A stretch of 64,000 nt of DNA, from contig JAFVAT010000030.1 of assembly GCA_017480385.1 (NCBI GenBank), forward strand, positions 1 to 64,000, written 5' to 3'. Under the pieces are notes generated by a model. The model was not told the DNA's origin, did no database searches, and saw only the letters and a list, made by a program, of their open reading frames with translations. This document shows, in pieces, positions 1-64,000 of this stretch (position 1 is the stretch's first letter; each line of letters begins with the position of its first letter). The stretch is from Alphaproteobacteria bacterium. GTDB lineage: Bacteria; Pseudomonadota; Alphaproteobacteria; CAAGCB01; CAG-977. Made by a program: the position numbers and the translations under genes.

Positions 1-74
1 GAATGGCAGGAAATCAGCGCTCTGAGCACGACCCAGCGCGGTTCGGGCGGTTTCGGATCGACAGGCATTTAAAC

Positions 75-548
75 ATGCTTTTCCTAGCCCTTTTAGTGAT
101 TTTTTCGGTCTGTTCTCCCGCTCAGGCCCAAACTGGATTGCCTTTGCCCCGTTTTGTTTCGCTGCGGTCCAATCAAGTCAACCTGAGGACCGGCCCGGGA
201 TTTCGTTATCCCGTGGAATGGGTTTATCTGAAAAGCGATTTGCCGGTTGAAATCATTGCCGAATTTGAAACATGGCGCAGGGTCAAAGACTATAACGGAA
301 GAGAAGGCTGGATCTATCAGCCGATGCTGTCCGGCAGGCGAACCGTTCGCGTCACGCGGGAAGCTCTTCTTTTGCGGGCGGCCAGTACAGGTTCACTGCC
401 TCTTGCAAGAATCGAAGCCGGAGCCGTCGGGCGATTAATGTCCTGCCCGAACACCCTTTCTTTATGCAAAGTTGAATTCGATCATTTTCAAGGCTGGCTT
501 TCCAAAGAAACGCTGTGGGGCGTTTATCCGAACGAAGTATTTGAATAA
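75..548 (+). CDS. Exported SH3-like (SH3b) domain protein
   Basis: Small exported protein of about 157 residues. The ATG at 75 gives a clear signal peptide (MLFLALLVIFSVCSPAQA) and a short mature part. An in-frame ATG at position 3 would add 24 charged residues and could be the true start, but the sequence upstream is outside the window. The mature protein has an SH3b core: the stretch NLRTGPGFRYPVEW, then a Trp-rich turn (ETWRRVKDYNGREGWIYQ), then a second weaker repeat ending in GWLSKETLWGVYPNE. This two-module form is common in alphaproteobacterial periplasmic proteins thought to bind peptidoglycan or wall-associated partners. The ligand is unknown. A strong terminator-like hairpin follows at 591. 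Confidence 0.75.
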   Translation: MLFLALLVIFSVCSPAQAQTGLPLPRFVSLRSNQVNLRTGPGFRYPVEWVYLKSDLPVEIIAEFETWRRVKDYNGREGWIYQPMLSGRRTVRVTREALLLRAASTGSLPLARIEAGAVGRLMSCPNTLSLCKVEFDHFQGWLSKETLWGVYPNEVFE

Positions 549-590
549 AAACTTCCTTTTTGACTAAATTTTACATAAAGACCTTTTTGC

Positions 591-625
591 ATAATACTTC
601 ATCAATTCAATGAAGTATTATTTTT
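591..625 (+). terminator. Terminator after the SH3-like gene
   Basis: A perfect 12-bp stem (591-602 with 610-621), loop of 7, followed by a T run. It lies 43 bases after the stop at 548 and fits a rho-independent terminator. Confidence 0.75.
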
Positions 626-853
626 ACAAACAAATAATATAGATTATTTTACAATATTATATCTATTCTTTTGATTAATTTATTCATTGTTTAAATAAAC
701 AAAGAGCCTTATCACGCTTGCGCCCACTTCTTTTATTGCAGTATCATTACACTTTCGTTACGCTATACCCCCCCCCCCCCATATTTTACTTTAATTCTTT
801 GGTCTCATAGCTTTTAATTAAAGTATTACCTTTAACCAAGGAGAGAATAAATC
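626..853 (+). promoter_or_regulatory. AT-rich upstream region with a 13-C tract (768-780)
   Basis: No gene is seen here. The region is very AT-rich, and a pure run of 13 C stands out at 768-780, 73 bases before the ATG at 854. Just upstream lies TTACACTTT (747-755). The same arrangement (TTACACTTT, 12-13 bases, ATAC, C-run, ATAT) recurs at 19648-19688 before another Cys-rich gene. A long homopolymer in a promoter or leader is the typical substrate for slipped-strand length change, so expression of the downstream gene may be phase-variable. I could not assign -35 and -10 boxes with confidence. Confidence 0.6.
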
Positions 854-1846
854 ATGAAAAAGATATGTTTATTTTTAATGGCATTCATGCTGGCACCCAT
901 GAATGTGCAGGCGGAAAAGGCGCTTGATCAGGCATCATCTTTTCAAATTGCGCGGGCATTTAAATTGGGGCGCGATGTCTCAACGACCTCATCAAAACAA
1001 AACTCACGGGTTGTCAAGACATCACGTACGGCCTGCGCATCGTCTCAATATGTAAAAGACGGGGAATGCACAGGCTGTCCTTCCAACGCCACATGTAACG
1101 GCCATACGTTCAAGTGCAAAAGCGGATATATCAAGAGTGGCTCAACCTGTGTTGCAGATTGTTCGAAAATCACCATAGCGAACGGTACATGTACAGCTTG
1201 CAGTTCGCCTTCGACATGCACGAGCGTTTCATGCAGTTCCGGATATAAAGCTTCCGGCGCAGCATGCGTTTTGGATTGTTCGAAAATTACTGTGGCGAAT
1301 GGTACATGCACGGCTTGCAGTTCACCTTCGACATGCACAGGCGTTTCATGCAGCTCCGGATATGAGGCCGACGGTGTATCATGCGTTGCAAGCAATGATA
1401 CAAGCGATTGGTGGTTCATAAACACTGACGGAGCCATCACTGTTCCTGACAGTGACCAGTATAAACGCATTCAAATGTACGGCCACTACGCTGATATTAC
1501 CGTTCCTGTATCAAGAACATACAATACCTTCCATGTCCAAATGTGGGGATATGCCAATGTCAGCGGTTCATTTAAAACAGGAATACTGCAAACGTCATAT
1601 CTGACACACCCCGATGAAACACCAACTATCACATTTAATGATGCTGTAACGGTGACGGGCACGGTTTATCTGCATGAAGCAAAAAGTTCCACTGCAGGAA
1701 ACAGAAAAGGAGCGAAACTGATCTTCAAGAAAGGATTAAAGGGCTCTCCGACGTGTACCACAATTTCGGCAGACAACGACAGTCAAAAAACATATCCGGG
1801 CGGAACATGCACTTGTACCACATCGGAATGCACGATTGACGAATAA
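854..1846 (+). CDS. Secreted Cys-rich protein, SFQIA motif family
   Basis: Protein of 330 residues with a signal peptide ending near NVQAEK and a good ribosome site (AAGGAG) before the ATG. After the signal comes the motif SSFQIARAFKLGRD, nearly identical to one in the small protein at 21081. Residues about 60-180 are Cys-rich with two near-identical copies of a block of roughly 40 residues (DCSKIT-ANGTCTACSSPSTCT-VSCSSGY). The C-terminal half (about 185-300) has few Cys and is rich in Thr, Val and aromatic residues, like a beta-sheet adhesin or passenger fold. A short Cys-rich tail (CTCTTSECTIDE) ends the protein. Function unknown. It is probably exported and disulfide-bonded, and sits behind a C-tract that may switch it on and off. 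Confidence 0.8.
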   Translation: MKKICLFLMAFMLAPMNVQAEKALDQASSFQIARAFKLGRDVSTTSSKQNSRVVKTSRTACASSQYVKDGECTGCPSNATCNGHTFKCKSGYIKSGSTCVADCSKITIANGTCTACSSPSTCTSVSCSSGYKASGAACVLDCSKITVANGTCTACSSPSTCTGVSCSSGYEADGVSCVASNDTSDWWFINTDGAITVPDSDQYKRIQMYGHYADITVPVSRTYNTFHVQMWGYANVSGSFKTGILQTSYLTHPDETPTITFNDAVTVTGTVYLHEAKSSTAGNRKGAKLIFKKGLKGSPTCTTISADNDSQKTYPGGTCTCTTSECTIDE

Positions 1847-1881
1847 TCTGCTCTCTTCACGGATTTATTTTCTATGGACAA

Positions 1882-1920
1882 AAGCCGCGGACAGTTGGAT
1901 CCTCTCCGCGGCTTCTTTTA
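1882..1920 (+). terminator. Terminator of the Cys-rich gene at 854
   Basis: A perfect 10-bp GC-rich stem (1882-1891 with 1905-1914) followed by a T-rich stretch (CTTTTATGTTTT), 35 bases after the stop. Confidence 0.85.
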
Positions 1921-2294
1921 TGTTTTAAAATAAAAAAGCCTTTCCGAAAAACAAAACCAAAAGTCACAGATAACGACGACTGCTGTTACTGATATTCCTT
2001 TAGAAGAGGCGCCCCTTCCCTTCTGACTCCTCTTCTGTCAATGCAGGCGCTCCCTATGCTTGCAATCAAAACCGGTCAGATGTTGGATCCGCTTGACCGG
2101 TTCTTGCTGTTTTCAAGATCCGCCTGTCCGGAAAGCCTTTTGGAGCATAACGGGCGGCCCTTTTATACAACGGCGGCGCCTAAATGTCCTGAACCTGATC
2201 GGCACCTTTTGCGGTCTCCATGACCACAGTCAAAACTTTCCTGTTTTTTTACAGAACGTCGTTTCTTCGGAAGCACACGCAGATGACAGCAAAA
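1921..2294. repeat. Non-coding 3' region with hairpins, copy A of a dispersed repeat
   Basis: I see no real gene between 1847 and 2348. The stretch holds a hairpin at 2002-2009/2029-2036 (AGAAGAGG stem) and, 33 bases on, a second at 2070-2078/2094-2102 (AACCGGTCA stem). The block from about 2029 to 2113 matches 21553-21636, where the same two hairpins follow the other Cys-rich genes; by eye identity is high, with long exact runs such as ATCCGCTTGACCGGTTCTTG. A + strand open frame here is a shadow. Confidence 0.6.
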
Positions 2295-2324
2295 AGGCCC
2301 GTTCCTTAAAAAAGAAACGGGCCT
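2295..2324 (-). terminator. Terminator of the mic60-hemY pair
   Basis: On the minus strand a 9-bp stem (AGGCCCGTT with AACGGGCCT) is followed by five T. It lies 25 bases beyond the stop of the gene at 2349-3656. Confidence 0.85.
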
Positions 2325-2348
2325 CTTCGAATTTTTACATCCAGTCCG

Positions 2349-3656
2349 TTATACTTCGGATAAGTGAATGGCCCCTAATGTATGACACGCCGGACATGTC
2401 GTATGATCCTTTTCAAACGGCGTATGACAGACTTCGCAAAAATACGGTAATTCGACCGGCGCTTTTTCCGCACGAACACGATATTCATTCGCAGCGGCAG
2501 CATCTTGATTATACGCGGCGATTTCTTCGGCCATCATCAAGGCCCGCTTGGATTCGGGGTGCTGTTCCAGATATTTTGACACCGCCGTTTTCGCCTGTCC
2601 CCATAACCGCGCCCGCAAAGAACAATCCGCAAAAATTAAATCATTAATGGCCGCCTGCGGATTTGCAGAAATCAGCTCTTCCACATCTTTAACAGCTTCA
2701 AGCGGCGTTTCCTTGGCTGTCAGCGTTAAATAAACTTCATATACGGCCCAACTCGGCGATATTTTCCACAACTTTTGTAGTAAATGACGCGCCTTTTTAA
2801 TTTGCCCGCTGCGCACATCTATTTCCGCCGTCTGCACAGCTGCCCGAACAAAGGTCTTGTCCGTTTCATATGCTTCACGGATCAGTTTTTCTTTTTCGGC
2901 TTCTTCCGTTTCTTCAACCGCCTGCTCCAATAAAACAGAAGCCTTTAGCCGTTTTGCCGTCAGTTTATCAAATAAATTCTGCTTATGCGCCTTTTCCAAC
3001 GTCGCAATCGCCTGCGGCCACTGCTTTTCATGGATTTGCAGCTCAAACGTTTCAGACAGCACCCATTGAGGCGGATTTTTCATCGCCAATAATTCAGCGG
3101 ACAGCTCTAACGCTTTTGCCAAATTTCCTGTTAAACGGCTCAGCCGGATCTTGCCGCGCATGCCCAACAAATACGTTTCCGGCGATTCGGACAGTTCGTT
3201 GTACAAGCGCATTGCCTCCGCCGCATTATTTTGAGCCTCAGCCAGCTGCGCCTTAAAAACGATGATTTTCGTTTCATCATCGGCAAAGCTTTTTTCAAGA
3301 ACACCGGACAATTTTTCCGCCGCAGCGATATCCCCGGCCGCCAAAGCTGTCAGCCCCTTGCTTAAAAGCGTATAGCGGTCAATTTCCTTATCAATTTTGG
3401 ATCTGGCCATTTTTTGTGCGCGCTTGTCCGCCCCCAGCCAATAAGACAACTTTTGTGAAACCAACAGCAAAGGCTTTGCCAGAAAAGCATAGAAGACGGC
3501 ATAAATGATTATAACGGCGCCGATAATAACGGCTACGGAGGTCTGAACGGAATATCCGATCCATTCCAAACGGACATATCCCGGATTGTTTGAAAGCCAT
3601 GCCGCGGCCAAAGCGATCACACCTAAAAGAAAAGCATTCCAGATGATTCTGATCAT
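2349..3656 (-). CDS. HemY-like membrane TPR protein
   Basis: 435 residues. Two membrane segments lie near the N-terminus (residues about 3-22 and 38-62), as in the HemY N-terminal domain, then a helical TPR-type region with repeated alanine- and leucine-rich helices (about 95-380). The C-terminus carries CEVC and CPAC pairs about 12 residues apart, a likely zinc ribbon, as seen in other HemY and LapB proteins. It starts 4 bases after the mitofilin-like gene, so they are co-transcribed. HemY-like proteins of this kind sit beside haem genes in many proteobacteria but are not enzymes; the exact job is unclear. The usual neighbours hemC and hemD are not in this window. Confidence 0.85.
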   Translation of the reverse strand: MIRIIWNAFLLGVIALAAAWLSNNPGYVRLEWIGYSVQTSVAVIIGAVIIIYAVFYAFLAKPLLLVSQKLSYWLGADKRAQKMARSKIDKEIDRYTLLSKGLTALAAGDIAAAEKLSGVLEKSFADDETKIIVFKAQLAEAQNNAAEAMRLYNELSESPETYLLGMRGKIRLSRLTGNLAKALELSAELLAMKNPPQWVLSETFELQIHEKQWPQAIATLEKAHKQNLFDKLTAKRLKASVLLEQAVEETEEAEKEKLIREAYETDKTFVRAAVQTAEIDVRSGQIKKARHLLQKLWKISPSWAVYEVYLTLTAKETPLEAVKDVEELISANPQAAINDLIFADCSLRARLWGQAKTAVSKYLEQHPESKRALMMAEEIAAYNQDAAAANEYRVRAEKAPVELPYFCEVCHTPFEKDHTTCPACHTLGAIHLSEV

Positions 3657-3659
3657 GGG

Positions 3660-4955
3660 CTATTCTCCTTTCAGCTGTTCGGCATATATTACGCCTAAAA
3701 CCGCTGAAATTGTTTCATTGACCGTCCTTTTAACCGCCAGATAGCGTTCTACCGCCACAATCCATTCTTTCATTGTATCCGCCGATTTTCCCTGCAATTC
3801 TTTCAAAATTAGAACAGCCTCCCCTAAATCTTCGTCCCGAACGGCCAGACCGGCACGCGCCAAAACGGCCTGAGTCGAAACTTCTCCGTCGGAGGCATCT
3901 GTTTTTCTGATAATCACCAAAGTCTTGAGTGAATTTAATGCCTGATGAAACCAATCTGTTTTGGAACTGAGCGTTTCGGATAAAATCGCCTGATCCGCAT
4001 AAACATTAAAGGAACGCAGCAAGGCGGTTTTTGTACGAATCCCCTGATCAGCAACACCTGACAAAGACCGGATATAGCCGGCAATTCTGGGGGAAGAATC
4101 CGCCAATGCCAAGGCTGACTGCAGTTCTACGGCAAAGCTGTGTCCTGAAAAAGCGGCCTCACGCAGCTGATAAACAGCCAGCAGCAAAGCAACCGCCCGT
4201 TCTTTTTCCGCATTGGAAACGCGCAGCTTTTGTTCAGCGGCGTCCATTCTTGTCATTAAAGCCAAAACAGAAGAGGCGTCCGCTTTGTTCTTTTCCAAAC
4301 GATCGATTTTCATGCCTTCCTGAAACAATTGCTGTTCCATAGCATCTTCACGGGCATGAACGGCCAAAACGCGTTCTTCCAACTGCTGTGTATCGGGAAT
4401 TATTTCCTGCAGCTGATTTAACCGATGCTCATTATCACTTTTGAATTGCCCCAGCTGACGGCGCAAGCGTTCTATTTCGGCCAACAGCGCTTTTTGCTGA
4501 TCCGCCAAAGCAATATACGCGGGATCTGCCATAACAGGCGGCTCCGGCGGTTCAACAGTAGCGACAATCACTTCCGCATTTTCAAATTCACGCGCATTTT
4601 CAAGCTGTTCCAGCCGGCTGGCGATTTCTTCCGTTTCACGCTCTTCTTCGGCAGCAAGAGTCTGAACCGTTTCCTCCGTCTTTGCAGTCATATCATTTGT
4701 TTCGGGCCGAAGGGCAGACAAAAGCGTGCGGTACTTTTCCATAATTATTGTTCGCGTTTGCGGCACGCCGAATAATCCGGCGGCAGCAAGTATTAACAAG
4801 ACAAGAACGGCTTTCCCGAATCCGCTGCCTTTGGTGCCGTGATTTTCCGCAGCCTGTGCCCCTGTTTTTACCGCATCTGTTTCTTCGACCGTTTCCCCGG
4901 GAACAGGATTTTCCTGAATTTCCGCTGCATTTTGGTCGATTTTTTCCTCTGCCAT
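3660..4955 (-). CDS. Mitofilin/Mic60-like inner-membrane protein
   Basis: 431 residues. An acidic N-terminal tail (about 1-45) is followed by one membrane segment (about 48-66, GKAVLVLLILAAAGLFGV), a long charged coiled-coil (about 95-240) and a helical C-terminal domain. This is the layout of alphaproteobacterial Mic60, the ancestor of the mitochondrial crista-junction protein. In the family the C-terminal domain contacts outer-membrane partners and shapes intracytoplasmic membranes. The gene is divergent from tsaD and followed directly by the HemY-like gene, the order known in alphaproteobacteria. Identification rests on architecture and synteny more than on exact motif matches. Confidence 0.8.
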   Translation of the reverse strand: MAEEKIDQNAAEIQENPVPGETVEETDAVKTGAQAAENHGTKGSGFGKAVLVLLILAAAGLFGVPQTRTIIMEKYRTLLSALRPETNDMTAKTEETVQTLAAEEERETEEIASRLEQLENAREFENAEVIVATVEPPEPPVMADPAYIALADQQKALLAEIERLRRQLGQFKSDNEHRLNQLQEIIPDTQQLEERVLAVHAREDAMEQQLFQEGMKIDRLEKNKADASSVLALMTRMDAAEQKLRVSNAEKERAVALLLAVYQLREAAFSGHSFAVELQSALALADSSPRIAGYIRSLSGVADQGIRTKTALLRSFNVYADQAILSETLSSKTDWFHQALNSLKTLVIIRKTDASDGEVSTQAVLARAGLAVRDEDLGEAVLILKELQGKSADTMKEWIVAVERYLAVKRTVNETISAVLGVIYAEQLKGE

Positions 4956-5036
4956 AAAAGCCTCCCTGATTAAATCTACTGGATTTTACCATTTTTTCCG
5001 AGTATGGGTAGAATAATTTTACATAAGAGAGTCAAA

Positions 5037-6086
5037 ATGCGCGTTTTAGGAATTGAATCCAGTTGTGACGAAACGGCAGCGGCTATTGTTTCCGACAAAA
5101 AAGAGCTGCTGTCCTCGGTTGTTTTTTCCCAGGCGGAGCATGAAATTTTCGGCGGAGTTGTGCCGGAAATCGCCGCCCGTGCTCATTTGCAGCAAATCGG
5201 AAGCATCGTGCAGGCCGCATTGGACCGGGCCGGAATTGGATTCAAAGACTTAGACGCTGTTGCCGCTTCGGCCGGTCCAGGACTGATCGGCGGCGTCATT
5301 GTCGGCGTCATGACGGCAAAAGCGATAGCCGCCGTACATAATCTGCCTTTTATCGCCGTGAATCATCTGGAAGCGCATGCATTAACCGTCCGACTGATAC
5401 AGGAAGTTCCCTTCCCTTATTTGTTATTGCTGACGTCCGGCGGTCATTGCCAAATTTTGATTGCGGAAGGGATCGGCAAATTCAAACGCTTGGGCGCGAC
5501 TGTGGATGATGCCGCCGGAGAAGCCTTTGACAAAGCGGCTAAAATGATGGGATTAGGATATCCCGGCGGTCCGAAAATCGAACAGTATGCCCTGTCCGGC
5601 AATCCCGACAGATTTGACCTGCCCCGCCCGATGATCGGCAAACCAGGCTGCGATCTTTCCTTTTCGGGATTAAAGACGGCGGTGCGCCATATCATTGAAA
5701 GCTTTTCCCCTGACGGCACAATAGAACATGCCTGCTTATCCGAACAGGACAAGGCCGACTTGTGCGCCTGTTTCCAAAAAGCCGTTCTGGATTCATTATG
5801 TTCCAGACTGAAAAACGGCATCAAACTTTTTAAAAAACAATACCCTGCCGGAACGCACATGGTCGTTGCCGGCGGCGTGGCAGCTAATGCCGCTTTACGT
5901 CAAGCCTTGGAAAATTCAGCAAAAAAGTATAAGCTGATTTTTGCAGCGGCTCCGATGAAGCTGTGCACCGACAACGGCGCAATGGTTGCTTGGACGGGAA
6001 TGGAGCATTTGCTGGCCGGACTGTCCGATCCGTTGGATTTCAGTCCGCGTCCGCGTTGGCCTCTGGATCCGTCCGCTAAAAGATAA
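5037..6086 (+). CDS. tsaD: tRNA N6-threonylcarbamoyladenosine transferase TsaD
   Basis: Catalytic subunit that, with TsaB and TsaE, transfers the threonylcarbamoyl group to A37 of tRNAs reading ANN codons. The start at 5037 gives the family N-terminus MRVLGIESSCDETAAAI; an upstream ATG at 5004 would add 11 unlike residues. Metal-binding histidines are visible in NHLEAHALTVR (about residues 107-117), and the nucleotide-binding fold shows TSGGHCQ, DDAAGEAFDK and GGVAANAALR. Length is about 349 residues, normal for the family. It is followed after 12 bases by gpsA, probably as an operon. Confidence 0.96.
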   Translation: MRVLGIESSCDETAAAIVSDKKELLSSVVFSQAEHEIFGGVVPEIAARAHLQQIGSIVQAALDRAGIGFKDLDAVAASAGPGLIGGVIVGVMTAKAIAAVHNLPFIAVNHLEAHALTVRLIQEVPFPYLLLLTSGGHCQILIAEGIGKFKRLGATVDDAAGEAFDKAAKMMGLGYPGGPKIEQYALSGNPDRFDLPRPMIGKPGCDLSFSGLKTAVRHIIESFSPDGTIEHACLSEQDKADLCACFQKAVLDSLCSRLKNGIKLFKKQYPAGTHMVVAGGVAANAALRQALENSAKKYKLIFAAAPMKLCTDNGAMVAWTGMEHLLAGLSDPLDFSPRPRWPLDPSAKR

Positions 6087-6098
6087 GGAAGACACATC

Positions 6099-7091
6099 AT
6101 GCAAAAGATTTCTGTTTTGGGCGCGGGTGCCTGGGGAACGGCTTTGGCGAATATTGCGGCCAATAACGGCAGGCATGTCACTTTGTGGGTGCGGGAAAAA
6201 GAGCTGGTTGAAGAAATCCTTGCCCGAAAACGCAACACGCTGTTTTTGCCGGAAATAGAATTAAATGACAAGATTGTGCCGACAAACGATTTAACGCAGG
6301 CGGTCTTGCAGGCCGAAGCCGTCTTAATGGTTATTCCCGCACAATATCTGCGCAGCATTTGCCGCACTTTGCGCCCTGTTTGGCCAAACGGTCTGCCGGC
6401 TGTCATTTGCGCCAAAGGCATTGAACAGGGTACCGGCGCTTTGCTCAGCGAAATGCTGGCCGAAGAATTGCCGCAGGCACAAATCGCCGTTTTGTCCGGC
6501 CCGACTTTTGCGGAAGAAGCCGCCCGAAACAAGCCGACGGCACTGACTCTTGCCTGTCAAAATGAAGAATTGGGCAAAGAACTGGTCGCAGCCTTGGGAA
6601 CGCCAACGTTCAGGCCATATTATTCCTCCGATCTGATCGGCGTTCAAATCGGCGGCGCGGTGAAAAACGTCATGGCGATAGCGGCGGGAATTGTTGCCGG
6701 CAAACAGGCCGGAGATAATGCGCGCGCAGCGCTGATCACGCGCGGACTGGCGGAAATTTCCCGTTTGGCCGCAGCCTTAGGCGGGCAGCCGCAAACGCTG
6801 ATGGGATTGTCCGGCTTGGGAGACCTGGTCCTGACGGCAAACAGCACGCAGTCGCGCAATTTTTCCGTCGGACTGGAACTGGGAAAAGGCCGCCGACTCG
6901 ATGACATCTTAACCGGCAAAAATACTGTTGCCGAAGGCGTCTTCACCGCCGAAGCCGTTTTAGACCGCGCGGCACAGGCCGGCGTTGAAATGCCCATTTG
7001 TGAAGGATTGATGAAAATCATGCGCGGCGAGGCTTCGGTTGACGTTGTCATTCAGCTGCTCATGACTCGTCCGTTTAAAACTGAAAATTAA
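6099..7091 (+). CDS. gpsA: NAD(P)-dependent glycerol-3-phosphate dehydrogenase
   Basis: Cytoplasmic enzyme reducing dihydroxyacetone phosphate to sn-glycerol-3-phosphate for phospholipid synthesis. The N-terminal Rossmann motif GAGAWGTALA is present, then SGPTFAEE and the catalytic-lysine region GGAVKNVMAIAAG, and GLSGLGDLVLT. At 330 residues it is full length. Close coupling to tsaD is common in alphaproteobacteria. The window also holds a glycerol-1-phosphate dehydrogenase-like gene at 52909, which would make the opposite stereoisomer. Confidence 0.96.
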   Translation: MQKISVLGAGAWGTALANIAANNGRHVTLWVREKELVEEILARKRNTLFLPEIELNDKIVPTNDLTQAVLQAEAVLMVIPAQYLRSICRTLRPVWPNGLPAVICAKGIEQGTGALLSEMLAEELPQAQIAVLSGPTFAEEAARNKPTALTLACQNEELGKELVAALGTPTFRPYYSSDLIGVQIGGAVKNVMAIAAGIVAGKQAGDNARAALITRGLAEISRLAAALGGQPQTLMGLSGLGDLVLTANSTQSRNFSVGLELGKGRRLDDILTGKNTVAEGVFTAEAVLDRAAQAGVEMPICEGLMKIMRGEASVDVVIQLLMTRPFKTEN

Positions 7092-7175
7092 AAAATTTCA
7101 TTTTGAACAAATATTTATACTTTCTTTAAGAAAATCATTTATCCTGAAAACAATATTTATTTTTCGGGGAAAGCC

Positions 7176-8828
7176 ATGTCTTTAACGGTTATAACCATTT
7201 TGTGCATCAGTATTACTTCTGTCATCGGCATTTTTATCGGCAGTTTGAAATTTAAGGGCATCGGATTGGGAGTCGGCGGCGTTTTGTTCGCCGGATTGTT
7301 TTCAGGATACCTGCTGGAACGTCTGGCAATCGTCCTTAATCCTGAAGTGTTAGCCTTTTTAAAAGAATTCGGGTTAATTTTATTCATTTACTCCATGGGG
7401 CTGACGGTCGGTCCCAACATCTTTGCCTCTTTGCGCAAAAACGGATTAATACTCAATTTGATTTCTTTTGCCGTTGTCACATTGGGAACTGTGATTACCG
7501 TTTTGATTTTTAAATTCGGACACATTTCCCTGCCTGAGCTGATCGGCCTTTATTCCGGAGCCGTCACAAGCACGCCAGCGCTGGGGTCGGGACAGCAGAT
7601 TTTGGCCGAATTGGGAGAGCAGGTCTCCGCCATTGAAAAATCAGGTTTTACTTATGCACTGGCCTATCCTTTTGCCATTATCAGCGGCATCTTAGTCTTT
7701 GTTCTGTTAAAAGTGATTTTCCGCGTCAAAATAGCTGATGAAGTCGCTGCCTATGAAACGCAGAAAGTTGATGACGACCCGCATATGCAGGGCTTTAATG
7801 TGTTGGTCAATAATCCCAGCTTTGACGGTTTGGAAATCGGCGATTTTTTAAAAATGATGCATTATACGATGACCATTTCCCGTATGAAGCGCGGCAATGA
7901 ATACATCATTCCTCATGCACACATCAAACTGCAAATGGGCGATATCTTATTAATTTTCGGTCCCAGAAAAATTTTTCAGGAAATTTCTTTCCTGTTCAGA
8001 CTTGCTCCGGAGCTTGATTTAATGGAAGAAAGCGCCCGACAAATCCAAAGTCAGACTCTACTGCTGACAAATTACCGCCGCGTCGGAAAGCCTTTGAAAA
8101 AAATCCTGGGCGACACCCGACATCACTGGGTGATTTCCCGCGTGATCCGCAATGGAATTTCTTTATCCCCGACACCGGAATTAAAGCTGGCTTATGCCGA
8201 TCAGGTCGTTGTCGTCGGAAAAAAAGAAGAAACAAAGTCTTTGATCAAATATCTGGGCAATGATCAGGAAACGGCCAATGACACGCGCTTTATTCCTTTC
8301 TTTTTGGGCATGATTTTAGGCATTTTGGTCGGCCTGATTCCTTTCCATATTCCGGGAGTCGAAATTCCTTTAAAATTAGGAACCTCCGGCGGTCCGCTGA
8401 TTGTTGCCATGCTGCTGTCTTACCGCGGGTCATGGGGACGCATTGTTTTTTACACGCCGCCGCATGTTTTGAAAGCGTTTAAATTCTTTGGCATTCTTTT
8501 GTTTCTGGCCGTTGTGGGCATTGCTTCCGGTCCCGGTTTTGTCAAGCTGATTTCGGGAACGGAAGGATTATATTTTGTCGGTTTGGGCATTTTAATTACG
8601 GCCCTGCCCTTATTAATCGTCGGACTGTTTATGCGGCTGACAAAGAAAATGAATTATTTAACGTTGTGCGGCGCTTTGTCAGGGTGTATGACCAGCCTTC
8701 CGACAATGACGTTTATCGCCAATATGTCAAATGCTGATGCGCCGGCAATCGGATATGCAACCGTTTATCCCGTCACAATTGCTTTGCGCGTTATTTCCGC
8801 TCAGGTTCTGGCCCTGATGCTGTTCTGA
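7176..8828 (+). CDS. YidE/YbjL (AspT-type) membrane transporter
   Basis: 550 residues. Two blocks of about five membrane helices (residues 1-185 and 365-550) flank two soluble TrkA-C-like domains (about 205-270 and 285-355), the exact architecture of the AspT/YidE/YbjL duplication family. The duplication motifs SGAVTSTPALGSG and CGALSGCMTSLPTM appear at equivalent places in the two halves. AspT exchanges aspartate for alanine; the substrate of the YidE branch is unknown. RBS GGGGAAAG precedes the ATG. A strong terminator follows. Confidence 0.88.
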   Translation: MSLTVITILCISITSVIGIFIGSLKFKGIGLGVGGVLFAGLFSGYLLERLAIVLNPEVLAFLKEFGLILFIYSMGLTVGPNIFASLRKNGLILNLISFAVVTLGTVITVLIFKFGHISLPELIGLYSGAVTSTPALGSGQQILAELGEQVSAIEKSGFTYALAYPFAIISGILVFVLLKVIFRVKIADEVAAYETQKVDDDPHMQGFNVLVNNPSFDGLEIGDFLKMMHYTMTISRMKRGNEYIIPHAHIKLQMGDILLIFGPRKIFQEISFLFRLAPELDLMEESARQIQSQTLLLTNYRRVGKPLKKILGDTRHHWVISRVIRNGISLSPTPELKLAYADQVVVVGKKEETKSLIKYLGNDQETANDTRFIPFFLGMILGILVGLIPFHIPGVEIPLKLGTSGGPLIVAMLLSYRGSWGRIVFYTPPHVLKAFKFFGILLFLAVVGIASGPGFVKLISGTEGLYFVGLGILITALPLLIVGLFMRLTKKMNYLTLCGALSGCMTSLPTMTFIANMSNADAPAIGYATVYPVTIALRVISAQVLALMLF

Positions 8829-8853
8829 AAGATTGTGCCGCTTTAATCTTAAC

Positions 8854-8885
8854 GACGGCGCGGCAGCAGGCGCCGTCTTTTTTTT
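8854..8885 (+). terminator. Terminator after the YidE-type transporter
   Basis: 8-bp stem GACGGCGC/GCGCCGTC (8854-8861 with 8870-8877) followed by about eight T. It also argues that the next gene starts downstream (8998), not at the earlier in-frame ATG at 8833. Confidence 0.88.
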
Positions 8886-8997
8886 CAACTCAGCCGAATT
8901 GTTAGAAAAAAAACACAACTTTTCGGCTTACTTTCCTGAAATTCATGCTATGATTATTGTGTTTAAAACGTTTCGTTTTTTTATTCGGGGTCGGTTA

Positions 8998-10008
8998 ATG
9001 GCGAAAAAATATTTAGGACTTTTACAGACAGACGATCCGCTGTACGACTATCTGAAATACGATATTCAGCCGCAAATAACCGGATTTATCGAATCTCCCG
9101 TTTATACGGCATACCGTTTAAACGGATCAAACGCGGTTTATTTGTATGAGGAAGGGCACACAAATTCTCGTGTTATCGGCAAATATTTTTATTCGGAACG
9201 CGATGAAAACCGCGAAACCGCTGCCAATAATCTGCAGAAAGAGTATGCCAATCTGGAAACGGCGCGCCGTTACGGTTTTGACTGTGATCCGTTTTATATC
9301 GCCAGACCCTTGGGCAGAAACGCCGATTTAGGAGAACTGCTGATTGTCGAATTCTGCGAAGGCGAGCTGCTCAGCAGTGTTATTACCCGATCTATTCAGG
9401 AAAAAAATAATTCTCTCTTGTTTGACAAATTGGCCGTTCTGGCCCATTTTTTTGCCGAACTGCATAATCGGTCCGCTTCCTGCAGTCCGGTTGACTTTAC
9501 TCAAACCTGTCAGTACATGGATAAAGTAATCGGTCAATGCCGTCCTTTGTTTCAGGAAAACGAAGCGGAAGATTTTTATATTCTGCGCGATTCATGGCGG
9601 CGCCGTCCCGAAATGTGGGAAGACTGCCAGGTGCTGGTGCATGGAGACGCCACCCCTGAAAACTTTATGTTTTCCGGAGAAGACGGACTAAAAACGTTTG
9701 ATCTGGAAAGAAGCATGTTTGCCGACCGGATCTTTGACGTAGGACGCATAGCCGGAGAGCTGAAGCATTTCTTTTTAATGAATTATCCGGACAAGTTTGC
9801 CGCCGAACCGTTCATCGGCCACTTTTTATGGGAATACGCAACGCATTTCCCTGATCGGGAGCAGGCTTTTCTTTCTGTAACAAAACGCGTGCCGTTTTAT
9901 ATGGGATTGACGCTGCTGCGCATTGCCAGAAATTTTTGGATTGATCGGAATTACCGGCTTCAGCTGATCAATGAAGCCAAAAAATGTTTTCAAGAGGATA
10001 ACATATGA
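8998..10008 (+). CDS. Aminoglycoside-phosphotransferase/choline-kinase-like protein
   Basis: About 336 residues from the ATG at 8998; the upstream in-frame ATG codons lie across or close to the terminator and are unlikely. The kinase fold is supported by VLVHGDATPENFMF, the APH catalytic loop with HGD and Asn, followed by TFDLERSMFADRIFDVGRI, where Asp of the DxE segment would bind magnesium. An N-lobe segment around AVYLYEEG is weakly conserved. The substrate cannot be told. The stop overlaps the HAD gene by 4 bases (ATGA), so the two are translationally coupled and may act on the same small molecule, one phosphorylating and one dephosphorylating. That link is inference. Confidence 0.8.
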   Translation: MAKKYLGLLQTDDPLYDYLKYDIQPQITGFIESPVYTAYRLNGSNAVYLYEEGHTNSRVIGKYFYSERDENRETAANNLQKEYANLETARRYGFDCDPFYIARPLGRNADLGELLIVEFCEGELLSSVITRSIQEKNNSLLFDKLAVLAHFFAELHNRSASCSPVDFTQTCQYMDKVIGQCRPLFQENEAEDFYILRDSWRRRPEMWEDCQVLVHGDATPENFMFSGEDGLKTFDLERSMFADRIFDVGRIAGELKHFFLMNYPDKFAAEPFIGHFLWEYATHFPDREQAFLSVTKRVPFYMGLTLLRIARNFWIDRNYRLQLINEAKKCFQEDNI

Positions 10009-10760
10009 TCCGCGGTTTAATTTTTGATATTAACGGCACGTTGACCGATATTTTGACAGATGAGGAACAAAACGATTTATACCGGGTTGTCAGCAATTTT
10101 TTGCTGTATCAGGGAATAAGCCTGTCTGCGGCGGAAGTGCGGCAATTATATTTCGACATCAACAAACGCCAGCGTTATGACAGCCAAGAGGAATTTCCGG
10201 AATTTAATGCGGTTGATCTGTTTGCCGAACTGATTGAACAGGGCGCATCTGATTACACGGCGCGACTGTCCAAAAAGAAATTAAAGCTTTTGCCCGAAAT
10301 AACGGCGGAACTGTTTCGGGCAGCCTCTTTATTGCAGCTGAAGCTTTATCCCAACGTAAAGAAGACCCTAAAAAAACTGCGCAAAAAATACCGCCTTGCC
10401 GCCGTTTCGGACGGTCAGGCGCTATGGGCAAAGGCGGAACTGAATGCCGTCGGACTGGCCGGCTTCTTTGATCCGCTGCTGATTTCCAGCGATTACGGGT
10501 ACCGCAAACCGGATTCCCGCTTATTTAAAAAAGCTCTTAAAAAAATGAACTTATCCGCTGATGAAGTTATCTTTATCGGCAATGATTTGTACCGTGATAT
10601 TTACGGCGCAAACGAACTGGAAATCAAATCAATCTTTTTTAAATCCAATCAGGGCGATCATACGTACACATCAGCCAGGCCGGACCGCACGATCTCCCGT
10701 TTTGAAGATTTGGCGGAAGCCGTACAGGCTTTAGAGTCTAAAAAGAAAACGAAAAAATAG
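10005..10760 (+). CDS. HAD-superfamily hydrolase (subfamily IA)
   Basis: 251 residues. HAD motif I reads FDINGTLTD (nucleophile Asp, with Asn where the second Asp more often is: D-I-N-G-T), motif II is AAVSDGQ, motif III Lys is in YGYRKPDSRLF, and motif IV is FIGNDLYRDIYGA. The helical cap between motifs I and II (about 20-110) fits subfamily IA. The replaced second Asp of motif I (DxN) is unusual for phosphatases, where DxD is standard, and may alter or weaken phosphatase activity. Overlaps the kinase-like gene by 4 bases. Confidence 0.82.
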   Translation: MIRGLIFDINGTLTDILTDEEQNDLYRVVSNFLLYQGISLSAAEVRQLYFDINKRQRYDSQEEFPEFNAVDLFAELIEQGASDYTARLSKKKLKLLPEITAELFRAASLLQLKLYPNVKKTLKKLRKKYRLAAVSDGQALWAKAELNAVGLAGFFDPLLISSDYGYRKPDSRLFKKALKKMNLSADEVIFIGNDLYRDIYGANELEIKSIFFKSNQGDHTYTSARPDRTISRFEDLAEAVQALESKKKTKK

Positions 10761-10764
10761 CCTG

Positions 10765-11082
10765 TTATCTTGATAAAAGCTTCAGCCCTGCTATACCGCC
10801 GACGATCAGAAGAATACACGCCAACCGCAGAGAACTGACAGGCTCTTTAAACAAAATCATGCCGAATAAAACCGTTCCGACGGTTCCAATTCCCGTCCAT
10901 ACGGCATAGGCCGTCCCTAACGGTATGCTTTTTAAGGCCAGAGCCAGAAAATAAAAACTGGCGGCCATGCCGGCAAGAGTCAACACCCCTGCCGTTGCAT
11001 GGGCAAATCCCTGCGACATTTTCAATCCGATTGCCCAAGCAACTTCAAACATACCGGCAATAAATAAATATCCCCACCCCAT
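10765..11082 (-). CDS. sugE: Small multidrug resistance protein, guanidinium exporter type (SugE/Gdx)
   Basis: 105 residues with four membrane helices. The central Glu of helix 1 is seen in AGMFEVAWAIGLK, and AYAVWTGIGTVGTVLFG is the SMR signature. In the family, Gdx/SugE proteins are dual-topology homodimers that exchange guanidinium for protons. That identity is strongly supported by the guanidine-I riboswitch in its leader (11100-11215). A strong ribosome site, AGGAGG, lies 7 bases before the ATG. The gene is convergent with the HAD gene, with 4 bases between them. Confidence 0.92.
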   Translation of the reverse strand: MGWGYLFIAGMFEVAWAIGLKMSQGFAHATAGVLTLAGMAASFYFLALALKSIPLGTAYAVWTGIGTVGTVLFGMILFKEPVSSLRLACILLIVGGIAGLKLLSR

Positions 11083-11103
11083 TTATACCTCCTTTATATA
11101 ACT

Positions 11104-11140
11104 AAAAAAGCCCGGAAGAGGTTGCTCTCTCCCAGGCTTT
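11104..11140 (-). terminator. Riboswitch-controlled terminator before sugE
   Basis: On the minus strand AAAGCCTGGGAGAG (11140-11127) pairs with CTCTTCCGGGCTTT (11120-11107), followed by TTTTTT. Its 5' arm overlaps the conserved 3' end of the guanidine aptamer, so ligand binding should block terminator formation and turn the exporter on. Confidence 0.85.
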
Positions 11141-11215
11141 TATCCTTCCGTGTACACAGGACGGCATTCCGCCTATGTATGTTTTCTCCCGGACCGGTCC
11201 CCAGAAAACTTTATC
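11125..11215 (-). ncRNA. Guanidine-I riboswitch (ykkC class) aptamer
   Basis: Read on the minus strand, the leader of sugE contains the conserved blocks of the ykkC/guanidine-I aptamer in the right order: ACCGGTCCGGGAGAAAAC, a variable hairpin (ATAGGCGGAATGCCGTCCTGTGT), ACACGG, then GGATAAAAGCCTGGGAGA. The family consensus is close to CTGGTCCGAGAG ... ACACGG ... GGATAAAAGCCCGGGAGA. The 3' block is shared with a rho-independent terminator. The P1a hairpin usually found before the GGTCC block looks shortened here. Recognition is from memory of the consensus and was not scored with a covariance model. Confidence 0.85.
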
Positions 11216-11261
11216 TGCTTTATAGCATATAAACAGCAGCGCGTCCAGCTGCCGAAAAGCC

Positions 11262-12185
11262 TTATTGTCCGTTTTTCTTATCCGCCGTTACATATTGAAT
11301 GCAGGGATTTTTGCTGTGCGATAAGCTCCAAAAACAATTACGGGTTCCAGCCTCACATTTTCCTTTTTTTTCAAATGTAAAAATCAGCCAAACAAACTTG
11401 TCCCGATATAAATAAAATGCCCCGGAATTTTGGTCTGAACGATGCAGCTCTATTTTGCCGTAAATATCCTGTTTCTGAAACTCGTTCTGATACGCACTGA
11501 CAATTTGCTCTTCGGAATCGTCAGCCCTAATTTGAACATTGGCCGCGGCCTGTTCCAACAAACCGGAAAGATATTCACAACCAGCTGTCAGAGGAATTTC
11601 CCGTACGGGAGCGGATACAGCTTTTTCCTTTTTTGGCTCTGCCGCCGGAACAGCAGCTGTATCCTTTTTTGCCAGAGCAGAAAAGGCCAAAGCGGTCAAT
11701 AAAACCGGAACAACAATAAGGGCGATAAGCTCTAAGCCCTTTTGTTCAAATTCAAGATCCTCCGCCTTCAAAGGAGACACCTTCTCCCGAATATCCTGTT
11801 TAAGAGAGAACACTATAATGCCGATCAAAACAAGGATACCGACGGGAACACTGACCGGCAAGCTCCACAGCACCAAAGATCCCCATATCATAAAAACGGC
11901 ATAAAGAGCGGCGAAAAACACTAAAAAGAAAAGCGGATAAACAATTGTCCGAAGAGATCTGACCTTTAAAATATGCCGGGCGGTGAAGTATAAATAGGCC
12001 CACAAAGCCGGATAAAACAACAAAGCGTAATGGACCGGCGCCGCCTCATATTTCCATTGGCCGGACATTTCTTTTATTGATAAATTCTGTGATAAAAACG
12101 GGAAAACAACGATCACAAAATAAAGAATCAAACAAACCGAAGCGATAATAATTTTCAGACTGGATTTAATGGAACCTTGCGCCAT
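11262..12185 (-). CDS. Membrane protein of unknown function
   Basis: 307 residues. Hydrophobic segments at about 10-30, 50-68, 82-100, 108-128 and 152-170 suggest five membrane helices, followed by an Ala/Pro/Lys-rich linker and a soluble C-terminal domain (about 195-307) with five Cys (CEYLSGLL, CEAGTRNCFW, CIQYV) that could form disulfides. I do not recognise a family. The C-terminal domain has mixed alpha/beta character (GKIELHRSDQNSGAFYLYRD). It lies alone between the sugE leader and the metallophosphoesterase, same strand as both. Confidence 0.6.
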   Translation of the reverse strand: MAQGSIKSSLKIIIASVCLILYFVIVVFPFLSQNLSIKEMSGQWKYEAAPVHYALLFYPALWAYLYFTARHILKVRSLRTIVYPLFFLVFFAALYAVFMIWGSLVLWSLPVSVPVGILVLIGIIVFSLKQDIREKVSPLKAEDLEFEQKGLELIALIVVPVLLTALAFSALAKKDTAAVPAAEPKKEKAVSAPVREIPLTAGCEYLSGLLEQAAANVQIRADDSEEQIVSAYQNEFQKQDIYGKIELHRSDQNSGAFYLYRDKFVWLIFTFEKKGKCEAGTRNCFWSLSHSKNPCIQYVTADKKNGQ

Positions 12186-12285
12186 GGATCAACTCGTTCA
12201 AACAGAAAAGATTCTTTATTTTATGATGCCTTTTCAATAATTAAAAGCCATAAAATCAGGGTCCTTTTCTCCAACGGGCCGGAAC

Positions 12286-13410
12286 TTACTCCGGAATCTG
12301 TGAATCGCTTTTTAAATTTACCGTTACAAATTCGGACTTGCAGCCTGTTTTAAATTTAATCGCCCAATCCGATATTCCCGACGTGACAATAAAGTCCGTG
12401 CGATCCCGCTTTTCATGACCGTAAACCCGATCATTGGCGCCGATCCATTCCCCGACTTTGTTAAACGGAAACAGCTGCCCCCCGTGTGTATGACCGGATA
12501 AGACCAAATCAACTTTCGAATCCGCCTGATTTTTATAATCCGTCGGCTGATGATCCGCGACAATTATATATTTGCTTTGATCCAAATCTTTAACCAAATC
12601 CTTCATGGATTTGCGCCGACCGCCGCGCTCTCTTTCAACAGAAAAATCTTTGCGGCCGACTAAATAAAACAGATCGGCGATCAAAACAACCTCGTCCCGC
12701 AGCACTTTGACGCCGTTTTTTTCCAGCTCGGCAACCAGCTCCTGCCCGCTGAACCCGCGGTGCGCCGGCCCGTAATAGCCATTGTCATGATTGCCGAAAA
12801 CAAAATAAACACCGTAAGTCGTTTTCATCGCCCCTAAAGCCTGACTGGTCGCAATCATATCAGCGCGCGTTGTATCATCATCAACAAAATCACCGGCCAC
12901 AATAACAATATCCGGTTTCTGCGCCTGCATTGCAGCGATATGTTCGGCAAAGCCTTCCGCATGAAAAGTCGTTCCGGTATGGGAATCGGCAAACATCAAG
13001 AGCTTGATCTCTTTTATTTTTTTATCCGTTTCAATCGTATAGGAAGTATGCCAAACATGATGATCCAAATACCACCCTGCGGACAAACAAATGACTGCGC
13101 CCGTAATGGCGGCCAATCCGGCATAATAGCGTTTAAATTGAACGCCCCGCTTCTTTTCGATCAGAAAGAACAGCAGGTCGCTTACAGCCCAAATCATAGC
13201 AAAATAAACGGCGCAGACAATGGCATTCATAAAATTTAAAAGCACGCCGAGCAGTCCGAAAACAGAAAAAACGACCACGGCGCTGAAAACAATTTTTCCC
13301 TTCTGAGGTTTTTGAAATATCGCGAACTTGCCGACCCGATTGCTTAAATAAAGCAAGCCGGATCCCGTTACCGCAAGAGTTGTATACATAATAATCAGCC
13401 ACATCGTCAT
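12286..13410 (-). CDS. Membrane-anchored metallophosphoesterase (YkuE-like)
   Basis: 374 residues. About four N-terminal membrane helices (1-140) precede a calcineurin-type phosphoesterase domain. Motifs in order: FADSHTG (Asp-x-His), GDFVDDD (Gly-Asp), FGNHDNGY (Gly-Asn-His-Asp), VADHQP, and SGHTHGGQLFP (Gly-His-x-His). All metal ligands of the two-metal site are present. YkuE-type members are exported or membrane-bound phosphodiesterases, in some cases acting on UDP-linked lipids or lipid phosphates; the substrate here is unknown. RBS GAGGGA precedes the ATG. Confidence 0.85.
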   Translation of the reverse strand: MTMWLIIMYTTLAVTGSGLLYLSNRVGKFAIFQKPQKGKIVFSAVVVFSVFGLLGVLLNFMNAIVCAVYFAMIWAVSDLLFFLIEKKRGVQFKRYYAGLAAITGAVICLSAGWYLDHHVWHTSYTIETDKKIKEIKLLMFADSHTGTTFHAEGFAEHIAAMQAQKPDIVIVAGDFVDDDTTRADMIATSQALGAMKTTYGVYFVFGNHDNGYYGPAHRGFSGQELVAELEKNGVKVLRDEVVLIADLFYLVGRKDFSVERERGGRRKSMKDLVKDLDQSKYIIVADHQPTDYKNQADSKVDLVLSGHTHGGQLFPFNKVGEWIGANDRVYGHEKRDRTDFIVTSGISDWAIKFKTGCKSEFVTVNLKSDSQIPE

Positions 13411-13549
13411 TTTCTGTCCCTCACTTTTGTTTTATATGTATCGTATTCGTTAGAGTAAACTTTAAGTCAAGCCCAAAAACAAAAAACGTTATAAATATTT
13501 CCGGATATGCTTTGTTTTCTGTTTCATCACAGGAAATGCCGGCAATAAA

Positions 13550-13576
13550 TTAGGCTCTGAATAAATCAGAGCCTAA
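13550..13576 (-). terminator. Stem-loop after the small secreted-protein gene
   Basis: A perfect 11-bp stem (13550-13560 with 13566-13576) with a 5-base loop, 61 bases beyond the stop at 13638. On the minus strand it is followed by a T/A-rich stretch, so a terminator is likely though the T run is short. Confidence 0.6.
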
Positions 13577-13637
13577 TTCTGAGAAGTACTACTAAGGGCA
13601 GTATCTGCACCGGTTTGGTTTCAGGGGACATCCGTCC

Positions 13638-13889
13638 CTACCGGTCATTATTAGACTTTTCGTCTTTTTTCAGACTTTTTCCTGAATCGCCGGTACTGTG
13701 AATTTTAACGCCTTTAGTAGATGAAGTTTTTGCTGATGATTTTGCTTCTCCTGCTGCTTTGGTCAAAACCTTAGCAACAACGATTGAAGACGAAGCGTCA
13801 AACGTTTTGGAGGGCATAACAGCCGCCCTTGCCCCATGGCTCATTGCCATCATGCAAACTGCGGCCAAAATCATTCCTGATTTTTTCAT
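13638..13889 (-). CDS. Small secreted Ser/Lys-rich protein
   Basis: 83 residues with a clear signal peptide (cleavage probably after SHGARA). The mature part is about 60 residues, rich in Ser, Lys and Ala with a charged tail (KKDEKSNNDR), and likely disordered. A segment after the signal (FDASSSIVVAKVLTKA) faintly recalls the SFQIA-AFKL segment of the Cys-rich proteins at 854 and 21081, but it has no Cys; I treat that as suggestive only. RBS GAGGAGGCC lies before the ATG. Function unknown. Confidence 0.6.
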   Translation of the reverse strand: MKKSGMILAAVCMMAMSHGARAAVMPSKTFDASSSIVVAKVLTKAAGEAKSSAKTSSTKGVKIHSTGDSGKSLKKDEKSNNDR

Positions 13890-14062
13890 CTAAGGCCTCC
13901 TCTCTTTAATAAAAAGATGAAAAAACTCACCTTTCTCTTTCTATGATGCCGGCTCTTTTATTTTAATTCAAGGAGAATCTGAGGGGACTGCGCCTTTTGA
14001 AAAAATTTCATTTTTCTTCAACATTTTTCTGACAGCAAATTGACCCAAAAGCATTATAAAAA

Positions 14063-14087
14063 AAAGACCCCGCGAAACAGGGTCTTT
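14063..14087 (-). terminator. Terminator of the tRNA-Met transcript
   Basis: On the minus strand AAAGACCC pairs with GGGTCTTT and is followed by a long T run, four bases after the tRNA end. Confidence 0.88.
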
Positions 14088-14090
14088 ATA

Positions 14091-14167
14091 TGGTAGCGGA
14101 GGGGGGACTCGAACCCTCGACACGCGGATTATGATTCCGCTGCTCTAACCAACTGAGCTACTCCGCC
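14091..14167 (-). tRNA. tRNA-Met (CAT), elongator type
   Basis: 77 nt with encoded CCA. Acceptor stem GGCGGAG pairs with CTCCGCT (one G-T pair), D-loop AGCTCAGTTGGTTAGAGC, anticodon arm GCGGA-ATCATAA-TCCGC giving CAT, T-arm GAGGGTTCGAGTCCCCC. It lacks the initiator-type C1-A72 mismatch, so it is elongator Met; a CAT anticodon can also be tRNA-Ile2 after lysidine modification, but the overall sequence resembles alphaproteobacterial elongator tRNA-Met. It lies 17 bases after cysE on the same strand. Confidence 0.93.
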
Positions 14168-14184
14168 ATTAGACGGAAGATTTT

Positions 14185-14916
14185 TTATCTTTTTTTTGCC
14201 GGGCTGTCAACACGTTTCTTTGCCTTAAGCGCTTTTTTCGCGGTTTGCGCCGCAGCATCTGAAGAATCCAAACGTTTTTCCAACGCTTTAAGCTGCATTT
14301 TCAGCTCGTTAACGGCCTTCAGCATCGGATCGGTTTCTTCAGCGGCATAAGCTTCAAAACATTTTTCCGAATTTTTATTGCGGCAGCGAACAATCTGAGC
14401 GGGAACGCCGACAGCCGTTGCCGAATCGGGAACGTCTTTTAAAACAACCGCGTTTGATCCGATTCGCGCATCATTTCCGATTGTAATGGGCCCCAGCAGT
14501 TTTGCCCCGGCCCCAACAATAACACGATCCCCCAACGTAGGGTGACGTTTCCCCTGAAGAATAGAAGTCCCGCCCAGCGTTACACCATGATAAAGCGTCA
14601 CGTCATCTCCGATTTCCGCTGTTTCGCCGATAACAACGCCGGTTGCATGATCTATGAACAGGTTCCTGCCGATTCGGGCCGCCGGATGAATATCGACTCC
14701 GGTCAAAAAGCGACCAAAGGAAGAAATACACCGGGCAATTGTAAAAAATTTTTTTTGCCACAAATAATGAGCAAAACGATAAAGCAAAATAGCATGAACT
14801 CCTGGATAACAAAGAAATACTTCGATTTTTGAACGGGCTGCCGGATCGCGCCGCAAAACCGATGCCGTATATTCGCGGATTTTTGAAAATATTTCTTTTG
14901 TCAAACGCTTGAACAT
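14185..14916 (-). CDS. cysE: Serine O-acetyltransferase
   Basis: 243 residues. Makes O-acetylserine from serine and acetyl-CoA, the entry to cysteine synthesis. The helical N-terminal domain is followed by a left-handed beta-helix of hexapeptide repeats. Catalytic-site stretches [21 protein letters not shown] and [21 protein letters not shown] are clear, including the Asp-His pair of the family. The C-terminal tail (about 195-243) is long, Lys/Ala-rich and probably disordered. Its product could feed MccA-type enzymes such as the one at 57190. Confidence 0.93.
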
Positions 14917-14982
14917 TGTACCTTCATTTCGCTAATATGAATTTCTTTACTGCTTATAACGCACACTGAATAAGGTTTCAAT

Positions 14983-15690
14983 ATGCCGGAAGTTATTTTT
15001 AACGGTCCCGAAGGACGATTGGAAGGGCGGTATCAGCCCGCGAACAACGAAGAAGCGCCGCTGGCGTTAATTTTACACCCGCATCCTCAAATGCCGAACG
15101 GTTCTATGAACAATCGCGTCACTTATACGTTGTTTCAAACTTTCAGTGCCTTGGGTTTTGCAGTGCTGCGCTTTAATTTCCGCGGTGTGGGGCGCTCGCA
15201 GGGAACATATGACGACGGTCAGGGTGAATTGGGCGATGCGGCAGCGGCTTTGGATTGGCTGCAGATGATGAACCGAAACGCAAAAACATGTTGGATCGCC
15301 GGCTATTCTTTCGGAGCATGGATCGGCATGCAGCTGTTAATGCGCCGCCCTGAAATTTCCGGTTTTATTTCTGTCGCTCCGCCTGCAAATTCAAAAGACT
15401 TTTCCTTTTTAGCTCCCTGTCCGGCTTCCGGTCTGATCATTCATGGCGCAGAGGATTCTTTGATTCCCGAGGCTTCTGTCGCGGCGTTAGCAGATAAATT
15501 ATCCGGACAGCGCAATATTCATGTGCGTTATTCTATGTTCCCGCATACAGGCCATGACTTTGATAATCATTTAAAGGAATTAAGCATTGCCGTTCATGAT
15601 TATGTCACCGACATCATGACCAAAAAGCATAAAAAGTCTGTTCGAGGCAAAGGTTTAAAAAAGGTCCGTCCTAAAGAAAAAGAGAGCTGA
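14983..15690 (+). CDS. Alpha/beta hydrolase (COG2945-like)
   Basis: 235 residues. The N-terminal FNGPEGRLEGRYQP and HPHPQMPNGSMNNRV are typical of the alphaproteobacterial COG2945 group. The oxyanion strand RFNFRGVGRSQG is followed by the nucleophile elbow GYSFGAW (Ser), the acid in HGAEDSLIPE (Asp), and the catalytic His in PHTGHDFDNH. All three triad members are in place. The tail is Lys-rich. Substrate unknown. Divergent from cysE, with 66 bases between the starts. Confidence 0.86.
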   Translation: MPEVIFNGPEGRLEGRYQPANNEEAPLALILHPHPQMPNGSMNNRVTYTLFQTFSALGFAVLRFNFRGVGRSQGTYDDGQGELGDAAAALDWLQMMNRNAKTCWIAGYSFGAWIGMQLLMRRPEISGFISVAPPANSKDFSFLAPCPASGLIIHGAEDSLIPEASVAALADKLSGQRNIHVRYSMFPHTGHDFDNHLKELSIAVHDYVTDIMTKKHKKSVRGKGLKKVRPKEKES

Positions 15691-15910
15691 AAGGCATTCC
15701 TTATATAAAAAATCTTTTTCCCGAACCGGATAATATTTTGACGCTTGTAAAAAAAATATTACGGTCAAGGCAGTTTCATAAAACCGATATTTTTCGCAAA
15801 CAAAATCATATGACTTTGTGCCGTGTTGCTTTATACCTTCCCCAAACATCAAAACAAAGCGCCGTTTGGTCCGGTTTCAAAATTATGTTCTGTGTTTTCA
15901 TGCAAAAGAA

Positions 15911-15937
15911 AAGCGCCCGCTGAAAAACAGGCGCCTT
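15911..15937 (-). terminator. Terminator of tyrS
   Basis: A GC stem with one bulge (GCGCC/GGCGC core) 21 bases beyond the tyrS stop, followed on the minus strand by TTTTCTTTT. The rest of the gap 15691-15957 shows no gene; it is AT-rich. Confidence 0.65.
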
Positions 15938-15957
15938 TTTTCAATTCTTTTGAACCG

Positions 15958-17202
15958 TTATTTAATCAGCCCATGCTTTTTCTTGCCGACGGACAGCTTG
16001 ATTTGTCCGTTTTGCCTATCGGCAGCGGTCAGCATAATGTTATCGCCTGATACGACAGCATCATTCACTTTTACGCCGTTCTGAGCAATCAGGCGCTTTG
16101 CTTCGCCTTTGCTGGCCGTCAGTTTCAGCTGTACCAAGGCTTCGGTCAAAGCGATATCGCCCGTAAAGGCGATTGTCGGCAAATCGCCGCCGGCGACGCC
16201 TTCTTCAAACGTTTTGCGGGCCGTTTCCGCCGCTGTTTGCGCGGCCTCTTCTCCGCGGCAAAGCTTCGTTGCTTCAAACGCCAAAATCTTCTTGGCCTCG
16301 TTGATTTCCTTATCCTGCAGAGCTTCCAGCCGCCTGACCTCGTCCATTGGCAGATCGGTATAAATCCGCAGGCATTTGCCGACTTCGGCATCGCCGATAT
16401 TGCGGAAGTACTGGTAATAATCGTAAGCGGACAGTTTGTCCTCATTAATCCAGACGGCATTGCCTTCGGATTTGCCCATTTTCTTGCCCGAAGAATCTGT
16501 CAATATCGGACTGGTAAAGCCGAACAGCTCCACATCATATTTGCGCCGTCCCAGCTCTGTTCCGGAAGTGATATTGCCCCATTGATCGGAACCGGCGATC
16601 TGTGCGCGACAGCCGTATTTTTCATACAGCCGGCAGAAGTCATACCCCTGCAGCAACTGATAGTTAAATTCCAAAAACGTCATCTGCTGTTCGCGGTCCA
16701 GACGTGACTTAACGCTTTCCATTGTCAGCATGCGGTTGACGGAATAATACGTTCCGACATCACGCAGAAATTCCAGATAATTAACGTCTTTAAACCATTC
16801 GTAGTTATCAACGGCAACAGCGCCGGACGGCGTATCATCAAACCGGATAAAACGCGCGTAGGAATTTTTCAGCCCTTCGATATTATGCGCAATCGTTTCC
16901 GGCGTCATAAAGGGACGAAGCTTGTCCTTGCCAGACGGATCGCCGATTCTGGCGGTTGCTCCGCCGACCAGCATCAAGGGTTTATTGCCCAGCTTCTGAA
17001 ACCAGCGCATCATCATAACGGGCACCAAATGGCCGACATGCAGGCTGTCCGCAGTCGGATCGGATCCCAAATAACCGACGGCGGGCTTTCCCGTTGTTTC
17101 GCATTCATATAAATAAGCATCAAAGCCTTCTTCATTCGTGCACTGGTTAAAAAAGCCGCGTTCGGTCAAAATGCGCAAAAATTCCGATTTAAACTGAGTC
17201 AT
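15958..17202 (-). CDS. tyrS: Tyrosyl-tRNA synthetase
   Basis: 414 residues from the ATG at 17202. Class I synthetase: the HIGH-like motif is in DPTADSLHVGHL, tyrosine-binding residues in GYDFCRLYEKYGCRAQIAGSDQWGNI region, and the KMSKS motif appears as KKMGKSEGN. A C-terminal S4 RNA-binding domain (about 350-414) is recognisable from KLTASKGEAKRLIAQNGVKV. It is divergent from anmK, an order common in alphaproteobacteria. Confidence 0.96.
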   Translation of the reverse strand: MTQFKSEFLRILTERGFFNQCTNEEGFDAYLYECETTGKPAVGYLGSDPTADSLHVGHLVPVMMMRWFQKLGNKPLMLVGGATARIGDPSGKDKLRPFMTPETIAHNIEGLKNSYARFIRFDDTPSGAVAVDNYEWFKDVNYLEFLRDVGTYYSVNRMLTMESVKSRLDREQQMTFLEFNYQLLQGYDFCRLYEKYGCRAQIAGSDQWGNITSGTELGRRKYDVELFGFTSPILTDSSGKKMGKSEGNAVWINEDKLSAYDYYQYFRNIGDAEVGKCLRIYTDLPMDEVRRLEALQDKEINEAKKILAFEATKLCRGEEAAQTAAETARKTFEEGVAGGDLPTIAFTGDIALTEALVQLKLTASKGEAKRLIAQNGVKVNDAVVSGDNIMLTAADRQNGQIKLSVGKKKHGLIK

Positions 17203-17294
17203 CAAAAAGCGTCCTGTTTGGATTTTATTAAACTATTCAAGTTATGATATTTAGCAGTAATGCAAAACAAACTCAACAGCAAAGAAGGGTAAAA

Positions 17295-18422
17295 ATGGAA
17301 GTCATCAGGCCGTTGACGGCTTTGGGATTGATGAGCGGAACCTCGATGGACGGCGTAGACGCGGCATTATTGGTCACGGACGGCGTTGATATTTTTGAAT
17401 ACGGCAAAGCGCTCAGCCGCCCCTATGATATGGAAATGCGCGCCGAGCTGCGTTCGGTCAACGGGCGCCGTCCCGATGCAAATGATCAGCATGTCAAAGA
17501 CGTCGAGCGGAAAATGACCCTTTTCCATGCGGAAGTCGTTTCAGAGCTTTTGGATTCCGCCGGGTTAAGAGCGGAAAATGTTGATGTTATCGGCTTTCAC
17601 GGACATACCGTTTTTCATAATCCGGAAAAGCACCTGTCGATTCAAATCGGCGACGGCGACCTGCTGGCGGAACAAACCAGAATTCCCGTTGTCAACCGAT
17701 TTCGCAACTCTGACATTGCGAACGGAGGACAAGGCGGGCCGATGATGGCGTCCTATCATGCCGCTTTAGCGCGGGATTTAGAAAAGCCTTTGGTCGTTTT
17801 AAACATCGGCGGCATAGCCAAACTGACATGGATCGGCGAAAACGGAGAACTGATCGCCTTTGATACCGGCCCCGGCAATGCATTAATCGATGACTGGATG
17901 ATGAAAAAGCACGGTACCAATATGGATTTTGACGGCAACATCGCCGCCGGCGGCACAGTCAATGAAAAGATCATTGCGGCCATGATGAAACGCCCCTACT
18001 TTAAAAAGGCGCCGCCAAAATCGCTTGACCGTGATGAATTTTCCCAAAGAATCATGGATAATCTGGAGGGCGAAAACGTCGCCGACGGCGCGGCCACTTT
18101 AACCGCGTTCACCGCCGAAGCGGCAGCGGCGGCAGCGCGCGATTTCCTGCCGAAACCCGCCAAGCACTGGATCATTTGCGGCGGCGGAGCAAACAACCCG
18201 ACACTGATGCGCATGCTGCGCCAAAGAATAGACGCTCCCGTCGATATCGCCAGAGAAGTCGGCTGGGACGGAGATTTTTTAGAAGCGCAGGGATTTGCTT
18301 TTTTAGCGGCCCGATCTTTGTTTGGTTTGCCGATTTCTTTCCCGACAACGACGGGTGTCCCTCATTCCATGTGCGGCGGCCTGCTGCACAGCGTCCCCGC
18401 CAAAGAAAAGAAAATCAGATAA
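17295..18422 (+). CDS. anmK: Anhydro-N-acetylmuramic acid kinase
   Basis: About 375 residues from the ATG at 17295 (RBS GAAGGG); an earlier ATG at 17244 would add 17 unlike residues. The enzyme phosphorylates and opens 1,6-anhydro-MurNAc during cell-wall recycling. Family signature LGLMSGTSMDGVDAAL is at the N-terminus, with VDVIGFHGHTVFH, NIGGIAKLTWI, FDTGPGNALIDDW and ICGGGANNPTLM along the ATPase fold. Divergent from tyrS. Confidence 0.96.
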   Translation: MEVIRPLTALGLMSGTSMDGVDAALLVTDGVDIFEYGKALSRPYDMEMRAELRSVNGRRPDANDQHVKDVERKMTLFHAEVVSELLDSAGLRAENVDVIGFHGHTVFHNPEKHLSIQIGDGDLLAEQTRIPVVNRFRNSDIANGGQGGPMMASYHAALARDLEKPLVVLNIGGIAKLTWIGENGELIAFDTGPGNALIDDWMMKKHGTNMDFDGNIAAGGTVNEKIIAAMMKRPYFKKAPPKSLDRDEFSQRIMDNLEGENVADGAATLTAFTAEAAAAAARDFLPKPAKHWIICGGGANNPTLMRMLRQRIDAPVDIAREVGWDGDFLEAQGFAFLAARSLFGLPISFPTTTGVPHSMCGGLLHSVPAKEKKIR

Positions 18423-18543
18423 AATTCTGACCGGTTCATTTTTTTATTTTTGTTTTCATAAAACCCTTGACCCTGCAGAAAAGGGGGAGTAAGTCATTCC
18501 TGTTTTTAGGATTTTTCCTTAAACGAAGAAAGGACAGAAGGCT

Positions 18544-19437
18544 ATGGTTAATGAAGAAGATTACGGTAAAATTATTGAAGCTCATGCGCATATCGGGACT
18601 TGGAGCGCCGATAACGCCGACTTTACCGAAGAAACATTAAATGCGGCCTTTGATGAACCGTTTACGGTCAGCATCAACGGCGAAGAAGAAGAAAATGAGG
18701 TCGTCCGCATTTTGGTTTCAAATATGAGCGGCATTGACCAGCTGCCGGACGGGTCTCCTAAAATCGGCGAAATGGAAGCCAATGAAACGATGCTGGATAT
18801 TGCGGCGGAAAATCCCAAGCTCAGAACATTAATCGTCGGTCAGCCCGGATATGGCAGCGCGGATAATTTGGCCGACCTGATTGAACGGCGCGGCGATGAA
18901 ATTTACGGCATCAAGCTGCACCCGAATACACTGCAGATCGATGCCAACGATCCGTTATATGAACCGTACCTGTCCGTCGCGCAGGAATACGGATTGCCGG
19001 TTTTGTTTCATTCCCAAGATAACTGTTCCGATCCGATGTATATTTATGAAACAGCCATGAAATTTCCGGAAGTGCCCGTTATTATGGCTCACTTAGGCAT
19101 GGGAGGAGACGATAACCATTGGTACACGCTGGGCATTTTGCAAACGGCGCTGAAGTCCGGTTCCGCCAATTTGTATGCGGATATTTCATGGCTGTCTCCG
19201 GGAATGATTGTGGCCGTTTTGAAGCGGGCCGATGATGAAACGATCAGTCATCTGTTTTTCGGAACGGATATTCCGTTGGGACCATATTCCGATCCGGCGG
19301 CCTATCCTGCCCGAGTCAGCGAAGTCAAATCGGCTATTGTCGCCGCTTTTGAAGATGAAGAAGAAGCCGCAGAACTGATCCATGCTTTATTTTATCAAAA
19401 CGCCTATGATTTGTTCTTTGCCGATCGGGAAAATTAA
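18544..19437 (+). CDS. Amidohydrolase-2 family metal-dependent hydrolase
   Basis: 297 residues. TIM-barrel amidohydrolase with an N-terminal AHAHIG metal motif, GIKLHPN in the middle, LFHSQDN, MAHLGMGGD and a late catalytic Asp in FFGTDIPLGPY. These match the amidohydrolase-2 group, which includes decarboxylases and lactonases. An acidic insert (INGEEEENEV) lies near residue 43. The substrate cannot be assigned. RBS GAAAGGACAG precedes the ATG. It stands alone with its own terminator. Confidence 0.8.
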   Translation: MVNEEDYGKIIEAHAHIGTWSADNADFTEETLNAAFDEPFTVSINGEEEENEVVRILVSNMSGIDQLPDGSPKIGEMEANETMLDIAAENPKLRTLIVGQPGYGSADNLADLIERRGDEIYGIKLHPNTLQIDANDPLYEPYLSVAQEYGLPVLFHSQDNCSDPMYIYETAMKFPEVPVIMAHLGMGGDDNHWYTLGILQTALKSGSANLYADISWLSPGMIVAVLKRADDETISHLFFGTDIPLGPYSDPAAYPARVSEVKSAIVAAFEDEEEAAELIHALFYQNAYDLFFADREN

Positions 19438-19470
19438 AAAGCCCGTTTTGTCAAATTAAGTGAATGCAAA

Positions 19471-19502
19471 AGAACTTCGTTTAAACGCGGAGTTCTTTTT
19501 TT
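19471..19502 (+). terminator. Terminator of the amidohydrolase gene
   Basis: AGAACT pairs with AGTTCT around an inner CGTTTAAACG palindrome, followed by eight T. Confidence 0.8.
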
Positions 19503-19761
19503 ATGTTTTCTTTTCATTTTATCTTAATAAATTAAAATATCATTCATACTATAATTTACTTTCATTTAATAAATATTTTTAAATAATTATTTTCATCTCT
19601 ATAAATTAACATACCTTTTTTATAAGAATACGGCATATGTTTATTTGTTACACTTTTATTAAAAATATACCCCCCCCCCCCCCCATATCTTTGTTGAGAT
19701 GCACTTTTATTTGAACAAGAATGTTTTCAGAACATTTTTTCTACAACGAGAGGGGGATTTT
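19503..19761 (+). promoter_or_regulatory. AT-rich upstream region with a 15-C tract (19670-19684)
   Basis: No gene before the ATG at 19762. A pure run of 15 C lies 77 bases upstream of the ATG, preceded by TTACACTTT (19648-19656) and ATATAC and followed by ATAT, as at 747-784. Distances from the TTACACTTT box to the C-run (12 and 13 bases) and from the C-run to the start codon (73 and 77) are nearly the same at both loci. This supports one shared promoter or leader type with a length-variable C-tract. Confidence 0.65.
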
Positions 19762-21066
19762 ATGAAAAAACTTCCAATACTATTTTTTTTGCTTTTATTG
19801 TTTTATCCGCAACATGGATTTTCAAGAGCACAATGTCCGAGTACATTCCTCAACCAACAAGAATGCTGTGCTTCAAGAGATTTATTTACACAGAGCGCAT
19901 GTTCTGCAGTGTGTTCCGGTACTTGCTCGCCGGGCTACTATGACGGTTGCTATTCATGCAGTACCGGACAGTACAACATAATCAGTGTCTCTGAAGCAAA
20001 AAGCTGCCCAGCCGGTTATTATTTTAAAAACGGTATCTGCTCGGCTTGTCCCAGAGGAACTTATTCTTCCGGCACAGGAAATACTTCCTGTACGCCCTGT
20101 CCGGTGGGAACGATGCAGGACGCCGTAGGGCAGAGTACGTGTCTACCTTGTCCCAGCGGAACTTATTCTAACGAAACAGGAAAAATTTACTGTGACGATT
20201 GTCCGAATGGAATGTATTCCGCAAAAAATGGCTCTACGTATTGCGTTGATTGTCCGGCAGGAACTTATTCTGATCAAGCTGGCAATTTAGGAGGGATCGG
20301 GAATTTCACGTGCTACGCGTGCCCTGCCGGACAGATGTCCACAGAAGGCGCACCAAGCTGCACGAACTTCTGTCCTGCAGGCTATTATAACAATAATGGT
20401 GCCTGCACAAAATGCGCCGCAGGAACATACTCCTCGGCAGGAACCTCTTCGTCTTGTACGCCCTGTCCGTCAGGAACATATTCCTCGGCGGGGGCTTCAG
20501 TTTGTGCAAAATGTCCTGCAGGGAAATATGCTTCTGGCACAGGAAATACTTCCTGTACGACATGCCCAGGAGGACAAACTTCAAGCGCTGGAGCATCAAG
20601 CTGCAAAGCGTCTGTTTCCTGCTCTGCCGGATATTACAACAACAACGGCACTTGCACAAAATGCGCCGCAGGAACGTACTCCGCAGCGGGAGCTTCGGCC
20701 TGCACAAGGTGTCCGGCGGGAACTTATGCCAGCAACGGAGCTTCGGCCTGCACAAGGTGTCCGGCGGGAACTTATGCCAGCAACGGAGCTTCGGCTTGCA
20801 CAAAATGCGGCGCAGGGACGTACTCCGCAGCGGGAGCCTCGGCCTGCACAACATGTCCCGCAGGAACTTATTCGGCGGAAGGAGCTTCCGCTTATACAAG
20901 ATGTCCCGCAGGAACGTATGCTGCCGGAACAGGAAACACGTCCTGTAAGACATGCCCTGACGGATATATTTCCGAAGAAGGGGCGGCTTCTTGTTATCCC
21001 AGACCGACTGAGCCTGTTTCTTGCCCGAACGGATCGACTAAGTCCGGCTGCTGCTGTGTTTATTAA
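19762..21066 (+). CDS. Secreted Cys-rich GTYS-repeat protein (GCC2/GCC3-like)
   Basis: About 434 residues from the ATG at 19762, which has a strong ribosome site (GAGAGGGGG) and gives a signal peptide (MKKLPILFFLLLLFYP...). The in-frame ATG at 19699 is probably not used. Nearly the whole mature protein is built of short repeats of the type C-x-x-CPAGTYSSAGASA, about 16-24 residues each, resembling GCC2/GCC3 (ephrin-receptor-like) modules. Two adjacent 48-bp units are identical at DNA level (about 20690-20785). One late repeat has Tyr for a conserved Cys (EGASAYTRCPAG). The end is CPNGSTKSGCCCVY. Probably an extracellular disulfide-rich rod; role unknown. Confidence 0.82.
   Translation: MKKLPILFFLLLLFYPQHGFSRAQCPSTFLNQQECCASRDLFTQSACSAVCSGTCSPGYYDGCYSCSTGQYNIISVSEAKSCPAGYYFKNGICSACPRGTYSSGTGNTSCTPCPVGTMQDAVGQSTCLPCPSGTYSNETGKIYCDDCPNGMYSAKNGSTYCVDCPAGTYSDQAGNLGGIGNFTCYACPAGQMSTEGAPSCTNFCPAGYYNNNGACTKCAAGTYSSAGTSSSCTPCPSGTYSSAGASVCAKCPAGKYASGTGNTSCTTCPGGQTSSAGASSCKASVSCSAGYYNNNGTCTKCAAGTYSAAGASACTRCPAGTYASNGASACTRCPAGTYASNGASACTKCGAGTYSAAGASACTTCPAGTYSAEGASAYTRCPAGTYAAGTGNTSCKTCPDGYISEEGAASCYPRPTEPVSCPNGSTKSGCCCVY
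20690..20785 (+). repeat. Perfect 48-bp tandem duplication inside the GTYS gene
   Basis: Two consecutive 48-bp units, each encoding a 16-residue module GASACTRCPAGTYASN, are identical, and a third partial copy follows. In-frame copy-number change here would lengthen or shorten the protein without breaking it. Confidence 0.85.
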
Positions 21067-21080
21067 AGGAGGTACTTATC

Positions 21081-21428
21081 ATGAAAAAATACCTGGCATT
21101 CTTATTTATCCTGTGCTGCGCGGTTTCTTTCACGACAAACGCGGAAACTGTATCAGCTAAAGACTCTTTTCAAATAGCCAAAGCCTTTAAATTAGGACGT
21201 GACATACCGACAAGTTCATTACTGATACATTCACGTTCATCGTCCGATAGCTCCGACAGCTCCAACAGCTGCCCGACAAGCTGCTCCAAGTGTACCGGCA
21301 GAATATGTTCTGTGTGCAACGACGGATACTATTTAAAAAACAACCGTTGCCTTTCCTACTGCTCCGGCGTCACCTGCACCAACGGTGGGAAAGCCGTTGT
21401 TTCCGCCAACAAGTGCTGCTGTGAATAG
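21081..21428 (+). CDS. Small secreted Cys-rich protein, SFQIA motif family
   Basis: 115 residues with a signal peptide (MKKYLAFLFILCCAVSFTTNA). After it comes KDSFQIAKAFKLGRDIPTSS, almost the same as in the protein at 854. A Ser-rich spacer (SSSDSSDSSNS) leads to a Cys-rich domain of about 65 residues, ending SANKCCCE. The gene follows the GTYS-repeat gene by 14 bases with a strong AAAGGAGG ribosome site, so both are likely expressed together under the C-tract region. It may be a partner of the long repeat protein. Function unknown. Confidence 0.78.
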   Translation: MKKYLAFLFILCCAVSFTTNAETVSAKDSFQIAKAFKLGRDIPTSSLLIHSRSSSDSSDSSNSCPTSCSKCTGRICSVCNDGYYLKNNRCLSYCSGVTCTNGGKAVVSANKCCCE

Positions 21429-21438
21429 GCTCTGTTCG

Positions 21439-21636
21439 ATGCAGCGGTGAATAATGACGCCCTGTCGCGGCAAAACCGCAAACAGGGCTCCGTCAAACAA
21501 AAACTGCCGCCGCTGACTCTACACTTTCAGAAGGGGAGCTCCCTCCGTTTTCCCCTTCTGTTTCTGCAGGTGCTCCCCGTACCGGCAGAACAAACCGGTC
21601 AAGCGTTGAATCCGCTTGACCGGTTCTTGCTCTTCT
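21439..21636. repeat. Three consecutive hairpins after the Cys-rich operon, copy B of a dispersed repeat
   Basis: No gene from 21429 to 21701. Three inverted repeats follow each other: a nested one (CAGCGG 21442-21447 with 21510-21515, GACG 21456-21459 with 21491-21494, CCCTGT 21460-21465 with 21482-21487, GCGG 21467-21470 with 21476-21479); CAGAAGGGGA 21528-21537 with 21551-21560; and a perfect 13-bp stem 21593-21605 with 21613-21625. The last two correspond to the hairpins at 2002-2102 behind the other Cys-rich gene. No strong T run follows them. Confidence 0.65.
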
Positions 21637-21701
21637 CTGACTATGGTTCCTAAAGGATCATAGCTTTTCTTAAATAAAAAATCTTGCTGAAATTGAAGGC
21701 G

Positions 21702-22595
21702 TCAGCGCCCTTTGCTTCGGACCGCCGCTTTTACAAGAACGGGGGCTGGAATCTTTTCTTTCGTTTCCCCACGGACAGGCAGCCGTGCCGCGGATTTGTC
21801 ATTTAATTGAAGCAGCTTTTCCTTGCCTTGTGCTGATATCGCCATATTTTCCGCCTGATCAAAAAGGGCCGGAGAAATATATGAGCTGCCGTTATGCAGA
21901 CACAAAGCCGCAATTTCTTCGTTTGAAATCTTTTTGCTTTCGGCAGCCGGATTTTTGGCCTTATTTTCCGCATTAAACTTCAGCTGTGCCAAAAACTGTT
22001 TTTCATATGACTCCTGATAGTTTTTAAAACAGTACCAAGCCTTAAACGAAGCCTGCATGGCCTTTGTTTCGTCACCGGATTTATCCATTTCGGCGCTGTA
22101 TGCCTGCATCATCGGCGTTTTCATTTCCTTTTCAAACACCTGCGGATAACGATCCTTCATCTGGTAGGCAAATGCCGCCTGATGCGCACAGGCATCGGCT
22201 TCCAAAGCACGGTTCAGCTTGATAAAATCATAGGCGTCCAGCGCATTGATAAAAGAACCGGCCTTTTCAACCCCCGTCTTTTCCAGCAAGCGGTCTACCT
22301 GTCGGACATGCGTGCATTCGTGCACTAAAATCGGCGCCAAATCATTTTGCCGAAAAAAAGAATTCAGCCTGACCGTTTTATGGTCATAATCACAGGCGCC
22401 GTTAACGCCCATCATTGCTTCATACAGAAATTTATATCCCTTAAAAGCAACATCGTTCATCACTTCTTTGCCTTTGGGAAACTCATAAACCGTACGCAGC
22501 AGACTGCCGAAATTTTCATTATCCGCACTGTTTAACGCATACAAGGAAGTACTCAGTTTGGCAAAGCACTCGAAATCAGATTTTTGGGTTGACAT
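21702..22595 (-). CDS. HExxH putative metallopeptidase, paralogue 1 (DUF6782-like)
   Basis: 297 residues, no signal peptide. A zinc-protease motif HECTH (in LVHECTHVRQVD) is followed about 35 residues later by ALEADACAHQAAF, whose Glu could be the third metal ligand. The middle region MQAYSAEMDKSGDETKAMQASFKAWY aligns with the neighbour at 22598. The family name is from memory. The substrate is unknown; such soluble HExxH proteins in host-associated bacteria are sometimes effectors, which is only a guess here. It starts 2 bases after its paralogue ends, so the two form an operon by tandem duplication. Confidence 0.7.
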   Translation of the reverse strand: MSTQKSDFECFAKLSTSLYALNSADNENFGSLLRTVYEFPKGKEVMNDVAFKGYKFLYEAMMGVNGACDYDHKTVRLNSFFRQNDLAPILVHECTHVRQVDRLLEKTGVEKAGSFINALDAYDFIKLNRALEADACAHQAAFAYQMKDRYPQVFEKEMKTPMMQAYSAEMDKSGDETKAMQASFKAWYCFKNYQESYEKQFLAQLKFNAENKAKNPAAESKKISNEEIAALCLHNGSSYISPALFDQAENMAISAQGKEKLLQLNDKSAARLPVRGETKEKIPAPVLVKAAVRSKGR

Positions 22596-22597
22596 TG

Positions 22598-23593
22598 TTA
22601 TCTGCCCCTTTGTTTTAATACCGAAGATAGCGCCGCAGTTTGAGCCGTATCTTTCTGAACGGGCAGCAACTCGCCAGTCAGCGCACGCGTACGCATTGTC
22701 ATAACGGACCGATCCGGTTTTGCCCCCGGAACAGCCGACACATAATCCCGAATCATCGCGGAAATTTCCCGTTTGTCCTGCGACGTAACAGAGAAAGGCC
22801 TGCCCGTATTTAAAAATTCTGCCGTCATGTAGGGCTTGCCCTTATAGCAGCACATTCTCAAAACGTCTTCAACAGGATATTCGTCCCTGAAGCAATCGGC
22901 ATTCTTAGCCTGTATGCCATATTCACAAATCTGTTTAACGCCGTCTTTATGCCACTTATCATAATAATCGCGGTAGTAATCACAGTCATACCATGCGGCA
23001 AAGCTGGCCTGCATTGCTTTTTGTTCATCATGGGATTTTTCCATTTCCCCGACGTAAGCCTGAAACATTGGCAGATTCTGCCTTTTTGCCTCTTCATAAA
23101 CTTTCGGTAGAATATCCTTGCACTCGTAAACAAAGGCCATTTCATGGGCCACCGCATCTGCTTCTATCGCGCGCTGCTTTCTTAATACGGAAGCTACCTG
23201 AGTGTTTTCATAATTCGGTCGATCCGGATTTTCCAAAGAGGCTTGAATCGCATGGCGCCCTTCATGCACCGCCGTCTGCAGCATGTATTCAAAACCGAAC
23301 GACGGATTAACGACGATTTTTTTCTGATCTGGAGAACATAATCCGCCAAAATTTCCCTTTTCAAAAACAAAGGAATACCCCAGCTCGGACAAAGTCGTCA
23401 TTGTTTCCCTGCCCTTCGGGGTGAGCATGACAGTATCGATAATCTTTTCAAACAGGGCGGCTTCCTCGGCAGCTGACTGTTCGCCGGAAGCCGTAAAAGC
23501 CTGCGTCAAGGTTTTCTTTGCCTTTTGAGCCTCACGACCGCAATGATACCTTTCGACAGATCCCTGCATAAACTCTTCAACCGTTCCGGACAT
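22598..23593 (-). CDS. HExxH putative metallopeptidase, paralogue 2 (DUF6782-like)
   Basis: 331 residues. Motif HEGRH (in TAVHEGRHAIQ) and downstream RAIEADAVAHEMAF match the zinc-site layout of the paralogue at 21702. Shared blocks include AYVGEMEKSHDEQKAMQASFAAWY. Both proteins end in a basic Arg-Gly tail (KQRGR here, SKGR in the other). No signal peptide or membrane segment. The pair is divergent in sequence outside these blocks, so the duplication is not recent. Confidence 0.7.
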   Translation of the reverse strand: MSGTVEEFMQGSVERYHCGREAQKAKKTLTQAFTASGEQSAAEEAALFEKIIDTVMLTPKGRETMTTLSELGYSFVFEKGNFGGLCSPDQKKIVVNPSFGFEYMLQTAVHEGRHAIQASLENPDRPNYENTQVASVLRKQRAIEADAVAHEMAFVYECKDILPKVYEEAKRQNLPMFQAYVGEMEKSHDEQKAMQASFAAWYDCDYYRDYYDKWHKDGVKQICEYGIQAKNADCFRDEYPVEDVLRMCCYKGKPYMTAEFLNTGRPFSVTSQDKREISAMIRDYVSAVPGAKPDRSVMTMRTRALTGELLPVQKDTAQTAALSSVLKQRGR

Positions 23594-23635
23594 AGCCTTC
23601 CCTTTCGCATGAAAACTTTCCTGTCAGGATAGCAG

Positions 23636-24067
23636 TTATTGGACTTTTGTCAAATATTTTTTGTCTAAATTTTCTTCTTCAAGCCGTTTTTGACAGGCCA
23701 TTTTCAAAGTATCATGAACATCTTCTGAAACAAGCGTTCCATTGACAAAAACCTGTCCGTCCTTTACTTCAGCCTGCGCAGCGGGCAACACGCCCGCTTC
23801 CAAGTCCGACTCCCAAAAAGGGAACCCCCGTTTTAAAACCACATAAACGGGCAAAGTCATATTGTCCGGATCCGGCAGAGTCACCTCCGGCCCGTCATTC
23901 AGATCCGCCGGCGCAACCGTTTGTCCCGTCGTGGAAATACCGGGAACATATTCTGCCGAAGCGGCCAATAACCGAACGCAGTTTTGTTCTGACATCTCCA
24001 TACGCACAGAATCGGCAAAAGCCTGCGATGAGATCAAACACAGACAAAAAAACGCCCCCTTGTTCAT
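23636..24067 (-). CDS. Periplasmic protein of unknown function
   Basis: 143 residues with a signal peptide (MNKGAFFCLCLISSQAFA). The mature part has two Cys (NCVRLLAASAEYVPG and MACQKRL) that could pair, and a central segment DNMTLPVYVVLKRGFPFWESD. It resembles a group of small conserved alphaproteobacterial periplasmic proteins, but I cannot name a family. It lies 13 bases after RNase J on the same strand and is probably its last co-transcribed gene. Confidence 0.6.
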   Translation of the reverse strand: MNKGAFFCLCLISSQAFADSVRMEMSEQNCVRLLAASAEYVPGISTTGQTVAPADLNDGPEVTLPDPDNMTLPVYVVLKRGFPFWESDLEAGVLPAAQAEVKDGQVFVNGTLVSEDVHDTLKMACQKRLEEENLDKKYLTKVQ

Positions 24068-24080
24068 GTGCCACCTTTTG

Positions 24081-25757
24081 TTAAATACGAACCAAATGGA
24101 CGTCTACCAACGGGCGGCGGCCATGCGTTTCCATGACAACATGACGCACGGCGGCCTTGACCGTATCAAAGACTGCCTGATCGTTTTCCCGTCGGTCCGC
24201 ACCGGACAATCCGCTCAGCTCCAGCTGAACCGCCGCATTCATTTGGCTTAAAACAGGATCGTTTGCCGCAATTAAACCGACGGCGGAAAACTGAACGTCT
24301 CCGACAAGATTGCCCGTTTTATCCAAAACAACTGTCGCGACAACCGTTCCGTCATCAATCATGCGGCGGCGCTGCTTTAAAATGCCGGCGTTCAAAGGAA
24401 TGATCTGCTTTCTGTCCCGCGCCAAAATTCCGGTCTGTACTTCGCCGATGATTTCGGGAACGGACGTATCCAAACGCAAAACGTCCCCGTCTTTTAAAAT
24501 AACAGCATTCTGCACGCCGCAGGCCCGCGCCAAATCGGCATGTTCATATAAATGCGCCGCCTCGCCATGAACCGGAACAGCCGTTTTCGGTTTTAAAAAA
24601 GTATACAGCTTTTCCATATCCCGGCGTCCACAATGGCCGGAAACGTGAACTAAAGCGTCTTTTCCCGTTACAATCTCTATTCCCTTCGAGATAAAACGAT
24701 TTTGAATATTGGCGATTGCCTGTTCGTTTCCGGGGATTACGCGAGAAGAAAACACGACCACATCGCCCTTGACCGGCTTGACCGGCCCTGTGCCGTAAGA
24801 AATATTCGACAAGGCTGCTTTCGGTTCGCCCTGACAGCCGGTGCAAAGATATAAAATGCTTCCGGGATCACATTCGGCAGCCTCCTCTTCGGTCAGAAAA
24901 ACGTTAATTCCCCGAAAATATCCCGCCGCCCGACCGGCTCCTTCCACCCTCCATAAGGAACGTCCCAGCAAACAAACCGTTCTGCCGTTTTTTTCAGCGG
25001 CTTCCGCAATGCTTTCGATCCGACCGACATTGGAAGCAAAGCAGGTCACTATCAGCCGTCTGTCTTTATAGTCGGCAAACAGTTCCGTTAGAGCCTCTTT
25101 AACATCCGTTTCCGAAGGAATATCCCCTTCGACAAAAACGTTTGTCGAATCCCCGATCAACGCCATAATTTTTTCATTTTTCAGCGTTTTTATCGTTTTT
25201 AAATCGACGGGAGCCCCGATAACAGGAGCCGCATCAAACCGCCAGTCTCCGGTATGGAACAGCGCCCCATACGGCGTTTTGATCAACAAAGAACAGGATT
25301 CCGGAATGGAATGGTTCATTGCAACCGACTCTATTTCAAATGGGAAAAGTTCCAATAAATCGCCTGGTTCAAACAGATGAATATCCACACGCCCCAGCAA
25401 TCCCGATTCATCCAGTCGTGCTTCCAGCATTTCCGCGGCAAAAGCGGACACAAAGACGGGACAGCGCAGTAACGGCCAAAAGGAAGCAACCGCGCCGATA
25501 TGATCTTCATGCGCATGCGTAACGATCATGCCCTTTAATTTCGGCGCAATTTTTTCGGCAAAGGCAGGATCTGGCATCAGCATGTCAATGCCGGGGAAAC
25601 GATCTCCGGCAAAGCCGACGCCGCAGTCAACGGCTATCCAGCTGCCGTCGCAGGCATACAAATAAAAATTCATGCCGATTTCACCGACACCGCCCAAAGG
25701 AACAAAAAACAGGCCCTGATCCGGTACATCAATATAATTCTTTTCTTCTTCAGCCAT
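24081..25757 (-). CDS. rnj: Ribonuclease J
   Basis: About 558 residues. Metallo-beta-lactamase/beta-CASP nuclease that matures and degrades RNA with 5'-exonuclease activity. The metal motif reads VTHAHEDHIGA, with HTGDWRFD, a beta-CASP domain (FASNVGRIESI) and VHVSGHCGRRDMEK with VPVHGE at the later ligands. A C-terminal domain of about 100 residues follows. The ATG at 25757 has AAGGA 6 bases upstream; the ATG codons at 25790 and 25763 are less likely. Overlaps the end of birA by 8 bases, the usual alphaproteobacterial nuo-birA-rnj order. Confidence 0.94.
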   Translation of the reverse strand: MAEEEKNYIDVPDQGLFFVPLGGVGEIGMNFYLYACDGSWIAVDCGVGFAGDRFPGIDMLMPDPAFAEKIAPKLKGMIVTHAHEDHIGAVASFWPLLRCPVFVSAFAAEMLEARLDESGLLGRVDIHLFEPGDLLELFPFEIESVAMNHSIPESCSLLIKTPYGALFHTGDWRFDAAPVIGAPVDLKTIKTLKNEKIMALIGDSTNVFVEGDIPSETDVKEALTELFADYKDRRLIVTCFASNVGRIESIAEAAEKNGRTVCLLGRSLWRVEGAGRAAGYFRGINVFLTEEEAAECDPGSILYLCTGCQGEPKAALSNISYGTGPVKPVKGDVVVFSSRVIPGNEQAIANIQNRFISKGIEIVTGKDALVHVSGHCGRRDMEKLYTFLKPKTAVPVHGEAAHLYEHADLARACGVQNAVILKDGDVLRLDTSVPEIIGEVQTGILARDRKQIIPLNAGILKQRRRMIDDGTVVATVVLDKTGNLVGDVQFSAVGLIAANDPVLSQMNAAVQLELSGLSGADRRENDQAVFDTVKAAVRHVVMETHGRRPLVDVHLVRI

Positions 25758-26493
25758 TTTCATTCCTTTCAATCCGCCCAAAGAAAACATCTCCGACCGT
25801 AATTTTGATTTCTTCCCCTTCTTTATTTAACAAAAGACAGCCGTTCTGATCAAGTCCGCCAAAAATACCGTGCAGCTGCCTGTCCGGCAAATTAACAGAG
25901 ATAGGGGCTCCGATCCCGTAAGCCCGTTTCCGCCAAGAGTCCAAAAGAGGAGTTTTTCCCTCCTTTTGCAGCTGCCTTTGCCGCAAATCGAAGTGTTTCA
26001 GCAGCGCTTCCAGGAGAGCTTCTTTTGTCACCGAAAAACCGCAAGCCGCCAAAGAAGTCACCGGATACAGCATTTGATCTGTCGGAAAATCAACAACATT
26101 CACGCCAATTCCGACAATCAGCCGGCCTTTTCCGTCCGTTTCCAATAAAATCCCTGAAGCCTTTTTGCCGTCAATCAGCAAATCATTCGGCCATTTGCAT
26201 TTTATTTCGATCCCCGCACAAAGTTCTTCTATCGCATCGGCCAATGCGACCGCTGACAAAAAACTGTACATTTCAGCGTGACGCAGGCTGCCTAATTCCA
26301 AACACAATGAAACATATAAATTGCCTTCAGGGCTGACCCAATGTCTGCCCATACGTCCCCGTCCGCCGGTTTGAACCGCCGCGCAAACCGCAATTTTATC
26401 CGATCCGGAAGGCAGAGCTTTCACATCTTCGTTTGTGCTGAGAGTTTCTTTTTTCATAATCAGCCGCCATTCCCGCGGCACTTTTATTTCCAT
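25750..26493 (-). CDS. birA: Biotin--[acetyl-CoA-carboxylase] ligase (BirA catalytic domain)
   Basis: 247 residues. Attaches biotin to the carboxyl carrier protein of acetyl-CoA carboxylase. The ligase motif GRGRMGRHWVSPEGNLY and KWPNDLLIDGKKASGILLE are clear, with a short C-terminal SH3-like domain (LHGIFGGLDQNGCLLL). The N-terminal DNA-binding helix-turn-helix of E. coli BirA is absent, so this is a ligase only and not a repressor. Starts 6 bases after nuoN ends. Confidence 0.94.
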   Translation of the reverse strand: MEIKVPREWRLIMKKETLSTNEDVKALPSGSDKIAVCAAVQTGGRGRMGRHWVSPEGNLYVSLCLELGSLRHAEMYSFLSAVALADAIEELCAGIEIKCKWPNDLLIDGKKASGILLETDGKGRLIVGIGVNVVDFPTDQMLYPVTSLAACGFSVTKEALLEALLKHFDLRQRQLQKEGKTPLLDSWRKRAYGIGAPISVNLPDRQLHGIFGGLDQNGCLLLNKEGEEIKITVGDVFFGRIERNENG

Positions 26494-26499
26494 TTTTTC

Positions 26500-27933
26500 C
26501 TACCCTAACCCCAAAGCCGCTGATTGAAAAATAGTGCCCAAAGGGCCTAGCGCGGCAAAAAAGAAGACTGACAAAAAAGCCGAAAAAAGAATAACAGCCT
26601 TCATCGGCGCCGGTGCGAAAGACAATTCCTCTTTCGCCGATATCGTATACATCTGACGGATCAGACGAAAGTAAACATACATAACCAGCAATTCCCCCAA
26701 CATCAACAAGACCGCAAACAAAGGGTGACCGGCCAGTGTTGTTTCCTTAAACAACTGAAAACGAGCCCAAAAGCCGACAAAAGGCGGTGCTCCGGACATG
26801 CCCAGAAAAATCAGGGAAAACAAGGCGCCCCGCGCGGGTTTTGCCCGTCCCTGCCCTTTTAAAACACTGATTTTTTCACTCAGTTCGTCTCCGATGCGCA
26901 GGGATAAAATGATGGCCGAAAAACCTGCCGCTGAAATCAAATCCGCCGTTAAAAACAACAACAGCAAATCGACCTTTCCCAAAATCAGAACTGCCAAAGA
27001 AAAACCGTTCAGTCCGATCACAGTATACGCGGCCAAGCGCTTGATATTTTCCTGAACCAAAGCTTCAAAGCCGCCGATGCCGAGCGACAGCACGCTGATC
27101 CCCATTAAAAAGGGTTTCCAGTAAAACATTAATGATCCGAAAGGTTCCAGAACAATACGAACAAAAGCCGCAATGACGCTCAGCCGAACAACCGTCATAA
27201 ACAGAGCCGTCACGGGAGACGGCGCCCCTTCATATACATCTGCCGCCCATGAATGAAACGGCGCCGCGCCGATTTTCAGCAAAAGTCCCGCCGCAATAAA
27301 GGATAATCCCCATAGCAGAGCCGGCATAATTTCGGTTTTTTCCGCCGCGGCGATTTTGGAAAAATCCATCGTTCCCAAACACGCATAGATCACGGACACG
27401 CCGAACAAATACAATCCGGAGCTTAAAAACACCATGACGGCATATTTTGTTCCCGCTTCGGTTGACCGTTCTCCCAAACGTTTATATGCCGTTAAAAACA
27501 AAAGCGGAAAATACATCATTTCCAATCCCAGAAATTGCATTAAAAACGTTCCGCCGGAAATCGTCAGCATCATGCCCGTAACGGAAAATCCGACTAAAGG
27601 AGCAAACTCAAAACGTGAATATTTTTTATACTTCAACCAATCCGAACCAAAGGCCAAACAGACTAAAGCGCCCGGCAGCACAAGCTTTTTCAGCCAGACG
27701 GCATACCTGTCTAAAACAAAAGAGGGGGTTTCAATAAACAGCCCTTGTTCAGGCACTTTGACAGAACACAGAATGATAAAAGCCGATATTAATCCGGCAT
27801 AAATCCAGTTATCCGCTCTTCTTTTCGCTTTGCTGGAAGGAGCATACACCGCGGCAATCAAAGAGAACACCGTTGTTGTCAGCAGCAGCATTTCCGGCAA
27901 AATAGGCATTAACTCCTGAATTATTTCCTGCAT
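26500..27933 (-). CDS. nuoN: NADH-quinone oxidoreductase subunit N
   Basis: 477 residues with about 14 membrane helices. Antiporter-like proton channel subunit of complex I. The family segments GLEMMYFPLLFLTAY (Glu of helix 5), KIGAAPFHSWAADVYEGAP with channel Lys and His, and SGAPPFVGFWARFQLF are present. Last gene of the operon before birA. Confidence 0.95.
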   Translation of the reverse strand: MQEIIQELMPILPEMLLLTTTVFSLIAAVYAPSSKAKRRADNWIYAGLISAFIILCSVKVPEQGLFIETPSFVLDRYAVWLKKLVLPGALVCLAFGSDWLKYKKYSRFEFAPLVGFSVTGMMLTISGGTFLMQFLGLEMMYFPLLFLTAYKRLGERSTEAGTKYAVMVFLSSGLYLFGVSVIYACLGTMDFSKIAAAEKTEIMPALLWGLSFIAAGLLLKIGAAPFHSWAADVYEGAPSPVTALFMTVVRLSVIAAFVRIVLEPFGSLMFYWKPFLMGISVLSLGIGGFEALVQENIKRLAAYTVIGLNGFSLAVLILGKVDLLLLFLTADLISAAGFSAIILSLRIGDELSEKISVLKGQGRAKPARGALFSLIFLGMSGAPPFVGFWARFQLFKETTLAGHPLFAVLLMLGELLVMYVYFRLIRQMYTISAKEELSFAPAPMKAVILFSAFLSVFFFAALGPLGTIFQSAALGLG

Positions 27934-27946
27934 CTTTGTCTCCCTC

Positions 27947-29365
27947 TCAGCCGAAAATTGCCTTCTGCGCCAAACCGAACACCCAGTCCGGCACCATAGA
28001 CAAAACTAAAAAAAACGCACCGAACACAACTGCCGCCGTTTTCTCCCGCCAGCTCATATCCGCAGGAACAAGACTTCTTTCCGGCGCTTCTCCAAACAAC
28101 AGACGCGTAAACAGCTTGAAAAATGACGCATACAGCAGCACAACGGACAGCAATAAAAAGAAGGCCGCCGTCCCGGAACGAACAAATACGGCATTAAAAA
28201 TCAGCAGCTGTCCGGTAAACGGCATTAAAGGCGGCACAGCCAAAATAGCCAGACAGGCCAAAAAAAACGTTGCCCCCAAGTAGGGAAAAAGCCGCATCAA
28301 CCCTGTGGGATTCCTGATCCCCGCGGCCCAAAATCGTTCGTACAGCGAACCGCTTGACATCAGGTAAGCCGTAATTGCCGCTCCCTGAGCGACACACAAA
28401 AACAACGTTCCCTTTAACGCATTAGGCGTCAGGCAAAACAGCCCTGAGGCCAAAAATCCGACCTGTGCCAAATGAGCAAAGCCGGCTATTTTTTTGATTT
28501 CCGTTTGCTTTAATGTGATCAGCGCGCCGTATGCCGCTGAAAAAACAGCCCATGTCAATAATATGGGAGCCGCCCGTTCAAATGTTGGCCCCAGCACAGG
28601 AAAAGCCAAACGCAAAAAAGCATAAAACACCAGTTTAGAAAAAATGCCGCACAGTAAAATGCCCGTCGGAACCGGCGCTTCGGCCTGCGCATCACTCAGC
28701 CATGCATGGAAAGGAAACAGAGGCGCTTTAAAGGCAAACGCTGCAATCAAACAGAGAAACAGCGCCGTTTCCTGAGTTCTGTCCAAAGAAATATGCGCAA
28801 GGTCCGCAAAATTGCCAGAACCGGTTTTCTGGCTCAGGACAAACAGAGCCGGCGCCAGAAAAACAGCCCCTAACAGATCGGAAAAACAAAATTTATACGC
28901 TGTAAAAATTCTTTTTTCCACGCCCCATATGGCCACCATTAAAAACAGCGGCACAACAGAGGCTTCCCAAAACATGAAAAAACGCAGAATGCTTTCCGAA
29001 CAGACAGCCGCGAGCATAAAACTCTCCGCCGTCAAAATCAAAAAACAAAACTCCCGCACACAAAACGGCACATGGCGGCGCACAACGCAAACGGCAGGGA
29101 TAGTCAAAAAAGAAATCAGCAAAACGAAAATCATGCTCAGCGCATCAATTCCGATCCGCCATTCCGACCGCATCAAATATGTTCCCGACATATCCGCAGG
29201 CCATAAAACGGCAGACAAAGAAAGCACAAAAACACAGGCCGTAATCAGCAAAGACACATGCCGGCTGTTTTTGGAAACAATATGATCATCGCCACGGACA
29301 AACAGAATAAACAGCGCGCCAACCAAAGGCAGGAAAACAACTGCGGAGGGTAAAGAAAACGTCAT
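27947..29365 (-). CDS. nuoM: NADH-quinone oxidoreductase subunit M
   Basis: 472 residues, about 14 membrane helices. Antiporter-like subunit with the charged helix-5 Glu in FFMFWEASVVPLFLMV, the Lys in FKAPLFPFHAWLSDAQAEAP, and GFAHLAQVGF. Lies between nuoL (4-base gap) and nuoN (13-base gap). Confidence 0.95.
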   Translation of the reverse strand: MTFSLPSAVVFLPLVGALFILFVRGDDHIVSKNSRHVSLLITACVFVLSLSAVLWPADMSGTYLMRSEWRIGIDALSMIFVLLISFLTIPAVCVVRRHVPFCVREFCFLILTAESFMLAAVCSESILRFFMFWEASVVPLFLMVAIWGVEKRIFTAYKFCFSDLLGAVFLAPALFVLSQKTGSGNFADLAHISLDRTQETALFLCLIAAFAFKAPLFPFHAWLSDAQAEAPVPTGILLCGIFSKLVFYAFLRLAFPVLGPTFERAAPILLTWAVFSAAYGALITLKQTEIKKIAGFAHLAQVGFLASGLFCLTPNALKGTLFLCVAQGAAITAYLMSSGSLYERFWAAGIRNPTGLMRLFPYLGATFFLACLAILAVPPLMPFTGQLLIFNAVFVRSGTAAFFLLLSVVLLYASFFKLFTRLLFGEAPERSLVPADMSWREKTAAVVFGAFFLVLSMVPDWVFGLAQKAIFG

Positions 29366-29369
29366 GTAA

Positions 29370-31184
29370 TTACCTCCCTGCCGACAAAAAAAGCAGCGAA
29401 AAAATCAAAACGGACAAACCGGCCAAAGACCATACGAAAAAATCAGACGGTTTTCCCGAATGAGCCCGCTGCAGCTTTTCCGCGGCTTTTTTTAAAGCTC
29501 TGGGAAGGCCTTCCGTCAACAGTTCAGCCCCGGCAAAACGCCATGCAAATTCGGCCAAAGCCATAAACGGTTTTACAAAGGCCGCCCGATAAAAGTCCGT
29601 CAAATAAAATCCTTTCAGGCAAAAACGATAAACCACCTGATATGCCGGCTGCCGCACAGATTTTTTTTCTCTTTTTTTAAAGAACAAAATCCCCGCAGGC
29701 AATCCGCAGGCGCCGATCAGCAAAAACAGCAGCATGCCCGCCGGCAAAGAAGAGGACAGATCCGGCAAAACAGACAACTCAAAAACTTTATTTTGAAAGA
29801 ATGACAGCAGCAGCAGAACTATCAGCGGCAGTGCTTCTGTTTTAGAGGGCTGTCTGATCTTTGCCGCCACAGAGGGAGACAGCTTTGATTCAGCCAAAAA
29901 TATCCAAAACAGCAGCCGCGCGAAAACAAAAGCCAAGCAAAACAGATAGATTGTCAATCCGACTGTTCCCGCCGCGGGAAAGCGTTCGTGCAGCACGGCA
30001 AACATATCCAATACAACGCCAGAATTACCGATCTGAGGAAATCCCGCGCAGCTTACAGAAAACAGAAGCATCAGCCAGAATGAAAACGGCAGAGGCTTTT
30101 TCAGTCCGCCCATGCGCAGCAGGTCTTCTTCTCCCAGCAAAGCCTGAATTATCGTTCCTGAGCTAAGGATCAATCCCGTCATGGGCGTAATCAAAGCAAT
30201 ATACGCGCAAAAAGCCGCGTCCCGGCCAATCACGCCAAAAACAGCCAGCACAAAGCCAAACTGCCCCATCAGCAGCAAACAAAGCAGCACTTTGATGTTC
30301 GTTTGCGCCGCGGCCATTAACAGACCGCCGACCGCCGTTAAAATCCCCCAAACAGTAAAGATGACCCGTACAGTCGCCTCTGTTTCAACAAGCGGAAAGC
30401 TTATATACAGCACATAAACGCCCAAACCGCCCAATGCCGCCGGCGCGATAAATGCCAGCGCCGGCACGGAAATCCCCGCGGTTTGGGTAATCATAATATT
30501 TGTGCCGAACAAAAATAGTTTTGCCGAAACGCCCAACAGCAGCAAAACGGCAAAAATAACTGCCTGTCCGCCCTGAAACGCGGAAAACCATTCTCCGATA
30601 AACGGCGGAACGAAAAAGGTTCCCGTTTTTTCAACAAGCATATAAAACGCGCAGAACAAAGGAATATCCGTCAGCGTGTGCCAGATCAAAAAATTAATTC
30701 CCGACTGACGGACAGCCTGCTTTTCATGAAAGAGCATCAAAAGCAGATAAGCCAGCATAACCGACATATCCCACCCAGCAAAAAACTGAAAGATATTTTT
30801 AGCGCCGATGCAAATCATTAAAGAAGAAGTCAGTCCCAGCAGAAAAACAACAAATCTGTTCATACGGGACGGATCCAGGAAATCTCTCACAAACAGCAAA
30901 CTCATCAAAGTAGAAAAGACAATAAAAACAACCAAAAAAATTTCGGTTGTCCCCAAATACAGCCGCCAACCGTATTCAACGCCCTCCACTGTTAAAAACG
31001 GCATCAGAAAAGCGCTGTACACTTTGCCATGGAAAAAGTTCCGAAACGCCATGGATACGATTTTAAAAAAGGCCGTGCCGACAGCCGCCGTCCCGATTTC
31101 CCAAGCAAAAGTGCGCTTTTTCAAAAAAGCTGATATGAAAATATAGCCGGCGGCGATCAAAGGCAGAAAAACAGCAAAAATCAT
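29370..31184 (-). CDS. nuoL: NADH-quinone oxidoreductase subunit L
   Basis: 604 residues. Antiporter-like subunit with the long lateral helix expected at the C-terminus (about 510-600). The helix-5 region reads FFAGWDMSVMLAYLLL, where Asp replaces the usual Glu of the WE motif; the helix-7/8 region has KLFLFGTNIMITQTAGISVPA in place of the usual KSAQ-P-HTWL-DAM-GPTPVSA signature. These departures suggest a divergent L subunit whose channel may work differently. Gene order and length still make nuoL the clear call. Confidence 0.88.
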   Translation of the reverse strand: MIFAVFLPLIAAGYIFISAFLKKRTFAWEIGTAAVGTAFFKIVSMAFRNFFHGKVYSAFLMPFLTVEGVEYGWRLYLGTTEIFLVVFIVFSTLMSLLFVRDFLDPSRMNRFVVFLLGLTSSLMICIGAKNIFQFFAGWDMSVMLAYLLLMLFHEKQAVRQSGINFLIWHTLTDIPLFCAFYMLVEKTGTFFVPPFIGEWFSAFQGGQAVIFAVLLLLGVSAKLFLFGTNIMITQTAGISVPALAFIAPAALGGLGVYVLYISFPLVETEATVRVIFTVWGILTAVGGLLMAAAQTNIKVLLCLLLMGQFGFVLAVFGVIGRDAAFCAYIALITPMTGLILSSGTIIQALLGEEDLLRMGGLKKPLPFSFWLMLLFSVSCAGFPQIGNSGVVLDMFAVLHERFPAAGTVGLTIYLFCLAFVFARLLFWIFLAESKLSPSVAAKIRQPSKTEALPLIVLLLLSFFQNKVFELSVLPDLSSSLPAGMLLFLLIGACGLPAGILFFKKREKKSVRQPAYQVVYRFCLKGFYLTDFYRAAFVKPFMALAEFAWRFAGAELLTEGLPRALKKAAEKLQRAHSGKPSDFFVWSLAGLSVLIFSLLFLSAGR

Positions 31185-31188
31185 ACGC

Positions 31189-31497
31189 TTATCCCTTCAT
31201 CATTTCGGCACGATCCGTCATCAGGTGGTCATGTTTTTGAAAATAAAGCAAAAACAGCGCCAAAGAAGCAACCGTTTGAATTCCGGTTAAGCAAGCGATG
31301 AATAATGACAAAATTAACCCGGAGGCCTCATAAAACAAAGCGCTGCCCATTGAAAAATTAAACAGAGATCCCAGGAAGATCAGCTGCAGAGCCAATAAAA
31401 TGCGCATTAAATCTCTTCTGTGACGCAGGACGCCCCATAATCCGAAAAACACCAAAAAAGAACTGACGGTTAAAATGACGGGAACATCTATACTCAT
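31189..31497 (-). CDS. nuoK: NADH-quinone oxidoreductase subunit K
   Basis: About 102 residues with three membrane helices, homologous to MrpC. The start is the ATG at 31497, which overlaps the nuoJ stop (ATGA); an upstream alternative would lie inside nuoJ. Helix 2 shows LLALQLIFLGSLFNF, where the conserved Glu of the family (usually G-E-L in this helix) is replaced by Gln, and helix 3 has GIQTVASLALFL with Gln where Glu is usual. Both membrane Glu residues therefore look changed. Confidence 0.88.
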   Translation of the reverse strand: MSIDVPVILTVSSFLVFFGLWGVLRHRRDLMRILLALQLIFLGSLFNFSMGSALFYEASGLILSLFIACLTGIQTVASLALFLLYFQKHDHLMTDRAEMMKG

Positions 31498-31997
31498 GCG
31501 TTTCCTCCGTTTTCTTTTTTCTTTCGGACCAGCAAAGCCGAAATCCCGACCATACAGGACAAAACCAATGCGGCGAAAATAACAACGCAAAGTCCGTAAT
31601 CCGCATATAAAATATTTCCTAATACAGGCAAAGAAAAATCAGGCGCGGATTTTTTGATCGGCCATTGTGGCTTAAAAAACAAATAAGCCGTCTGCAGACA
31701 CAGCAATACAAAAAAGGTCAAAGAAGTTACAGACGCCTTTTGCGGCACAGTCTTTTGAAGCTGATGAAAATCGAACACGATTAAAGCAAACATTAAAAAG
31801 ACAAGCATAGAGGCCGCTGTCATGGACAACAAAGCGAAGCTGACAAACTTGGCGTTTAATCCGGCCAGAATCCCGGCCACGGCAACAACAGCCTGTACCT
31901 GGCAAAAAGCGGCATATAAAATAGGCCTGACTGTCACTGACAAAAAAGCGGCCGTTAAAACCAATGCGGCAAAAATATAAAACTCAACGGCGTACAT
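31494..31997 (-). CDS. nuoJ: NADH-quinone oxidoreductase subunit J
   Basis: 167 residues with five membrane helices (starting FYIFAALVLTAAFLSVTV). Its start overlaps nuoI by 14 bases and its stop overlaps nuoK by 4. Helix 3 ALLSMTAASMLVFLMFALIV corresponds to the pi-bulge helix, but the usual Val-Gly-Ala-Ile/Val-Leu-Phe-Leu pattern is diverged. Confidence 0.85.
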   Translation of the reverse strand: MYAVEFYIFAALVLTAAFLSVTVRPILYAAFCQVQAVVAVAGILAGLNAKFVSFALLSMTAASMLVFLMFALIVFDFHQLQKTVPQKASVTSLTFFVLLCLQTAYLFFKPQWPIKKSAPDFSLPVLGNILYADYGLCVVIFAALVLSCMVGISALLVRKKKENGGNA

Positions 31998-32337
31998 ACT
32001 CTTTTATTCCTTTAAAACTCAGCGCCTTTTCGGGGCAGGCTTCCGTACACAATCCGCAGGACACACACTGTGCCTCATTCAGGCGCAGTTCTGCCGTTCG
32101 CTTTGTTTCCTCACATGACTTCGTTTGTACGCTGATCGCCTGCGTCGGACAGAGGCTGACACATAAACGGCACCCGACACACCTTTCGGGAATCAGAACC
32201 GGCGTACGGGAAGCAAATGAAACAGAATATGAAACTTTCCGCGCCGCACCGAAGCCCAAGACATAACGCAAAGAAATGAACAGGCTGCGCAAGATATCGG
32301 AAAAACAAAAAATTTTGATTTTTTTCCTGAAGTTCAT
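31984..32337 (-). CDS. nuoI: NADH-quinone oxidoreductase subunit I (2x 4Fe-4S)
   Basis: 117 residues from the ATG at 32337, whose A is the last base of the nuoH stop. Two ferredoxin motifs, CVGCRLCVSLCP and CVSCGLCTEACP, carry clusters N6a and N6b that pass electrons toward N2. Shorter than the usual 160-180 residues, because the N-terminal part is short and there is almost no C-terminal extension. Confidence 0.93.
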   Translation of the reverse strand: MNFRKKIKIFCFSDILRSLFISLRYVLGFGAARKVSYSVSFASRTPVLIPERCVGCRLCVSLCPTQAISVQTKSCEETKRTAELRLNEAQCVSCGLCTEACPEKALSFKGIKEYVRR

Positions 32338-33344
32338 CAGACGCCCTCCTGCATAAAACACAAAACGCCAGCAGTCAGCGTCAGCCATATTAATGCAAAC
32401 GGCAAACAAAGCTTAAAGCTGACGTTCATCACTTTATCCGTTCGCCAGCTGGGCAATGCGCAGCGCATTAACGTCAGGACAAACATCAAAAAAGCGGTTT
32501 TTAAAACCAGCCAAACAGACGGCGACAGAAAATCTTCGTCAAACAAGGGCATGGTTCCGCCCAAAAACAAAACGCTGCCGACAACGGAACACAACAGCAG
32601 CAAAATATTTTCCGCCATTAAAAACAAAGCGTACAAAGCGCCGCTGTATTCCGCATAAATGCCGCCGGCCAGCTCCCGTTCCGACTTCGGAGCCCCGAAC
32701 GGCGCCCATGCCAGCATCATGCCTGAAGCCAGCAAGTACAAAACAAACATCGGAAAATGCGGCACGATAAACCATAAATGCCTTTGAGCAGACATAATAG
32801 ACGGCAAATCCGATCCGCCCGCCGTCATTAAAATCGTCACAACGACAACAGCCAAAAGCGGCTGACACGCCAAGGACTGAGCGATTAACCGCACCGCGCC
32901 GAAAAATCCGTAGCGCGATGCGCTGCTCCACCCGCCGGCAATAAAGGCATAAACGCCGCAGGACGAAACAAAAAGAAAATACAGCAGACTAAAATCCTGA
33001 TGCAGATTGCCCGCGCCAAACGGCATAAAAAAGAAAAAGAACAGAGCAAACACCAAAGCGAATAAAGGGGCCGCCCTGAATAAAATTTTTTGAGCCGCAT
33101 CAGGAACGGCGGGCTGTTTCAGCATTAAAGCACACATGCGGCAAAACAAACGTTTGACGGACAGGGCTCTGCGCATTTCTAATCTTGCCCGCAAGACTTC
33201 CTGCCCCCAATTTGCCAAAAAACCGAAGACAAGAATAAATATAAAAAAGATAAAAGCATGCAGCAGCATACTGCCAACCGGTGCCAAATCATGCAGAAAA
33301 GGTTTAATCTCCGTTTGAAGCAGCGCTTTGAGAAATTCTGTCAT
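32337..33344 (-). CDS. nuoH: NADH-quinone oxidoreductase subunit H
   Basis: 335 residues, about eight membrane helices, forming the quinone-chamber base. Helix/loop segments RAAPLFALVFALFFFFFMPFG, RYGFFGAVRLIAQSLACQP and PFGAPKSERELAGGIYAEYSGALYALFLMAEN match the family, including the acidic loop E-x-ELAGG-x-x-EYSG. Confidence 0.95.
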   Translation of the reverse strand: MTEFLKALLQTEIKPFLHDLAPVGSMLLHAFIFFIFILVFGFLANWGQEVLRARLEMRRALSVKRLFCRMCALMLKQPAVPDAAQKILFRAAPLFALVFALFFFFFMPFGAGNLHQDFSLLYFLFVSSCGVYAFIAGGWSSASRYGFFGAVRLIAQSLACQPLLAVVVVTILMTAGGSDLPSIMSAQRHLWFIVPHFPMFVLYLLASGMMLAWAPFGAPKSERELAGGIYAEYSGALYALFLMAENILLLLCSVVGSVLFLGGTMPLFDEDFLSPSVWLVLKTAFLMFVLTLMRCALPSWRTDKVMNVSFKLCLPFALIWLTLTAGVLCFMQEGV

Positions 33345-33345
33345 G

Positions 33346-35292
33346 TTATCGGCTCCTCCAACGCAGCATTTGAGCGCGTTCAGACTGACGGCTCAATTCA
33401 TCATCAAACAGCTCGCAAACAACACTGACCGGCGTATCCAACAGCGTTCCCGGCGCTCCGAAAGGTATGTTTTCCGCCGCATGAATTTTATCGCGCTCAT
33501 AAAAAATGACGCTTTTGCCCGCCAAACAATCACGAATGCCGTCTAAATCATTATACGGCAGCGGGGCCGTTCCCAAATATTCGGACAAAGCCCTTAAAAT
33601 TTTCCAATCTTCATGAGCCAAACCGAACGGCGGCAGGACAACAGCCGTACTTTGCGCCCGCCCCTCTGCATTCACATATGTCGCCTGCTTTTCCGTAAAA
33701 GCCAGTCCCGGCAATACAACATCAGCGCTCTGCGCCGCCTCTGAGGCATAAATCCCCTGATAAACGACAAATGTATTCGGAAAATCCACATGCCTGAATT
33801 TATCTTCATTCAGCAAATACACAAAATCCGCGCCACCGTTTCTGATCTTTGAACGAACAGGCGTCTCGCTGATCAATCCGAGCTCCAAAGCCCCTAAAAC
33901 CGTCGTTTTGTCGATCAGAAAATTATATCCGTTCCAATCATCGCGAATAACATTGTAAGATACGCAGATACGGGACACCAAATCCAAAACAGCCGCCGCG
34001 TCCGGCCTTAACATCACAGACGCCCCCACAATGATCATCGGCTTTTTGGCCTGACGAAGCAGCGATGCGCCGTGCCCGGCACCATTCAAAATATCCTCAA
34101 GGATCAACGGCGTTTGAGACAGCATTTCGTAAGGCAGATCAGCGTCCTGCCTGCGTCCGACAAATCCCATCGGCAAAGACTTTTGACATAAATGCCAGCC
34201 GACCGCGGGCGCCTGCGCGTTCACCGCCGCACCGACAGACAGGACAGCGTCCGCCTCTTCAATACGGGAAAAGGGCGTATTGAACAAATGCGATTGCCGG
34301 CTATGCAAATCAAAATACATTTCTTCGGCAGGACGCGCATCAATCGCTTTTGCCCCTTTTAGGGTAAACAAATCACTTAACGCCAGCATAGACTCGCAAT
34401 CGGCATAGTCACCGATCAATCCGGTCATTCTGTCTGCCGAAACCGCTTTTATCTTTGCGGCAACAGCTGTCAAAGCCTCATTCCATGAACATTCTTTCAG
34501 CTGCCCGTCAACGCGCATATAAGGGCGGTCAAGGCGGTTAAAACGCAGTCCGTCCAAACAAAAACGCGCCTTGTCCGAAATCAGCCCGTCCGGATCCGCC
34601 GGAACGACGCGCATAATCTGACCATGAGCCGTATCAATATTAATTTTCGTGCCGACGCCGTCTGTAACATCAATGCTTTGAACGCGCTGCAGTTCCCATG
34701 GACGCCACAGCTCTGTTTCCGAAGCGTCCGACAATGCGGCGGCAGGGCATTTATCAATCAGCGTTGCGGACAATGAAAACGGCGGACAGGAAGAAGGCGG
34801 CATCGTTTCATCATTATTTACGCCGGCCTTTTTCAAAAAGGAAACGCATCGACCGCATTTTATACATTTTTCTTCGGCACAATCGATCCAATCCAATAGC
34901 TTTCTTTTGCGAACAGGCTTTTTATTCGGATCAAAATCGAGCCGATACCGAATACAAATTTGCTGAATAACGCAGTCGCCAGCTTTCGGGCAAACGGTAC
35001 AGTCGGCAGGGTGACCGGAAAAAAGCTGTTCAGCCCGAACTTTAACAGCCGTACGAACCCGAAGCGTATTTGTTAAAACGCGCAGTCCGGCCCGCGCCGG
35101 CGTTTGGCAGGCCAAAACCAGATCCGGACTGCCTTCTGTTTCGATCAAACATAATCCGCAGTTTCCGTTTGTTTCCAGCAGCGGATCCGAACACAAATGC
35201 GTTATGGCGATCCCCGCTGCCAAAGCAGCCTGCAAAACGGTTTGGCCCTCTTCAAAGGAAACGGCCATCTCATCTATCCAAAATTCGGTCAT
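33346..35292 (-). CDS. nuoG: NADH-quinone oxidoreductase subunit G
   Basis: 648 residues. N-terminal 2Fe-2S ligands (CSDP..., CGLC, then a later Cys), then the His-plus-three-Cys site HPADCTVCPKAGDC (N5) and CIKCGRC plus a later CP (N4). The rest is a molybdopterin-oxidoreductase-like fold, shortened relative to E. coli NuoG. Starts in an ATGA overlap with nuoD. NuoE and NuoF, which usually hand it electrons from NADH, are not encoded in the operon. Confidence 0.92.
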   Translation of the reverse strand: MTEFWIDEMAVSFEEGQTVLQAALAAGIAITHLCSDPLLETNGNCGLCLIETEGSPDLVLACQTPARAGLRVLTNTLRVRTAVKVRAEQLFSGHPADCTVCPKAGDCVIQQICIRYRLDFDPNKKPVRKRKLLDWIDCAEEKCIKCGRCVSFLKKAGVNNDETMPPSSCPPFSLSATLIDKCPAAALSDASETELWRPWELQRVQSIDVTDGVGTKINIDTAHGQIMRVVPADPDGLISDKARFCLDGLRFNRLDRPYMRVDGQLKECSWNEALTAVAAKIKAVSADRMTGLIGDYADCESMLALSDLFTLKGAKAIDARPAEEMYFDLHSRQSHLFNTPFSRIEEADAVLSVGAAVNAQAPAVGWHLCQKSLPMGFVGRRQDADLPYEMLSQTPLILEDILNGAGHGASLLRQAKKPMIIVGASVMLRPDAAAVLDLVSRICVSYNVIRDDWNGYNFLIDKTTVLGALELGLISETPVRSKIRNGGADFVYLLNEDKFRHVDFPNTFVVYQGIYASEAAQSADVVLPGLAFTEKQATYVNAEGRAQSTAVVLPPFGLAHEDWKILRALSEYLGTAPLPYNDLDGIRDCLAGKSVIFYERDKIHAAENIPFGAPGTLLDTPVSVVCELFDDELSRQSERAQMLRWRSR

Positions 35293-36449
35293 CGGTCCGT
35301 CTCCGTCGTAATGATGTTTAACGAAGCGACAATCACACGGACATCAGCCAGATCACAATCCTCCGTCAAAGCGTCCAAAGCCTGCATCACGGGAAAACCG
35401 GCTGAACGGAAATGGCACCTGTAGGGCCGTTCGCCGCCGTCGGAAACCAAGAAAACGCCAAATTCGCCCAAAGGAGATTCCACTGCCGAATAGACCTCTC
35501 CCGCAGGCAGCGCGATGCCCCGGCCATATAATTCAAAATGCCGGCTCAGCTGTGTCAGAACTTCCGTCTGCCGCGTTGTAAAATCGGCCAGAATTACATC
35601 GCCTTCCGGCATTTTTTCCAGCAGCTGACGGATCATTGACATGGACTGATAAATCTCAAAAATCCTCAGCAAATAACGGGCATAACAATCCCCGTCCGTT
35701 TTTAAGGGAATATCAAAAGAAACTTCATTGTATGCGTCATACGGTTCAGCCGCGCGCAAGTCCCATTTTACGCCGCTTGCCCGCAGATTAACGCCAGAAA
35801 AACCGGCTGCCGCAGCCAAAGAGGCATCTATATGGCCTATTCCAACCGTTCTGGATTTAAAAATTCTGTTTTCCGTCAGCAATCCTTCAATATCGGATAA
35901 TATCGGCGGCAATTCTTTGGATAGCCAAGCAAACAAATGATCCGCCGTTTCTAGTTCGGAATCATTTCTGACACCGCCAGGGCGGATATAAACACTGACC
36001 GGACAGCCCGCGCAGATTTCGCTGATTAACGCGCTGATCCGTTCAGAAGCCCTGTTGACAAGCGGATAAACAATATCCGTTCCTGTTTCGGAAGCCAGAT
36101 TGGCCGTCGCCCTCAGATGCGATAAAATCCGTCCCATTTCCGCCAAAATAACACGAATATAAGCGGCGCGTTCCGGAACGGTTATCCCCAGAAGTTTTTC
36201 GACTGCCAAAACAAACGCGTACGCACATGAAAAAGGAGCGGAACGGTTCAGCTTGTCCGTATAAACCAACCCCTGAAGCACTGTTGCCTCTTCCATGCAT
36301 TTTTCTATGCCGCGGTGAGAAAAACCGATATGCGGATCAATCCGGCGCACCGTTTCGCCGTCCAATCGGGCCACTAAACGTCCCATGCCAATGCCGACGG
36401 CAGGAAACGGAGCAATATTCATAAAGTAACTGTCTTCAAATATCGTCAT
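35289..36449 (-). CDS. nuoD: NADH-quinone oxidoreductase subunit D
   Basis: 386 residues from the ATG at 36449, which overlaps the nuoC stop (ATGA); the upstream part of the frame lies in nuoC. The family His-rich N-terminal segment PHIGFSHRGIEKCMEE near the quinone site is present, as is GRGIALPAGEVYSAVESPLGEFGVFLVSDGG and the terminal TETDR (E-x-D-R is the family ending). NuoC and NuoD are separate, not fused. Confidence 0.93.
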   Translation of the reverse strand: MTIFEDSYFMNIAPFPAVGIGMGRLVARLDGETVRRIDPHIGFSHRGIEKCMEEATVLQGLVYTDKLNRSAPFSCAYAFVLAVEKLLGITVPERAAYIRVILAEMGRILSHLRATANLASETGTDIVYPLVNRASERISALISEICAGCPVSVYIRPGGVRNDSELETADHLFAWLSKELPPILSDIEGLLTENRIFKSRTVGIGHIDASLAAAAGFSGVNLRASGVKWDLRAAEPYDAYNEVSFDIPLKTDGDCYARYLLRIFEIYQSMSMIRQLLEKMPEGDVILADFTTRQTEVLTQLSRHFELYGRGIALPAGEVYSAVESPLGEFGVFLVSDGGERPYRCHFRSAGFPVMQALDALTEDCDLADVRVIVASLNIITTETDR

Positions 36450-37021
36450 GACATTTTCCGATCCAATCGAACGTCCGACTCCTTTTCCGGTTTGGCACAA
36501 GGAACATAAACGCATTGTCCTTTTGCCTGATCATAGACCAGCCGAACTTTGCCTGCCGCCGGAAAAGTTTTGCGCAGCGGAAAAAAGAACGTTTCATCTT
36601 GTGTTAGCAGCCGCCGCAAATCCGGGTGACCTTCAAAAGAAACGCCAAACATTTCCCGTATTTCCCTTTCATACCATGCCGCATTCGCGAACACGGCCGT
36701 AACGGAAGACACAGGAACATCTTCCTGCGTTGCCAATTTGATCCGCAGGCGACGGCCCATCATAGGACTGAGCAGATGATAAACCAAAGAAAAACAGTCC
36801 GCTCTGTCAGGGTAATGAACACACGTTATATCGGTCAGCTGTGTAAACCGGCACACGGGATCGTCCCGCAAAAACTGCAAGATCCGAAGCAACGCCGCAC
36901 GCAAAACAGTTAATGTCAGCATGCCTGAAACAACGGCTTGTTCGGGAATATCCTGTCTGGCAAAATGCAGCCGGATAAACTGCCCGAACTCCTCCTGTGT
37001 TTTATATGCAGCAGCCTCCAT
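36446..37021 (-). CDS. nuoC: NADH-quinone oxidoreductase subunit C
   Basis: 191 residues. The 30-kDa subunit core YEREIREMFGVSFEGHPDLRRLL is clearly present (family W-x-ERE-x-DM-FG-x-x-F-x-GHPDL). It lies 1 base after nuoB. Confidence 0.94.
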   Translation of the reverse strand: MEAAAYKTQEEFGQFIRLHFARQDIPEQAVVSGMLTLTVLRAALLRILQFLRDDPVCRFTQLTDITCVHYPDRADCFSLVYHLLSPMMGRRLRIKLATQEDVPVSSVTAVFANAAWYEREIREMFGVSFEGHPDLRRLLTQDETFFFPLRKTFPAAGKVRLVYDQAKGQCVYVPCAKPEKESDVRLDRKMS

Positions 37022-37022
37022 T

Positions 37023-37487
37023 TTACACGTTCCTTATTTTATCGCGGATCACCCGGCGCAAAGCCCGTATACCTTCTGTCATTTCCTTTGCCCCCGGCGG
37101 ACAGCCGGGAATAAAGACATCTACCGGCACAATGTCGGCGACATCGGCGACCGCATAAGAATGAGCAAACAGCCCTTTGTTAACAGCGCACGTCCCCATG
37201 GCAATAACGTATTTCGGCGACGGCATTTGATCATAAATCCGCCGCAGCACAAAGGCCGCCTTATTGCTTAAAGCGCCGCTGACGACCAACACATCTGCGT
37301 GATGCGGATTAAAAACGGGGGCAACGCCGACCTGCTGCAACTGTCCGAAGCAGGAGCAGCACCCCATTGAAACAGGCATGGCCGCAGCAGCATTTTCCTG
37401 AACCCATGCGGCAAAAACCCTCAGTGTTATGGCAGCAAAGCCCTGCTGGCGCATTTGGTCCAGCCAGTCGATTTCTTTTATTTCCAT
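37023..37487 (-). CDS. nuoB: NADH-quinone oxidoreductase subunit B (N2 cluster)
   Basis: 154 residues. The paired Cys of the N2 site are in MGCCSCF, the third in MGTCAVNKG and the fourth in PGCPPGAKE. The segment around the pair (MGCCSCFGQ) differs from the common ACCAVEM form. Overlaps nuoA by 10 bases. Confidence 0.93.
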   Translation of the reverse strand: MEIKEIDWLDQMRQQGFAAITLRVFAAWVQENAAAAMPVSMGCCSCFGQLQQVGVAPVFNPHHADVLVVSGALSNKAAFVLRRIYDQMPSPKYVIAMGTCAVNKGLFAHSYAVADVADIVPVDVFIPGCPPGAKEMTEGIRALRRVIRDKIRNV

Positions 37488-37855
37488 TCCAGGGCTCCCT
37501 TTTTATATTCATACAAATATCCGACGCCCCAAAATACAAGAACAACCAATGCGGCTAAAATTCCTTCCTGCATTGACAGGCTTAAAGACATCGCCCACGG
37601 CAGCAACAGCAGCAATTCGGCATTGAACAGCACGAACAGCAAAGCGATAAAAGAAAACCGCATCGAAAAACTGGTTGTGACAGGAGACAAAATATAGAAT
37701 CCGCCCGCATATCCGTCGTTTTTAACCTCTTCTTTCCGCGGCCCCAAAAGCTTGCGGCTGAGAAAAGCGGCAAACTTGACCATTCCCGCCGTTGCCAGCA
37801 GAGTCGTCAGGAAAAAAATCAAAAAATAGAAATAAGCGTGCGTTATGTTTTCCAT
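37478..37855 (-). CDS. nuoA: NADH-quinone oxidoreductase subunit A
   Basis: 125 residues, three membrane helices. The family loop GPRKEEVKNDGYAGGF (commonly a Glu-Cys-Gly motif region) is present but the usual Cys is replaced (K-N-D-G). Helices LLLLPWAMSL and AALVVLVFWGVGYLYEYKKGALEWK match the C-terminal half. First gene of the operon. Confidence 0.92.
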   Translation of the reverse strand: MENITHAYFYFLIFFLTTLLATAGMVKFAAFLSRKLLGPRKEEVKNDGYAGGFYILSPVTTSFSMRFSFIALLFVLFNAELLLLLPWAMSLSLSMQEGILAALVVLVFWGVGYLYEYKKGALEWK

Positions 37856-37917
37856 AAAATATGGTTTACCTCAAACGCGCTTTCAGATCAATGAATATAG
37901 AAAAAATCAGACCGATT

Positions 37918-38259
37918 TTACTGCGGCAGAGCCGGCAGGTTTTCCGGGGACAAAGGCAACTTCTTTACAAAACGCACGGGCACTTCATATTCACGCATCA
38001 GCTCGCCGCCTTCAAATTCAACGATCAGGACAGATTCCGCCTTTGACAGCGGCGTGCGTGCGTCCGGGTGAATAAAATCCAATGTGATTGAAAAACCATG
38101 CTGACGGTATAGCAAAGCATGCTTGCCGCCGTCATACACAATTTGGGGATTATCCGGTTCTCCGGCCCGCGCACGAATCGAAATCAGCAGATCTCCGGCT
38201 CCGTTTTGCAGAATATCATAAAAACCCTCTTGTTCAGGACCCATTTGTTTTTCAGCCAT
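37918..38259 (-). CDS. Hypothetical protein next to the helicase and nuo operon
   Basis: 113 residues, no signal or membrane segment, mixed alpha/beta with a likely beta-sandwich pattern (LLISIRARAGEPDNPQIVYDG, SVLIVEFEGGELMREYEVPV). I do not recognise a family. It follows the gene at 38272 by 12 bases and precedes nuoA by 62, all on the minus strand, so it belongs to the transcript of 38714-40807 and may read on into nuo. Confidence 0.55.
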   Translation of the reverse strand: MAEKQMGPEQEGFYDILQNGAGDLLISIRARAGEPDNPQIVYDGGKHALLYRQHGFSITLDFIHPDARTPLSKAESVLIVEFEGGELMREYEVPVRFVKKLPLSPENLPALPQ

Positions 38260-38271
38260 TATATCCTCTGA

Positions 38272-38700
38272 TTACTTGACTTCGTCTTCACCGGCATCCA
38301 AAGCGGCCACCATGGAAGGCAAACCGCCGGCCAACCGGGCCGCCTCACGCAGATTAGCCTTAATTTGATCGGCAGGCAACTGTAAAGCTATCTCTCGAAA
38401 ATAAAAAGTCTTTTTTTTCATTTCGTTCAAATTTTCTGCAATCTTCGCCGCGAAAGAGCCTTGCGCCACCTGATCCAGCTCCGCATGGTAAGCCCGTTCC
38501 AAAAAATCGGAAAGAGACGATTTCATTCTGGAAGCGTAACCGGAAACAGCCATTTGCTTTTCAACCAATGCATCAACCGTTTCATCGTCCGAAAATTCAA
38601 GAACGGAAGCCATTTTTTTTAAACAAAAAAATATTTCAGCCAATTCTTCTGAAGCGGTAACATAATTTCCGAAGTCATAAATTCGCTTTTCTTCCGTCAT
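38272..38700 (-). CDS. Hypothetical helical protein
   Basis: 142 residues, mostly predicted helix with heptad-like spacing and no membrane segment. No family recognised. 13 bases after the helicase gene, 12 before the next. Confidence 0.55.
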   Translation of the reverse strand: MTEEKRIYDFGNYVTASEELAEIFFCLKKMASVLEFSDDETVDALVEKQMAVSGYASRMKSSLSDFLERAYHAELDQVAQGSFAAKIAENLNEMKKKTFYFREIALQLPADQIKANLREAARLAGGLPSMVAALDAGEDEVK

Positions 38701-38713
38701 GTCTGCCCACCAA

Positions 38714-40807
38714 CTATTTCGTTTTTAATATTTTTTGTTTTATTACTTCCGTAGGAATTTTTTCTTTTTTATCCCCAATTTCCAACGTCTGCAACAATGA
38801 CTGCAAAGTGGGTTTTCCGGGATCTTTTAAAACTTCAGCCATTTTTTTACCGTCGGAATACAACTGCTTGCGCGTGGAAAATTCTCTGACTTCTTTAGCG
38901 AATCCGACGACACCGTCCGGATAGGCCTGCTTTGAAACATACGCGGACATTTGCTGTTCATGGCGCGAAAAAGCTACGCCAGTATGCACTTTATCCATAT
39001 GCCCCGCTTCACTGACAGCCATGAAGGCTCGGTCACGGGAGGCTCCCTGCGCTTCATACAACGGCAGAACAAGCCCGTGTTTGGCCTGTGCCGCAAATGC
39101 TTTAGCGTCGCATGTAAATTCATTTTTGCCTTTTTTAAAAGTAAACTGCTTTGTTTCCTTATCATACCCAACAATTTCCAGCTGGTCTCCCGACGTAATA
39201 TCATCAGCTTTTGCCGCTTCAAACTGTCCCTGACTGTTTTTCTTCATAATCTTCAGCTCAGACGGATTTCCCAACATCATTGTATCGCCGATACCGACCT
39301 CAATACCGGCTTCCTTTCCGTCCTCTTTAGTCCATTTAAACGACTGGACATCATGAACGATTCCGGCTTTAACCATCCCGCCCCTCAGTTTTCCCAGCAG
39401 TTCTTGAGCTTCCGTATCGGTTGCCGCCATAACAACAGATGATCTGGAAGGATATTTTTGGCGAAATTCAATATAATCCGAAATCAACCGGCCATGAGGA
39501 TCATCAATAAACTGCAAGCCCGGCGTTGACCCGGCCGGAATTTCTTCTCCGTCTTTAACGTCTTTATATTCAGCTTTTCCGTTTTTATCAAATCCGGTGT
39601 AATAACGATGAGAATAACCGTTCAAAGCTTTCATCACCCTGTCTTTTTCGGGGTTTCCTTCATCTTTCGGGTCACCGGCACGCAGATCCAAAGTCCACTT
39701 GGCTTCAGCCTTATCACGCTGACGCAAAACGATTTCCAATTCCGTCGTCTTGATTCCCAATTCTTTTTGCATCATCAGCAATTCGTCAAGCCCGTTTCCG
39801 GCCATTGAAGGAGGAATCTGCAAATTATCCCCCAACATAAACAAGCGAATTCCCTGTTTATCCGCGGCTTTCAGCAGACGGGCCATAGACACCGCCCCGG
39901 CCAATCCAGCTTCATCCAGAACCAAAATATCGCCGGGCTTCATCTGTTCAATATTTTCCAGCATTTGATCCAACGGCTTTCCGCCCTTGATTTCCGGCAA
40001 ACTGGCGGAAAAAGCGCGCAAATCCTCAGCTGACATAACCGGATCACGCACCAATTCTTCGCCCTTATCCATTTTTTCCAAAATTTTTCCGCAGTTTTCG
40101 CTGACGCCTTTCATATCGTCAACAATACCGCCGGCAGCCTTTGCCGATGGCGCCGTCGCATAAAAATTAGGAACCGGCTTGCCGTGTTCAGTTGCATCTT
40201 TGACAATGGCATAGATCAATCCTTGAGCCAAAGTTGACTTGCCGCAGCCCGGAGGACCGTTGGCGATTTGCAAATAAGACGGCTGCAAGAAACTATTGAA
40301 GAGCTCTTTATATTCCTGCCGCATGACATATTTGCCGTCAGATCCTTCCTGAATGATGCCGTCCACTTCCGCAATAGCCGTCTGAATACTTTCCGTATCC
40401 CCGAAAGGCTGGCCTTCGGTTGACCGTTCTGCCATAGCTTTGGCATGGATCAGGATGTCTTGTTCCGCCTTGACAATTTCCTGCGTCGTATAGACATCGT
40501 TTCCGTTTTTATCCTTGGCGGAAGGAGAACTGTCACGAATTAAGCCCGACAGTGTTGAAACCACCGCCGCCGCTTTTTTCGGATCTGAAGTCAGCTCATT
40601 GATTTGTTCTGCTGACAGGCCTGAATTTTCCGTTGTTAAATTATCAACGGCATCTTTCAATGCTGCTGTTAAGACTTTTTCCGAAAAGAATTCACCGGAC
40701 CGGGTTAATTCCCCCGTCACATTCTGCGCCAATTTCTGTGCAAAATCCTGATTTCTATACAGCCAGCGGTTTGCTTCCAGCTGCGCTCTTGTAGGCTTCT
40801 CGCTCAT
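38714..40807 (-). CDS. RecD/TraA-like SF1B helicase
   Basis: 697 residues. Superfamily 1 helicase motifs in order: I GPPGCGKSTLAQ (about 187-198), Ia FYATAPSAKAAGG, II ILVLDEAGLAG, III LFMLGDNLQIPPS, IV-like LEIVLRQRDKAE, V PLYEAQGASRDRA and VI HTGVAFSRHEQQM. This is the set seen in the helicase half of TraA/MobA relaxases and in RecD2. An N-terminal region of about 170 residues has no recognisable relaxase HUH motif. No other conjugation gene is near, so it may be a domesticated or stand-alone helicase. Two small unknown genes follow in the same transcript. Confidence 0.8.
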   Translation of the reverse strand: MSEKPTRAQLEANRWLYRNQDFAQKLAQNVTGELTRSGEFFSEKVLTAALKDAVDNLTTENSGLSAEQINELTSDPKKAAAVVSTLSGLIRDSSPSAKDKNGNDVYTTQEIVKAEQDILIHAKAMAERSTEGQPFGDTESIQTAIAEVDGIIQEGSDGKYVMRQEYKELFNSFLQPSYLQIANGPPGCGKSTLAQGLIYAIVKDATEHGKPVPNFYATAPSAKAAGGIVDDMKGVSENCGKILEKMDKGEELVRDPVMSAEDLRAFSASLPEIKGGKPLDQMLENIEQMKPGDILVLDEAGLAGAVSMARLLKAADKQGIRLFMLGDNLQIPPSMAGNGLDELLMMQKELGIKTTELEIVLRQRDKAEAKWTLDLRAGDPKDEGNPEKDRVMKALNGYSHRYYTGFDKNGKAEYKDVKDGEEIPAGSTPGLQFIDDPHGRLISDYIEFRQKYPSRSSVVMAATDTEAQELLGKLRGGMVKAGIVHDVQSFKWTKEDGKEAGIEVGIGDTMMLGNPSELKIMKKNSQGQFEAAKADDITSGDQLEIVGYDKETKQFTFKKGKNEFTCDAKAFAAQAKHGLVLPLYEAQGASRDRAFMAVSEAGHMDKVHTGVAFSRHEQQMSAYVSKQAYPDGVVGFAKEVREFSTRKQLYSDGKKMAEVLKDPGKPTLQSLLQTLEIGDKKEKIPTEVIKQKILKTK

Positions 40808-41036
40808 ATTTGACCCCTCAAATCATATACTGTTTTTTATTTATATCACTGTTTTAGACAGAACAACAAGCTTTTTTTCGCAAAAAAGTCTGTTTTGTCC
40901 GTTTTTTTGACCTACCCTGCCTTTTCCACCTTGACAGTATAAAAAAAATAAAGGGATTTTTCATTTTTTGTTTACCTTATTTCATAAATATGTTACCCAA
41001 CCGCTTAGACAAATTATCACATGAGGATTATATAAC

Positions 41037-43505
41037 GTGACAAAGAAAACGACTGAGAGCAAATCGCCCGAACTGCCAAAAGTTACGGCAGAAATGATTG
41101 CTGAAAAAATCGAACGTCTGATGAAATATTCTTTATGCAAGCAAGTATGTGAGGCCTCTAAAGAAGACTTGTTTACCGCATTGGCTTTGGCCGTGCGCGA
41201 AATCGCTGCCGACCGCATGTACGAAACGGCCAGCCGGTACGCTCATGAAAACCCGAAACGCATCTACTATCTGTCAGTGGAGTATTTGCTGGGACGGTCT
41301 TTAGTAAACAATCTGGATAATCTGGGGATCCATGATCTGCTGGATCAGGTCAAGCTGGACAATCCGATTCCTTTGCGCGATGTCATCGACTGCGAATACG
41401 ATCCGGCTTTAGGAAACGGCGGTTTAGGCCGTTTAGCCGCTTGCTTTATCGATTCTATGGCAACATTGGGACTGCCGGGATACGGCTATGGTTTGAACTA
41501 TCAGTTCGGCTTGTTCAAGCAGGCTTTTGAAAACGGTTATCAAAAAGAGTTGGCCGATTCTTGGATGGAACGGTCTTCTCCGTGGCAGATCGAACGCGCT
41601 GACCGCGCCTGCCGCGTGCCGATTTACGGTCGTCTGGTTTACGAAGATATTAACGGGGAACGCCGCCCGCACTGGGTTGATACGGAAACAATCGTCGGCG
41701 TGCCTTATGATATGCCGATCGTCGGCTTCGGCGGCAAAACCGTGAACTATCTGCGTTTATTCTCGGCACGTTCCGACAACCAGCTGGATATCAAGACCTT
41801 TAACGAAGGCGGCTATATCAAAGCGGTTGAAAAGAAAATCAAGTCTGAAACCATTTCCAAAGTGCTGTATCCTTCCGATGCGGTTGACGCGGGCAAGGAA
41901 CTGCGCCTGACTCAGCAGTATTTCTTTGTTTCCTGCGCAATCAGCGACATTATGCGCCGTTTTCTGGAAACAAATACGGACTTGCGTGATTTTCCGAAAA
42001 AGGCCGCGATTCAGTTAAACGATACGCACCCGACACTGGCTATTCCCGAATTGATGCGCGTGTTAATGGACGTGCATGGTTTGGATTGGGATACCGCCTG
42101 GGAAATCACGGAAAAAACAATGGGGTACACAAACCACACCTTACTGCCGGAAGCATTGGAACGCTGGTCTGTCGCTTTGTTGGAAAAGGTTGTGCCGCGT
42201 CATCTATCGATCATTTATGACATCAATGACCACCTGATGAAAAAGATTGCCGCCAAATATCCGGGCGATATAGGTAAATTGGCCCGCATGTCCGTCATTG
42301 AAGAAGGCGATGTCAAAAAAGTCCGCATGGGTAATCTGGCTATCGTCGGTTCTCATTCAATTAACGGCGTAGCGGCAATTCACTCTGATCTGGTCAAGAA
42401 GAATTTAGCGCCCGATTTTTACGAAATGTGGCCGGAACGTTTTAACAACAAGACAAACGGAATTACACCGCGCCGTTGGCTGTTAAGCGCCAATCCCGAA
42501 TTGTCCGCTTTGATTTCGGAACGCATCGGCACAAACTGGATCGCGCACTTGGACGAATTAAAGCAAATTGCTCCGTTCGCGACCGATTCTGATTTCGTTC
42601 GTTCATTCTTCCAGATTAAAAAAGCAAACAAAGAAAAACTGGCCAAGATCATTTTGAACACAACAGGCAACATCGTCGACACGGATTCCTTGTTTGACGT
42701 TCAAGTCAAACGCATGCACGAATACAAACGTCAGCTGTTGAATGCTTTAAACATCATTTACAACTATCTGCAAATTACGGAAGACGGCGTAGCGCTTCCT
42801 TCGCCGCGCACCTTTATTTTAGGCGGAAAAGCGGCCCCTTCGTATGACTTTGCAAAGTTGGTGATCAAGTTGTTCAACAACCTGTCGCAGATTATCAATA
42901 ATGATCCGCGCGTCAAAGATCAGATGAAAGTCGTCTTTATCCCCGACTATAAAGTGTCCATTGCCGAACGCGTATTTCCTGCTTCCGATGTCTCGGAACA
43001 GATTTCCACGGCAGGCTTTGAGGCGTCCGGCACGGGCAACATGAAGTTCATGCTGAACGGCGCTTTGACTGTGGGCACTTTGGACGGCGCGAATGTTGAA
43101 ATTCGCGAAGAAGTCGGCGAAGAAAATTTCTATTTGTTCGGCTTGACCACGCCGGAAGTCAAAAAGATTCACACCGAAGGTTCTCACAAACCATGGGATC
43201 TTTATAATTCAGACACACGGATCCGCCGGATCATGGACGCTTTGTCTTCCAATTTGTTCTCACCGGCAGAACCGGGTATTTTCAAGCCGATTTTCCAAAA
43301 TATCATGACGTCAGACTATTACTTACTGCTGGCAGATATCGGATCTTACATCGATACACAGGCCAAAGTGGGCAAAGACTTCCTGAACAAGGCGTCTTGG
43401 GGCAAGAAAGCGATTCTGAATGTTGCTTATTCGGGCAAATTTTCTTCCGATCGCACGATTTCAGAATACGCCAAGGACATTTGGGGCGTCAAACCCGTTC
43501 TGTAA
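41037..43505 (+). CDS. glgP: Glycogen/alpha-glucan phosphorylase
   Basis: 822 residues from a GTG at 41037 preceded by GAGGA. Releases glucose-1-phosphate from glycogen or maltodextrin using pyridoxal phosphate. The N-terminal YYLSVEYLLGRSL and DPALGNGGLGRLAACF are classic, and the PLP-lysine is in EASGTGNMKFMLNGAL. Family length is normal. No other glycogen gene is in the window. Confidence 0.96.
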   Translation: MTKKTTESKSPELPKVTAEMIAEKIERLMKYSLCKQVCEASKEDLFTALALAVREIAADRMYETASRYAHENPKRIYYLSVEYLLGRSLVNNLDNLGIHDLLDQVKLDNPIPLRDVIDCEYDPALGNGGLGRLAACFIDSMATLGLPGYGYGLNYQFGLFKQAFENGYQKELADSWMERSSPWQIERADRACRVPIYGRLVYEDINGERRPHWVDTETIVGVPYDMPIVGFGGKTVNYLRLFSARSDNQLDIKTFNEGGYIKAVEKKIKSETISKVLYPSDAVDAGKELRLTQQYFFVSCAISDIMRRFLETNTDLRDFPKKAAIQLNDTHPTLAIPELMRVLMDVHGLDWDTAWEITEKTMGYTNHTLLPEALERWSVALLEKVVPRHLSIIYDINDHLMKKIAAKYPGDIGKLARMSVIEEGDVKKVRMGNLAIVGSHSINGVAAIHSDLVKKNLAPDFYEMWPERFNNKTNGITPRRWLLSANPELSALISERIGTNWIAHLDELKQIAPFATDSDFVRSFFQIKKANKEKLAKIILNTTGNIVDTDSLFDVQVKRMHEYKRQLLNALNIIYNYLQITEDGVALPSPRTFILGGKAAPSYDFAKLVIKLFNNLSQIINNDPRVKDQMKVVFIPDYKVSIAERVFPASDVSEQISTAGFEASGTGNMKFMLNGALTVGTLDGANVEIREEVGEENFYLFGLTTPEVKKIHTEGSHKPWDLYNSDTRIRRIMDALSSNLFSPAEPGIFKPIFQNIMTSDYYLLLADIGSYIDTQAKVGKDFLNKASWGKKAILNVAYSGKFSSDRTISEYAKDIWGVKPVL

Positions 43506-43523
43506 AAATCCTTACGACAGAGA

Positions 43524-43554
43524 AAGCCTCCGCATATAACGGAGGCTTTTTTTT
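43524..43554 (+). terminator. Terminator of glgP
   Basis: 9-bp stem AAGCCTCCG/CGGAGGCTT (43524-43532 with 43540-43548) with eight T (43547-43554), 18 bases after the stop. Confidence 0.92.
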
Positions 43555-43612
43555 GTACCCTGAAAACCCTGCCCCTAAAATCATGCGCCGGACATATCTT
43601 TTTTCAATACCG

Positions 43613-43643
43613 AAACGGCTCCGATTTATCACCGGAGCCGTTT
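43613..43643. other. Stem-loop of 11 bp in the gap after glgP
   Basis: AAACGGCTCCG (43613-43623) pairs with CGGAGCCGTTT (43633-43643). A T run follows on the plus strand only after eight other bases. Could be a second, weaker terminator. Confidence 0.45.
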
Positions 43644-43900
43644 GCACTATCTTTTTTTAAAAAGATTTTTGAGCGGTTTCCTTCAGCTGATTATACATAG
43701 CCGCTTTAACAACGGCATGAGCCAACACCTGCTTGTACCCGCTGACTTTTCCTTCTGCCTCATCACGCGCAGCCGCACGTTTTTCGCTTCTCCTCGTTTT
43801 CTCAGGCACGCGGCGATATAACAAAAAACATCGGCAGAGCTGATCCAACACTCTGCCAGCCTTGTTCCGCCAATAAGAGGGTATCGGCGAAAAGGTGTTA

Positions 43901-44149
43901 TCAGCTGCAGCCTCCGTTGCTGGCAGAGTATTTGTCAGCAGAACAGTTGCAGTATCCTTTGGACAGATTAGAACCGACCCGCCATGGAACATAATCACTA
44001 GCATTGCACGTTGTTGTAGAGCTGGGATAACCGTATTCCAATGGACAGATCGTCGGATTGCAAACTGTTGAAAAAATGCAGCTGTTTGCTGATTTCTGGA
44101 TTGCCGCATCACTTTGACAATTCTGCCTAAATTCATTTCGGATTTCCAA
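43901..44149 (-). pseudogene. Possible remnant of a Cys-rich gene
   Basis: An 82-codon minus-strand frame without a signal peptide: after about 20 residues it has eight Cys in 60 (ending KGYCNCSADKYSASNGGCS), in the style of the secreted Cys-rich proteins elsewhere here. A second minus frame overlaps it (43657-44160) and has a different, basic C-terminal half. Neither has a convincing start, so this may be a decayed, frameshifted gene. From 43506 to 44597 there is otherwise only a stem-loop and the tandem repeat. Confidence 0.35.
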
Positions 44150-44268
44150 TCCTCATTCATTAGGGCTCATTGACCTTACAGACAAAAACGACAATCTTTT
44201 GTCTTTTTTGCTTAGCGGTTGCAATGACAAAAATAATTATACCTGTGGCAGTATTAGCCGTACGGGGC

Positions 44269-44575
44269 ACTACCCGTGCGGGGATCAGTTTTTTTAATCG
44301 TGCCAACTGGCTGCACTTAATCCCTGTCCGGAGGACGTTGAGCCTGCAGCGCCGCTGCCCCTGTCCAAGAACTACCCGTGCGGGGATCAGTTTTTTTTAA
44401 TCGTGCCAACTGGCTGCACTTAATCCCTGTCCGGAGGACGTTGAGCCTGCAGCGCCGCTGCCCCTGTCCAGGAACTACCCGTGCGGGGATCAGTTTTTTT
44501 AATCGTGCCAACTGGCTGCACCTAATCCCTGTCCGGAGGACATTGAGCCTGCAGCGCCGCTGCCCTGTCCGGAGG
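44269..44575. repeat. Tandem repeat, three units of 102-103 bp
   Basis: Units begin at 44269, 44371 and 44474, each starting ACTACCCGTGCGGGGATCAG followed by a T run of 7, 8 and 7. They are nearly identical. A partial, diverged unit (CCCTGTCCGGAGGGCGTTAAGCC) follows to about 44596, close to the lolA stop. There are no unique spacers, so it is not a CRISPR array. Open frames across it on both strands are artefacts of the repeat. Confidence 0.88.
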
Positions 44576-44597
44576 GCGTTAAGCCCGTGAGCCGCCA

Positions 44598-45242
44598 CTA
44601 TCGGCGGCGAGGAATATCGCCGGGACGTCCTTTCTTTCGGGGATCTTTAAATTTAAACAGCTGACTGTCCAACGAAGTGTTAATTTCCACATTATCCAAT
44701 GTTACCACTGTCGTAATCTGCTGAGCGTCTGTTACGCGCCATTGCTTCAAAGCTAAGGGCTTATCTTTAAAAATCAAAGTAATCCTGCCGGCAGAGGGTT
44801 GACTTTTCTTGATAACGGAAACACTGATTTCGCCCGGTTCGGTTGTTATTCCGGTAATGGCCAAGTCATCTGTTTTAAAAGAAAAGTTTTCTTTTAAAAT
44901 CATTGCCGCCGGATTGTCGTCCAAATCAAGGTAAGTTACTTGTTCCAGCTTTTTATCATGAAAAATCAGATAATACCCGTCTGCAACGACTTCAATCGGG
45001 TGAGGCGGCTGATATTCCAAACGCATTTTATTGGGCTTTGAGACATAAAAGTCACCCTGAGCCGAACCGCCGTTATCGCTGCTTTGATAAAATTTGCTTT
45101 TAATTGTACGAATACTATTAAAATAATTTTCTATTTTTTCAACCAGCTGCTGTTGGTCCGCCGTCAGCTGTTTTTCTTGTACCGGCTGATCCGCAAAGGC
45201 AGGCATCGTCAGACATAACACAAAAAGAAGAGCTTTAAACAT
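44598..45242 (-). CDS. lolA: Outer-membrane lipoprotein carrier protein
   Basis: About 214 residues from the ATG at 45242 (signal MFKALLFVLCLTMPAFA). Periplasmic chaperone that carries lipoproteins from LolCDE to the outer membrane. The LolA fold is supported by FYQSSDNGGSAQGDFYVSKPNKMRLEYQPPHP and VADGYYLIFHDKKLEQVTYLDLDDNPA. A GTG at 45269 in the same frame is less likely, since it would hide the signal peptide. The C-terminus is basic (RKKGRPGDIPRRR), next to the tandem repeat. Downstream of ftsK, as usual in alphaproteobacteria. Confidence 0.93.
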   Translation of the reverse strand: MFKALLFVLCLTMPAFADQPVQEKQLTADQQQLVEKIENYFNSIRTIKSKFYQSSDNGGSAQGDFYVSKPNKMRLEYQPPHPIEVVADGYYLIFHDKKLEQVTYLDLDDNPAAMILKENFSFKTDDLAITGITTEPGEISVSVIKKSQPSAGRITLIFKDKPLALKQWRVTDAQQITTVVTLDNVEINTSLDSQLFKFKDPRKKGRPGDIPRRR

Positions 45243-45279
45243 TGTCTTTCCCGTTTCGTTTTTTGCCACTGTAGCAGGT

Positions 45280-47601
45280 TTAACGATTGTCCGGTACTAA
45301 AATTTCACGTTTGCCGGCATGGTTCGGCGCGGAAATGACCCCCTGCGCTTCCATTTGATCTATCAGATCCGCCGCGCGGTTATAGCCAATCCGCAGCTGG
45401 CGCTGGATATAGCTGGTAGACACCTTTCTGTCGCGCAGAATAATCGCAACGGCTTGATCATACAGGCTGGCGTCAGAGCTGTTTTCCAAATTAAACCCTT
45501 CTGCCGAATCTGTTTCGGGCGGTTCTTCCGTAACGGACTGTTCGTATTCGGGTACGCCCTGCAGCCGCAGATGAGCTGTGACCGCCTCCACCTCCGCATC
45601 GCTGACAAATGGACCATGCAGACGAACGGGACGCTGCCCCTGCGCCAAATAAAGCATATCGCCGCGCCCTAACAGCTGTTCGGCTCCTTGCTCCCCTAAA
45701 ATTGTCCGGCTGTCAATTTTCGTCGTCAAACGGAAACTGATGCGTTCGGGAAAATTGGATTTAATCGTGCCAGTAATCACATCTACCGACGGCCTTTGCG
45801 TCGCTAAAATCAAATGAATGCCGGCGGCACGAGCCTTTTGGGCGATTCGCTGAACTGCCGTTTCAATTTCTTTGCCGGCTGTAATCATTAAATCCGCCAT
45901 TTCGTCAACGATCACAACAATGTATGGGAAAGGTTTGAGATTCAGCGGCTGTTCTTCATAAATCGGCTCTCCGTTGTCATAACCGGTCAGCACAGTGCGC
46001 GTTTTAGGCCCTTTGGTATTCAGCAGTTCAGCAACCTTTTTGTTATAGCCGTCAATATTGCGCACGCCCAGCTCGCTCATTTGGCTGTAACGCTGATCCA
46101 TTTCCCGAACGGCCCAGTTCAGCGCCAAAACGGCTTTTTTCGGATCAGTCACAACAGGCGTTAATAAATGCGGGATTCCATTGTATACAGAAAGCTCCAG
46201 CATTTTCGGGTCAACCATGATCAATCGGACCTGATCCGGCGTTAAGCGATAAACTAAAGACAGAATCATCGTATTGATCGCAACGGATTTACCGGAACCG
46301 GTCGTCCCGGCCACCAGCAAATGCGGCATCTTGGCTAAATCCGCAAAGCTTGGTTTGCCTCCGATATCCTTGCCCAAAGCCAGCAGCAAAGGCTTGTCCG
46401 AATTTTTAAACTCGTCACTGGAAACCAATTCTTTCAAATAAACATCTGCGCGTTTTTCATTGGGCATCTCAATACCGATCACGCTTTGACCGGGAATAAC
46501 GGCAATACGCACAGATAACGCGCTCATCGATCGGGCGATATCGTCGGCTAAATTAATGACGCGCGTCGTTTTAATGCCCGGCGCCGGTTCCAATTCAAAC
46601 AAAGTCACAACGGGGCCGGGACGAACGTTGACGATTTCCCCTTTAACGCCGTATTCCTCCAAAACATTTTCCAGCTGACGAGCCCGTTTTTCCAGATAAT
46701 CGCGAGAAACGGCGGCCTCCTTGTCGACCTTGGGTTTGGCCAACAAATCAAGCTTGGGAAGATGAAACTGTTTGACGTATTCGCGCTGCTCTTTGATAGA
46801 TTTCAAAGGCGACGGTTTAGCCGGTCGCGGCTGTTTCGCTGGTACGGCCTGAGACGGAGGAAGCGTTTCTTCCAGCTTCAGTTCGCCCTGTTCGGCAAAC
46901 AGGCTTTGCGGCAGTTCGTCCGCCGGCTGTTTCAAAGGCTCCTCCGCAATTTGGGAAGGTATCCGTCTTATTTTTCTCCAAAGGAACAAAGACAATCTGC
47001 GCACCAAACGCCCCAGGCTGGAAATCCAGCGTTTGACGAGATAGAAAGGAATCCCTAATGTTGAGGCCAAACTAAAAACAACGGCAATGAACACAACGGG
47101 AAGCAAAATATATTCTAAATAAGAAAGATGCGCTATGATTAAAGCCTGTCTTAACGGCAGATAAAAAGCCGGCATAATTGCGCCGCTGAAACCGGCCAAC
47201 ACCGGAGAAAAAGACACTTCCGGCAAGGCGGAAAATAAAACCAACAACAAAAAAAGAGTCGGAATAAGGCTTAAGATTCTGAAAAATTGAAATTTATGCC
47301 ATTTCAATCGGAAAACCAAAAGCCCCCACGCAGCTAAAGAAATCGGGAACAAAACGGCTCCCAGCCCGAAAGACTGCCATAACAAATCTGCCCAAACCGC
47401 ACCGACTGACCCCAGCATATTTGCCGCAGTTCCTCCCGTTGCCGTGTTCCATGACGGATCAGCCGGATTATATGTTGCCAGCGCAAGAGTCAGCAATATC
47501 CCGCTGCCAACCAAAAATAAGCCGATGCAGCGCGTGGTCAAACGGCGAAAAAATACCTTTAAAGCGGCAGGTAAGAACGTATGCTTTTCCAAATGAGTCA
47601 T
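45280..47601 (-). CDS. ftsK: DNA translocase FtsK
   Basis: About 773 residues from the ATG at 47601; the longer frame upstream runs into the gene at 47664. Four N-terminal membrane helices (to about residue 180), a Pro/Lys/Glu-rich linker, then the motor: Walker A GTTGSGKSVAIN, Walker B YIVVIVDEMADL, and the C-terminal winged-helix gamma domain (VSTSYIQRQLRIGYNRAADLID) that reads KOPS. It pumps DNA at the septum and activates XerCD. The linker is short. Confidence 0.96.
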   Translation of the reverse strand: MTHLEKHTFLPAALKVFFRRLTTRCIGLFLVGSGILLTLALATYNPADPSWNTATGGTAANMLGSVGAVWADLLWQSFGLGAVLFPISLAAWGLLVFRLKWHKFQFFRILSLIPTLFLLLVLFSALPEVSFSPVLAGFSGAIMPAFYLPLRQALIIAHLSYLEYILLPVVFIAVVFSLASTLGIPFYLVKRWISSLGRLVRRLSLFLWRKIRRIPSQIAEEPLKQPADELPQSLFAEQGELKLEETLPPSQAVPAKQPRPAKPSPLKSIKEQREYVKQFHLPKLDLLAKPKVDKEAAVSRDYLEKRARQLENVLEEYGVKGEIVNVRPGPVVTLFELEPAPGIKTTRVINLADDIARSMSALSVRIAVIPGQSVIGIEMPNEKRADVYLKELVSSDEFKNSDKPLLLALGKDIGGKPSFADLAKMPHLLVAGTTGSGKSVAINTMILSLVYRLTPDQVRLIMVDPKMLELSVYNGIPHLLTPVVTDPKKAVLALNWAVREMDQRYSQMSELGVRNIDGYNKKVAELLNTKGPKTRTVLTGYDNGEPIYEEQPLNLKPFPYIVVIVDEMADLMITAGKEIETAVQRIAQKARAAGIHLILATQRPSVDVITGTIKSNFPERISFRLTTKIDSRTILGEQGAEQLLGRGDMLYLAQGQRPVRLHGPFVSDAEVEAVTAHLRLQGVPEYEQSVTEEPPETDSAEGFNLENSSDASLYDQAVAIILRDRKVSTSYIQRQLRIGYNRAADLIDQMEAQGVISAPNHAGKREILVPDNR

Positions 47602-47663
47602 AACTTTACGGATCCGGTTATCAGAAGCTTTTTTTGTTATGACATCAAAAAGTAAAGGTTCGT

Positions 47664-48302
47664 TTAATTTATCCGGCCTTCGGAATTCATATCCAACAGC
47701 AACAGCAGCGTGTCGTAAAATTTTTGCATTTCGGCACACTCCAACAACGCCTGTTTTTCTGCCGGCGTAAAAGGCAGCAGCATCGCCAGAGTCATTAAAA
47801 TTTGATCCTGCGGCATCTGGCGCAGCATATCCGAAGTCAGGTCGATTTTATTGGAATATGCATAAAAATCCACTTTGTCGAACAATTCTTTTTTATTAAA
47901 TTTGAAATCCGCCAAATTAAAATCTTCGGCAAACGGAGCGAAATCTATCGCGGCGTCCCGATAAATGCCGTTGTGATCCATTTCTTTGATCACGTTGAAT
48001 CGGGATATGCCGGTCAAAGAAATCAGCAAAGTATCTCCGGATTCGGCAAAGCTGGAAATACGTCCGGCGCACCCGGTCTTATACAAGGGGGGAACCTTCA
48101 TCGACATATTCTGCTCGACCGGCTGAACCATGCCGATAATGCGCGAAGACGCCAACGCGTTGAAAACCAATCGGATATAGCGCATCTCATAAATACGCAG
48201 GTTCACTTTGGTTTCCGGAAACAGAAAAATTCCCGCAAAGGGCAAAACCGGCACATTCGCCGGCAGTTCAACCATTGTTACGTCAAAAATGCTGTCACTC
48301 AT
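47664..48302 (-). CDS. Lon N-terminal-like (substrate-binding) domain protein
   Basis: 212 residues, COG2802-like. Conserved LPVFPLAGIFLFPET-type start reads VPVLPFAGIFLFPETKVNLRIYEMRY, followed by the family FVFNAL...GMVQP and YKTGCAGRISSF. No protease domain. Such proteins are stand-alone copies of the Lon N-domain. It lies 11 bases after the thioredoxin-like gene, so the two form an operon; this pairing is common in alphaproteobacteria. Confidence 0.88.
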   Translation of the reverse strand: MSDSIFDVTMVELPANVPVLPFAGIFLFPETKVNLRIYEMRYIRLVFNALASSRIIGMVQPVEQNMSMKVPPLYKTGCAGRISSFAESGDTLLISLTGISRFNVIKEMDHNGIYRDAAIDFAPFAEDFNLADFKFNKKELFDKVDFYAYSNKIDLTSDMLRQMPQDQILMTLAMLLPFTPAEKQALLECAEMQKFYDTLLLLLDMNSEGRIN

Positions 48303-48313
48303 GAATATCGCCT

Positions 48314-49222
48314 TTATGAAAAGAGCAGAGAGGAAAGTTTGCGCCGTCCGGCTACCGTAATCGGATTCATTTGCCCCAACGCGGCAAAAATTTTAAACAA
48401 TTGCTGACGTGCCGCATCATTATTCCATTCCCGTTCTTTTTCGATAATGGCAATCAGCTGATCAATCGCTTGCTCCGGCTGATGAGCGGCAAATAAAGCG
48501 CAGGCATAATCGAACCGTGTCTGCAAATCGTCCGGATTTTGGGCAGCCTTCTGTGCCAAATCATCGGGAGACGGCGCGTCCTTTGCTTCCAACGCCAGTT
48601 TCAAAGCCGTTTTTGCCGCGTCCAGATCGGGACTTTTCACAGAAGCGTCCAGCCCGTCAGCCAGATCCTGAGCGGCTTCCAACTGGCCCAGCTGAATAAA
48701 GCTGCGGATCATACCGGCAAAAGCGCTTGGATTCGCCTCATCTTTTTCCAATACGGCGGCATACACTTCCAAAGCTTCCTGCGCCTGATTGCTGTTCAGT
48801 TTTTCCGCGGCGTTTTTAAGCATATCGTCCAAAGATAAAGCCGCTTTGCCGATTAAAGCCTGCATCACCGCTTTTAATTGCGTTTCGGGAATGGCTCCGG
48901 TGAATCCGTCCGCCAGGCCGCCTTTTGCAAAAATCATTGTTGTCGGAACGCTTTGAATGCCCAGCTGAAGCGCCAAAGGCTGAACCTCCAGAATATCAAA
49001 TTTAACCAACGCCGCCTTTCCATCAGCCAGCCGAACATATTTTTCCAACAGCGCTGCAAACTGATCACAGACGGGATTTTTCGGCGACATAAAATAGGCC
49101 AAAACAATTTTGTTTTTGGAACAATCAATAACATCTGCCTTGAAAGACTGCATTGTCCCCGTTTTAACAACAGTATCCGCAGCGGCAGCAAGAGTGTTGG
49201 CATCTTCAAAAATTAAAGACAT
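48314..49222 (-). CDS. CnoX/YbbN-like thioredoxin-TPR co-chaperone
   Basis: About 302 residues from the ATG at 49222. An N-terminal thioredoxin fold (about 1-115) carries FMSPKNPVCDQF, where the first Cys of the usual CxxC is missing, as in YbbN/CnoX. A helical TPR-like domain (about 115-300) follows. CnoX holds stress-oxidised proteins and passes them to DnaK and GroEL. Having one Cys is compatible with the mixed-disulfide form known for chaperedoxins. Confidence 0.87.
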   Translation of the reverse strand: MSLIFEDANTLAAAADTVVKTGTMQSFKADVIDCSKNKIVLAYFMSPKNPVCDQFAALLEKYVRLADGKAALVKFDILEVQPLALQLGIQSVPTTMIFAKGGLADGFTGAIPETQLKAVMQALIGKAALSLDDMLKNAAEKLNSNQAQEALEVYAAVLEKDEANPSAFAGMIRSFIQLGQLEAAQDLADGLDASVKSPDLDAAKTALKLALEAKDAPSPDDLAQKAAQNPDDLQTRFDYACALFAAHQPEQAIDQLIAIIEKEREWNNDAARQQLFKIFAALGQMNPITVAGRRKLSSLLFS

Positions 49223-49367
49223 AAAGCCTCCCCTGAAACAAAACAACAAACGATGTCATCATATATGAAAACCTTTCCGATTAAAACGGTAAATAAGCAT
49301 ATTTGCGGCTTATAACCATAGGTCCGGCATCAAAGAAAAAAAATTTTTTCGAAATGAAAAATTTCTA

Positions 49368-49395
49368 TTGCAAAAGAAAAATCAGTCGTTATAAT
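49368..49395 (+). promoter_or_regulatory. Sigma-70-type promoter of tRNA-Gly
   Basis: -35 TTGCAA (49368-49373), 16-base spacer, -10 TATAAT (49390-49395), about 21 bases before the tRNA. A near-ideal vegetative promoter. Confidence 0.85.
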
Positions 49396-49416
49396 CCTGC
49401 ACTGTAAACACGCGGT

Positions 49417-49491
49417 GCGGGTGTAGCTCAGGGGTAGAGCGCAACCTTGCCAAGGTTGATGTCGAGGGTTCAAATCCCTTCGCCCGCTCCA
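49417..49491 (+). tRNA. tRNA-Gly (GCC)
   Basis: 75 nt with encoded CCA. Acceptor GCGGGTG with CGCCCGC, D-arm GCTCAGGGGTAGAGC, anticodon arm CAACC-TTGCCAA-GGTTG giving GCC, T-arm GAGGGTTCAAATCCCTT. Confidence 0.96.
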
Positions 49492-49503
49492 TTAATTCTT
49501 TTT

Positions 49504-49535
49504 AAGAGGGACAAATTTTATTCCCCTCTTTTTTT
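49504..49535 (+). terminator. Terminator of tRNA-Gly
   Basis: AAGAGGG (49504-49510) pairs with CCCTCTT (49524-49530), followed by a run of seven T. Confidence 0.88.
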
Positions 49536-49619
49536 ATGTCTTAAATTTGTTTATAACAGAATTGTTTCTGCGTTTGCTTCAAAAAACCTGAACAGCCTTT
49601 TACAAGATCGGAATTTTTC

Positions 49620-50111
49620 ATGCCTACGGTACATTTTCTTTGCGGTTATATGGGATTTGGAAAATCAACTGTCGCCCGTAAATTAGCCGTGCAGTACAAT
49701 GCTGTCATTTTAAATGATGACGAATTCATGCGTGACCTTTTCGGTCGCAATCTGCCGGAAGAACTTTTTCGTCCTGCGCACGAAAAAGTATCCGAATTCA
49801 CTTGGAAGCTGGGAGAACGCATTATCTCTGTCGGAACAAGCGTGATTTTTGATCGGGGATTCTGGTCCAGACAAAGCAGGCGAGAAGCCGTCGAACGGGC
49901 GGGCAGATTTTGCGATTCTTTACTGTTTCATCAAATCGAATGTGATATGGAAACGGCCAAACAACGCGTTTTAAATCGAACGCAAATTGACGATGCCGCG
50001 TTGGAAATTAATGAAAATACATTTGATGTTATGGCCCATTGCTATGAACCGATCGGCCCTGATGAAGGTCTGAACGTTATTTATTACAAAAATACGTTGC
50101 CTCTTTTCTGA
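49620..50111 (+). CDS. Small P-loop kinase-like ATPase
   Basis: 163 residues. P-loop GYMGFGKSTVARKLA at residues 8-22 followed by a basic lid region (WSRQSRREAVERAGR) and TKQRVLNRTQIDDAAL-type segments, as in the AAA_33 zeta-toxin/chloramphenicol-phosphotransferase-like group. The Asp-Asp at ILNDDEFMRD could act in catalysis. Substrate unknown. It is not paired with an antitoxin-like gene. Confidence 0.78.
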   Translation: MPTVHFLCGYMGFGKSTVARKLAVQYNAVILNDDEFMRDLFGRNLPEELFRPAHEKVSEFTWKLGERIISVGTSVIFDRGFWSRQSRREAVERAGRFCDSLLFHQIECDMETAKQRVLNRTQIDDAALEINENTFDVMAHCYEPIGPDEGLNVIYYKNTLPLF

Positions 50112-50205
50112 ATTTCTTCTTTTTTGCGTGCGCTGCAAAGGCTTATTCTTAACCTTCGGGCGCAGCTCCCCCCTCCCCTCCGGTTTTCGGCGGGAGCGGG
50201 ACGTT

Positions 50206-50592
50206 TCAGGCGCTTTCTTTGTTTTCGTCAGCGTATTTCATTCCCCACATCGCCATTTCATAGAAAACAGGCGTCAGGTCACGGCCTTTTTGCGTAAAAG
50301 AGTATTCGACCCGGGGCGGAATTTCGTTGAACTGTTCGCGTTTGATAAAGCCGTCTTTTTCCAAATCCCGCAAGGCCGCCGTCAGCGTCGTGTTCGTGAC
50401 GCCTTTTAAAAGCTTTTTCAGTTTTCCAAAACGGACGGTTTCATAAATGCAAAGGCAATAAAGAATCTCGTCTTTCCATTTGCCTTGAAACGCTTTCAAA
50501 ATCTGTTCGGCGGGGCAGTTTCCCTTCGCTGTCGTCAAACTGTCGGATTTCAGTTTGACTAAAAATTCCTCATAAGTCATTTTTTTGGTCAT
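50206..50592 (-). CDS. HxlR-family transcriptional regulator
   Basis: About 128 residues from the ATG at 50592 (RBS GGGAGG). Winged-helix with the family Cys near the N-terminus (GNCPAEQILKAFQGKWK), then FGKLKKLLKGVTNTTLTAALRDLEKDGFIKRE and VEYSFTQKGRDL, the HxlR signature. Divergent from the hydrolase at 50703, which it probably controls. An inverted repeat (50642-50648/50662-50668) lies between them. Confidence 0.9.
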   Translation of the reverse strand: MTKKMTYEEFLVKLKSDSLTTAKGNCPAEQILKAFQGKWKDEILYCLCIYETVRFGKLKKLLKGVTNTTLTAALRDLEKDGFIKREQFNEIPPRVEYSFTQKGRDLTPVFYEMAMWGMKYADENKESA

Positions 50593-50641
50593 TGTGCCGC
50601 CTCCCGGTATGAAAAACGATACCATGTATTAAAATTTTGCG

Positions 50642-50668
50642 TACTTGAACAGTTTTTTTAATCAAGTA
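50642..50668. promoter_or_regulatory. Candidate HxlR operator
   Basis: TACTTGA (50642-50648) and TCAAGTA (50662-50668) form an inverted repeat with 13 bases between. TACT/AGTA half-sites are typical of HxlR/DUF24 regulators, though known operators are usually closer together. It sits in the gap between the regulator and the divergent hydrolase gene. Confidence 0.45.
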
Positions 50669-50702
50669 TCATCGTTATACCAAACAAAACAAGAGGTCAA
50701 GA

Positions 50703-51662
50703 ATGGACAAATATTATCAGGACGTTATCAAAACGGCGAATGTGACGGCTGAGCCCGTTTCGTTTAAAAACAGAACATGGCAAATGGCGGGCAACGTTTA
50801 CAAACCCAAAGGAACAGCCAAAGAAAAATTAACAGCGATCGTGATCGGCCACCCGTCCGGCGGCGTGAAAGAGCAAACGGCGGGCGTTTATGCGGCGATG
50901 TTGGCGGAAAAGGGATATTTGACGCTGACATTTGACGCCAGCTATCAGGGCGCGTCCGGCGGAGAGCCCCGTTATTTGGAAGACCCGCAGATGCGCGTCG
51001 AAGACGTTCGGTGCGCTGTGGATTATTTAACAACGCGTTCTGACGTCGATACGGATAAAATCGGCGCGCTGGGCATGTGCGCTTCAGGCGGCTATGTCGT
51101 CAACGCGGCGCAGACGGATTTGAGGATCAAAGCAATTTCAACGGTTTCTATGGCGGATCTGGGCGATATGTTCAGAAACGGTTTAGGCAGGACGTCCGAA
51201 TATAAAGCCGCTTTGAAGCAGACTTTGGAACAGATTGCCGCGCAGAGAACAAAAGAAGCGAACGGCGGGGAAACGTATTATTCGTGGTATGTTCCGCCGA
51301 CTGCCGAACAGGCAGAAGGACTGGCCGGCGACTATCGGGAAGGATACGAGTATTATCGGGTTTCTCCGGCAAAGCACCCGAATTCCGTCAATAAAATGAT
51401 CTTTTCCCGCCTGGATTCGATTATCAATTTTACGGCGCTTTCCCATGTGGAAATGTGCGCGCCGCGTCCGATGCTGTTTATTGCGGGGGCGAATGCGGGA
51501 ACGAAATATTTCTCTGAAGAAGCATATGAACGCGTCAAAGAAACGGCAGAGCTGTTCATTATAGACGAAGCAACGCATATCGAACTGTATTACAAGGAAC
51601 CGTACGTTACGACAAGCGTTGCGAAGCTGGACGAATTTTTTGAAAAGACTTTGGGGAAATAG
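50703..51662 (+). CDS. Alpha/beta hydrolase (dienelactone-hydrolase-like, Cys nucleophile)
   Basis: 319 residues. The nucleophile elbow reads GALGMCASGGYV, with Cys in place of Ser, as in the dienelactone hydrolase and YcjY-type group. An HPSGGVKEQT oxyanion loop is near the N-terminus and the terminal His is in EATHIELYYKEP. The substrate is unknown. Under likely control of the divergent HxlR regulator and followed by a SnoaL-like gene 15 bases later. Confidence 0.86.
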   Translation: MDKYYQDVIKTANVTAEPVSFKNRTWQMAGNVYKPKGTAKEKLTAIVIGHPSGGVKEQTAGVYAAMLAEKGYLTLTFDASYQGASGGEPRYLEDPQMRVEDVRCAVDYLTTRSDVDTDKIGALGMCASGGYVVNAAQTDLRIKAISTVSMADLGDMFRNGLGRTSEYKAALKQTLEQIAAQRTKEANGGETYYSWYVPPTAEQAEGLAGDYREGYEYYRVSPAKHPNSVNKMIFSRLDSIINFTALSHVEMCAPRPMLFIAGANAGTKYFSEEAYERVKETAELFIIDEATHIELYYKEPYVTTSVAKLDEFFEKTLGK

Positions 51663-51677
51663 AAAAGAGAGGCTTCT

Positions 51678-52106
51678 GTGACGAAACCGGATCGGGCTCA
51701 CCCGGCGTTCAGGGAAAACGCAAAGCCGTTTTTCGATATTGTTATGCAGGGGCTGCAAGGGGAAGTTGACGGGAATCATTTTTGGGACGCCGTCGATGAA
51801 AAAGCCGTTTTTGAATTCTCGTACCGCTTTCCCGGTCTGTCGGAAAAGCTGGAAAGCCGGGCCGCTTATATGGAATGGTTTGCCGCGTATGACAATGTTC
51901 TGGATTGGGCGGGAAATCTGAACGTTTATAAGGACAAAGAAAAAAACGCCGTCATTTTGGATTACGAGGTCAAGGGGACTTCAGCGGCAGGCAAGCCGTA
52001 CCGCAACCGTTTTTGTTCGATTGTTCAAATAAAAGACAGAAAAATCGTGCATTGGACGGATTTCGCCGACACGTATTCAGCATTTTGTTCCATGTCGAAA
52101 GAATAA
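51678..52106 (+). CDS. SnoaL/NTF2-like fold protein
   Basis: 142 residues beginning with GTG at 51678 (RBS AGAGAGG). Cone-shaped SnoaL-like fold is suggested by the pattern HPAFRENAKPFF... followed by beta strands ending in KIVHWTDFADTYSAF, the typical WTDF/W-x-D-Y C-terminal motif. Likely a ketosteroid-isomerase-like enzyme or ligand binder. Same transcript as the hydrolase. Confidence 0.78.
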   Translation: MTKPDRAHPAFRENAKPFFDIVMQGLQGEVDGNHFWDAVDEKAVFEFSYRFPGLSEKLESRAAYMEWFAAYDNVLDWAGNLNVYKDKEKNAVILDYEVKGTSAAGKPYRNRFCSIVQIKDRKIVHWTDFADTYSAFCSMSKE

Positions 52107-52250
52107 GCGTTTTTTTTATAACGCTTTTTAATCTGGGCGGTGTGACCGGAAAAACGGTCATATCGCCTTTTTGCCGTTTGTCTTTGTTTTTGACGGCGCG
52201 GCGGAAAATCTGTAAACTTCGGAAAAACAAACCGAGGATAAGGAAAACGC

Positions 52251-52907
52251 ATGGAACAGCGCAAAACAGCTTTTGTCAGCGACTTTGACGGTACGATTTC
52301 AGATGATGATTTTTTTGCTTACACGACGAAGACCTACTTTGACGAACAGGCTTTGGCGCCGTGGCGGGCTTTTCTGGCGGGACAAAAGACGCATTTTAAC
52401 GCGTTAAAGGAAATGTTCGCGCAGATTCACGCGCCGATCGGGGACTTTCACGCGTTAATTGAAACGATCCGCATTGATCCAGATTTGGAAAAAACGTGGC
52501 AGGTTTGCCGAAAACAAGATGTCGCACTTTATATTTGCAGCGCGGGCAATGATTATTATATCCGCCGATTGATCGGGAATTTACTGCAAAAATACAACGT
52601 GACTCTCGTTTCCAACAAAGGCGAATATGCGCCCGAAACCGGATTGGTCATGACGGCGCCGGCTGAGGATTATCCGTACTATGACCAAGATGTCGGCATA
52701 TCCAAAGTAAAATTGGTTGAAAAATTAAAATCGGAGAGGTATTTCGTCGTATTCGCCGGCGATGGACCGCCCGATTTAGCGCCGGCGGAAAAGGCGGATA
52801 TTGTTTTTGCCAAAAAGTTTTTATTGGACGCCTGTCGCCTCAGGGGCATAAAAACACAAAAATTCGAAAGCTTTAAAGATATTCTGACCTATTTTGAAGG
52901 AGTATGA
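52251..52907 (+). CDS. HAD phosphatase, MtnX-like
   Basis: 218 residues. Motif I SDFDGTISDDDF has the Asp-x-Asp pair. Motif II is LYICSAGND (Ser), the Lys is in VSNKGEY or DVGISKVKLVEK, and motif IV FAGDGPPDLAPAEKADIVFAK is the MtnX/phosphoserine-phosphatase type. MtnX cleaves a phosphate in methionine salvage, but other salvage genes are not present here. The frame ends one base before the G1PDH-like start, so its real substrate may relate to that gene. Confidence 0.82.
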   Translation: MEQRKTAFVSDFDGTISDDDFFAYTTKTYFDEQALAPWRAFLAGQKTHFNALKEMFAQIHAPIGDFHALIETIRIDPDLEKTWQVCRKQDVALYICSAGNDYYIRRLIGNLLQKYNVTLVSNKGEYAPETGLVMTAPAEDYPYYDQDVGISKVKLVEKLKSERYFVVFAGDGPPDLAPAEKADIVFAKKFLLDACRLRGIKTQKFESFKDILTYFEGV

Positions 52908-52908
52908 A

Positions 52909-53985
52909 ATGCGCTTGAACCAAACGTATATCAACAAGCGGATTGACGTTCCGTATTTGCTTAAAATCGGCGAAGGCAAGCTGGCAAAAATCGGCAAATA
53001 TCTAAGTGATAAAGAGTTTGAAAACGTCGCGCTGTTTTTGGGCGAAGGGGTTGAAGCCCTGATCGGCGATGCATTTTTCAAAGGATTGGACGCCTTTGCC
53101 ATTAACGTCGTTTTGAAAAAAACGGCGACGGATATAGACTTAGAAAGCATTGCCCGCACGGCGTTCGCTCTGCCGCCCGCTGTCGACGCGATTATCGGAA
53201 TCGGCGGAGGTAAAGCGTTGGATTTTGCCAAGTATGCGGCTTATTTGCTGAAGCTGCCGTATATCGCCGTGCCGACGGTCATGTCAAATGACGGTTTTTG
53301 CAGTCCGTCTTCGTCCCTGACGGTAGCGGGCAAGCGCAAATCCGTCAAGTCGGGCGTTCCGTTCGGCGTCGTGATCGACTTGGACATTATCAGGGATAAT
53401 CCCGATGTCTTTCTGTATTCGGGCATCGGCGACATGGTTTCCAAAATCACCGCGCTGCACGATTGGAAGAACGCTTTCCGCAAAGACGGGGAACGGTTCA
53501 ACGATTTCGCGGCTTTAATGGCGTATAATTCGCTGGATATTTTGTTTTTAAAGCACTCTTTTAATATCCGGGCGCCGGAGTTTCAGCGCAGTCTGGCCAA
53601 TTCCCTGCTGATCAGCGGAGTCGCAATGGAAATAGCGGGGTCCTCGCGGCCGGCCAGCGGTTCGGAACACTTGATTTCCCATGCGCTGGATACGGTTTCT
53701 GTCCGACCGAAAGCCCACGGAATCCAAGTCGGAGCGGCGACATATCTGTGCGCCCTTTTACAGCGCAACGAAAATATTGCCGATGTTGCGTCCGTGTTGA
53801 CGAATACGGGCTTTTTGGACTTTGTCGGACAATCTCCGTTTGACCGCGCCGAATTTGAACGGGCTTTAAAGCTGGCGCCGGCGATCAAACCGGATTATTA
53901 TACGATTTTGTCCGAATCGGATTCATTTGATCGGGCAGTTCATTATCTGGACACGGACGAAACGTTAAAGCGGATTGTTCAATAA
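52909..53985 (+). CDS. sn-Glycerol-1-phosphate dehydrogenase-like protein
   Basis: About 358 residues from the ATG at 52909; the frame is open farther upstream only from a TTG. The iron-containing alcohol-dehydrogenase superfamily is seen from IIGIGGGKALDFAK (NAD-binding), PTVMSNDGFCSPSSSL, and metal ligands GSEHLISHALD with later His in PKAHGIQVG. Archaeal G1PDH and Bacillus AraM share GSEH and SHALD. If active it would make glycerol-1-phosphate from dihydroxyacetone phosphate. Rare in alphaproteobacteria. Confidence 0.82.
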   Translation: MRLNQTYINKRIDVPYLLKIGEGKLAKIGKYLSDKEFENVALFLGEGVEALIGDAFFKGLDAFAINVVLKKTATDIDLESIARTAFALPPAVDAIIGIGGGKALDFAKYAAYLLKLPYIAVPTVMSNDGFCSPSSSLTVAGKRKSVKSGVPFGVVIDLDIIRDNPDVFLYSGIGDMVSKITALHDWKNAFRKDGERFNDFAALMAYNSLDILFLKHSFNIRAPEFQRSLANSLLISGVAMEIAGSSRPASGSEHLISHALDTVSVRPKAHGIQVGAATYLCALLQRNENIADVASVLTNTGFLDFVGQSPFDRAEFERALKLAPAIKPDYYTILSESDSFDRAVHYLDTDETLKRIVQ

Positions 53986-53998
53986 ACGGGAAAAGCGA

Positions 53999-54412
53999 AT
54001 GATTTCAACGCGCGGCAGGTATGCGATCAGAGTTTTGCTGGACATTGCGGAAAACGGTCAGACCAGCTGCGTCCGTATGAAAGACGTAGCGGCGCGGCAG
54101 GAAATTTCCCTGAAATACCTGGAACGGCTGGCGACAGCTTTGACGCAAAGCGGCCTGATTGTCGGCGTGCACGGCAAAGGCGGCGGATACCGTCTGACCC
54201 GTTCGCCCGAAGAATATGCCGTTTTGGAAATCCTGTCCGTCATGGAAGGTGATCTGGCGCCCGTCGCCTGTCTGCAATGCAAGGCTCCGCCCTGCCCACG
54301 GGCCGAAAACTGCAAGACTTTGCCGATGTGGAAAGAATTGAACAGACGTTTATCCGCGTTTTTTGCGGACATTACGCTGGCCGATTTGCTGAACGGCAGA
54401 TTTAATCTGTAA
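53999..54412 (+). CDS. Rrf2-family transcriptional regulator
   Basis: 137 residues from the ATG at 53999. Winged-helix start MISTRGRYAIRVLLDIAENG, recognition region ISLKYLERLATALTQSGLI, GKGGGYRLTRS, all family-typical. A Cys cluster CLQCKAPPCPRAENC (about residues 93-108) could hold an Fe-S cluster, as in IscR/NsrR; related Firmicute proteins (CymR-like) sense cysteine supply. It sits directly upstream of the sulfur operon and may bind 54464-54484. Confidence 0.88.
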   Translation: MISTRGRYAIRVLLDIAENGQTSCVRMKDVAARQEISLKYLERLATALTQSGLIVGVHGKGGGYRLTRSPEEYAVLEILSVMEGDLAPVACLQCKAPPCPRAENCKTLPMWKELNRRLSAFFADITLADLLNGRFNL

Positions 54413-54429
54413 AAAGTCAAAAAAGAGAG

Positions 54430-54484
54430 TTGACAAAGGCCGCCTTTTTATTAATCATAAACATATCAACAAAGTAGGTTGATA
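54430..54484 (+). promoter_or_regulatory. Promoter region and candidate Rrf2 operator of the sulfur operon
   Basis: TTGACA (54430-54435) is a perfect -35; a -10 about 17 bases on (AATCAT, 54453-54458) is weak, as often seen for regulated promoters. Just downstream TATCAAC (54464-54470) and GTTGATA (54478-54484) form a 7-bp inverted repeat with 7 bases between, placed so that a bound regulator would block the promoter. Confidence 0.55.
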
Positions 54485-54507
54485 GGTTATTTGAAAGGTT
54501 TCTTACA

Positions 54508-54591
54508 GTGCAGGGCTTTGTTCATAAAACGGTTTTATTGATTGCTGCCTGCCGGTGTTGTTGTCTGTCCGCGGCAGACGGCAAAGCGTAA
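54508..54591 (+). CDS. Cysteine-rich attenuator leader peptide
   Basis: A 27-codon ORF starting with GTG at 54508, with AAAGG 9 bases upstream (54494-54498), ending TAA at 54589. Residues 15-19 are Cys-Arg-Cys-Cys-Cys (TGC CGG TGT TGT TGT at 54550-54564). It begins about 80 bases after the -35 box and ends 28 bases before a terminator hairpin. Stalling at the Cys codons would cover 54563-54567, the 5' arm of a hairpin that otherwise occupies the antiterminator strand. The leader is thus a sensor of charged tRNA-Cys for the downstream sulfur genes. Four Cys in five codons in such a short, well-started frame is unlikely by chance. This is inferred from layout, not demonstrated. Confidence 0.8.
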   Translation: MQGFVHKTVLLIAACRCCCLSAADGKA

Positions 54592-54650
54592 CTTTATTTG
54601 TTTTTTAAGAGTTTTTTCCGTCTGCTTTCGATTGAAAGCAGACTTTTTTT
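54563..54650 (+). promoter_or_regulatory. Transcription attenuator with competing hairpins
   Basis: Three mutually exclusive pairings: hairpin 1:2, GTCTG (54563-54567) with CAGAC (54575-54579); antiterminator 2:3, GCAGACGG (54574-54581) with CCGTCTGC (54618-54625); and terminator 3:4, GTCTGCTTTC (54620-54629) with GAAAGCAGAC (54634-54643), loop GATT, followed by seven T. The Cys codons of the leader lie at the 5' edge of 1:2. Low charged tRNA-Cys would stall the ribosome there, free strand 2 and prevent termination. Confidence 0.82.
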
Positions 54651-54671
54651 ATATTGAAGAGGATTAAAAAC

Positions 54672-55586
54672 ATGTTGACGGCACAGGAAAGCATAACGGC
54701 AAAACTTTGCGCTTTTGCCCGCGCGGTTCATTCCAACAACGCTTCGGCCAAGATTTCCGATGATTTTCTGGCGTTCGACCTGATGGGACGGGAACAGTAT
54801 GAAGAAATAGGCCGGCTGGTCGAATTTGATTTTCGGCGGGACGTTTCTCCGCCCGACGGATTTTTTCATTCGGAACGCATTCAAAATATTCTGACGCGCT
54901 ACATTTTGCCGATTCCCTTGTCCCGCATGGCATTTGCGGAACAACGGCTGAAAGCCTTCGCGCGGGAAAACGGCCGGTGCCAGTATCTGATTTGCGGGGC
55001 GGGCATGGATACCTTTGCTTTTCGCAACGACAATCCCGACATTCGTATCTTTGAATTGGACCGTCCCGACACGCAGCAATATAAAATCCGGCGGATTAAA
55101 GAAGTGGAATATATTATTCCTTCCGATTTGTCTTTTGTCGCCTGCGATTTTCTGGCGGACGACCTGCCGGACGTTTTACAAAACAGCGGTTACGATCCGG
55201 CTCTTCCGACTTTTATTTCCGTTTTGGGCGTGTCGTATTATCTGCCCTTGCCGGCCATGGAAAAAATGCTGGCCGGACTGGGCGCCGTTTTAAAAAGCGG
55301 CCAAATCGTCTTCGATTTTCCGGAAAAAATAAAGACCGCGCCCCGGATACGGCAGCTGGCCGAAATTACCGAACGACTGGGCGAACCGATGCAGGGCGGT
55401 TTCGATCCGCCGCAAATCACGCAGGCTTTGCAGGCCGGCGGCTGGAACGTTGTTTCCCATGTCGAACCGCAAGCCGTTCAGCGGCGTTACTTTCAAAACA
55501 GAAGCGACGGTTTGACGGCTTTCGAAGGAATCCATTTTATTTTAGCGCAAAAGGAAAGAAAAAATGAAAAAGATCAAAAGCTTTGA
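54672..55586 (+). CDS. Class I SAM-dependent methyltransferase (LCMT/PPM1-like)
   Basis: About 304 residues from the ATG at 54672 (RBS AGAGGA); a TTG at 54654 in frame is less likely. The leucine-carboxymethyltransferase type shows ICGAGMDTFAFRN (SAM-binding Gly-x-Gly with Asp), FELDRPDTQQYK and FISVLGVSYYLPLPAMEKML. COG3315 members methylate polyketide or unknown acids. First gene of the attenuated operon. In Bacillus subtilis the mccA-mccB operon also begins with a methyltransferase gene, yrrT, of a different type. Overlaps luxS by 23 bases. Confidence 0.85.
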   Translation: MLTAQESITAKLCAFARAVHSNNASAKISDDFLAFDLMGREQYEEIGRLVEFDFRRDVSPPDGFFHSERIQNILTRYILPIPLSRMAFAEQRLKAFARENGRCQYLICGAGMDTFAFRNDNPDIRIFELDRPDTQQYKIRRIKEVEYIIPSDLSFVACDFLADDLPDVLQNSGYDPALPTFISVLGVSYYLPLPAMEKMLAGLGAVLKSGQIVFDFPEKIKTAPRIRQLAEITERLGEPMQGGFDPPQITQALQAGGWNVVSHVEPQAVQRRYFQNRSDGLTAFEGIHFILAQKERKNEKDQKL

Positions 55587-56025
55587 AATCAATCATGACG
55601 TATTGGAAAAAGGGCTGTACGTTTCGCGGATCGACGGGGACGTCGTCACGTACGACGTGCGCATGAAAAAGCCGAACGGCGGCGATTACTTAGGCAACGC
55701 AGAATTGCATACGCTGGAACATCTGCTGGCGACTTTTGCCCGCAACAGCCCTCTTTCGGACAGCGTCGTTTATGTCGGGCCAATGGGCTGCCGAACAGGC
55801 TTTTACGTGCTGCTTCGCAATACGGTCGGCCCAAACGAGGCAATTTCTTTACTGCGGCGGGGCTTCGAGTTCGTGCGCTCTTTTACAGGTGAAATTCCGG
55901 GGGCTCAAAAGCGCGAATGCGGCAATTATCTGGAACATGATTTGGATGGCGCAAAGAAAATCGCCGCGGATATGATCGATGTTTTAACGGACTGGAACGA
56001 AACGAAATTAACGTATAAGGAATAA
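55564..56025 (+). CDS. luxS: S-ribosylhomocysteine lyase LuxS
   Basis: 153 residues. Cleaves S-ribosylhomocysteine to homocysteine and DPD, the AI-2 precursor. Metal site HTLEHLLATF (His-x3-His) and the catalytic-Cys region RECGNYLEHDL are intact. Alphaproteobacteria usually lack LuxS and use SahH, so this gene suggests transfer. Here it supplies homocysteine for the next two enzymes. No mtnN/pfs gene, which would make its substrate, is in the window. Confidence 0.95.
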   Translation: MKKIKSFEINHDVLEKGLYVSRIDGDVVTYDVRMKKPNGGDYLGNAELHTLEHLLATFARNSPLSDSVVYVGPMGCRTGFYVLLRNTVGPNEAISLLRRGFEFVRSFTGEIPGAQKRECGNYLEHDLDGAKKIAADMIDVLTDWNETKLTYKE

Positions 56026-56030
56026 AAATA

Positions 56031-57188
56031 ATGGCAAAATACTCTCATATCGAATCGGCATTGATTCACGGCGGAATCTACGGCGACCCGCTGACCGGCG
56101 CGGTAAACGTCCCAATTTATCAGACATCGACTTACGAACAGCAGGCGTTGGGGCAAAACAAAGGCTGGGAATATTCCCGCACCGGCAATCCGACCCGCGC
56201 GGCGCTGGAAGCTTTAATCGCCGAGCTGGAACACGGCGCGGCGGGATTTGCGTTTGCTTCCGGCATGGCGGCCTTGACGGCAGTGCTCAGTTTGTTTTCT
56301 CAGGGTGATAAAATTCTGATTTCCCAAAATGTGTACGGCGGCACCTTCCGCGTTCTGGACAAGGTTTTTAAGAACTTCGGCCTTTCCTATTCGATAGAGG
56401 ATACCGCCAATGCCGAAACGCTGGCCGATAAAATCACGCCGGAGGTCAAAGCGATTTTGATCGAAACGCCGGCCAATCCGCTGTTGACCGTCACGGATAT
56501 CAAAGCCGTTGCCGATTTGACCAAAGCGCGCGGAATCAAGCTGATCGCAGACAACACGTTTATGACGCCTTATCTGCAAAATCCGATCGATTTCGGCGCG
56601 GATATCGTCGTGCACAGCGCAACGAAATATTTAGGCGGACACAGCGATTTAGTCGCCGGACTGGCTGTCGTCAAAGAAAAAGAATTAGGCGAAAAAATCG
56701 CTTTTATTCAAAACGCGACGGGCGGCGTTCTGGGTCCCTTTGATTCCTTTTTGCTGATCCGAGGCATTAAAACGTTGGGCGTGCGCATGGACAGGCATGC
56801 ACAGAATGCCGAACGGGCCGCGCTTTACCTGAAATCCCACCCTGCGGTAAAGCGTGTGTACTATCCCGGACTGGAAGACGCGCAGGGATATGCGGTCAAT
56901 AAACGACAAGCGAAGAACGGCGGCGCAATGATTTCTTTCGAGTTAACGGAAAAATACGATGTCGCCCGCTTCTTTTCCTCTTTACGTCTGATTGCTTTGG
57001 CGGAAAGTCTGGGGGGCGTGGAAAGTCTCGCCTGTCACCCGGCAACGATGACGCACGCTTCTTTTCCGGAAAAGATCCGGCAGGAAATCGGGATTACGGA
57101 TGGTTTGATCCGGCTGTCGGTCGGAATTGAAAATATCGAAGACCTGTTGGCCGATTTGGAACAGGCGATTGAACGAAGCGGAGAGTAA
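56031..57188 (+). CDS. mccB: Cystathionine gamma-lyase/synthase-type PLP enzyme
   Basis: 385 residues. Cys/Met metabolism PLP enzyme: YSRTGNPTR near the N-terminus, GMAALTAVL, the PLP-Asp in LIADNTFMTPYL and the PLP-Lys in SATKYLGGHSD, then GGVESLACHPATMTHAS. Family members make cystathionine or split it to cysteine; the pairing with mccA and luxS favours the lyase (MccB) direction, but motif reading alone cannot decide, so metB is the alternative. Five bases after luxS. Confidence 0.9.
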   Translation: MAKYSHIESALIHGGIYGDPLTGAVNVPIYQTSTYEQQALGQNKGWEYSRTGNPTRAALEALIAELEHGAAGFAFASGMAALTAVLSLFSQGDKILISQNVYGGTFRVLDKVFKNFGLSYSIEDTANAETLADKITPEVKAILIETPANPLLTVTDIKAVADLTKARGIKLIADNTFMTPYLQNPIDFGADIVVHSATKYLGGHSDLVAGLAVVKEKELGEKIAFIQNATGGVLGPFDSFLLIRGIKTLGVRMDRHAQNAERAALYLKSHPAVKRVYYPGLEDAQGYAVNKRQAKNGGAMISFELTEKYDVARFFSSLRLIALAESLGGVESLACHPATMTHASFPEKIRQEIGITDGLIRLSVGIENIEDLLADLEQAIERSGE

Positions 57189-57189
57189 A

Positions 57190-58101
57190 ATGACGTATTA
57201 CAATTCAATGCAGGATCTGATCGGGCACACGCCCTTGGTGAAACTGACGCACTGCGGCTTTCCGCAGACCGTTTCCGTTTTTGCCAAGCTGGAATATTTC
57301 AATCCGGCCGGCAGCGTGAAAGACCGGATCGGCAAATATATGATTGAAGATGCAGAAAAGCGCGGCGCTTTAAAAGCGGGCGGCACGATTATTGAGGGCA
57401 CGGCGGGCAATACGGGATTGGGAATCGCTTTTGCCGCGCTGAACAAAGGATACCGCGTCATTTTTGTCGTGCCGGACAAGTTTTCGGTCGAAAAACAAAC
57501 GTTAATGCGAGCTTTGGGAGCAGAAATCATCAACACGCCCAGAGAACAAGGTATGCTGGGCGCTTCGGCCAAAGCGGAAGAGCTGCGGCGGTTAATTCCC
57601 GGCGCCGTTTCTTTGGAGCAATTTAAAAATCCCGCTAACCCGTTGGCGCATTATGAAACGACGGGACCGGAGATTTACCGCGATCTGGATGGGCAAATCG
57701 ATTATTTCATCGCCGGTGCGGGCAGCGGGGGGACGTTCAGCGGAATCATGAAATACCTCAAAGAACAAAACCCCGCAATCAAAGGCATTTTGGCCGATCC
57801 GGTCGGTTCGACCATGGGCGGCGGAGAACATGCCGATTACGATATAGAGGGAATCGGCAACGACTTTATCGCGGAAACAATGGACATGTCTCTGGTCGAC
57901 CGGATTATTAAAATCACGGACGCGGAGGCTTTCACCGGCGCTCGGACGTTGGCGGCCAAAGAAGGAATCTTCGCCGGTTCGTCTTCGGGTGCGGCTTATG
58001 CGGTCGTTCAGAAACTTACCGCTTCAGGCGCTGCCGGAAATATCGTGTTTATCCTGCCCGATAGGGGGGATCGCTATTTCAGCAAACACTTGTACGATTA
58101 A
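57190..58101 (+). CDS. mccA: Cysteine synthase/cystathionine beta-synthase-type PLP enzyme
   Basis: About 303 residues from the ATG at 57190, one base after the mccB stop. PLP beta-replacement enzyme: N-terminal IGHTPLVKL, PLP-Lys in NPAGSVKDRIGKYM, EGTAGNTGLGIAFA, AGAGSGGTFSGIMKYLKE and GSSSGAAY. It could be CysK, but the operon order after luxS and mccB suggests the O-acetylserine-dependent cystathionine beta-synthase MccA; cysE at 14185 would supply the O-acetylserine. Its start inside an earlier frame (57127) is not used. Confidence 0.88.
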   Translation: MTYYNSMQDLIGHTPLVKLTHCGFPQTVSVFAKLEYFNPAGSVKDRIGKYMIEDAEKRGALKAGGTIIEGTAGNTGLGIAFAALNKGYRVIFVVPDKFSVEKQTLMRALGAEIINTPREQGMLGASAKAEELRRLIPGAVSLEQFKNPANPLAHYETTGPEIYRDLDGQIDYFIAGAGSGGTFSGIMKYLKEQNPAIKGILADPVGSTMGGGEHADYDIEGIGNDFIAETMDMSLVDRIIKITDAEAFTGARTLAAKEGIFAGSSSGAAYAVVQKLTASGAAGNIVFILPDRGDRYFSKHLYD

Positions 58102-58114
58102 GAAAATAAAAAAC

Positions 58115-58140
58115 TCCCCGCCGGATTGCTCCAGCGGGGA
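58115..58140 (-). terminator. Terminator between mccA and the ATPase gene
   Basis: TCCCCGC (58115-58121) pairs with GCGGGGA (58134-58140), followed on the minus strand by a T run (GTTTTTTATTTT). It can end the convergent ATPase gene and probably also the mccA transcript. Confidence 0.75.
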
Positions 58141-58161
58141 ATTGCTAATTAAAAATTTTTT

Positions 58162-59130
58162 TCAGTTCTTTTCCGGTTCTCTAAACAAAGGTTTGCCTTG
58201 GAACATACGGGCCGATTGCGATTCCATCAGCGTTCCCAAAGCGATCTGGCGGTCACGAATGCTGATGCGCAACTGATCCGCCGCCGTCGGATCCGGATTG
58301 GCGAAAACAAAACGCACTTCCGGGAACATCGTTTTAATGCCCTGCAGTTTCTGGTGAATAACGCCTAAAATACCGCGCCCCAGCAGGTCCGCCGCCAACT
58401 CTTCGCTTAAATCCGCGCTCATCGCGTATTTAATGACCGAGTTCAGCGCATCTTCCACCGAGTTCGCGTGGATCGTAGAAAGCACCAAGTGCCCCGAAGT
58501 CGCCGCGCGCAAAATCTGACTGGCGCAGTCGGGCGTACGGATTTCGCCCACCAGAATATAGCGGGGGCGACAGCGCAAAGCGGATTTCAGCGATTCGCCC
58601 CAGTCATTATTATCCGGTTCGGTTTGCTTGCACATGCCCAACCCGCCGCGCTTGGACTGATAAATCCCGTCCAGCGGCATTTCGGGAGGATCTTCAATCG
58701 TGTAAGCGTATCCGCCCTCGCGCTCCAAAAATTTGCGCATCAGGCAGGAAATCGACGTCGTTTTTCCGGCGCCCGTCGGTCCCGCCCATAAAATCAGACC
58801 TGATTCGCGGTTTAAAGAAATCAAATGATTTGTCACAGATTCCGGCAGCCCCAACCGGACGACGTCCGGTGTTTTGCGCGGCATGCGTCTGGCGGAATAC
58901 ATCACGCCGGTCAAAGTCGTCACACGTTCGACACGGTATACGGTAGAGCCATATGCCATAGAATAGCTGGAACGACCGGCATAAGCGTTTTCCAGAGACT
59001 GATGAAAAGCTTCCTTATCATCAACCTCCAGCACCTTTAATCCAAAACGCGTTTCGCCGTCATGAACATACAAAGTACCGTCAGGAGTATACCAAATATC
59101 TGAAAAAAGTTGTTCGTCTATTGTTGCCAT
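58162..59130 (-). CDS. Orphan PilT/DotB-like secretion ATPase
   Basis: 322 residues. Hexameric secretion/retraction ATPase fold: N-terminal domain (about 1-110), Walker A WAGPTGAGKTTS, Asp box TIEDPPEMP, Walker B-like RPRYILVGEIRTPD and the His box GHLVLSTIHANS. The layout is closest to DotB/TraJ of type IVB systems and PilT. No pilin, platform or secretion-channel gene lies near, so its machine must be elsewhere or lost. The zinc transport genes follow, unlinked. Confidence 0.82.
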   Translation of the reverse strand: MATIDEQLFSDIWYTPDGTLYVHDGETRFGLKVLEVDDKEAFHQSLENAYAGRSSYSMAYGSTVYRVERVTTLTGVMYSARRMPRKTPDVVRLGLPESVTNHLISLNRESGLILWAGPTGAGKTTSISCLMRKFLEREGGYAYTIEDPPEMPLDGIYQSKRGGLGMCKQTEPDNNDWGESLKSALRCRPRYILVGEIRTPDCASQILRAATSGHLVLSTIHANSVEDALNSVIKYAMSADLSEELAADLLGRGILGVIHQKLQGIKTMFPEVRFVFANPDPTAADQLRISIRDRQIALGTLMESQSARMFQGKPLFREPEKN

Positions 59131-59194
59131 TTGGTTAATCCATACTTAAGAGTAATACAGAGTATAACAAAGTCCCCTGATGATGCAAGCAAAG

Positions 59195-59998
59195 TTACAT
59201 GATTTTTTTATTGCAGCAGTGCGCCAATCCGCCCAAAAGAAAGAAAAATGCGCACATAACCTCCATAGCAGGGGCCGCCGGCACATCTAAATAAACGGAA
59301 CAGGCCAGACCTGCAATCACGCAAACAAGACCTATTATCATGCCGAGTCCTGCCATTTGTTCCGGTGTCTTGGCGAAAAATCTGGCCGTACAGGCGGGAA
59401 TGATCAATAAAGCCGAAATTAATAACAGGCCCGTCGTTTTCAGCGCCAACGCAACAAAAAGTGCCGTTAAAACCATAAAAATAACAGACTGTTTTTTAAA
59501 TGAAACCCCTTCGCTTTGCGCCACATCGGGCATAACGGCGGAAAAAACCATTTTTTTCCAATAAAAAAATAATAAAGCGGCACAAAAACCGCCTGCTATA
59601 GCAATGAAAAGCAAATCTTTGTTTGTAACGGACAATACGTCCCCAAACAGATAAGCCGTCAAGTCCGTTCTTAAACCGGGCATATAGGAAAAGCCGATAA
59701 TGCCGGTGCATAAGGCTGTCTGGCCGATAATCAAGAGCAGCAGATCCATGCCGATAACAAATCTGTCGGAAATTTGCGTCAGCAGCAGAGCCGTCAAACA
59801 AACAAGCACGGTCACGCCCGCATTTTGACCAATGCCCAGACCTAAGCCCAACAAAACGCCAGCCAGTGCGGAATGTGAAAGAGAATCGCTGAAGTACGCC
59901 ATGCGCCGCCAAATCATCAAACAGCCGACAGGGCTGGCCAGTATCGCCATGATCACAGCGGCAGTCAGCCCGCGCAGAATAAACGGTTCAGTCCACAT
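59195..59998 (-). CDS. znuB: Zinc ABC transporter permease
   Basis: About 267 residues from the ATG at 59998, which overlaps znuC by 11 bases. Seven to eight membrane helices; the segment GCLMIWRRMAYFSDSLSHSALAGVLLG is the ABC-3 family coupling region. With ZnuA and ZnuC it takes up zinc (manganese or iron in some relatives). Confidence 0.92.
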   Translation of the reverse strand: MWTEPFILRGLTAAVIMAILASPVGCLMIWRRMAYFSDSLSHSALAGVLLGLGLGIGQNAGVTVLVCLTALLLTQISDRFVIGMDLLLLIIGQTALCTGIIGFSYMPGLRTDLTAYLFGDVLSVTNKDLLFIAIAGGFCAALLFFYWKKMVFSAVMPDVAQSEGVSFKKQSVIFMVLTALFVALALKTTGLLLISALLIIPACTARFFAKTPEQMAGLGMIIGLVCVIAGLACSVYLDVPAAPAMEVMCAFFFLLGGLAHCCNKKIM

Positions 59999-60737
59999 GA
60001 CAAATACTCCCGTCAGGCAGATGCGCATGGTCGTGATGATGCCGGTAAAACGCCAAAGCAGAGTCTTTGCCGAAAAGCGTATGGTAATCCGGCAAATCGG
60101 CTATTTCGTCCGGCGAACCGCTGCAGCAAATATGATGATTCAGGCACAAAACGCGATGTGTATTCGCCATAACGACGTGCAGATCGTGCGATACCATCAA
60201 AATCGCGCAGTGTTTCGTTTGATTCAAGCGGGTCAGCAAAGCATAGAATTGTTCCTCGCCGACAGGATCCAGCCCCTGCGCCGGTTCGTCCAACACCAGC
60301 AGCTCCGGCTGCTTTAATAAAGTTCTGGCCAGCATGACGCGCTGCATTTCGCCGCCGGAAAGCGGGTGGATACTGCGTGAAAGCAATTCTGCCGCGCCGG
60401 TTGCCGACAGGACATCCTCTAAAGAATCGCGTTTATGCCGACCCTCCAAACATAAAAAGCGTTCCACTGTCAAAGGAATGGTGCGCGGCAAATTCAGCTT
60501 TTGGGGCACATATCCGATTTTCAATCCGTCCTTTTTCCAAACGGTTCCGGAATCGGGACGCAAAATCCCTAAAATTAACTTCAGCAGAGTCGTTTTGCCC
60601 GCGCCGTTCGGACCGATCAGCGTAACAATTTGATCAGCGAAAATTTCAAAAGAAACATCATCGATGATGCTCTGTTTATGAAAGCTGACCGTAACATCTT
60701 TCAGCTTGACCAACACTTCTTTCATTTTATCAGACAT
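59988..60737 (-). CDS. znuC: Zinc ABC transporter ATP-binding protein
   Basis: 249 residues. ABC ATPase with Walker A GPNGAGKTTLLK, signature HPLSGGEMQRVMLARTLL, Walker B LLVLDEPAQGLD and His loop MVSHDLHVVM. A His-rich C-terminus (YRHHHDHAHLPDGSICH) fits a zinc-handling ZnuC. Divergent from znuA, 78 bases apart. Confidence 0.94.
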   Translation of the reverse strand: MSDKMKEVLVKLKDVTVSFHKQSIIDDVSFEIFADQIVTLIGPNGAGKTTLLKLILGILRPDSGTVWKKDGLKIGYVPQKLNLPRTIPLTVERFLCLEGRHKRDSLEDVLSATGAAELLSRSIHPLSGGEMQRVMLARTLLKQPELLVLDEPAQGLDPVGEEQFYALLTRLNQTKHCAILMVSHDLHVVMANTHRVLCLNHHICCSGSPDEIADLPDYHTLFGKDSALAFYRHHHDHAHLPDGSICHVD

Positions 60738-60760
60738 GCCGCCGCCCGGTTTTTAAAACT

Positions 60761-60786
60761 TGTATTTTTCCTCTCAGCGTAATACA
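60761..60786. promoter_or_regulatory. Inverted repeat between znuC and znuA
   Basis: TGTATT (60761-60766) and AATACA (60781-60786) in the divergent promoter region. A possible metal-regulator site; it does not match the Zur consensus I know. Confidence 0.3.
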
Positions 60787-60815
60787 CAATAAGAAAAAAC
60801 AGGGCAATCTTTTTT

Positions 60816-61703
60816 ATGTTTTTCAAAATTGTTTTTTTTACTTTTTGCACAGCGGCCTTATCCGCTTTTCCCGCGGCAGCGACACCGTCTGTCGTCGTTT
60901 CAACAGCACCGCTGCACAGCATTGTCGGTGCCGTTATGGACGGAGCGGGAGAACCGCAGCTTTTGCTGCCGCCGACGGTTTCCGTACATGATTTTCATTT
61001 AAAGCCGTCGGACATGCGCCATTTGTCCTCTGCCGACATTGTATTTTGGGGAGGCCCGGCACTGGAAACGGGATTAATCAAAGCTTTGCAGGCCGCAGGA
61101 AAGCAGGATCAAAGCATTGCCGTTTTAGAATCTCCCGAATTAACCGTTTATCCGGCGCGGGGCGATCATTACAGCGAAACAGACGGTCATTTCTGGCTGG
61201 ATCCTTTAAATATGGCGGCAGCGGCTTTCATTGCGGCCCAAAAATTAGCCAAAGCCGATCCTGAAAATGCCGCCCTGTATCAAGAAAATGCCCAACGCCT
61301 TCAATCGGATATGGCAGCGCTGAAATCCAAAGGAAAAAAGATACTGGCCCCTTTTAAAAACAGGCCGTACGTTGTTTTTCACGATGCTTATCAATATTTG
61401 GAAAAAAGCCTTGGTTTGTCCTCTCTGGGCGCGCTTTTCATTGATCCGCATCATGCGGCGGGAGCAGCCCGGATTTCGGATGTACGGGAGAAAATAAAGA
61501 ACAAAGGAACCGTATGCCTGTTTTCAGAACCGCAGTTTTCTGATAAAAGAATAAAAGCCGCCGCGGAAGGATTACCGGTTTTGTTCGGCGAACTGGATCC
61601 GTCCGGATCAGCGGTCAGTCCGGGCAAAAATTTTTATCCGGCATTAATGGAAAATCTGTATCGTTCGCTGGCCGAATGTTTAAGCCGTCTGCCCGCAGAA
61701 TAA
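60816..61703 (+). CDS. znuA: Zinc ABC transporter periplasmic binding protein
   Basis: 295 residues with a signal peptide (ends AFPAAA). Cluster A-I binding protein: metal ligands likely in VHDFHLKPSD (His), DGHFWLDP (His), FHDAYQYLE (His) and a late Asp/Glu. The His-rich acidic loop of many ZnuA proteins is reduced to GDHYSETDGH. The gap to znuC (60738-60815) contains TGTATT...AATACA, a possible regulator site, without a clear Zur match. Confidence 0.92.
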   Translation: MFFKIVFFTFCTAALSAFPAAATPSVVVSTAPLHSIVGAVMDGAGEPQLLLPPTVSVHDFHLKPSDMRHLSSADIVFWGGPALETGLIKALQAAGKQDQSIAVLESPELTVYPARGDHYSETDGHFWLDPLNMAAAAFIAAQKLAKADPENAALYQENAQRLQSDMAALKSKGKKILAPFKNRPYVVFHDAYQYLEKSLGLSSLGALFIDPHHAAGAARISDVREKIKNKGTVCLFSEPQFSDKRIKAAAEGLPVLFGELDPSGSAVSPGKNFYPALMENLYRSLAECLSRLPAE

Positions 61704-61713
61704 GGAATACCGA

Positions 61714-63228
61714 ATGATTTATCAGGCAATCGTGTTATTGATGTTGTGTTTTTTGCCCATAACCGGTCAGGCAAAAAATATCATGCCTCAGGAAATCAGA
61801 TATCCGACGGCTGTCGGCAGTTTTTATCCCCGCAACGGGCGGGAACTTTCTAAAAAAGCCGTTGAACTGATCGAAGCCGCGGACCGTCATCTGCGCGTTT
61901 CTGACGGCCAGCCTCCCAAAGCGATTATCGTGCCTCACAATGCGCTGTATTTTTCCGGACCGGTTGCCGCCGCCGGCTATGCGGCTCTAAAACGCTTAAA
62001 GCCCTTTGTAAAATGCGTCGTTTTAATCGGTTCTTCGCATCAGGGGAAATACTTCGGCATTTCATTGTCCCAGGCGCGGTATTGGGAAATGCCGAATCGA
62101 CGGTTTGAAACAGATCGGGAATTAACAGACAGACTAATCAAAATGCAGGGAATCGGCTTTGACAACGATGCACATGAAGCAGAGTCTTCTTTGGAAATGC
62201 AGCTGCCGTTCATTAATGCGATCTTTGATAAAAATGTCAAAATCATGCCGATTCTGGTCGAAGACGCCAGCATAGAACAGGTTTCTGATCTGATCGACGC
62301 TGTTTGGGGCGGCCCGGAAACGGTCATTGTGATTTCAACAGACATGTTTGCCAGCAAAGATGCCGATTTGGTGCAAAGAACAATTCAAAAAACGGCTCGT
62401 TCTTTGGAAAAACGAGATTCTTCGGCGATTAAATCAAGTTCTTTCTGCGCTCCGCTGCCCGTCGCCGGACTGCTGTCCTATGCACGCGAAAATAACCTCA
62501 GTGTTCAAACTTTGGACTTGCAAACCTCTGCCGACCATTATGTTACAACGGATAAAATAATCGGCTTCGGAGCTTTCGGCATTTATGAAACCGATGAAGC
62601 CTCACGGGAAGACAGCCGGGAACAGTTAGAAGCCGTTTTGCAAGCCAATCAGGAATCTTTGCTGCGCGTTGCGGCCCAATCCATTGTGACGGGGTTTGAA
62701 CGCGGACGGCCTCTTCGTCTGCGGGAAAGCCGCTATCCGGAAGAACTGCGCGAAAAAGGGGCAACCTTTGTCAATATTTATTATAACGGTGTTTTGCGCG
62801 GCAGTGCGGGTTCAACGGAACCGACGCGCTCAATTTTGGAAGACATTGCGGAAAATGCGTATGCGGCTGCCTTTTCCGATTTCCGCTTTATCCCGTTAAG
62901 TGAAGAAGAAATGAAAAACGCGGAAGTCTCGATTTCCTTTTTAACGCGTCCCGTATCCATTCATTTCAGTACGGAAGCGGAGCTGCTATCTAAGATAACG
63001 CCACAGTCAGACGGCTTGATTTTAAAGGAAAGATCGAACCGCGCTTTATTCCTGCCTCAGATTTGGGAAACGTTTTCTTCTCCAAAAGAATTTCTGATTC
63101 ATTTAAAACAGCGCGCTGGGCTGCCGGCTGATTACTGGTCGCCGACGATTAAAGTATACCGGTTTAATGTAATTGACCTGAACAGCGGCGATTTAGAAAA
63201 TCCAAAATCTGTCTGGCTGCCGAGGTAA
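61714..63228 (+). CDS. Exported MEMO1-AMMECR1 fusion protein
   Basis: 504 residues. Signal peptide (MIYQAIVLLMLCFLPITGQA), then a MEMO-like domain (about 25-295) and an AMMECR1-like domain (about 305-500). In MEMO the metal ligands are two His and a Cys; here PHNALYFSG, GSSHQG and FCAPLPVAGLL keep these, and STDMF holds the conserved Asp, while the usual His after it and the one in E-H-S-L-E (ESSLEMQLPF) are lost. AMMECR1 signature LRESRYPEEL...GVLRGSAGSTEP reads as family G-C-x-G. This system normally acts with a radical SAM enzyme in the cytosol; an exported fusion 10 bases after znuA is odd and suggests metal-linked periplasmic work. Confidence 0.82.
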   Translation: MIYQAIVLLMLCFLPITGQAKNIMPQEIRYPTAVGSFYPRNGRELSKKAVELIEAADRHLRVSDGQPPKAIIVPHNALYFSGPVAAAGYAALKRLKPFVKCVVLIGSSHQGKYFGISLSQARYWEMPNRRFETDRELTDRLIKMQGIGFDNDAHEAESSLEMQLPFINAIFDKNVKIMPILVEDASIEQVSDLIDAVWGGPETVIVISTDMFASKDADLVQRTIQKTARSLEKRDSSAIKSSSFCAPLPVAGLLSYARENNLSVQTLDLQTSADHYVTTDKIIGFGAFGIYETDEASREDSREQLEAVLQANQESLLRVAAQSIVTGFERGRPLRLRESRYPEELREKGATFVNIYYNGVLRGSAGSTEPTRSILEDIAENAYAAAFSDFRFIPLSEEEMKNAEVSISFLTRPVSIHFSTEAELLSKITPQSDGLILKERSNRALFLPQIWETFSSPKEFLIHLKQRAGLPADYWSPTIKVYRFNVIDLNSGDLENPKSVWLPR

Positions 63229-63233
63229 ACAGA

Positions 63234-63668
63234 ATGAAAAATATTTTATGGGTTGTTGCCGGAGCTCTGATCACGTCTGATTTTAAAGTATTGCTGTCCC
63301 GCCGCCCGGAGGGCAAAAATCTGGCCGGATTCTGGGAATATCCCGGCGGCAAAATTGAAACGGGCGAAACGCCGGAAGCCGCTCTGTGCCGCGAATTAAG
63401 GGAAGAGCTTTGCCTTACGGTCAATTCGGCAGATCTGAAACCGTTAACCTTCGCCTCTTTCGAATACGAAAAATTCCACTTGGTCATGCCGCTGTTTGTC
63501 TGCCAACGCTGGCAGGGGACTCCGGTTGGAGCCGAAGGACAAAAAATAGCCTTTGCTGACGCCGAAACCGTCGGCTCGGATCAGGAAAAATTCCCCATGC
63601 CGCCGGCAGATGACGAATTGTCCGCCTGTCTGCGGCAATGGATCAAATATCAAAGAAGCAAAGAATAA
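63234..63668 (+). CDS. mutT: NUDIX hydrolase, MutT-like
   Basis: 144 residues. Nudix box GGKIETGETPEAALCRELREEL is intact (G-x5-E-x7-REUXEE). The N-terminal LLSRRPEGKNLAGFWEYPGGK is typical of MutT-type 8-oxo-dGTP phosphatases with a GFWEFPGGK motif. It follows the MEMO-AMMECR1 gene by 5 bases. Confidence 0.9.
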   Translation: MKNILWVVAGALITSDFKVLLSRRPEGKNLAGFWEYPGGKIETGETPEAALCRELREELCLTVNSADLKPLTFASFEYEKFHLVMPLFVCQRWQGTPVGAEGQKIAFADAETVGSDQEKFPMPPADDELSACLRQWIKYQRSKE

Positions 63669-63747
63669 AAAAATTTTATTACACTCTGGCAGTGTGAAAA
63701 ATCTTGGTATATAGTGAGTTAAAACTTTTGGTATTCGGATTTGAACA

Positions 63748-64000
63748 ATGATGGAAAAAAAGCCCTCTTCTTTTATGCAAAAGCTGCCGAACTATTTGAC
63801 TTTTATGCGTATTTTAGTCATTCCCGGCGTAGTGGCTTCTTTTTCTTTCCCCGGCATACTGGCCGCGTGGGTCGGCTGCGGATTATTTATGGCCGCTTCC
63901 ATAACAGATTGGTTTGACGGTTATTTGGCCAGAAAATTTAAAAGCACGTCCAGTTTAGGACGCATTTTCGATCCGATCGCCGATAAATTGCTGGTAGCGG
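63748..64000 (+). CDS. pgsA: CDP-diacylglycerol--glycerol-3-phosphate 3-phosphatidyltransferase (partial)
   Basis: 5' part only; the gene runs off the window. Two ATG codons stand in a row (63748, 63751). The N-terminus reads KLPNYLTFMRILVIPGV, then the CDP-alcohol phosphotransferase motif DWFDGYLARKF...GRIFDPIADKLLV with all Asp residues in place. Makes phosphatidylglycerol-phosphate, using the glycerol-3-phosphate that gpsA-type enzymes provide. Confidence 0.92.
   Translation, partial: MMEKKPSSFMQKLPNYLTFMRILVIPGVVASFSFPGILAAWVGCGLFMAASITDWFDGYLARKFKSTSSLGRIFDPIADKLLVA

Follow-up and report, generated by a model that had tools for sequence, protein, structure and literature searches.

Transcription of sulfur operons can respond to cysteine in several described ways. 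In Clostridium perfringens and C. acetobutylicum, the ubiG-mccB-mccA(-luxS) operon carries a cysteine-specific T-box, together with an S-box antisense element (PMC2940859). Short leader frames with runs of Cys codons have been known in Actinobacteria since 2005, ahead of the cys operons of Mycobacterium and Propionibacterium and of cbs in Bifidobacterium (PMC1262725), and a later account reports the mycobacterial frames to be cysteine-responsive (Canestrari 2020). In the alphaproteobacterial order Rhodobacterales, the leader uORFC-8-2 precedes cysS with tandem Cys codons, and ribosome-mediated attenuation has been proposed for it (PMC8632094).

The leader described here precedes a methyltransferase-luxS-mccB-mccA operon in a 64-kb stretch of alphaproteobacterial DNA, all of which was analysed (the window). 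It resembles uORFC-8-2 in its host class, its tandem Cys codons, the hairpin over those codons and its intrinsic terminator; however, uORFC-8-2 controls cysS in another order, whereas the window leader precedes an mcc operon (PMC8632094). The actinobacterial frames are similarly short, with runs of Cys codons ahead of sulfur genes, but they have no conserved terminator and Rho was suggested for them (PMC1262725), whereas the window has a clear terminator and antiterminator. Mycobacterial poly-Cys frames are also leaderless, which the window frame is not; those in G006 and G007, two other genomes of the same order, are perhaps leaderless but have terminators. The Clostridium T-box serves the same pathway and a similar operon, with premature termination set by the charging of tRNA-Cys. 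It differs in that the T-box RNA senses uncharged tRNA directly, while the proposed sensor in the window is the translating ribosome (PMC2940859). No Rfam family, the T-box with its core and specifier loop included, reached the gathering score in the window leader, and the only matches at E ≤ 1 were two unrelated, low-scoring ones. Replacement of a T-box by a leader peptide is a known pattern in Firmicutes, as for hisS (PMC2965389). The trp, his and leu attenuators share with the window the leader codons and the 1:2, 2:3 and 3:4 helices, but here the amino acid is cysteine and the genes are those of reverse transsulfuration. We found no description of a Cys leader before mcc/luxS operons in the literature searched, which mostly lay outside the subscription journals.

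An earlier, sequence-only reading of the window had proposed a ribosome-mediated Cys attenuator on a Met-to-Cys recycling operon, and knew of no Cys leader of this kind in alphaproteobacteria. The mechanism is strongly supported by the comparisons below. The supposed novelty for alphaproteobacteria fell with uORFC-8-2, published in 2021 (PMC8632094), and the setting appears to be an imported operon, most relatives of which belong to rumen Clostridia, with a type of leader that is far commoner there. We consider, with a probability of roughly 0.87, that the leader is a ribosome-mediated, cysteine-specific transcription attenuator on an imported operon, with Rrf2 as a probable further layer of control.

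Leader frame, RNA helices and operon

The features of the locus are listed in Table 1. The leader frame with its Cys-Arg-Cys-Cys-Cys run was present as the sequence-only reading had it, though the Shine–Dalgarno sequence is weak. It starts about 45 nt downstream of the predicted transcription start site and, short as it is, concentrates codons for the amino acid under control, with Cys at codons 15 and 17–19.

Table 1. Coordinates of the leader, the promoter region and the adjoining genes in the window.
Feature	Position	Strand	Basis
Rrf2-family regulator gene adjoining the operon	53975–54412	+	PF02082, TIGR00738
Candidate sigma-70-type promoter TTGACA-N17-AATCAT	54430–54458	+	Consensus scan, 10/12 matches, 0.6 expected by chance
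Perfect inverted repeat TATCAAC-N7-GTTGATA at the predicted transcription start; candidate Rrf2 operator	54464–54484	+	Inference
Shine–Dalgarno AAAGG, weak, 9 nt 5' of GTG	54494–54498	+	Sequence
Leader frame VQGFVHKTVLLIAACRCCCLSAADGKA, 27 codons, GTG start, TAA stop	54508–54591	+	Cys-rich leaders at the equivalent place in G006, G007 and 58/63 clostridial-type loci
Control codons Cys-Arg-Cys-Cys-Cys (TGC CGG TGT TGT TGT)	54550–54564	+	Sequence; Cys clusters recur in relatives, TGT/TGC mixed
Strand 1, overlapping the last Cys codons	54558–54569	+	Pairs with 54573–54584
Strand 2; antiterminator strand GCAGACGG = 54574–54581	54573–54584	+	Pairs with strand 1 or strand 3
Strand 3; 54618–54625 CCGTCTGC against strand 2, 54620–54629 against strand 4	54618–54629	+	Pairing analysis
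Strand 4 (54634–54643) and T7 tract (54644–54650), intrinsic terminator	54634–54650	+	Perfect 10-bp stem
SAM-dependent methyltransferase, first gene of the operon	54684–55586	+	PF04072, TIGR00027
luxS, S-ribosylhomocysteine lyase	55564–56025	+	PF02664, NF002604 above cut-off
mccB-type cystathionine gamma-lyase/homocysteine lyase	56031–57188	+	PF01053; best model NF005810, below its cut-off
mccA-type cystathionine beta-synthase-like PLP enzyme (MccA/CysK-type)	57187–58101	+	PF00291; TIGR01137 best, below its cut-off

All three helices of the sequence-only reading were recovered at the places it gave. Hairpin 1:2, which overlaps the Cys codons, comprises 12 bp (−15.1 kcal/mol; z = −4.0 against shuffles). 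The 2:3 pairing consists of the eight Watson–Crick pairs already noted and one additional G-U pair reaching 54626, and together with its inner helix has an energy of −17.2 kcal/mol (z = −3.4). The perfect 10-bp terminator stem and its seven T residues lie between the leader and the first gene (−15.8 kcal/mol; z = −5.6). Strand 3 overlaps the 5' arm of the terminator, so that the 2:3 and 3:4 helices are computed to be mutually exclusive.

Folding under ribosome constraints, which had been suggested as a check, gave the expected alternation, in which a ribosome positioned over the control codons released the antiterminator. Once the polymerase had completed strand 3, a ribosome stalled at any Cys codon, all four being modelled, left 2:3 as the minimum-energy fold (−16.8 to −17.8 kcal/mol); with the ribosome at the stop codon, the terminator was the sole remaining fold. 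For a stalled ribosome at equilibrium, 2:3 and 3:4 were nearly tied (−17.8 versus −17.6 to −19.2 kcal/mol, varying with the assumed footprint). The argument for attenuation thus depends on the order in which the strands are synthesized.

With an ample supply of Cys-tRNA(Cys), the ribosome would run through the 27-codon frame to the stop and mask strand 2, upon which 3:4 would form and RNA polymerase would halt at the T tract. When Cys-tRNA(Cys) is scarce, the ribosome would be held at Cys codons 17–19 and mask strand 1; strand 2 could then capture strand 3 ahead of the synthesis of strand 4, and transcription would continue into the operon. Read-through would thereby express genes that recycle the sulfur of methionine and SAM to cysteine.

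Domain models bore out the gene row methyltransferase-luxS-mccB-mccA, the methyltransferase being of the LCM type. By analogy with the ubiG-mccBA pathway, the operon is assigned to the established route from SAM/methionine sulfur to cysteine (PMC2940859), which places its structural genes in the pathway of the regulated amino acid. The operon under this putative cysteine switch also carries luxS, and with it AI-2 production.

To estimate the chance expectation, we used a detector that called a full set where a short frame had three or more Cys within six codons, was followed by an intrinsic terminator and could pair over 8 bp or more with the terminator arm. In 3000 dinucleotide shuffles of 54401–54683, this full set (antiterminator ≥8 bp) arose twice, and any Cys-cluster frame with a terminator five times. 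On both strands of the whole window, the leader was the only full set found.

Related leaders in Clostridia and other gut bacteria

The nearest methyltransferases, at 44–56% identity, are found in rumen and gut Clostridia and in some other gut bacteria, mostly with luxS, mccB and mccA downstream. The search of related genomes called for by the sequence-only reading showed that Cys-rich frames recur upstream of the same operon. A Cys-cluster frame was present on the coding strand within 350 nt upstream in 58 of the 63 clostridial-type loci with enough upstream DNA. The background was 48 in 1666 windows taken elsewhere in these loci, and the opposite strand gave 1 in 63. A typical clostridial leader peptide reads ...CCCMCCTDTGG.... 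The detector placed the full set at 43 leader positions and at three positions elsewhere across 868 kb of the same loci. The clostridial leaders pair over 8–11 bp with the 5' arm of the terminator (≈43 loci), and several further clostridial loci miss only the strict terminator rule. Dozens of rumen Clostridia have a predicted Cys leader of this kind ahead of the operon, and such leaders are commoner there than in alphaproteobacteria.

Conservation of the Cys codons and covariation of the stems had been named as further checks; the Cys clusters are kept, and the 2:3 and 3:4 helices stay paired through sequence changes. Strand 2 of the window, GCAGACGG, aligns with ACAGRCGG of the clostridial leaders, and strand 3 aligns as well. 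In an alignment of 42 leaders, the window included, 92% of the cells in the 2:3 helix and 95% of those in the 3:4 helix were paired, compared to 26–52% when the helices were slid. The covariation scores of both helices exceeded those of all 500 shuffles, a type of test that relatedness inflates. Two pairs in each helix changed on both sides, one of them by an exchange of A-U for G-C that sets the window apart; this modest two-sided covariation reflects the high conservation of the strands. The Cys codons in the relatives' leaders are a mixture of 202 TGT and 98 TGC, while the codons of strand 2 are almost invariant (ACA in 48/48, GGC for the second Gly in 46/48). Free choice in the former beside frozen codons in the latter points to a constraint at the tRNA level on one and at the RNA level on the other, and thus to two kinds of constraint in one short sequence.

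A profile of the leader gave one match per clostridial genome, upstream of the mcc operon, with the exception of G077. A wider Cys-leader regulon was considered and rejected, as the only extra matches were two weak ones in G077 without the full set. No T-box or S-box was found at Rfam gathering thresholds in 20 clostridial loci.

In rumen and gut Clostridia at large, an undescribed family of Cys attenuators might take the place of the Cys T-box in controlling the reverse-transsulfuration operon. It might have followed the operon, or been rebuilt with it, in at least two separate imports into gut alphaproteobacteria, where it would work alongside an Rrf2-type repressor; we regard this broader proposal as evenly balanced. 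If it is correct, charged tRNA-Cys would have been kept as the signal while the sensor was swapped from T-box to leader peptide. This would be a clean natural case of one operon switched by a T-box or by a leader peptide depending on the clostridial host, and of one operon that, following transfer, has Cys attenuators in different phyla; a widespread cysteine switch would join the few Cys attenuators so far described.

At several loci (among L036–L100), the Cys leader lies a few nucleotides past a cysK-like gene, giving the row cysK-leader-methyltransferase in many Clostridia. In Selenomonas (L104–L107, L110, L112 and L113), a Cys-rich frame (MKCDCCNIGK..., MCCCCSVK...) directly precedes the first gene of a methyltransferase-mccB-mccA operon. 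In L105 and L108, also from Selenomonas, a terminator-like hairpin is located 5' of the Cys frame and not behind it. The Selenomonas arrangement appears to differ from that of the window, perhaps with translational control.

Rrf2 and competing explanations

Rrf2 genes number two in the window's genome and one in each of the six other members of the genus, and the proteins of those members share only 34–43% identity with that encoded at 53975–54412. The other copy adjoins cysK in the window's genome and in several genus members. The inverted repeat at the predicted start site has no other exact match in the window. Repeats of the same arm-N7-arm form occur at the promoters of other copies of the operon, in L057 (ACCTAC-N7-GTAGGT), L096 and L105. 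The operon promoter of G006 and G007 has a box, CTACTA-(A/T)-rich-TAGTTGACTTT, in common with the cysK promoters of the order. A box like CTACTATTTTAGTTGACTTT at the cysK promoters and at the operon promoters of G006 and G007 is found near Rrf2 genes. The repeats with 7-nt spacing and the CTACTATTTTAGTTGACTTT-like box are candidate operators of a cysteine-linked Rrf2 regulator. Taken together, the second Rrf2 gene, the repeat at the start site and the common promoter box make control of initiation by Rrf2 likely, and a repressor of this type probably adds a second level of control to the operon.

Such a repressor could act alone at TATCAAC-N7-GTTGATA, with the terminator just ending upstream transcripts and the Cys frame incidental. 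The Rrf2 gene directly upstream, a second copy absent from other members of the genus, the perfect repeat, the promoter box common to cysK and the G006/G007 operons, the position of the host's other Rrf2 gene next to cysK, and the closest relative of the operon, L057, which has a repeat of this form and no leader, are all in keeping with this explanation. However, it leaves unexplained both why 58 of 63 loci have Cys clusters and why leader and terminator pair over 8–11 bp. Moreover, in G006 and G007 the upstream gene already has its own terminator, separate from that of the leader, and Rrf2 control and attenuation are compatible. We therefore regard Rrf2 control alone as improbable; the conservation of the leader before the same operon decides the case for the attenuator.

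Alternatively, the Cys frame could work by translational coupling, Rho or peptide arrest, modes that have been discussed for the Cys frames of mycobacteria, and not by a choice between antiterminator and terminator. There is precedent in the mycobacterial Cys leaders without terminators (PMC1262725), and the Selenomonas Cys frame sits directly before the methyltransferase with no terminator behind it. In the window and ≈43 relatives, however, the 5' arm of the terminator is complementary to the leader, and the peptide outside the Cys run is not common to the window and its relatives, which argues against a sequence-specific arrest peptide; a mechanism of this kind is quite improbable. Chance, with a short Cys-containing frame happening to fall next to an ordinary terminator, would fit the weak start and Shine–Dalgarno sequence and the lack of peptide conservation between the window and its relatives, but is very improbable given the two hits in 3000 shuffles and already contradicted by the recurrence of Cys leaders upstream of the same operon.

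Origin of the operon and leaders within the order

RpoB of the host scored best against PDB 7ye1 (presumably Caulobacter), clearly above E. coli, which fits an alphaproteobacterium. In the MccB tree, the window fell inside a clade of Bacillota and Treponema, with G006 and G007 elsewhere, and in a concatenated tree of three genes it was joined to the rumen Treponema L057 (97/89). These trees give good support to a horizontal acquisition of the operon from bacteria of the rumen or gut. A single import into the order was considered and rejected: the three operons of the order were united in 0 of 200 bootstrap trees of the three genes, and the likelihood was lower, although the AU test did not reject one clade (p = 0.215 for mccB, 0.064 for three genes). 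Two separate imports are thus likely and no more than that. The L057 operon, the window's nearest relative, lacks a leader, and the window leader is therefore not traced to the clostridial ones despite the alignment of strands 2 and 3. It may have arrived with the operon or arisen in place.

The operon is present in 3 of the 12 genomes of the order, namely the window's genome, G006 and G007, and all three have a Cys-rich leader and a terminator upstream. In a sample of 385 genomes of the class, the methyltransferase was present at E ≤ 1e-50 in just two, the window's genome and G007. The leaders of G006 and G007, MRKTDKQISAFFCAACCCRNRGHGCCRPY and MRKINKQISVFFRAACCRRNRGHGCCRP, lie upstream of the methyltransferase and are followed by a terminator unlike that of the window. 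The two peptides are alike, while the window peptide differs from both except in its Cys codons. With the ribosome at the first Cys cluster and the polymerase just beyond strand 3, the antiterminator fold was obtained for both (−14.0 to −15.5 kcal/mol). Their loci, L032 and L033, are on the minus strand, with the leader ATG ≈7 nt past a −10-like box (TTGACT-N17-CATATA in L033), and the frame may be translatable without a 5' leader, like those of mycobacteria. A second Cys pair lies near the end of the frame.

No Cys-cluster frame was found in the 500 nt before the cysS match in the 12 genomes of the order, nor did the detector find a Cys attenuator before cysS or cysE there. In G005 and G002, of the same genus as the window's genome, a Cys-rich frame of 42–43 residues with a signal-peptide-like start, MKKITVFVLACLLYASAAFACGCQQHPCDCGCGHETECDCGK, precedes cysK (L157 and L161). 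It has a strong terminator behind it, one arm of which pairs over 7–8 bp with the end of the frame. This frame is a candidate for a second, unrelated Cys attenuator, or for a small secreted Cys-rich protein.
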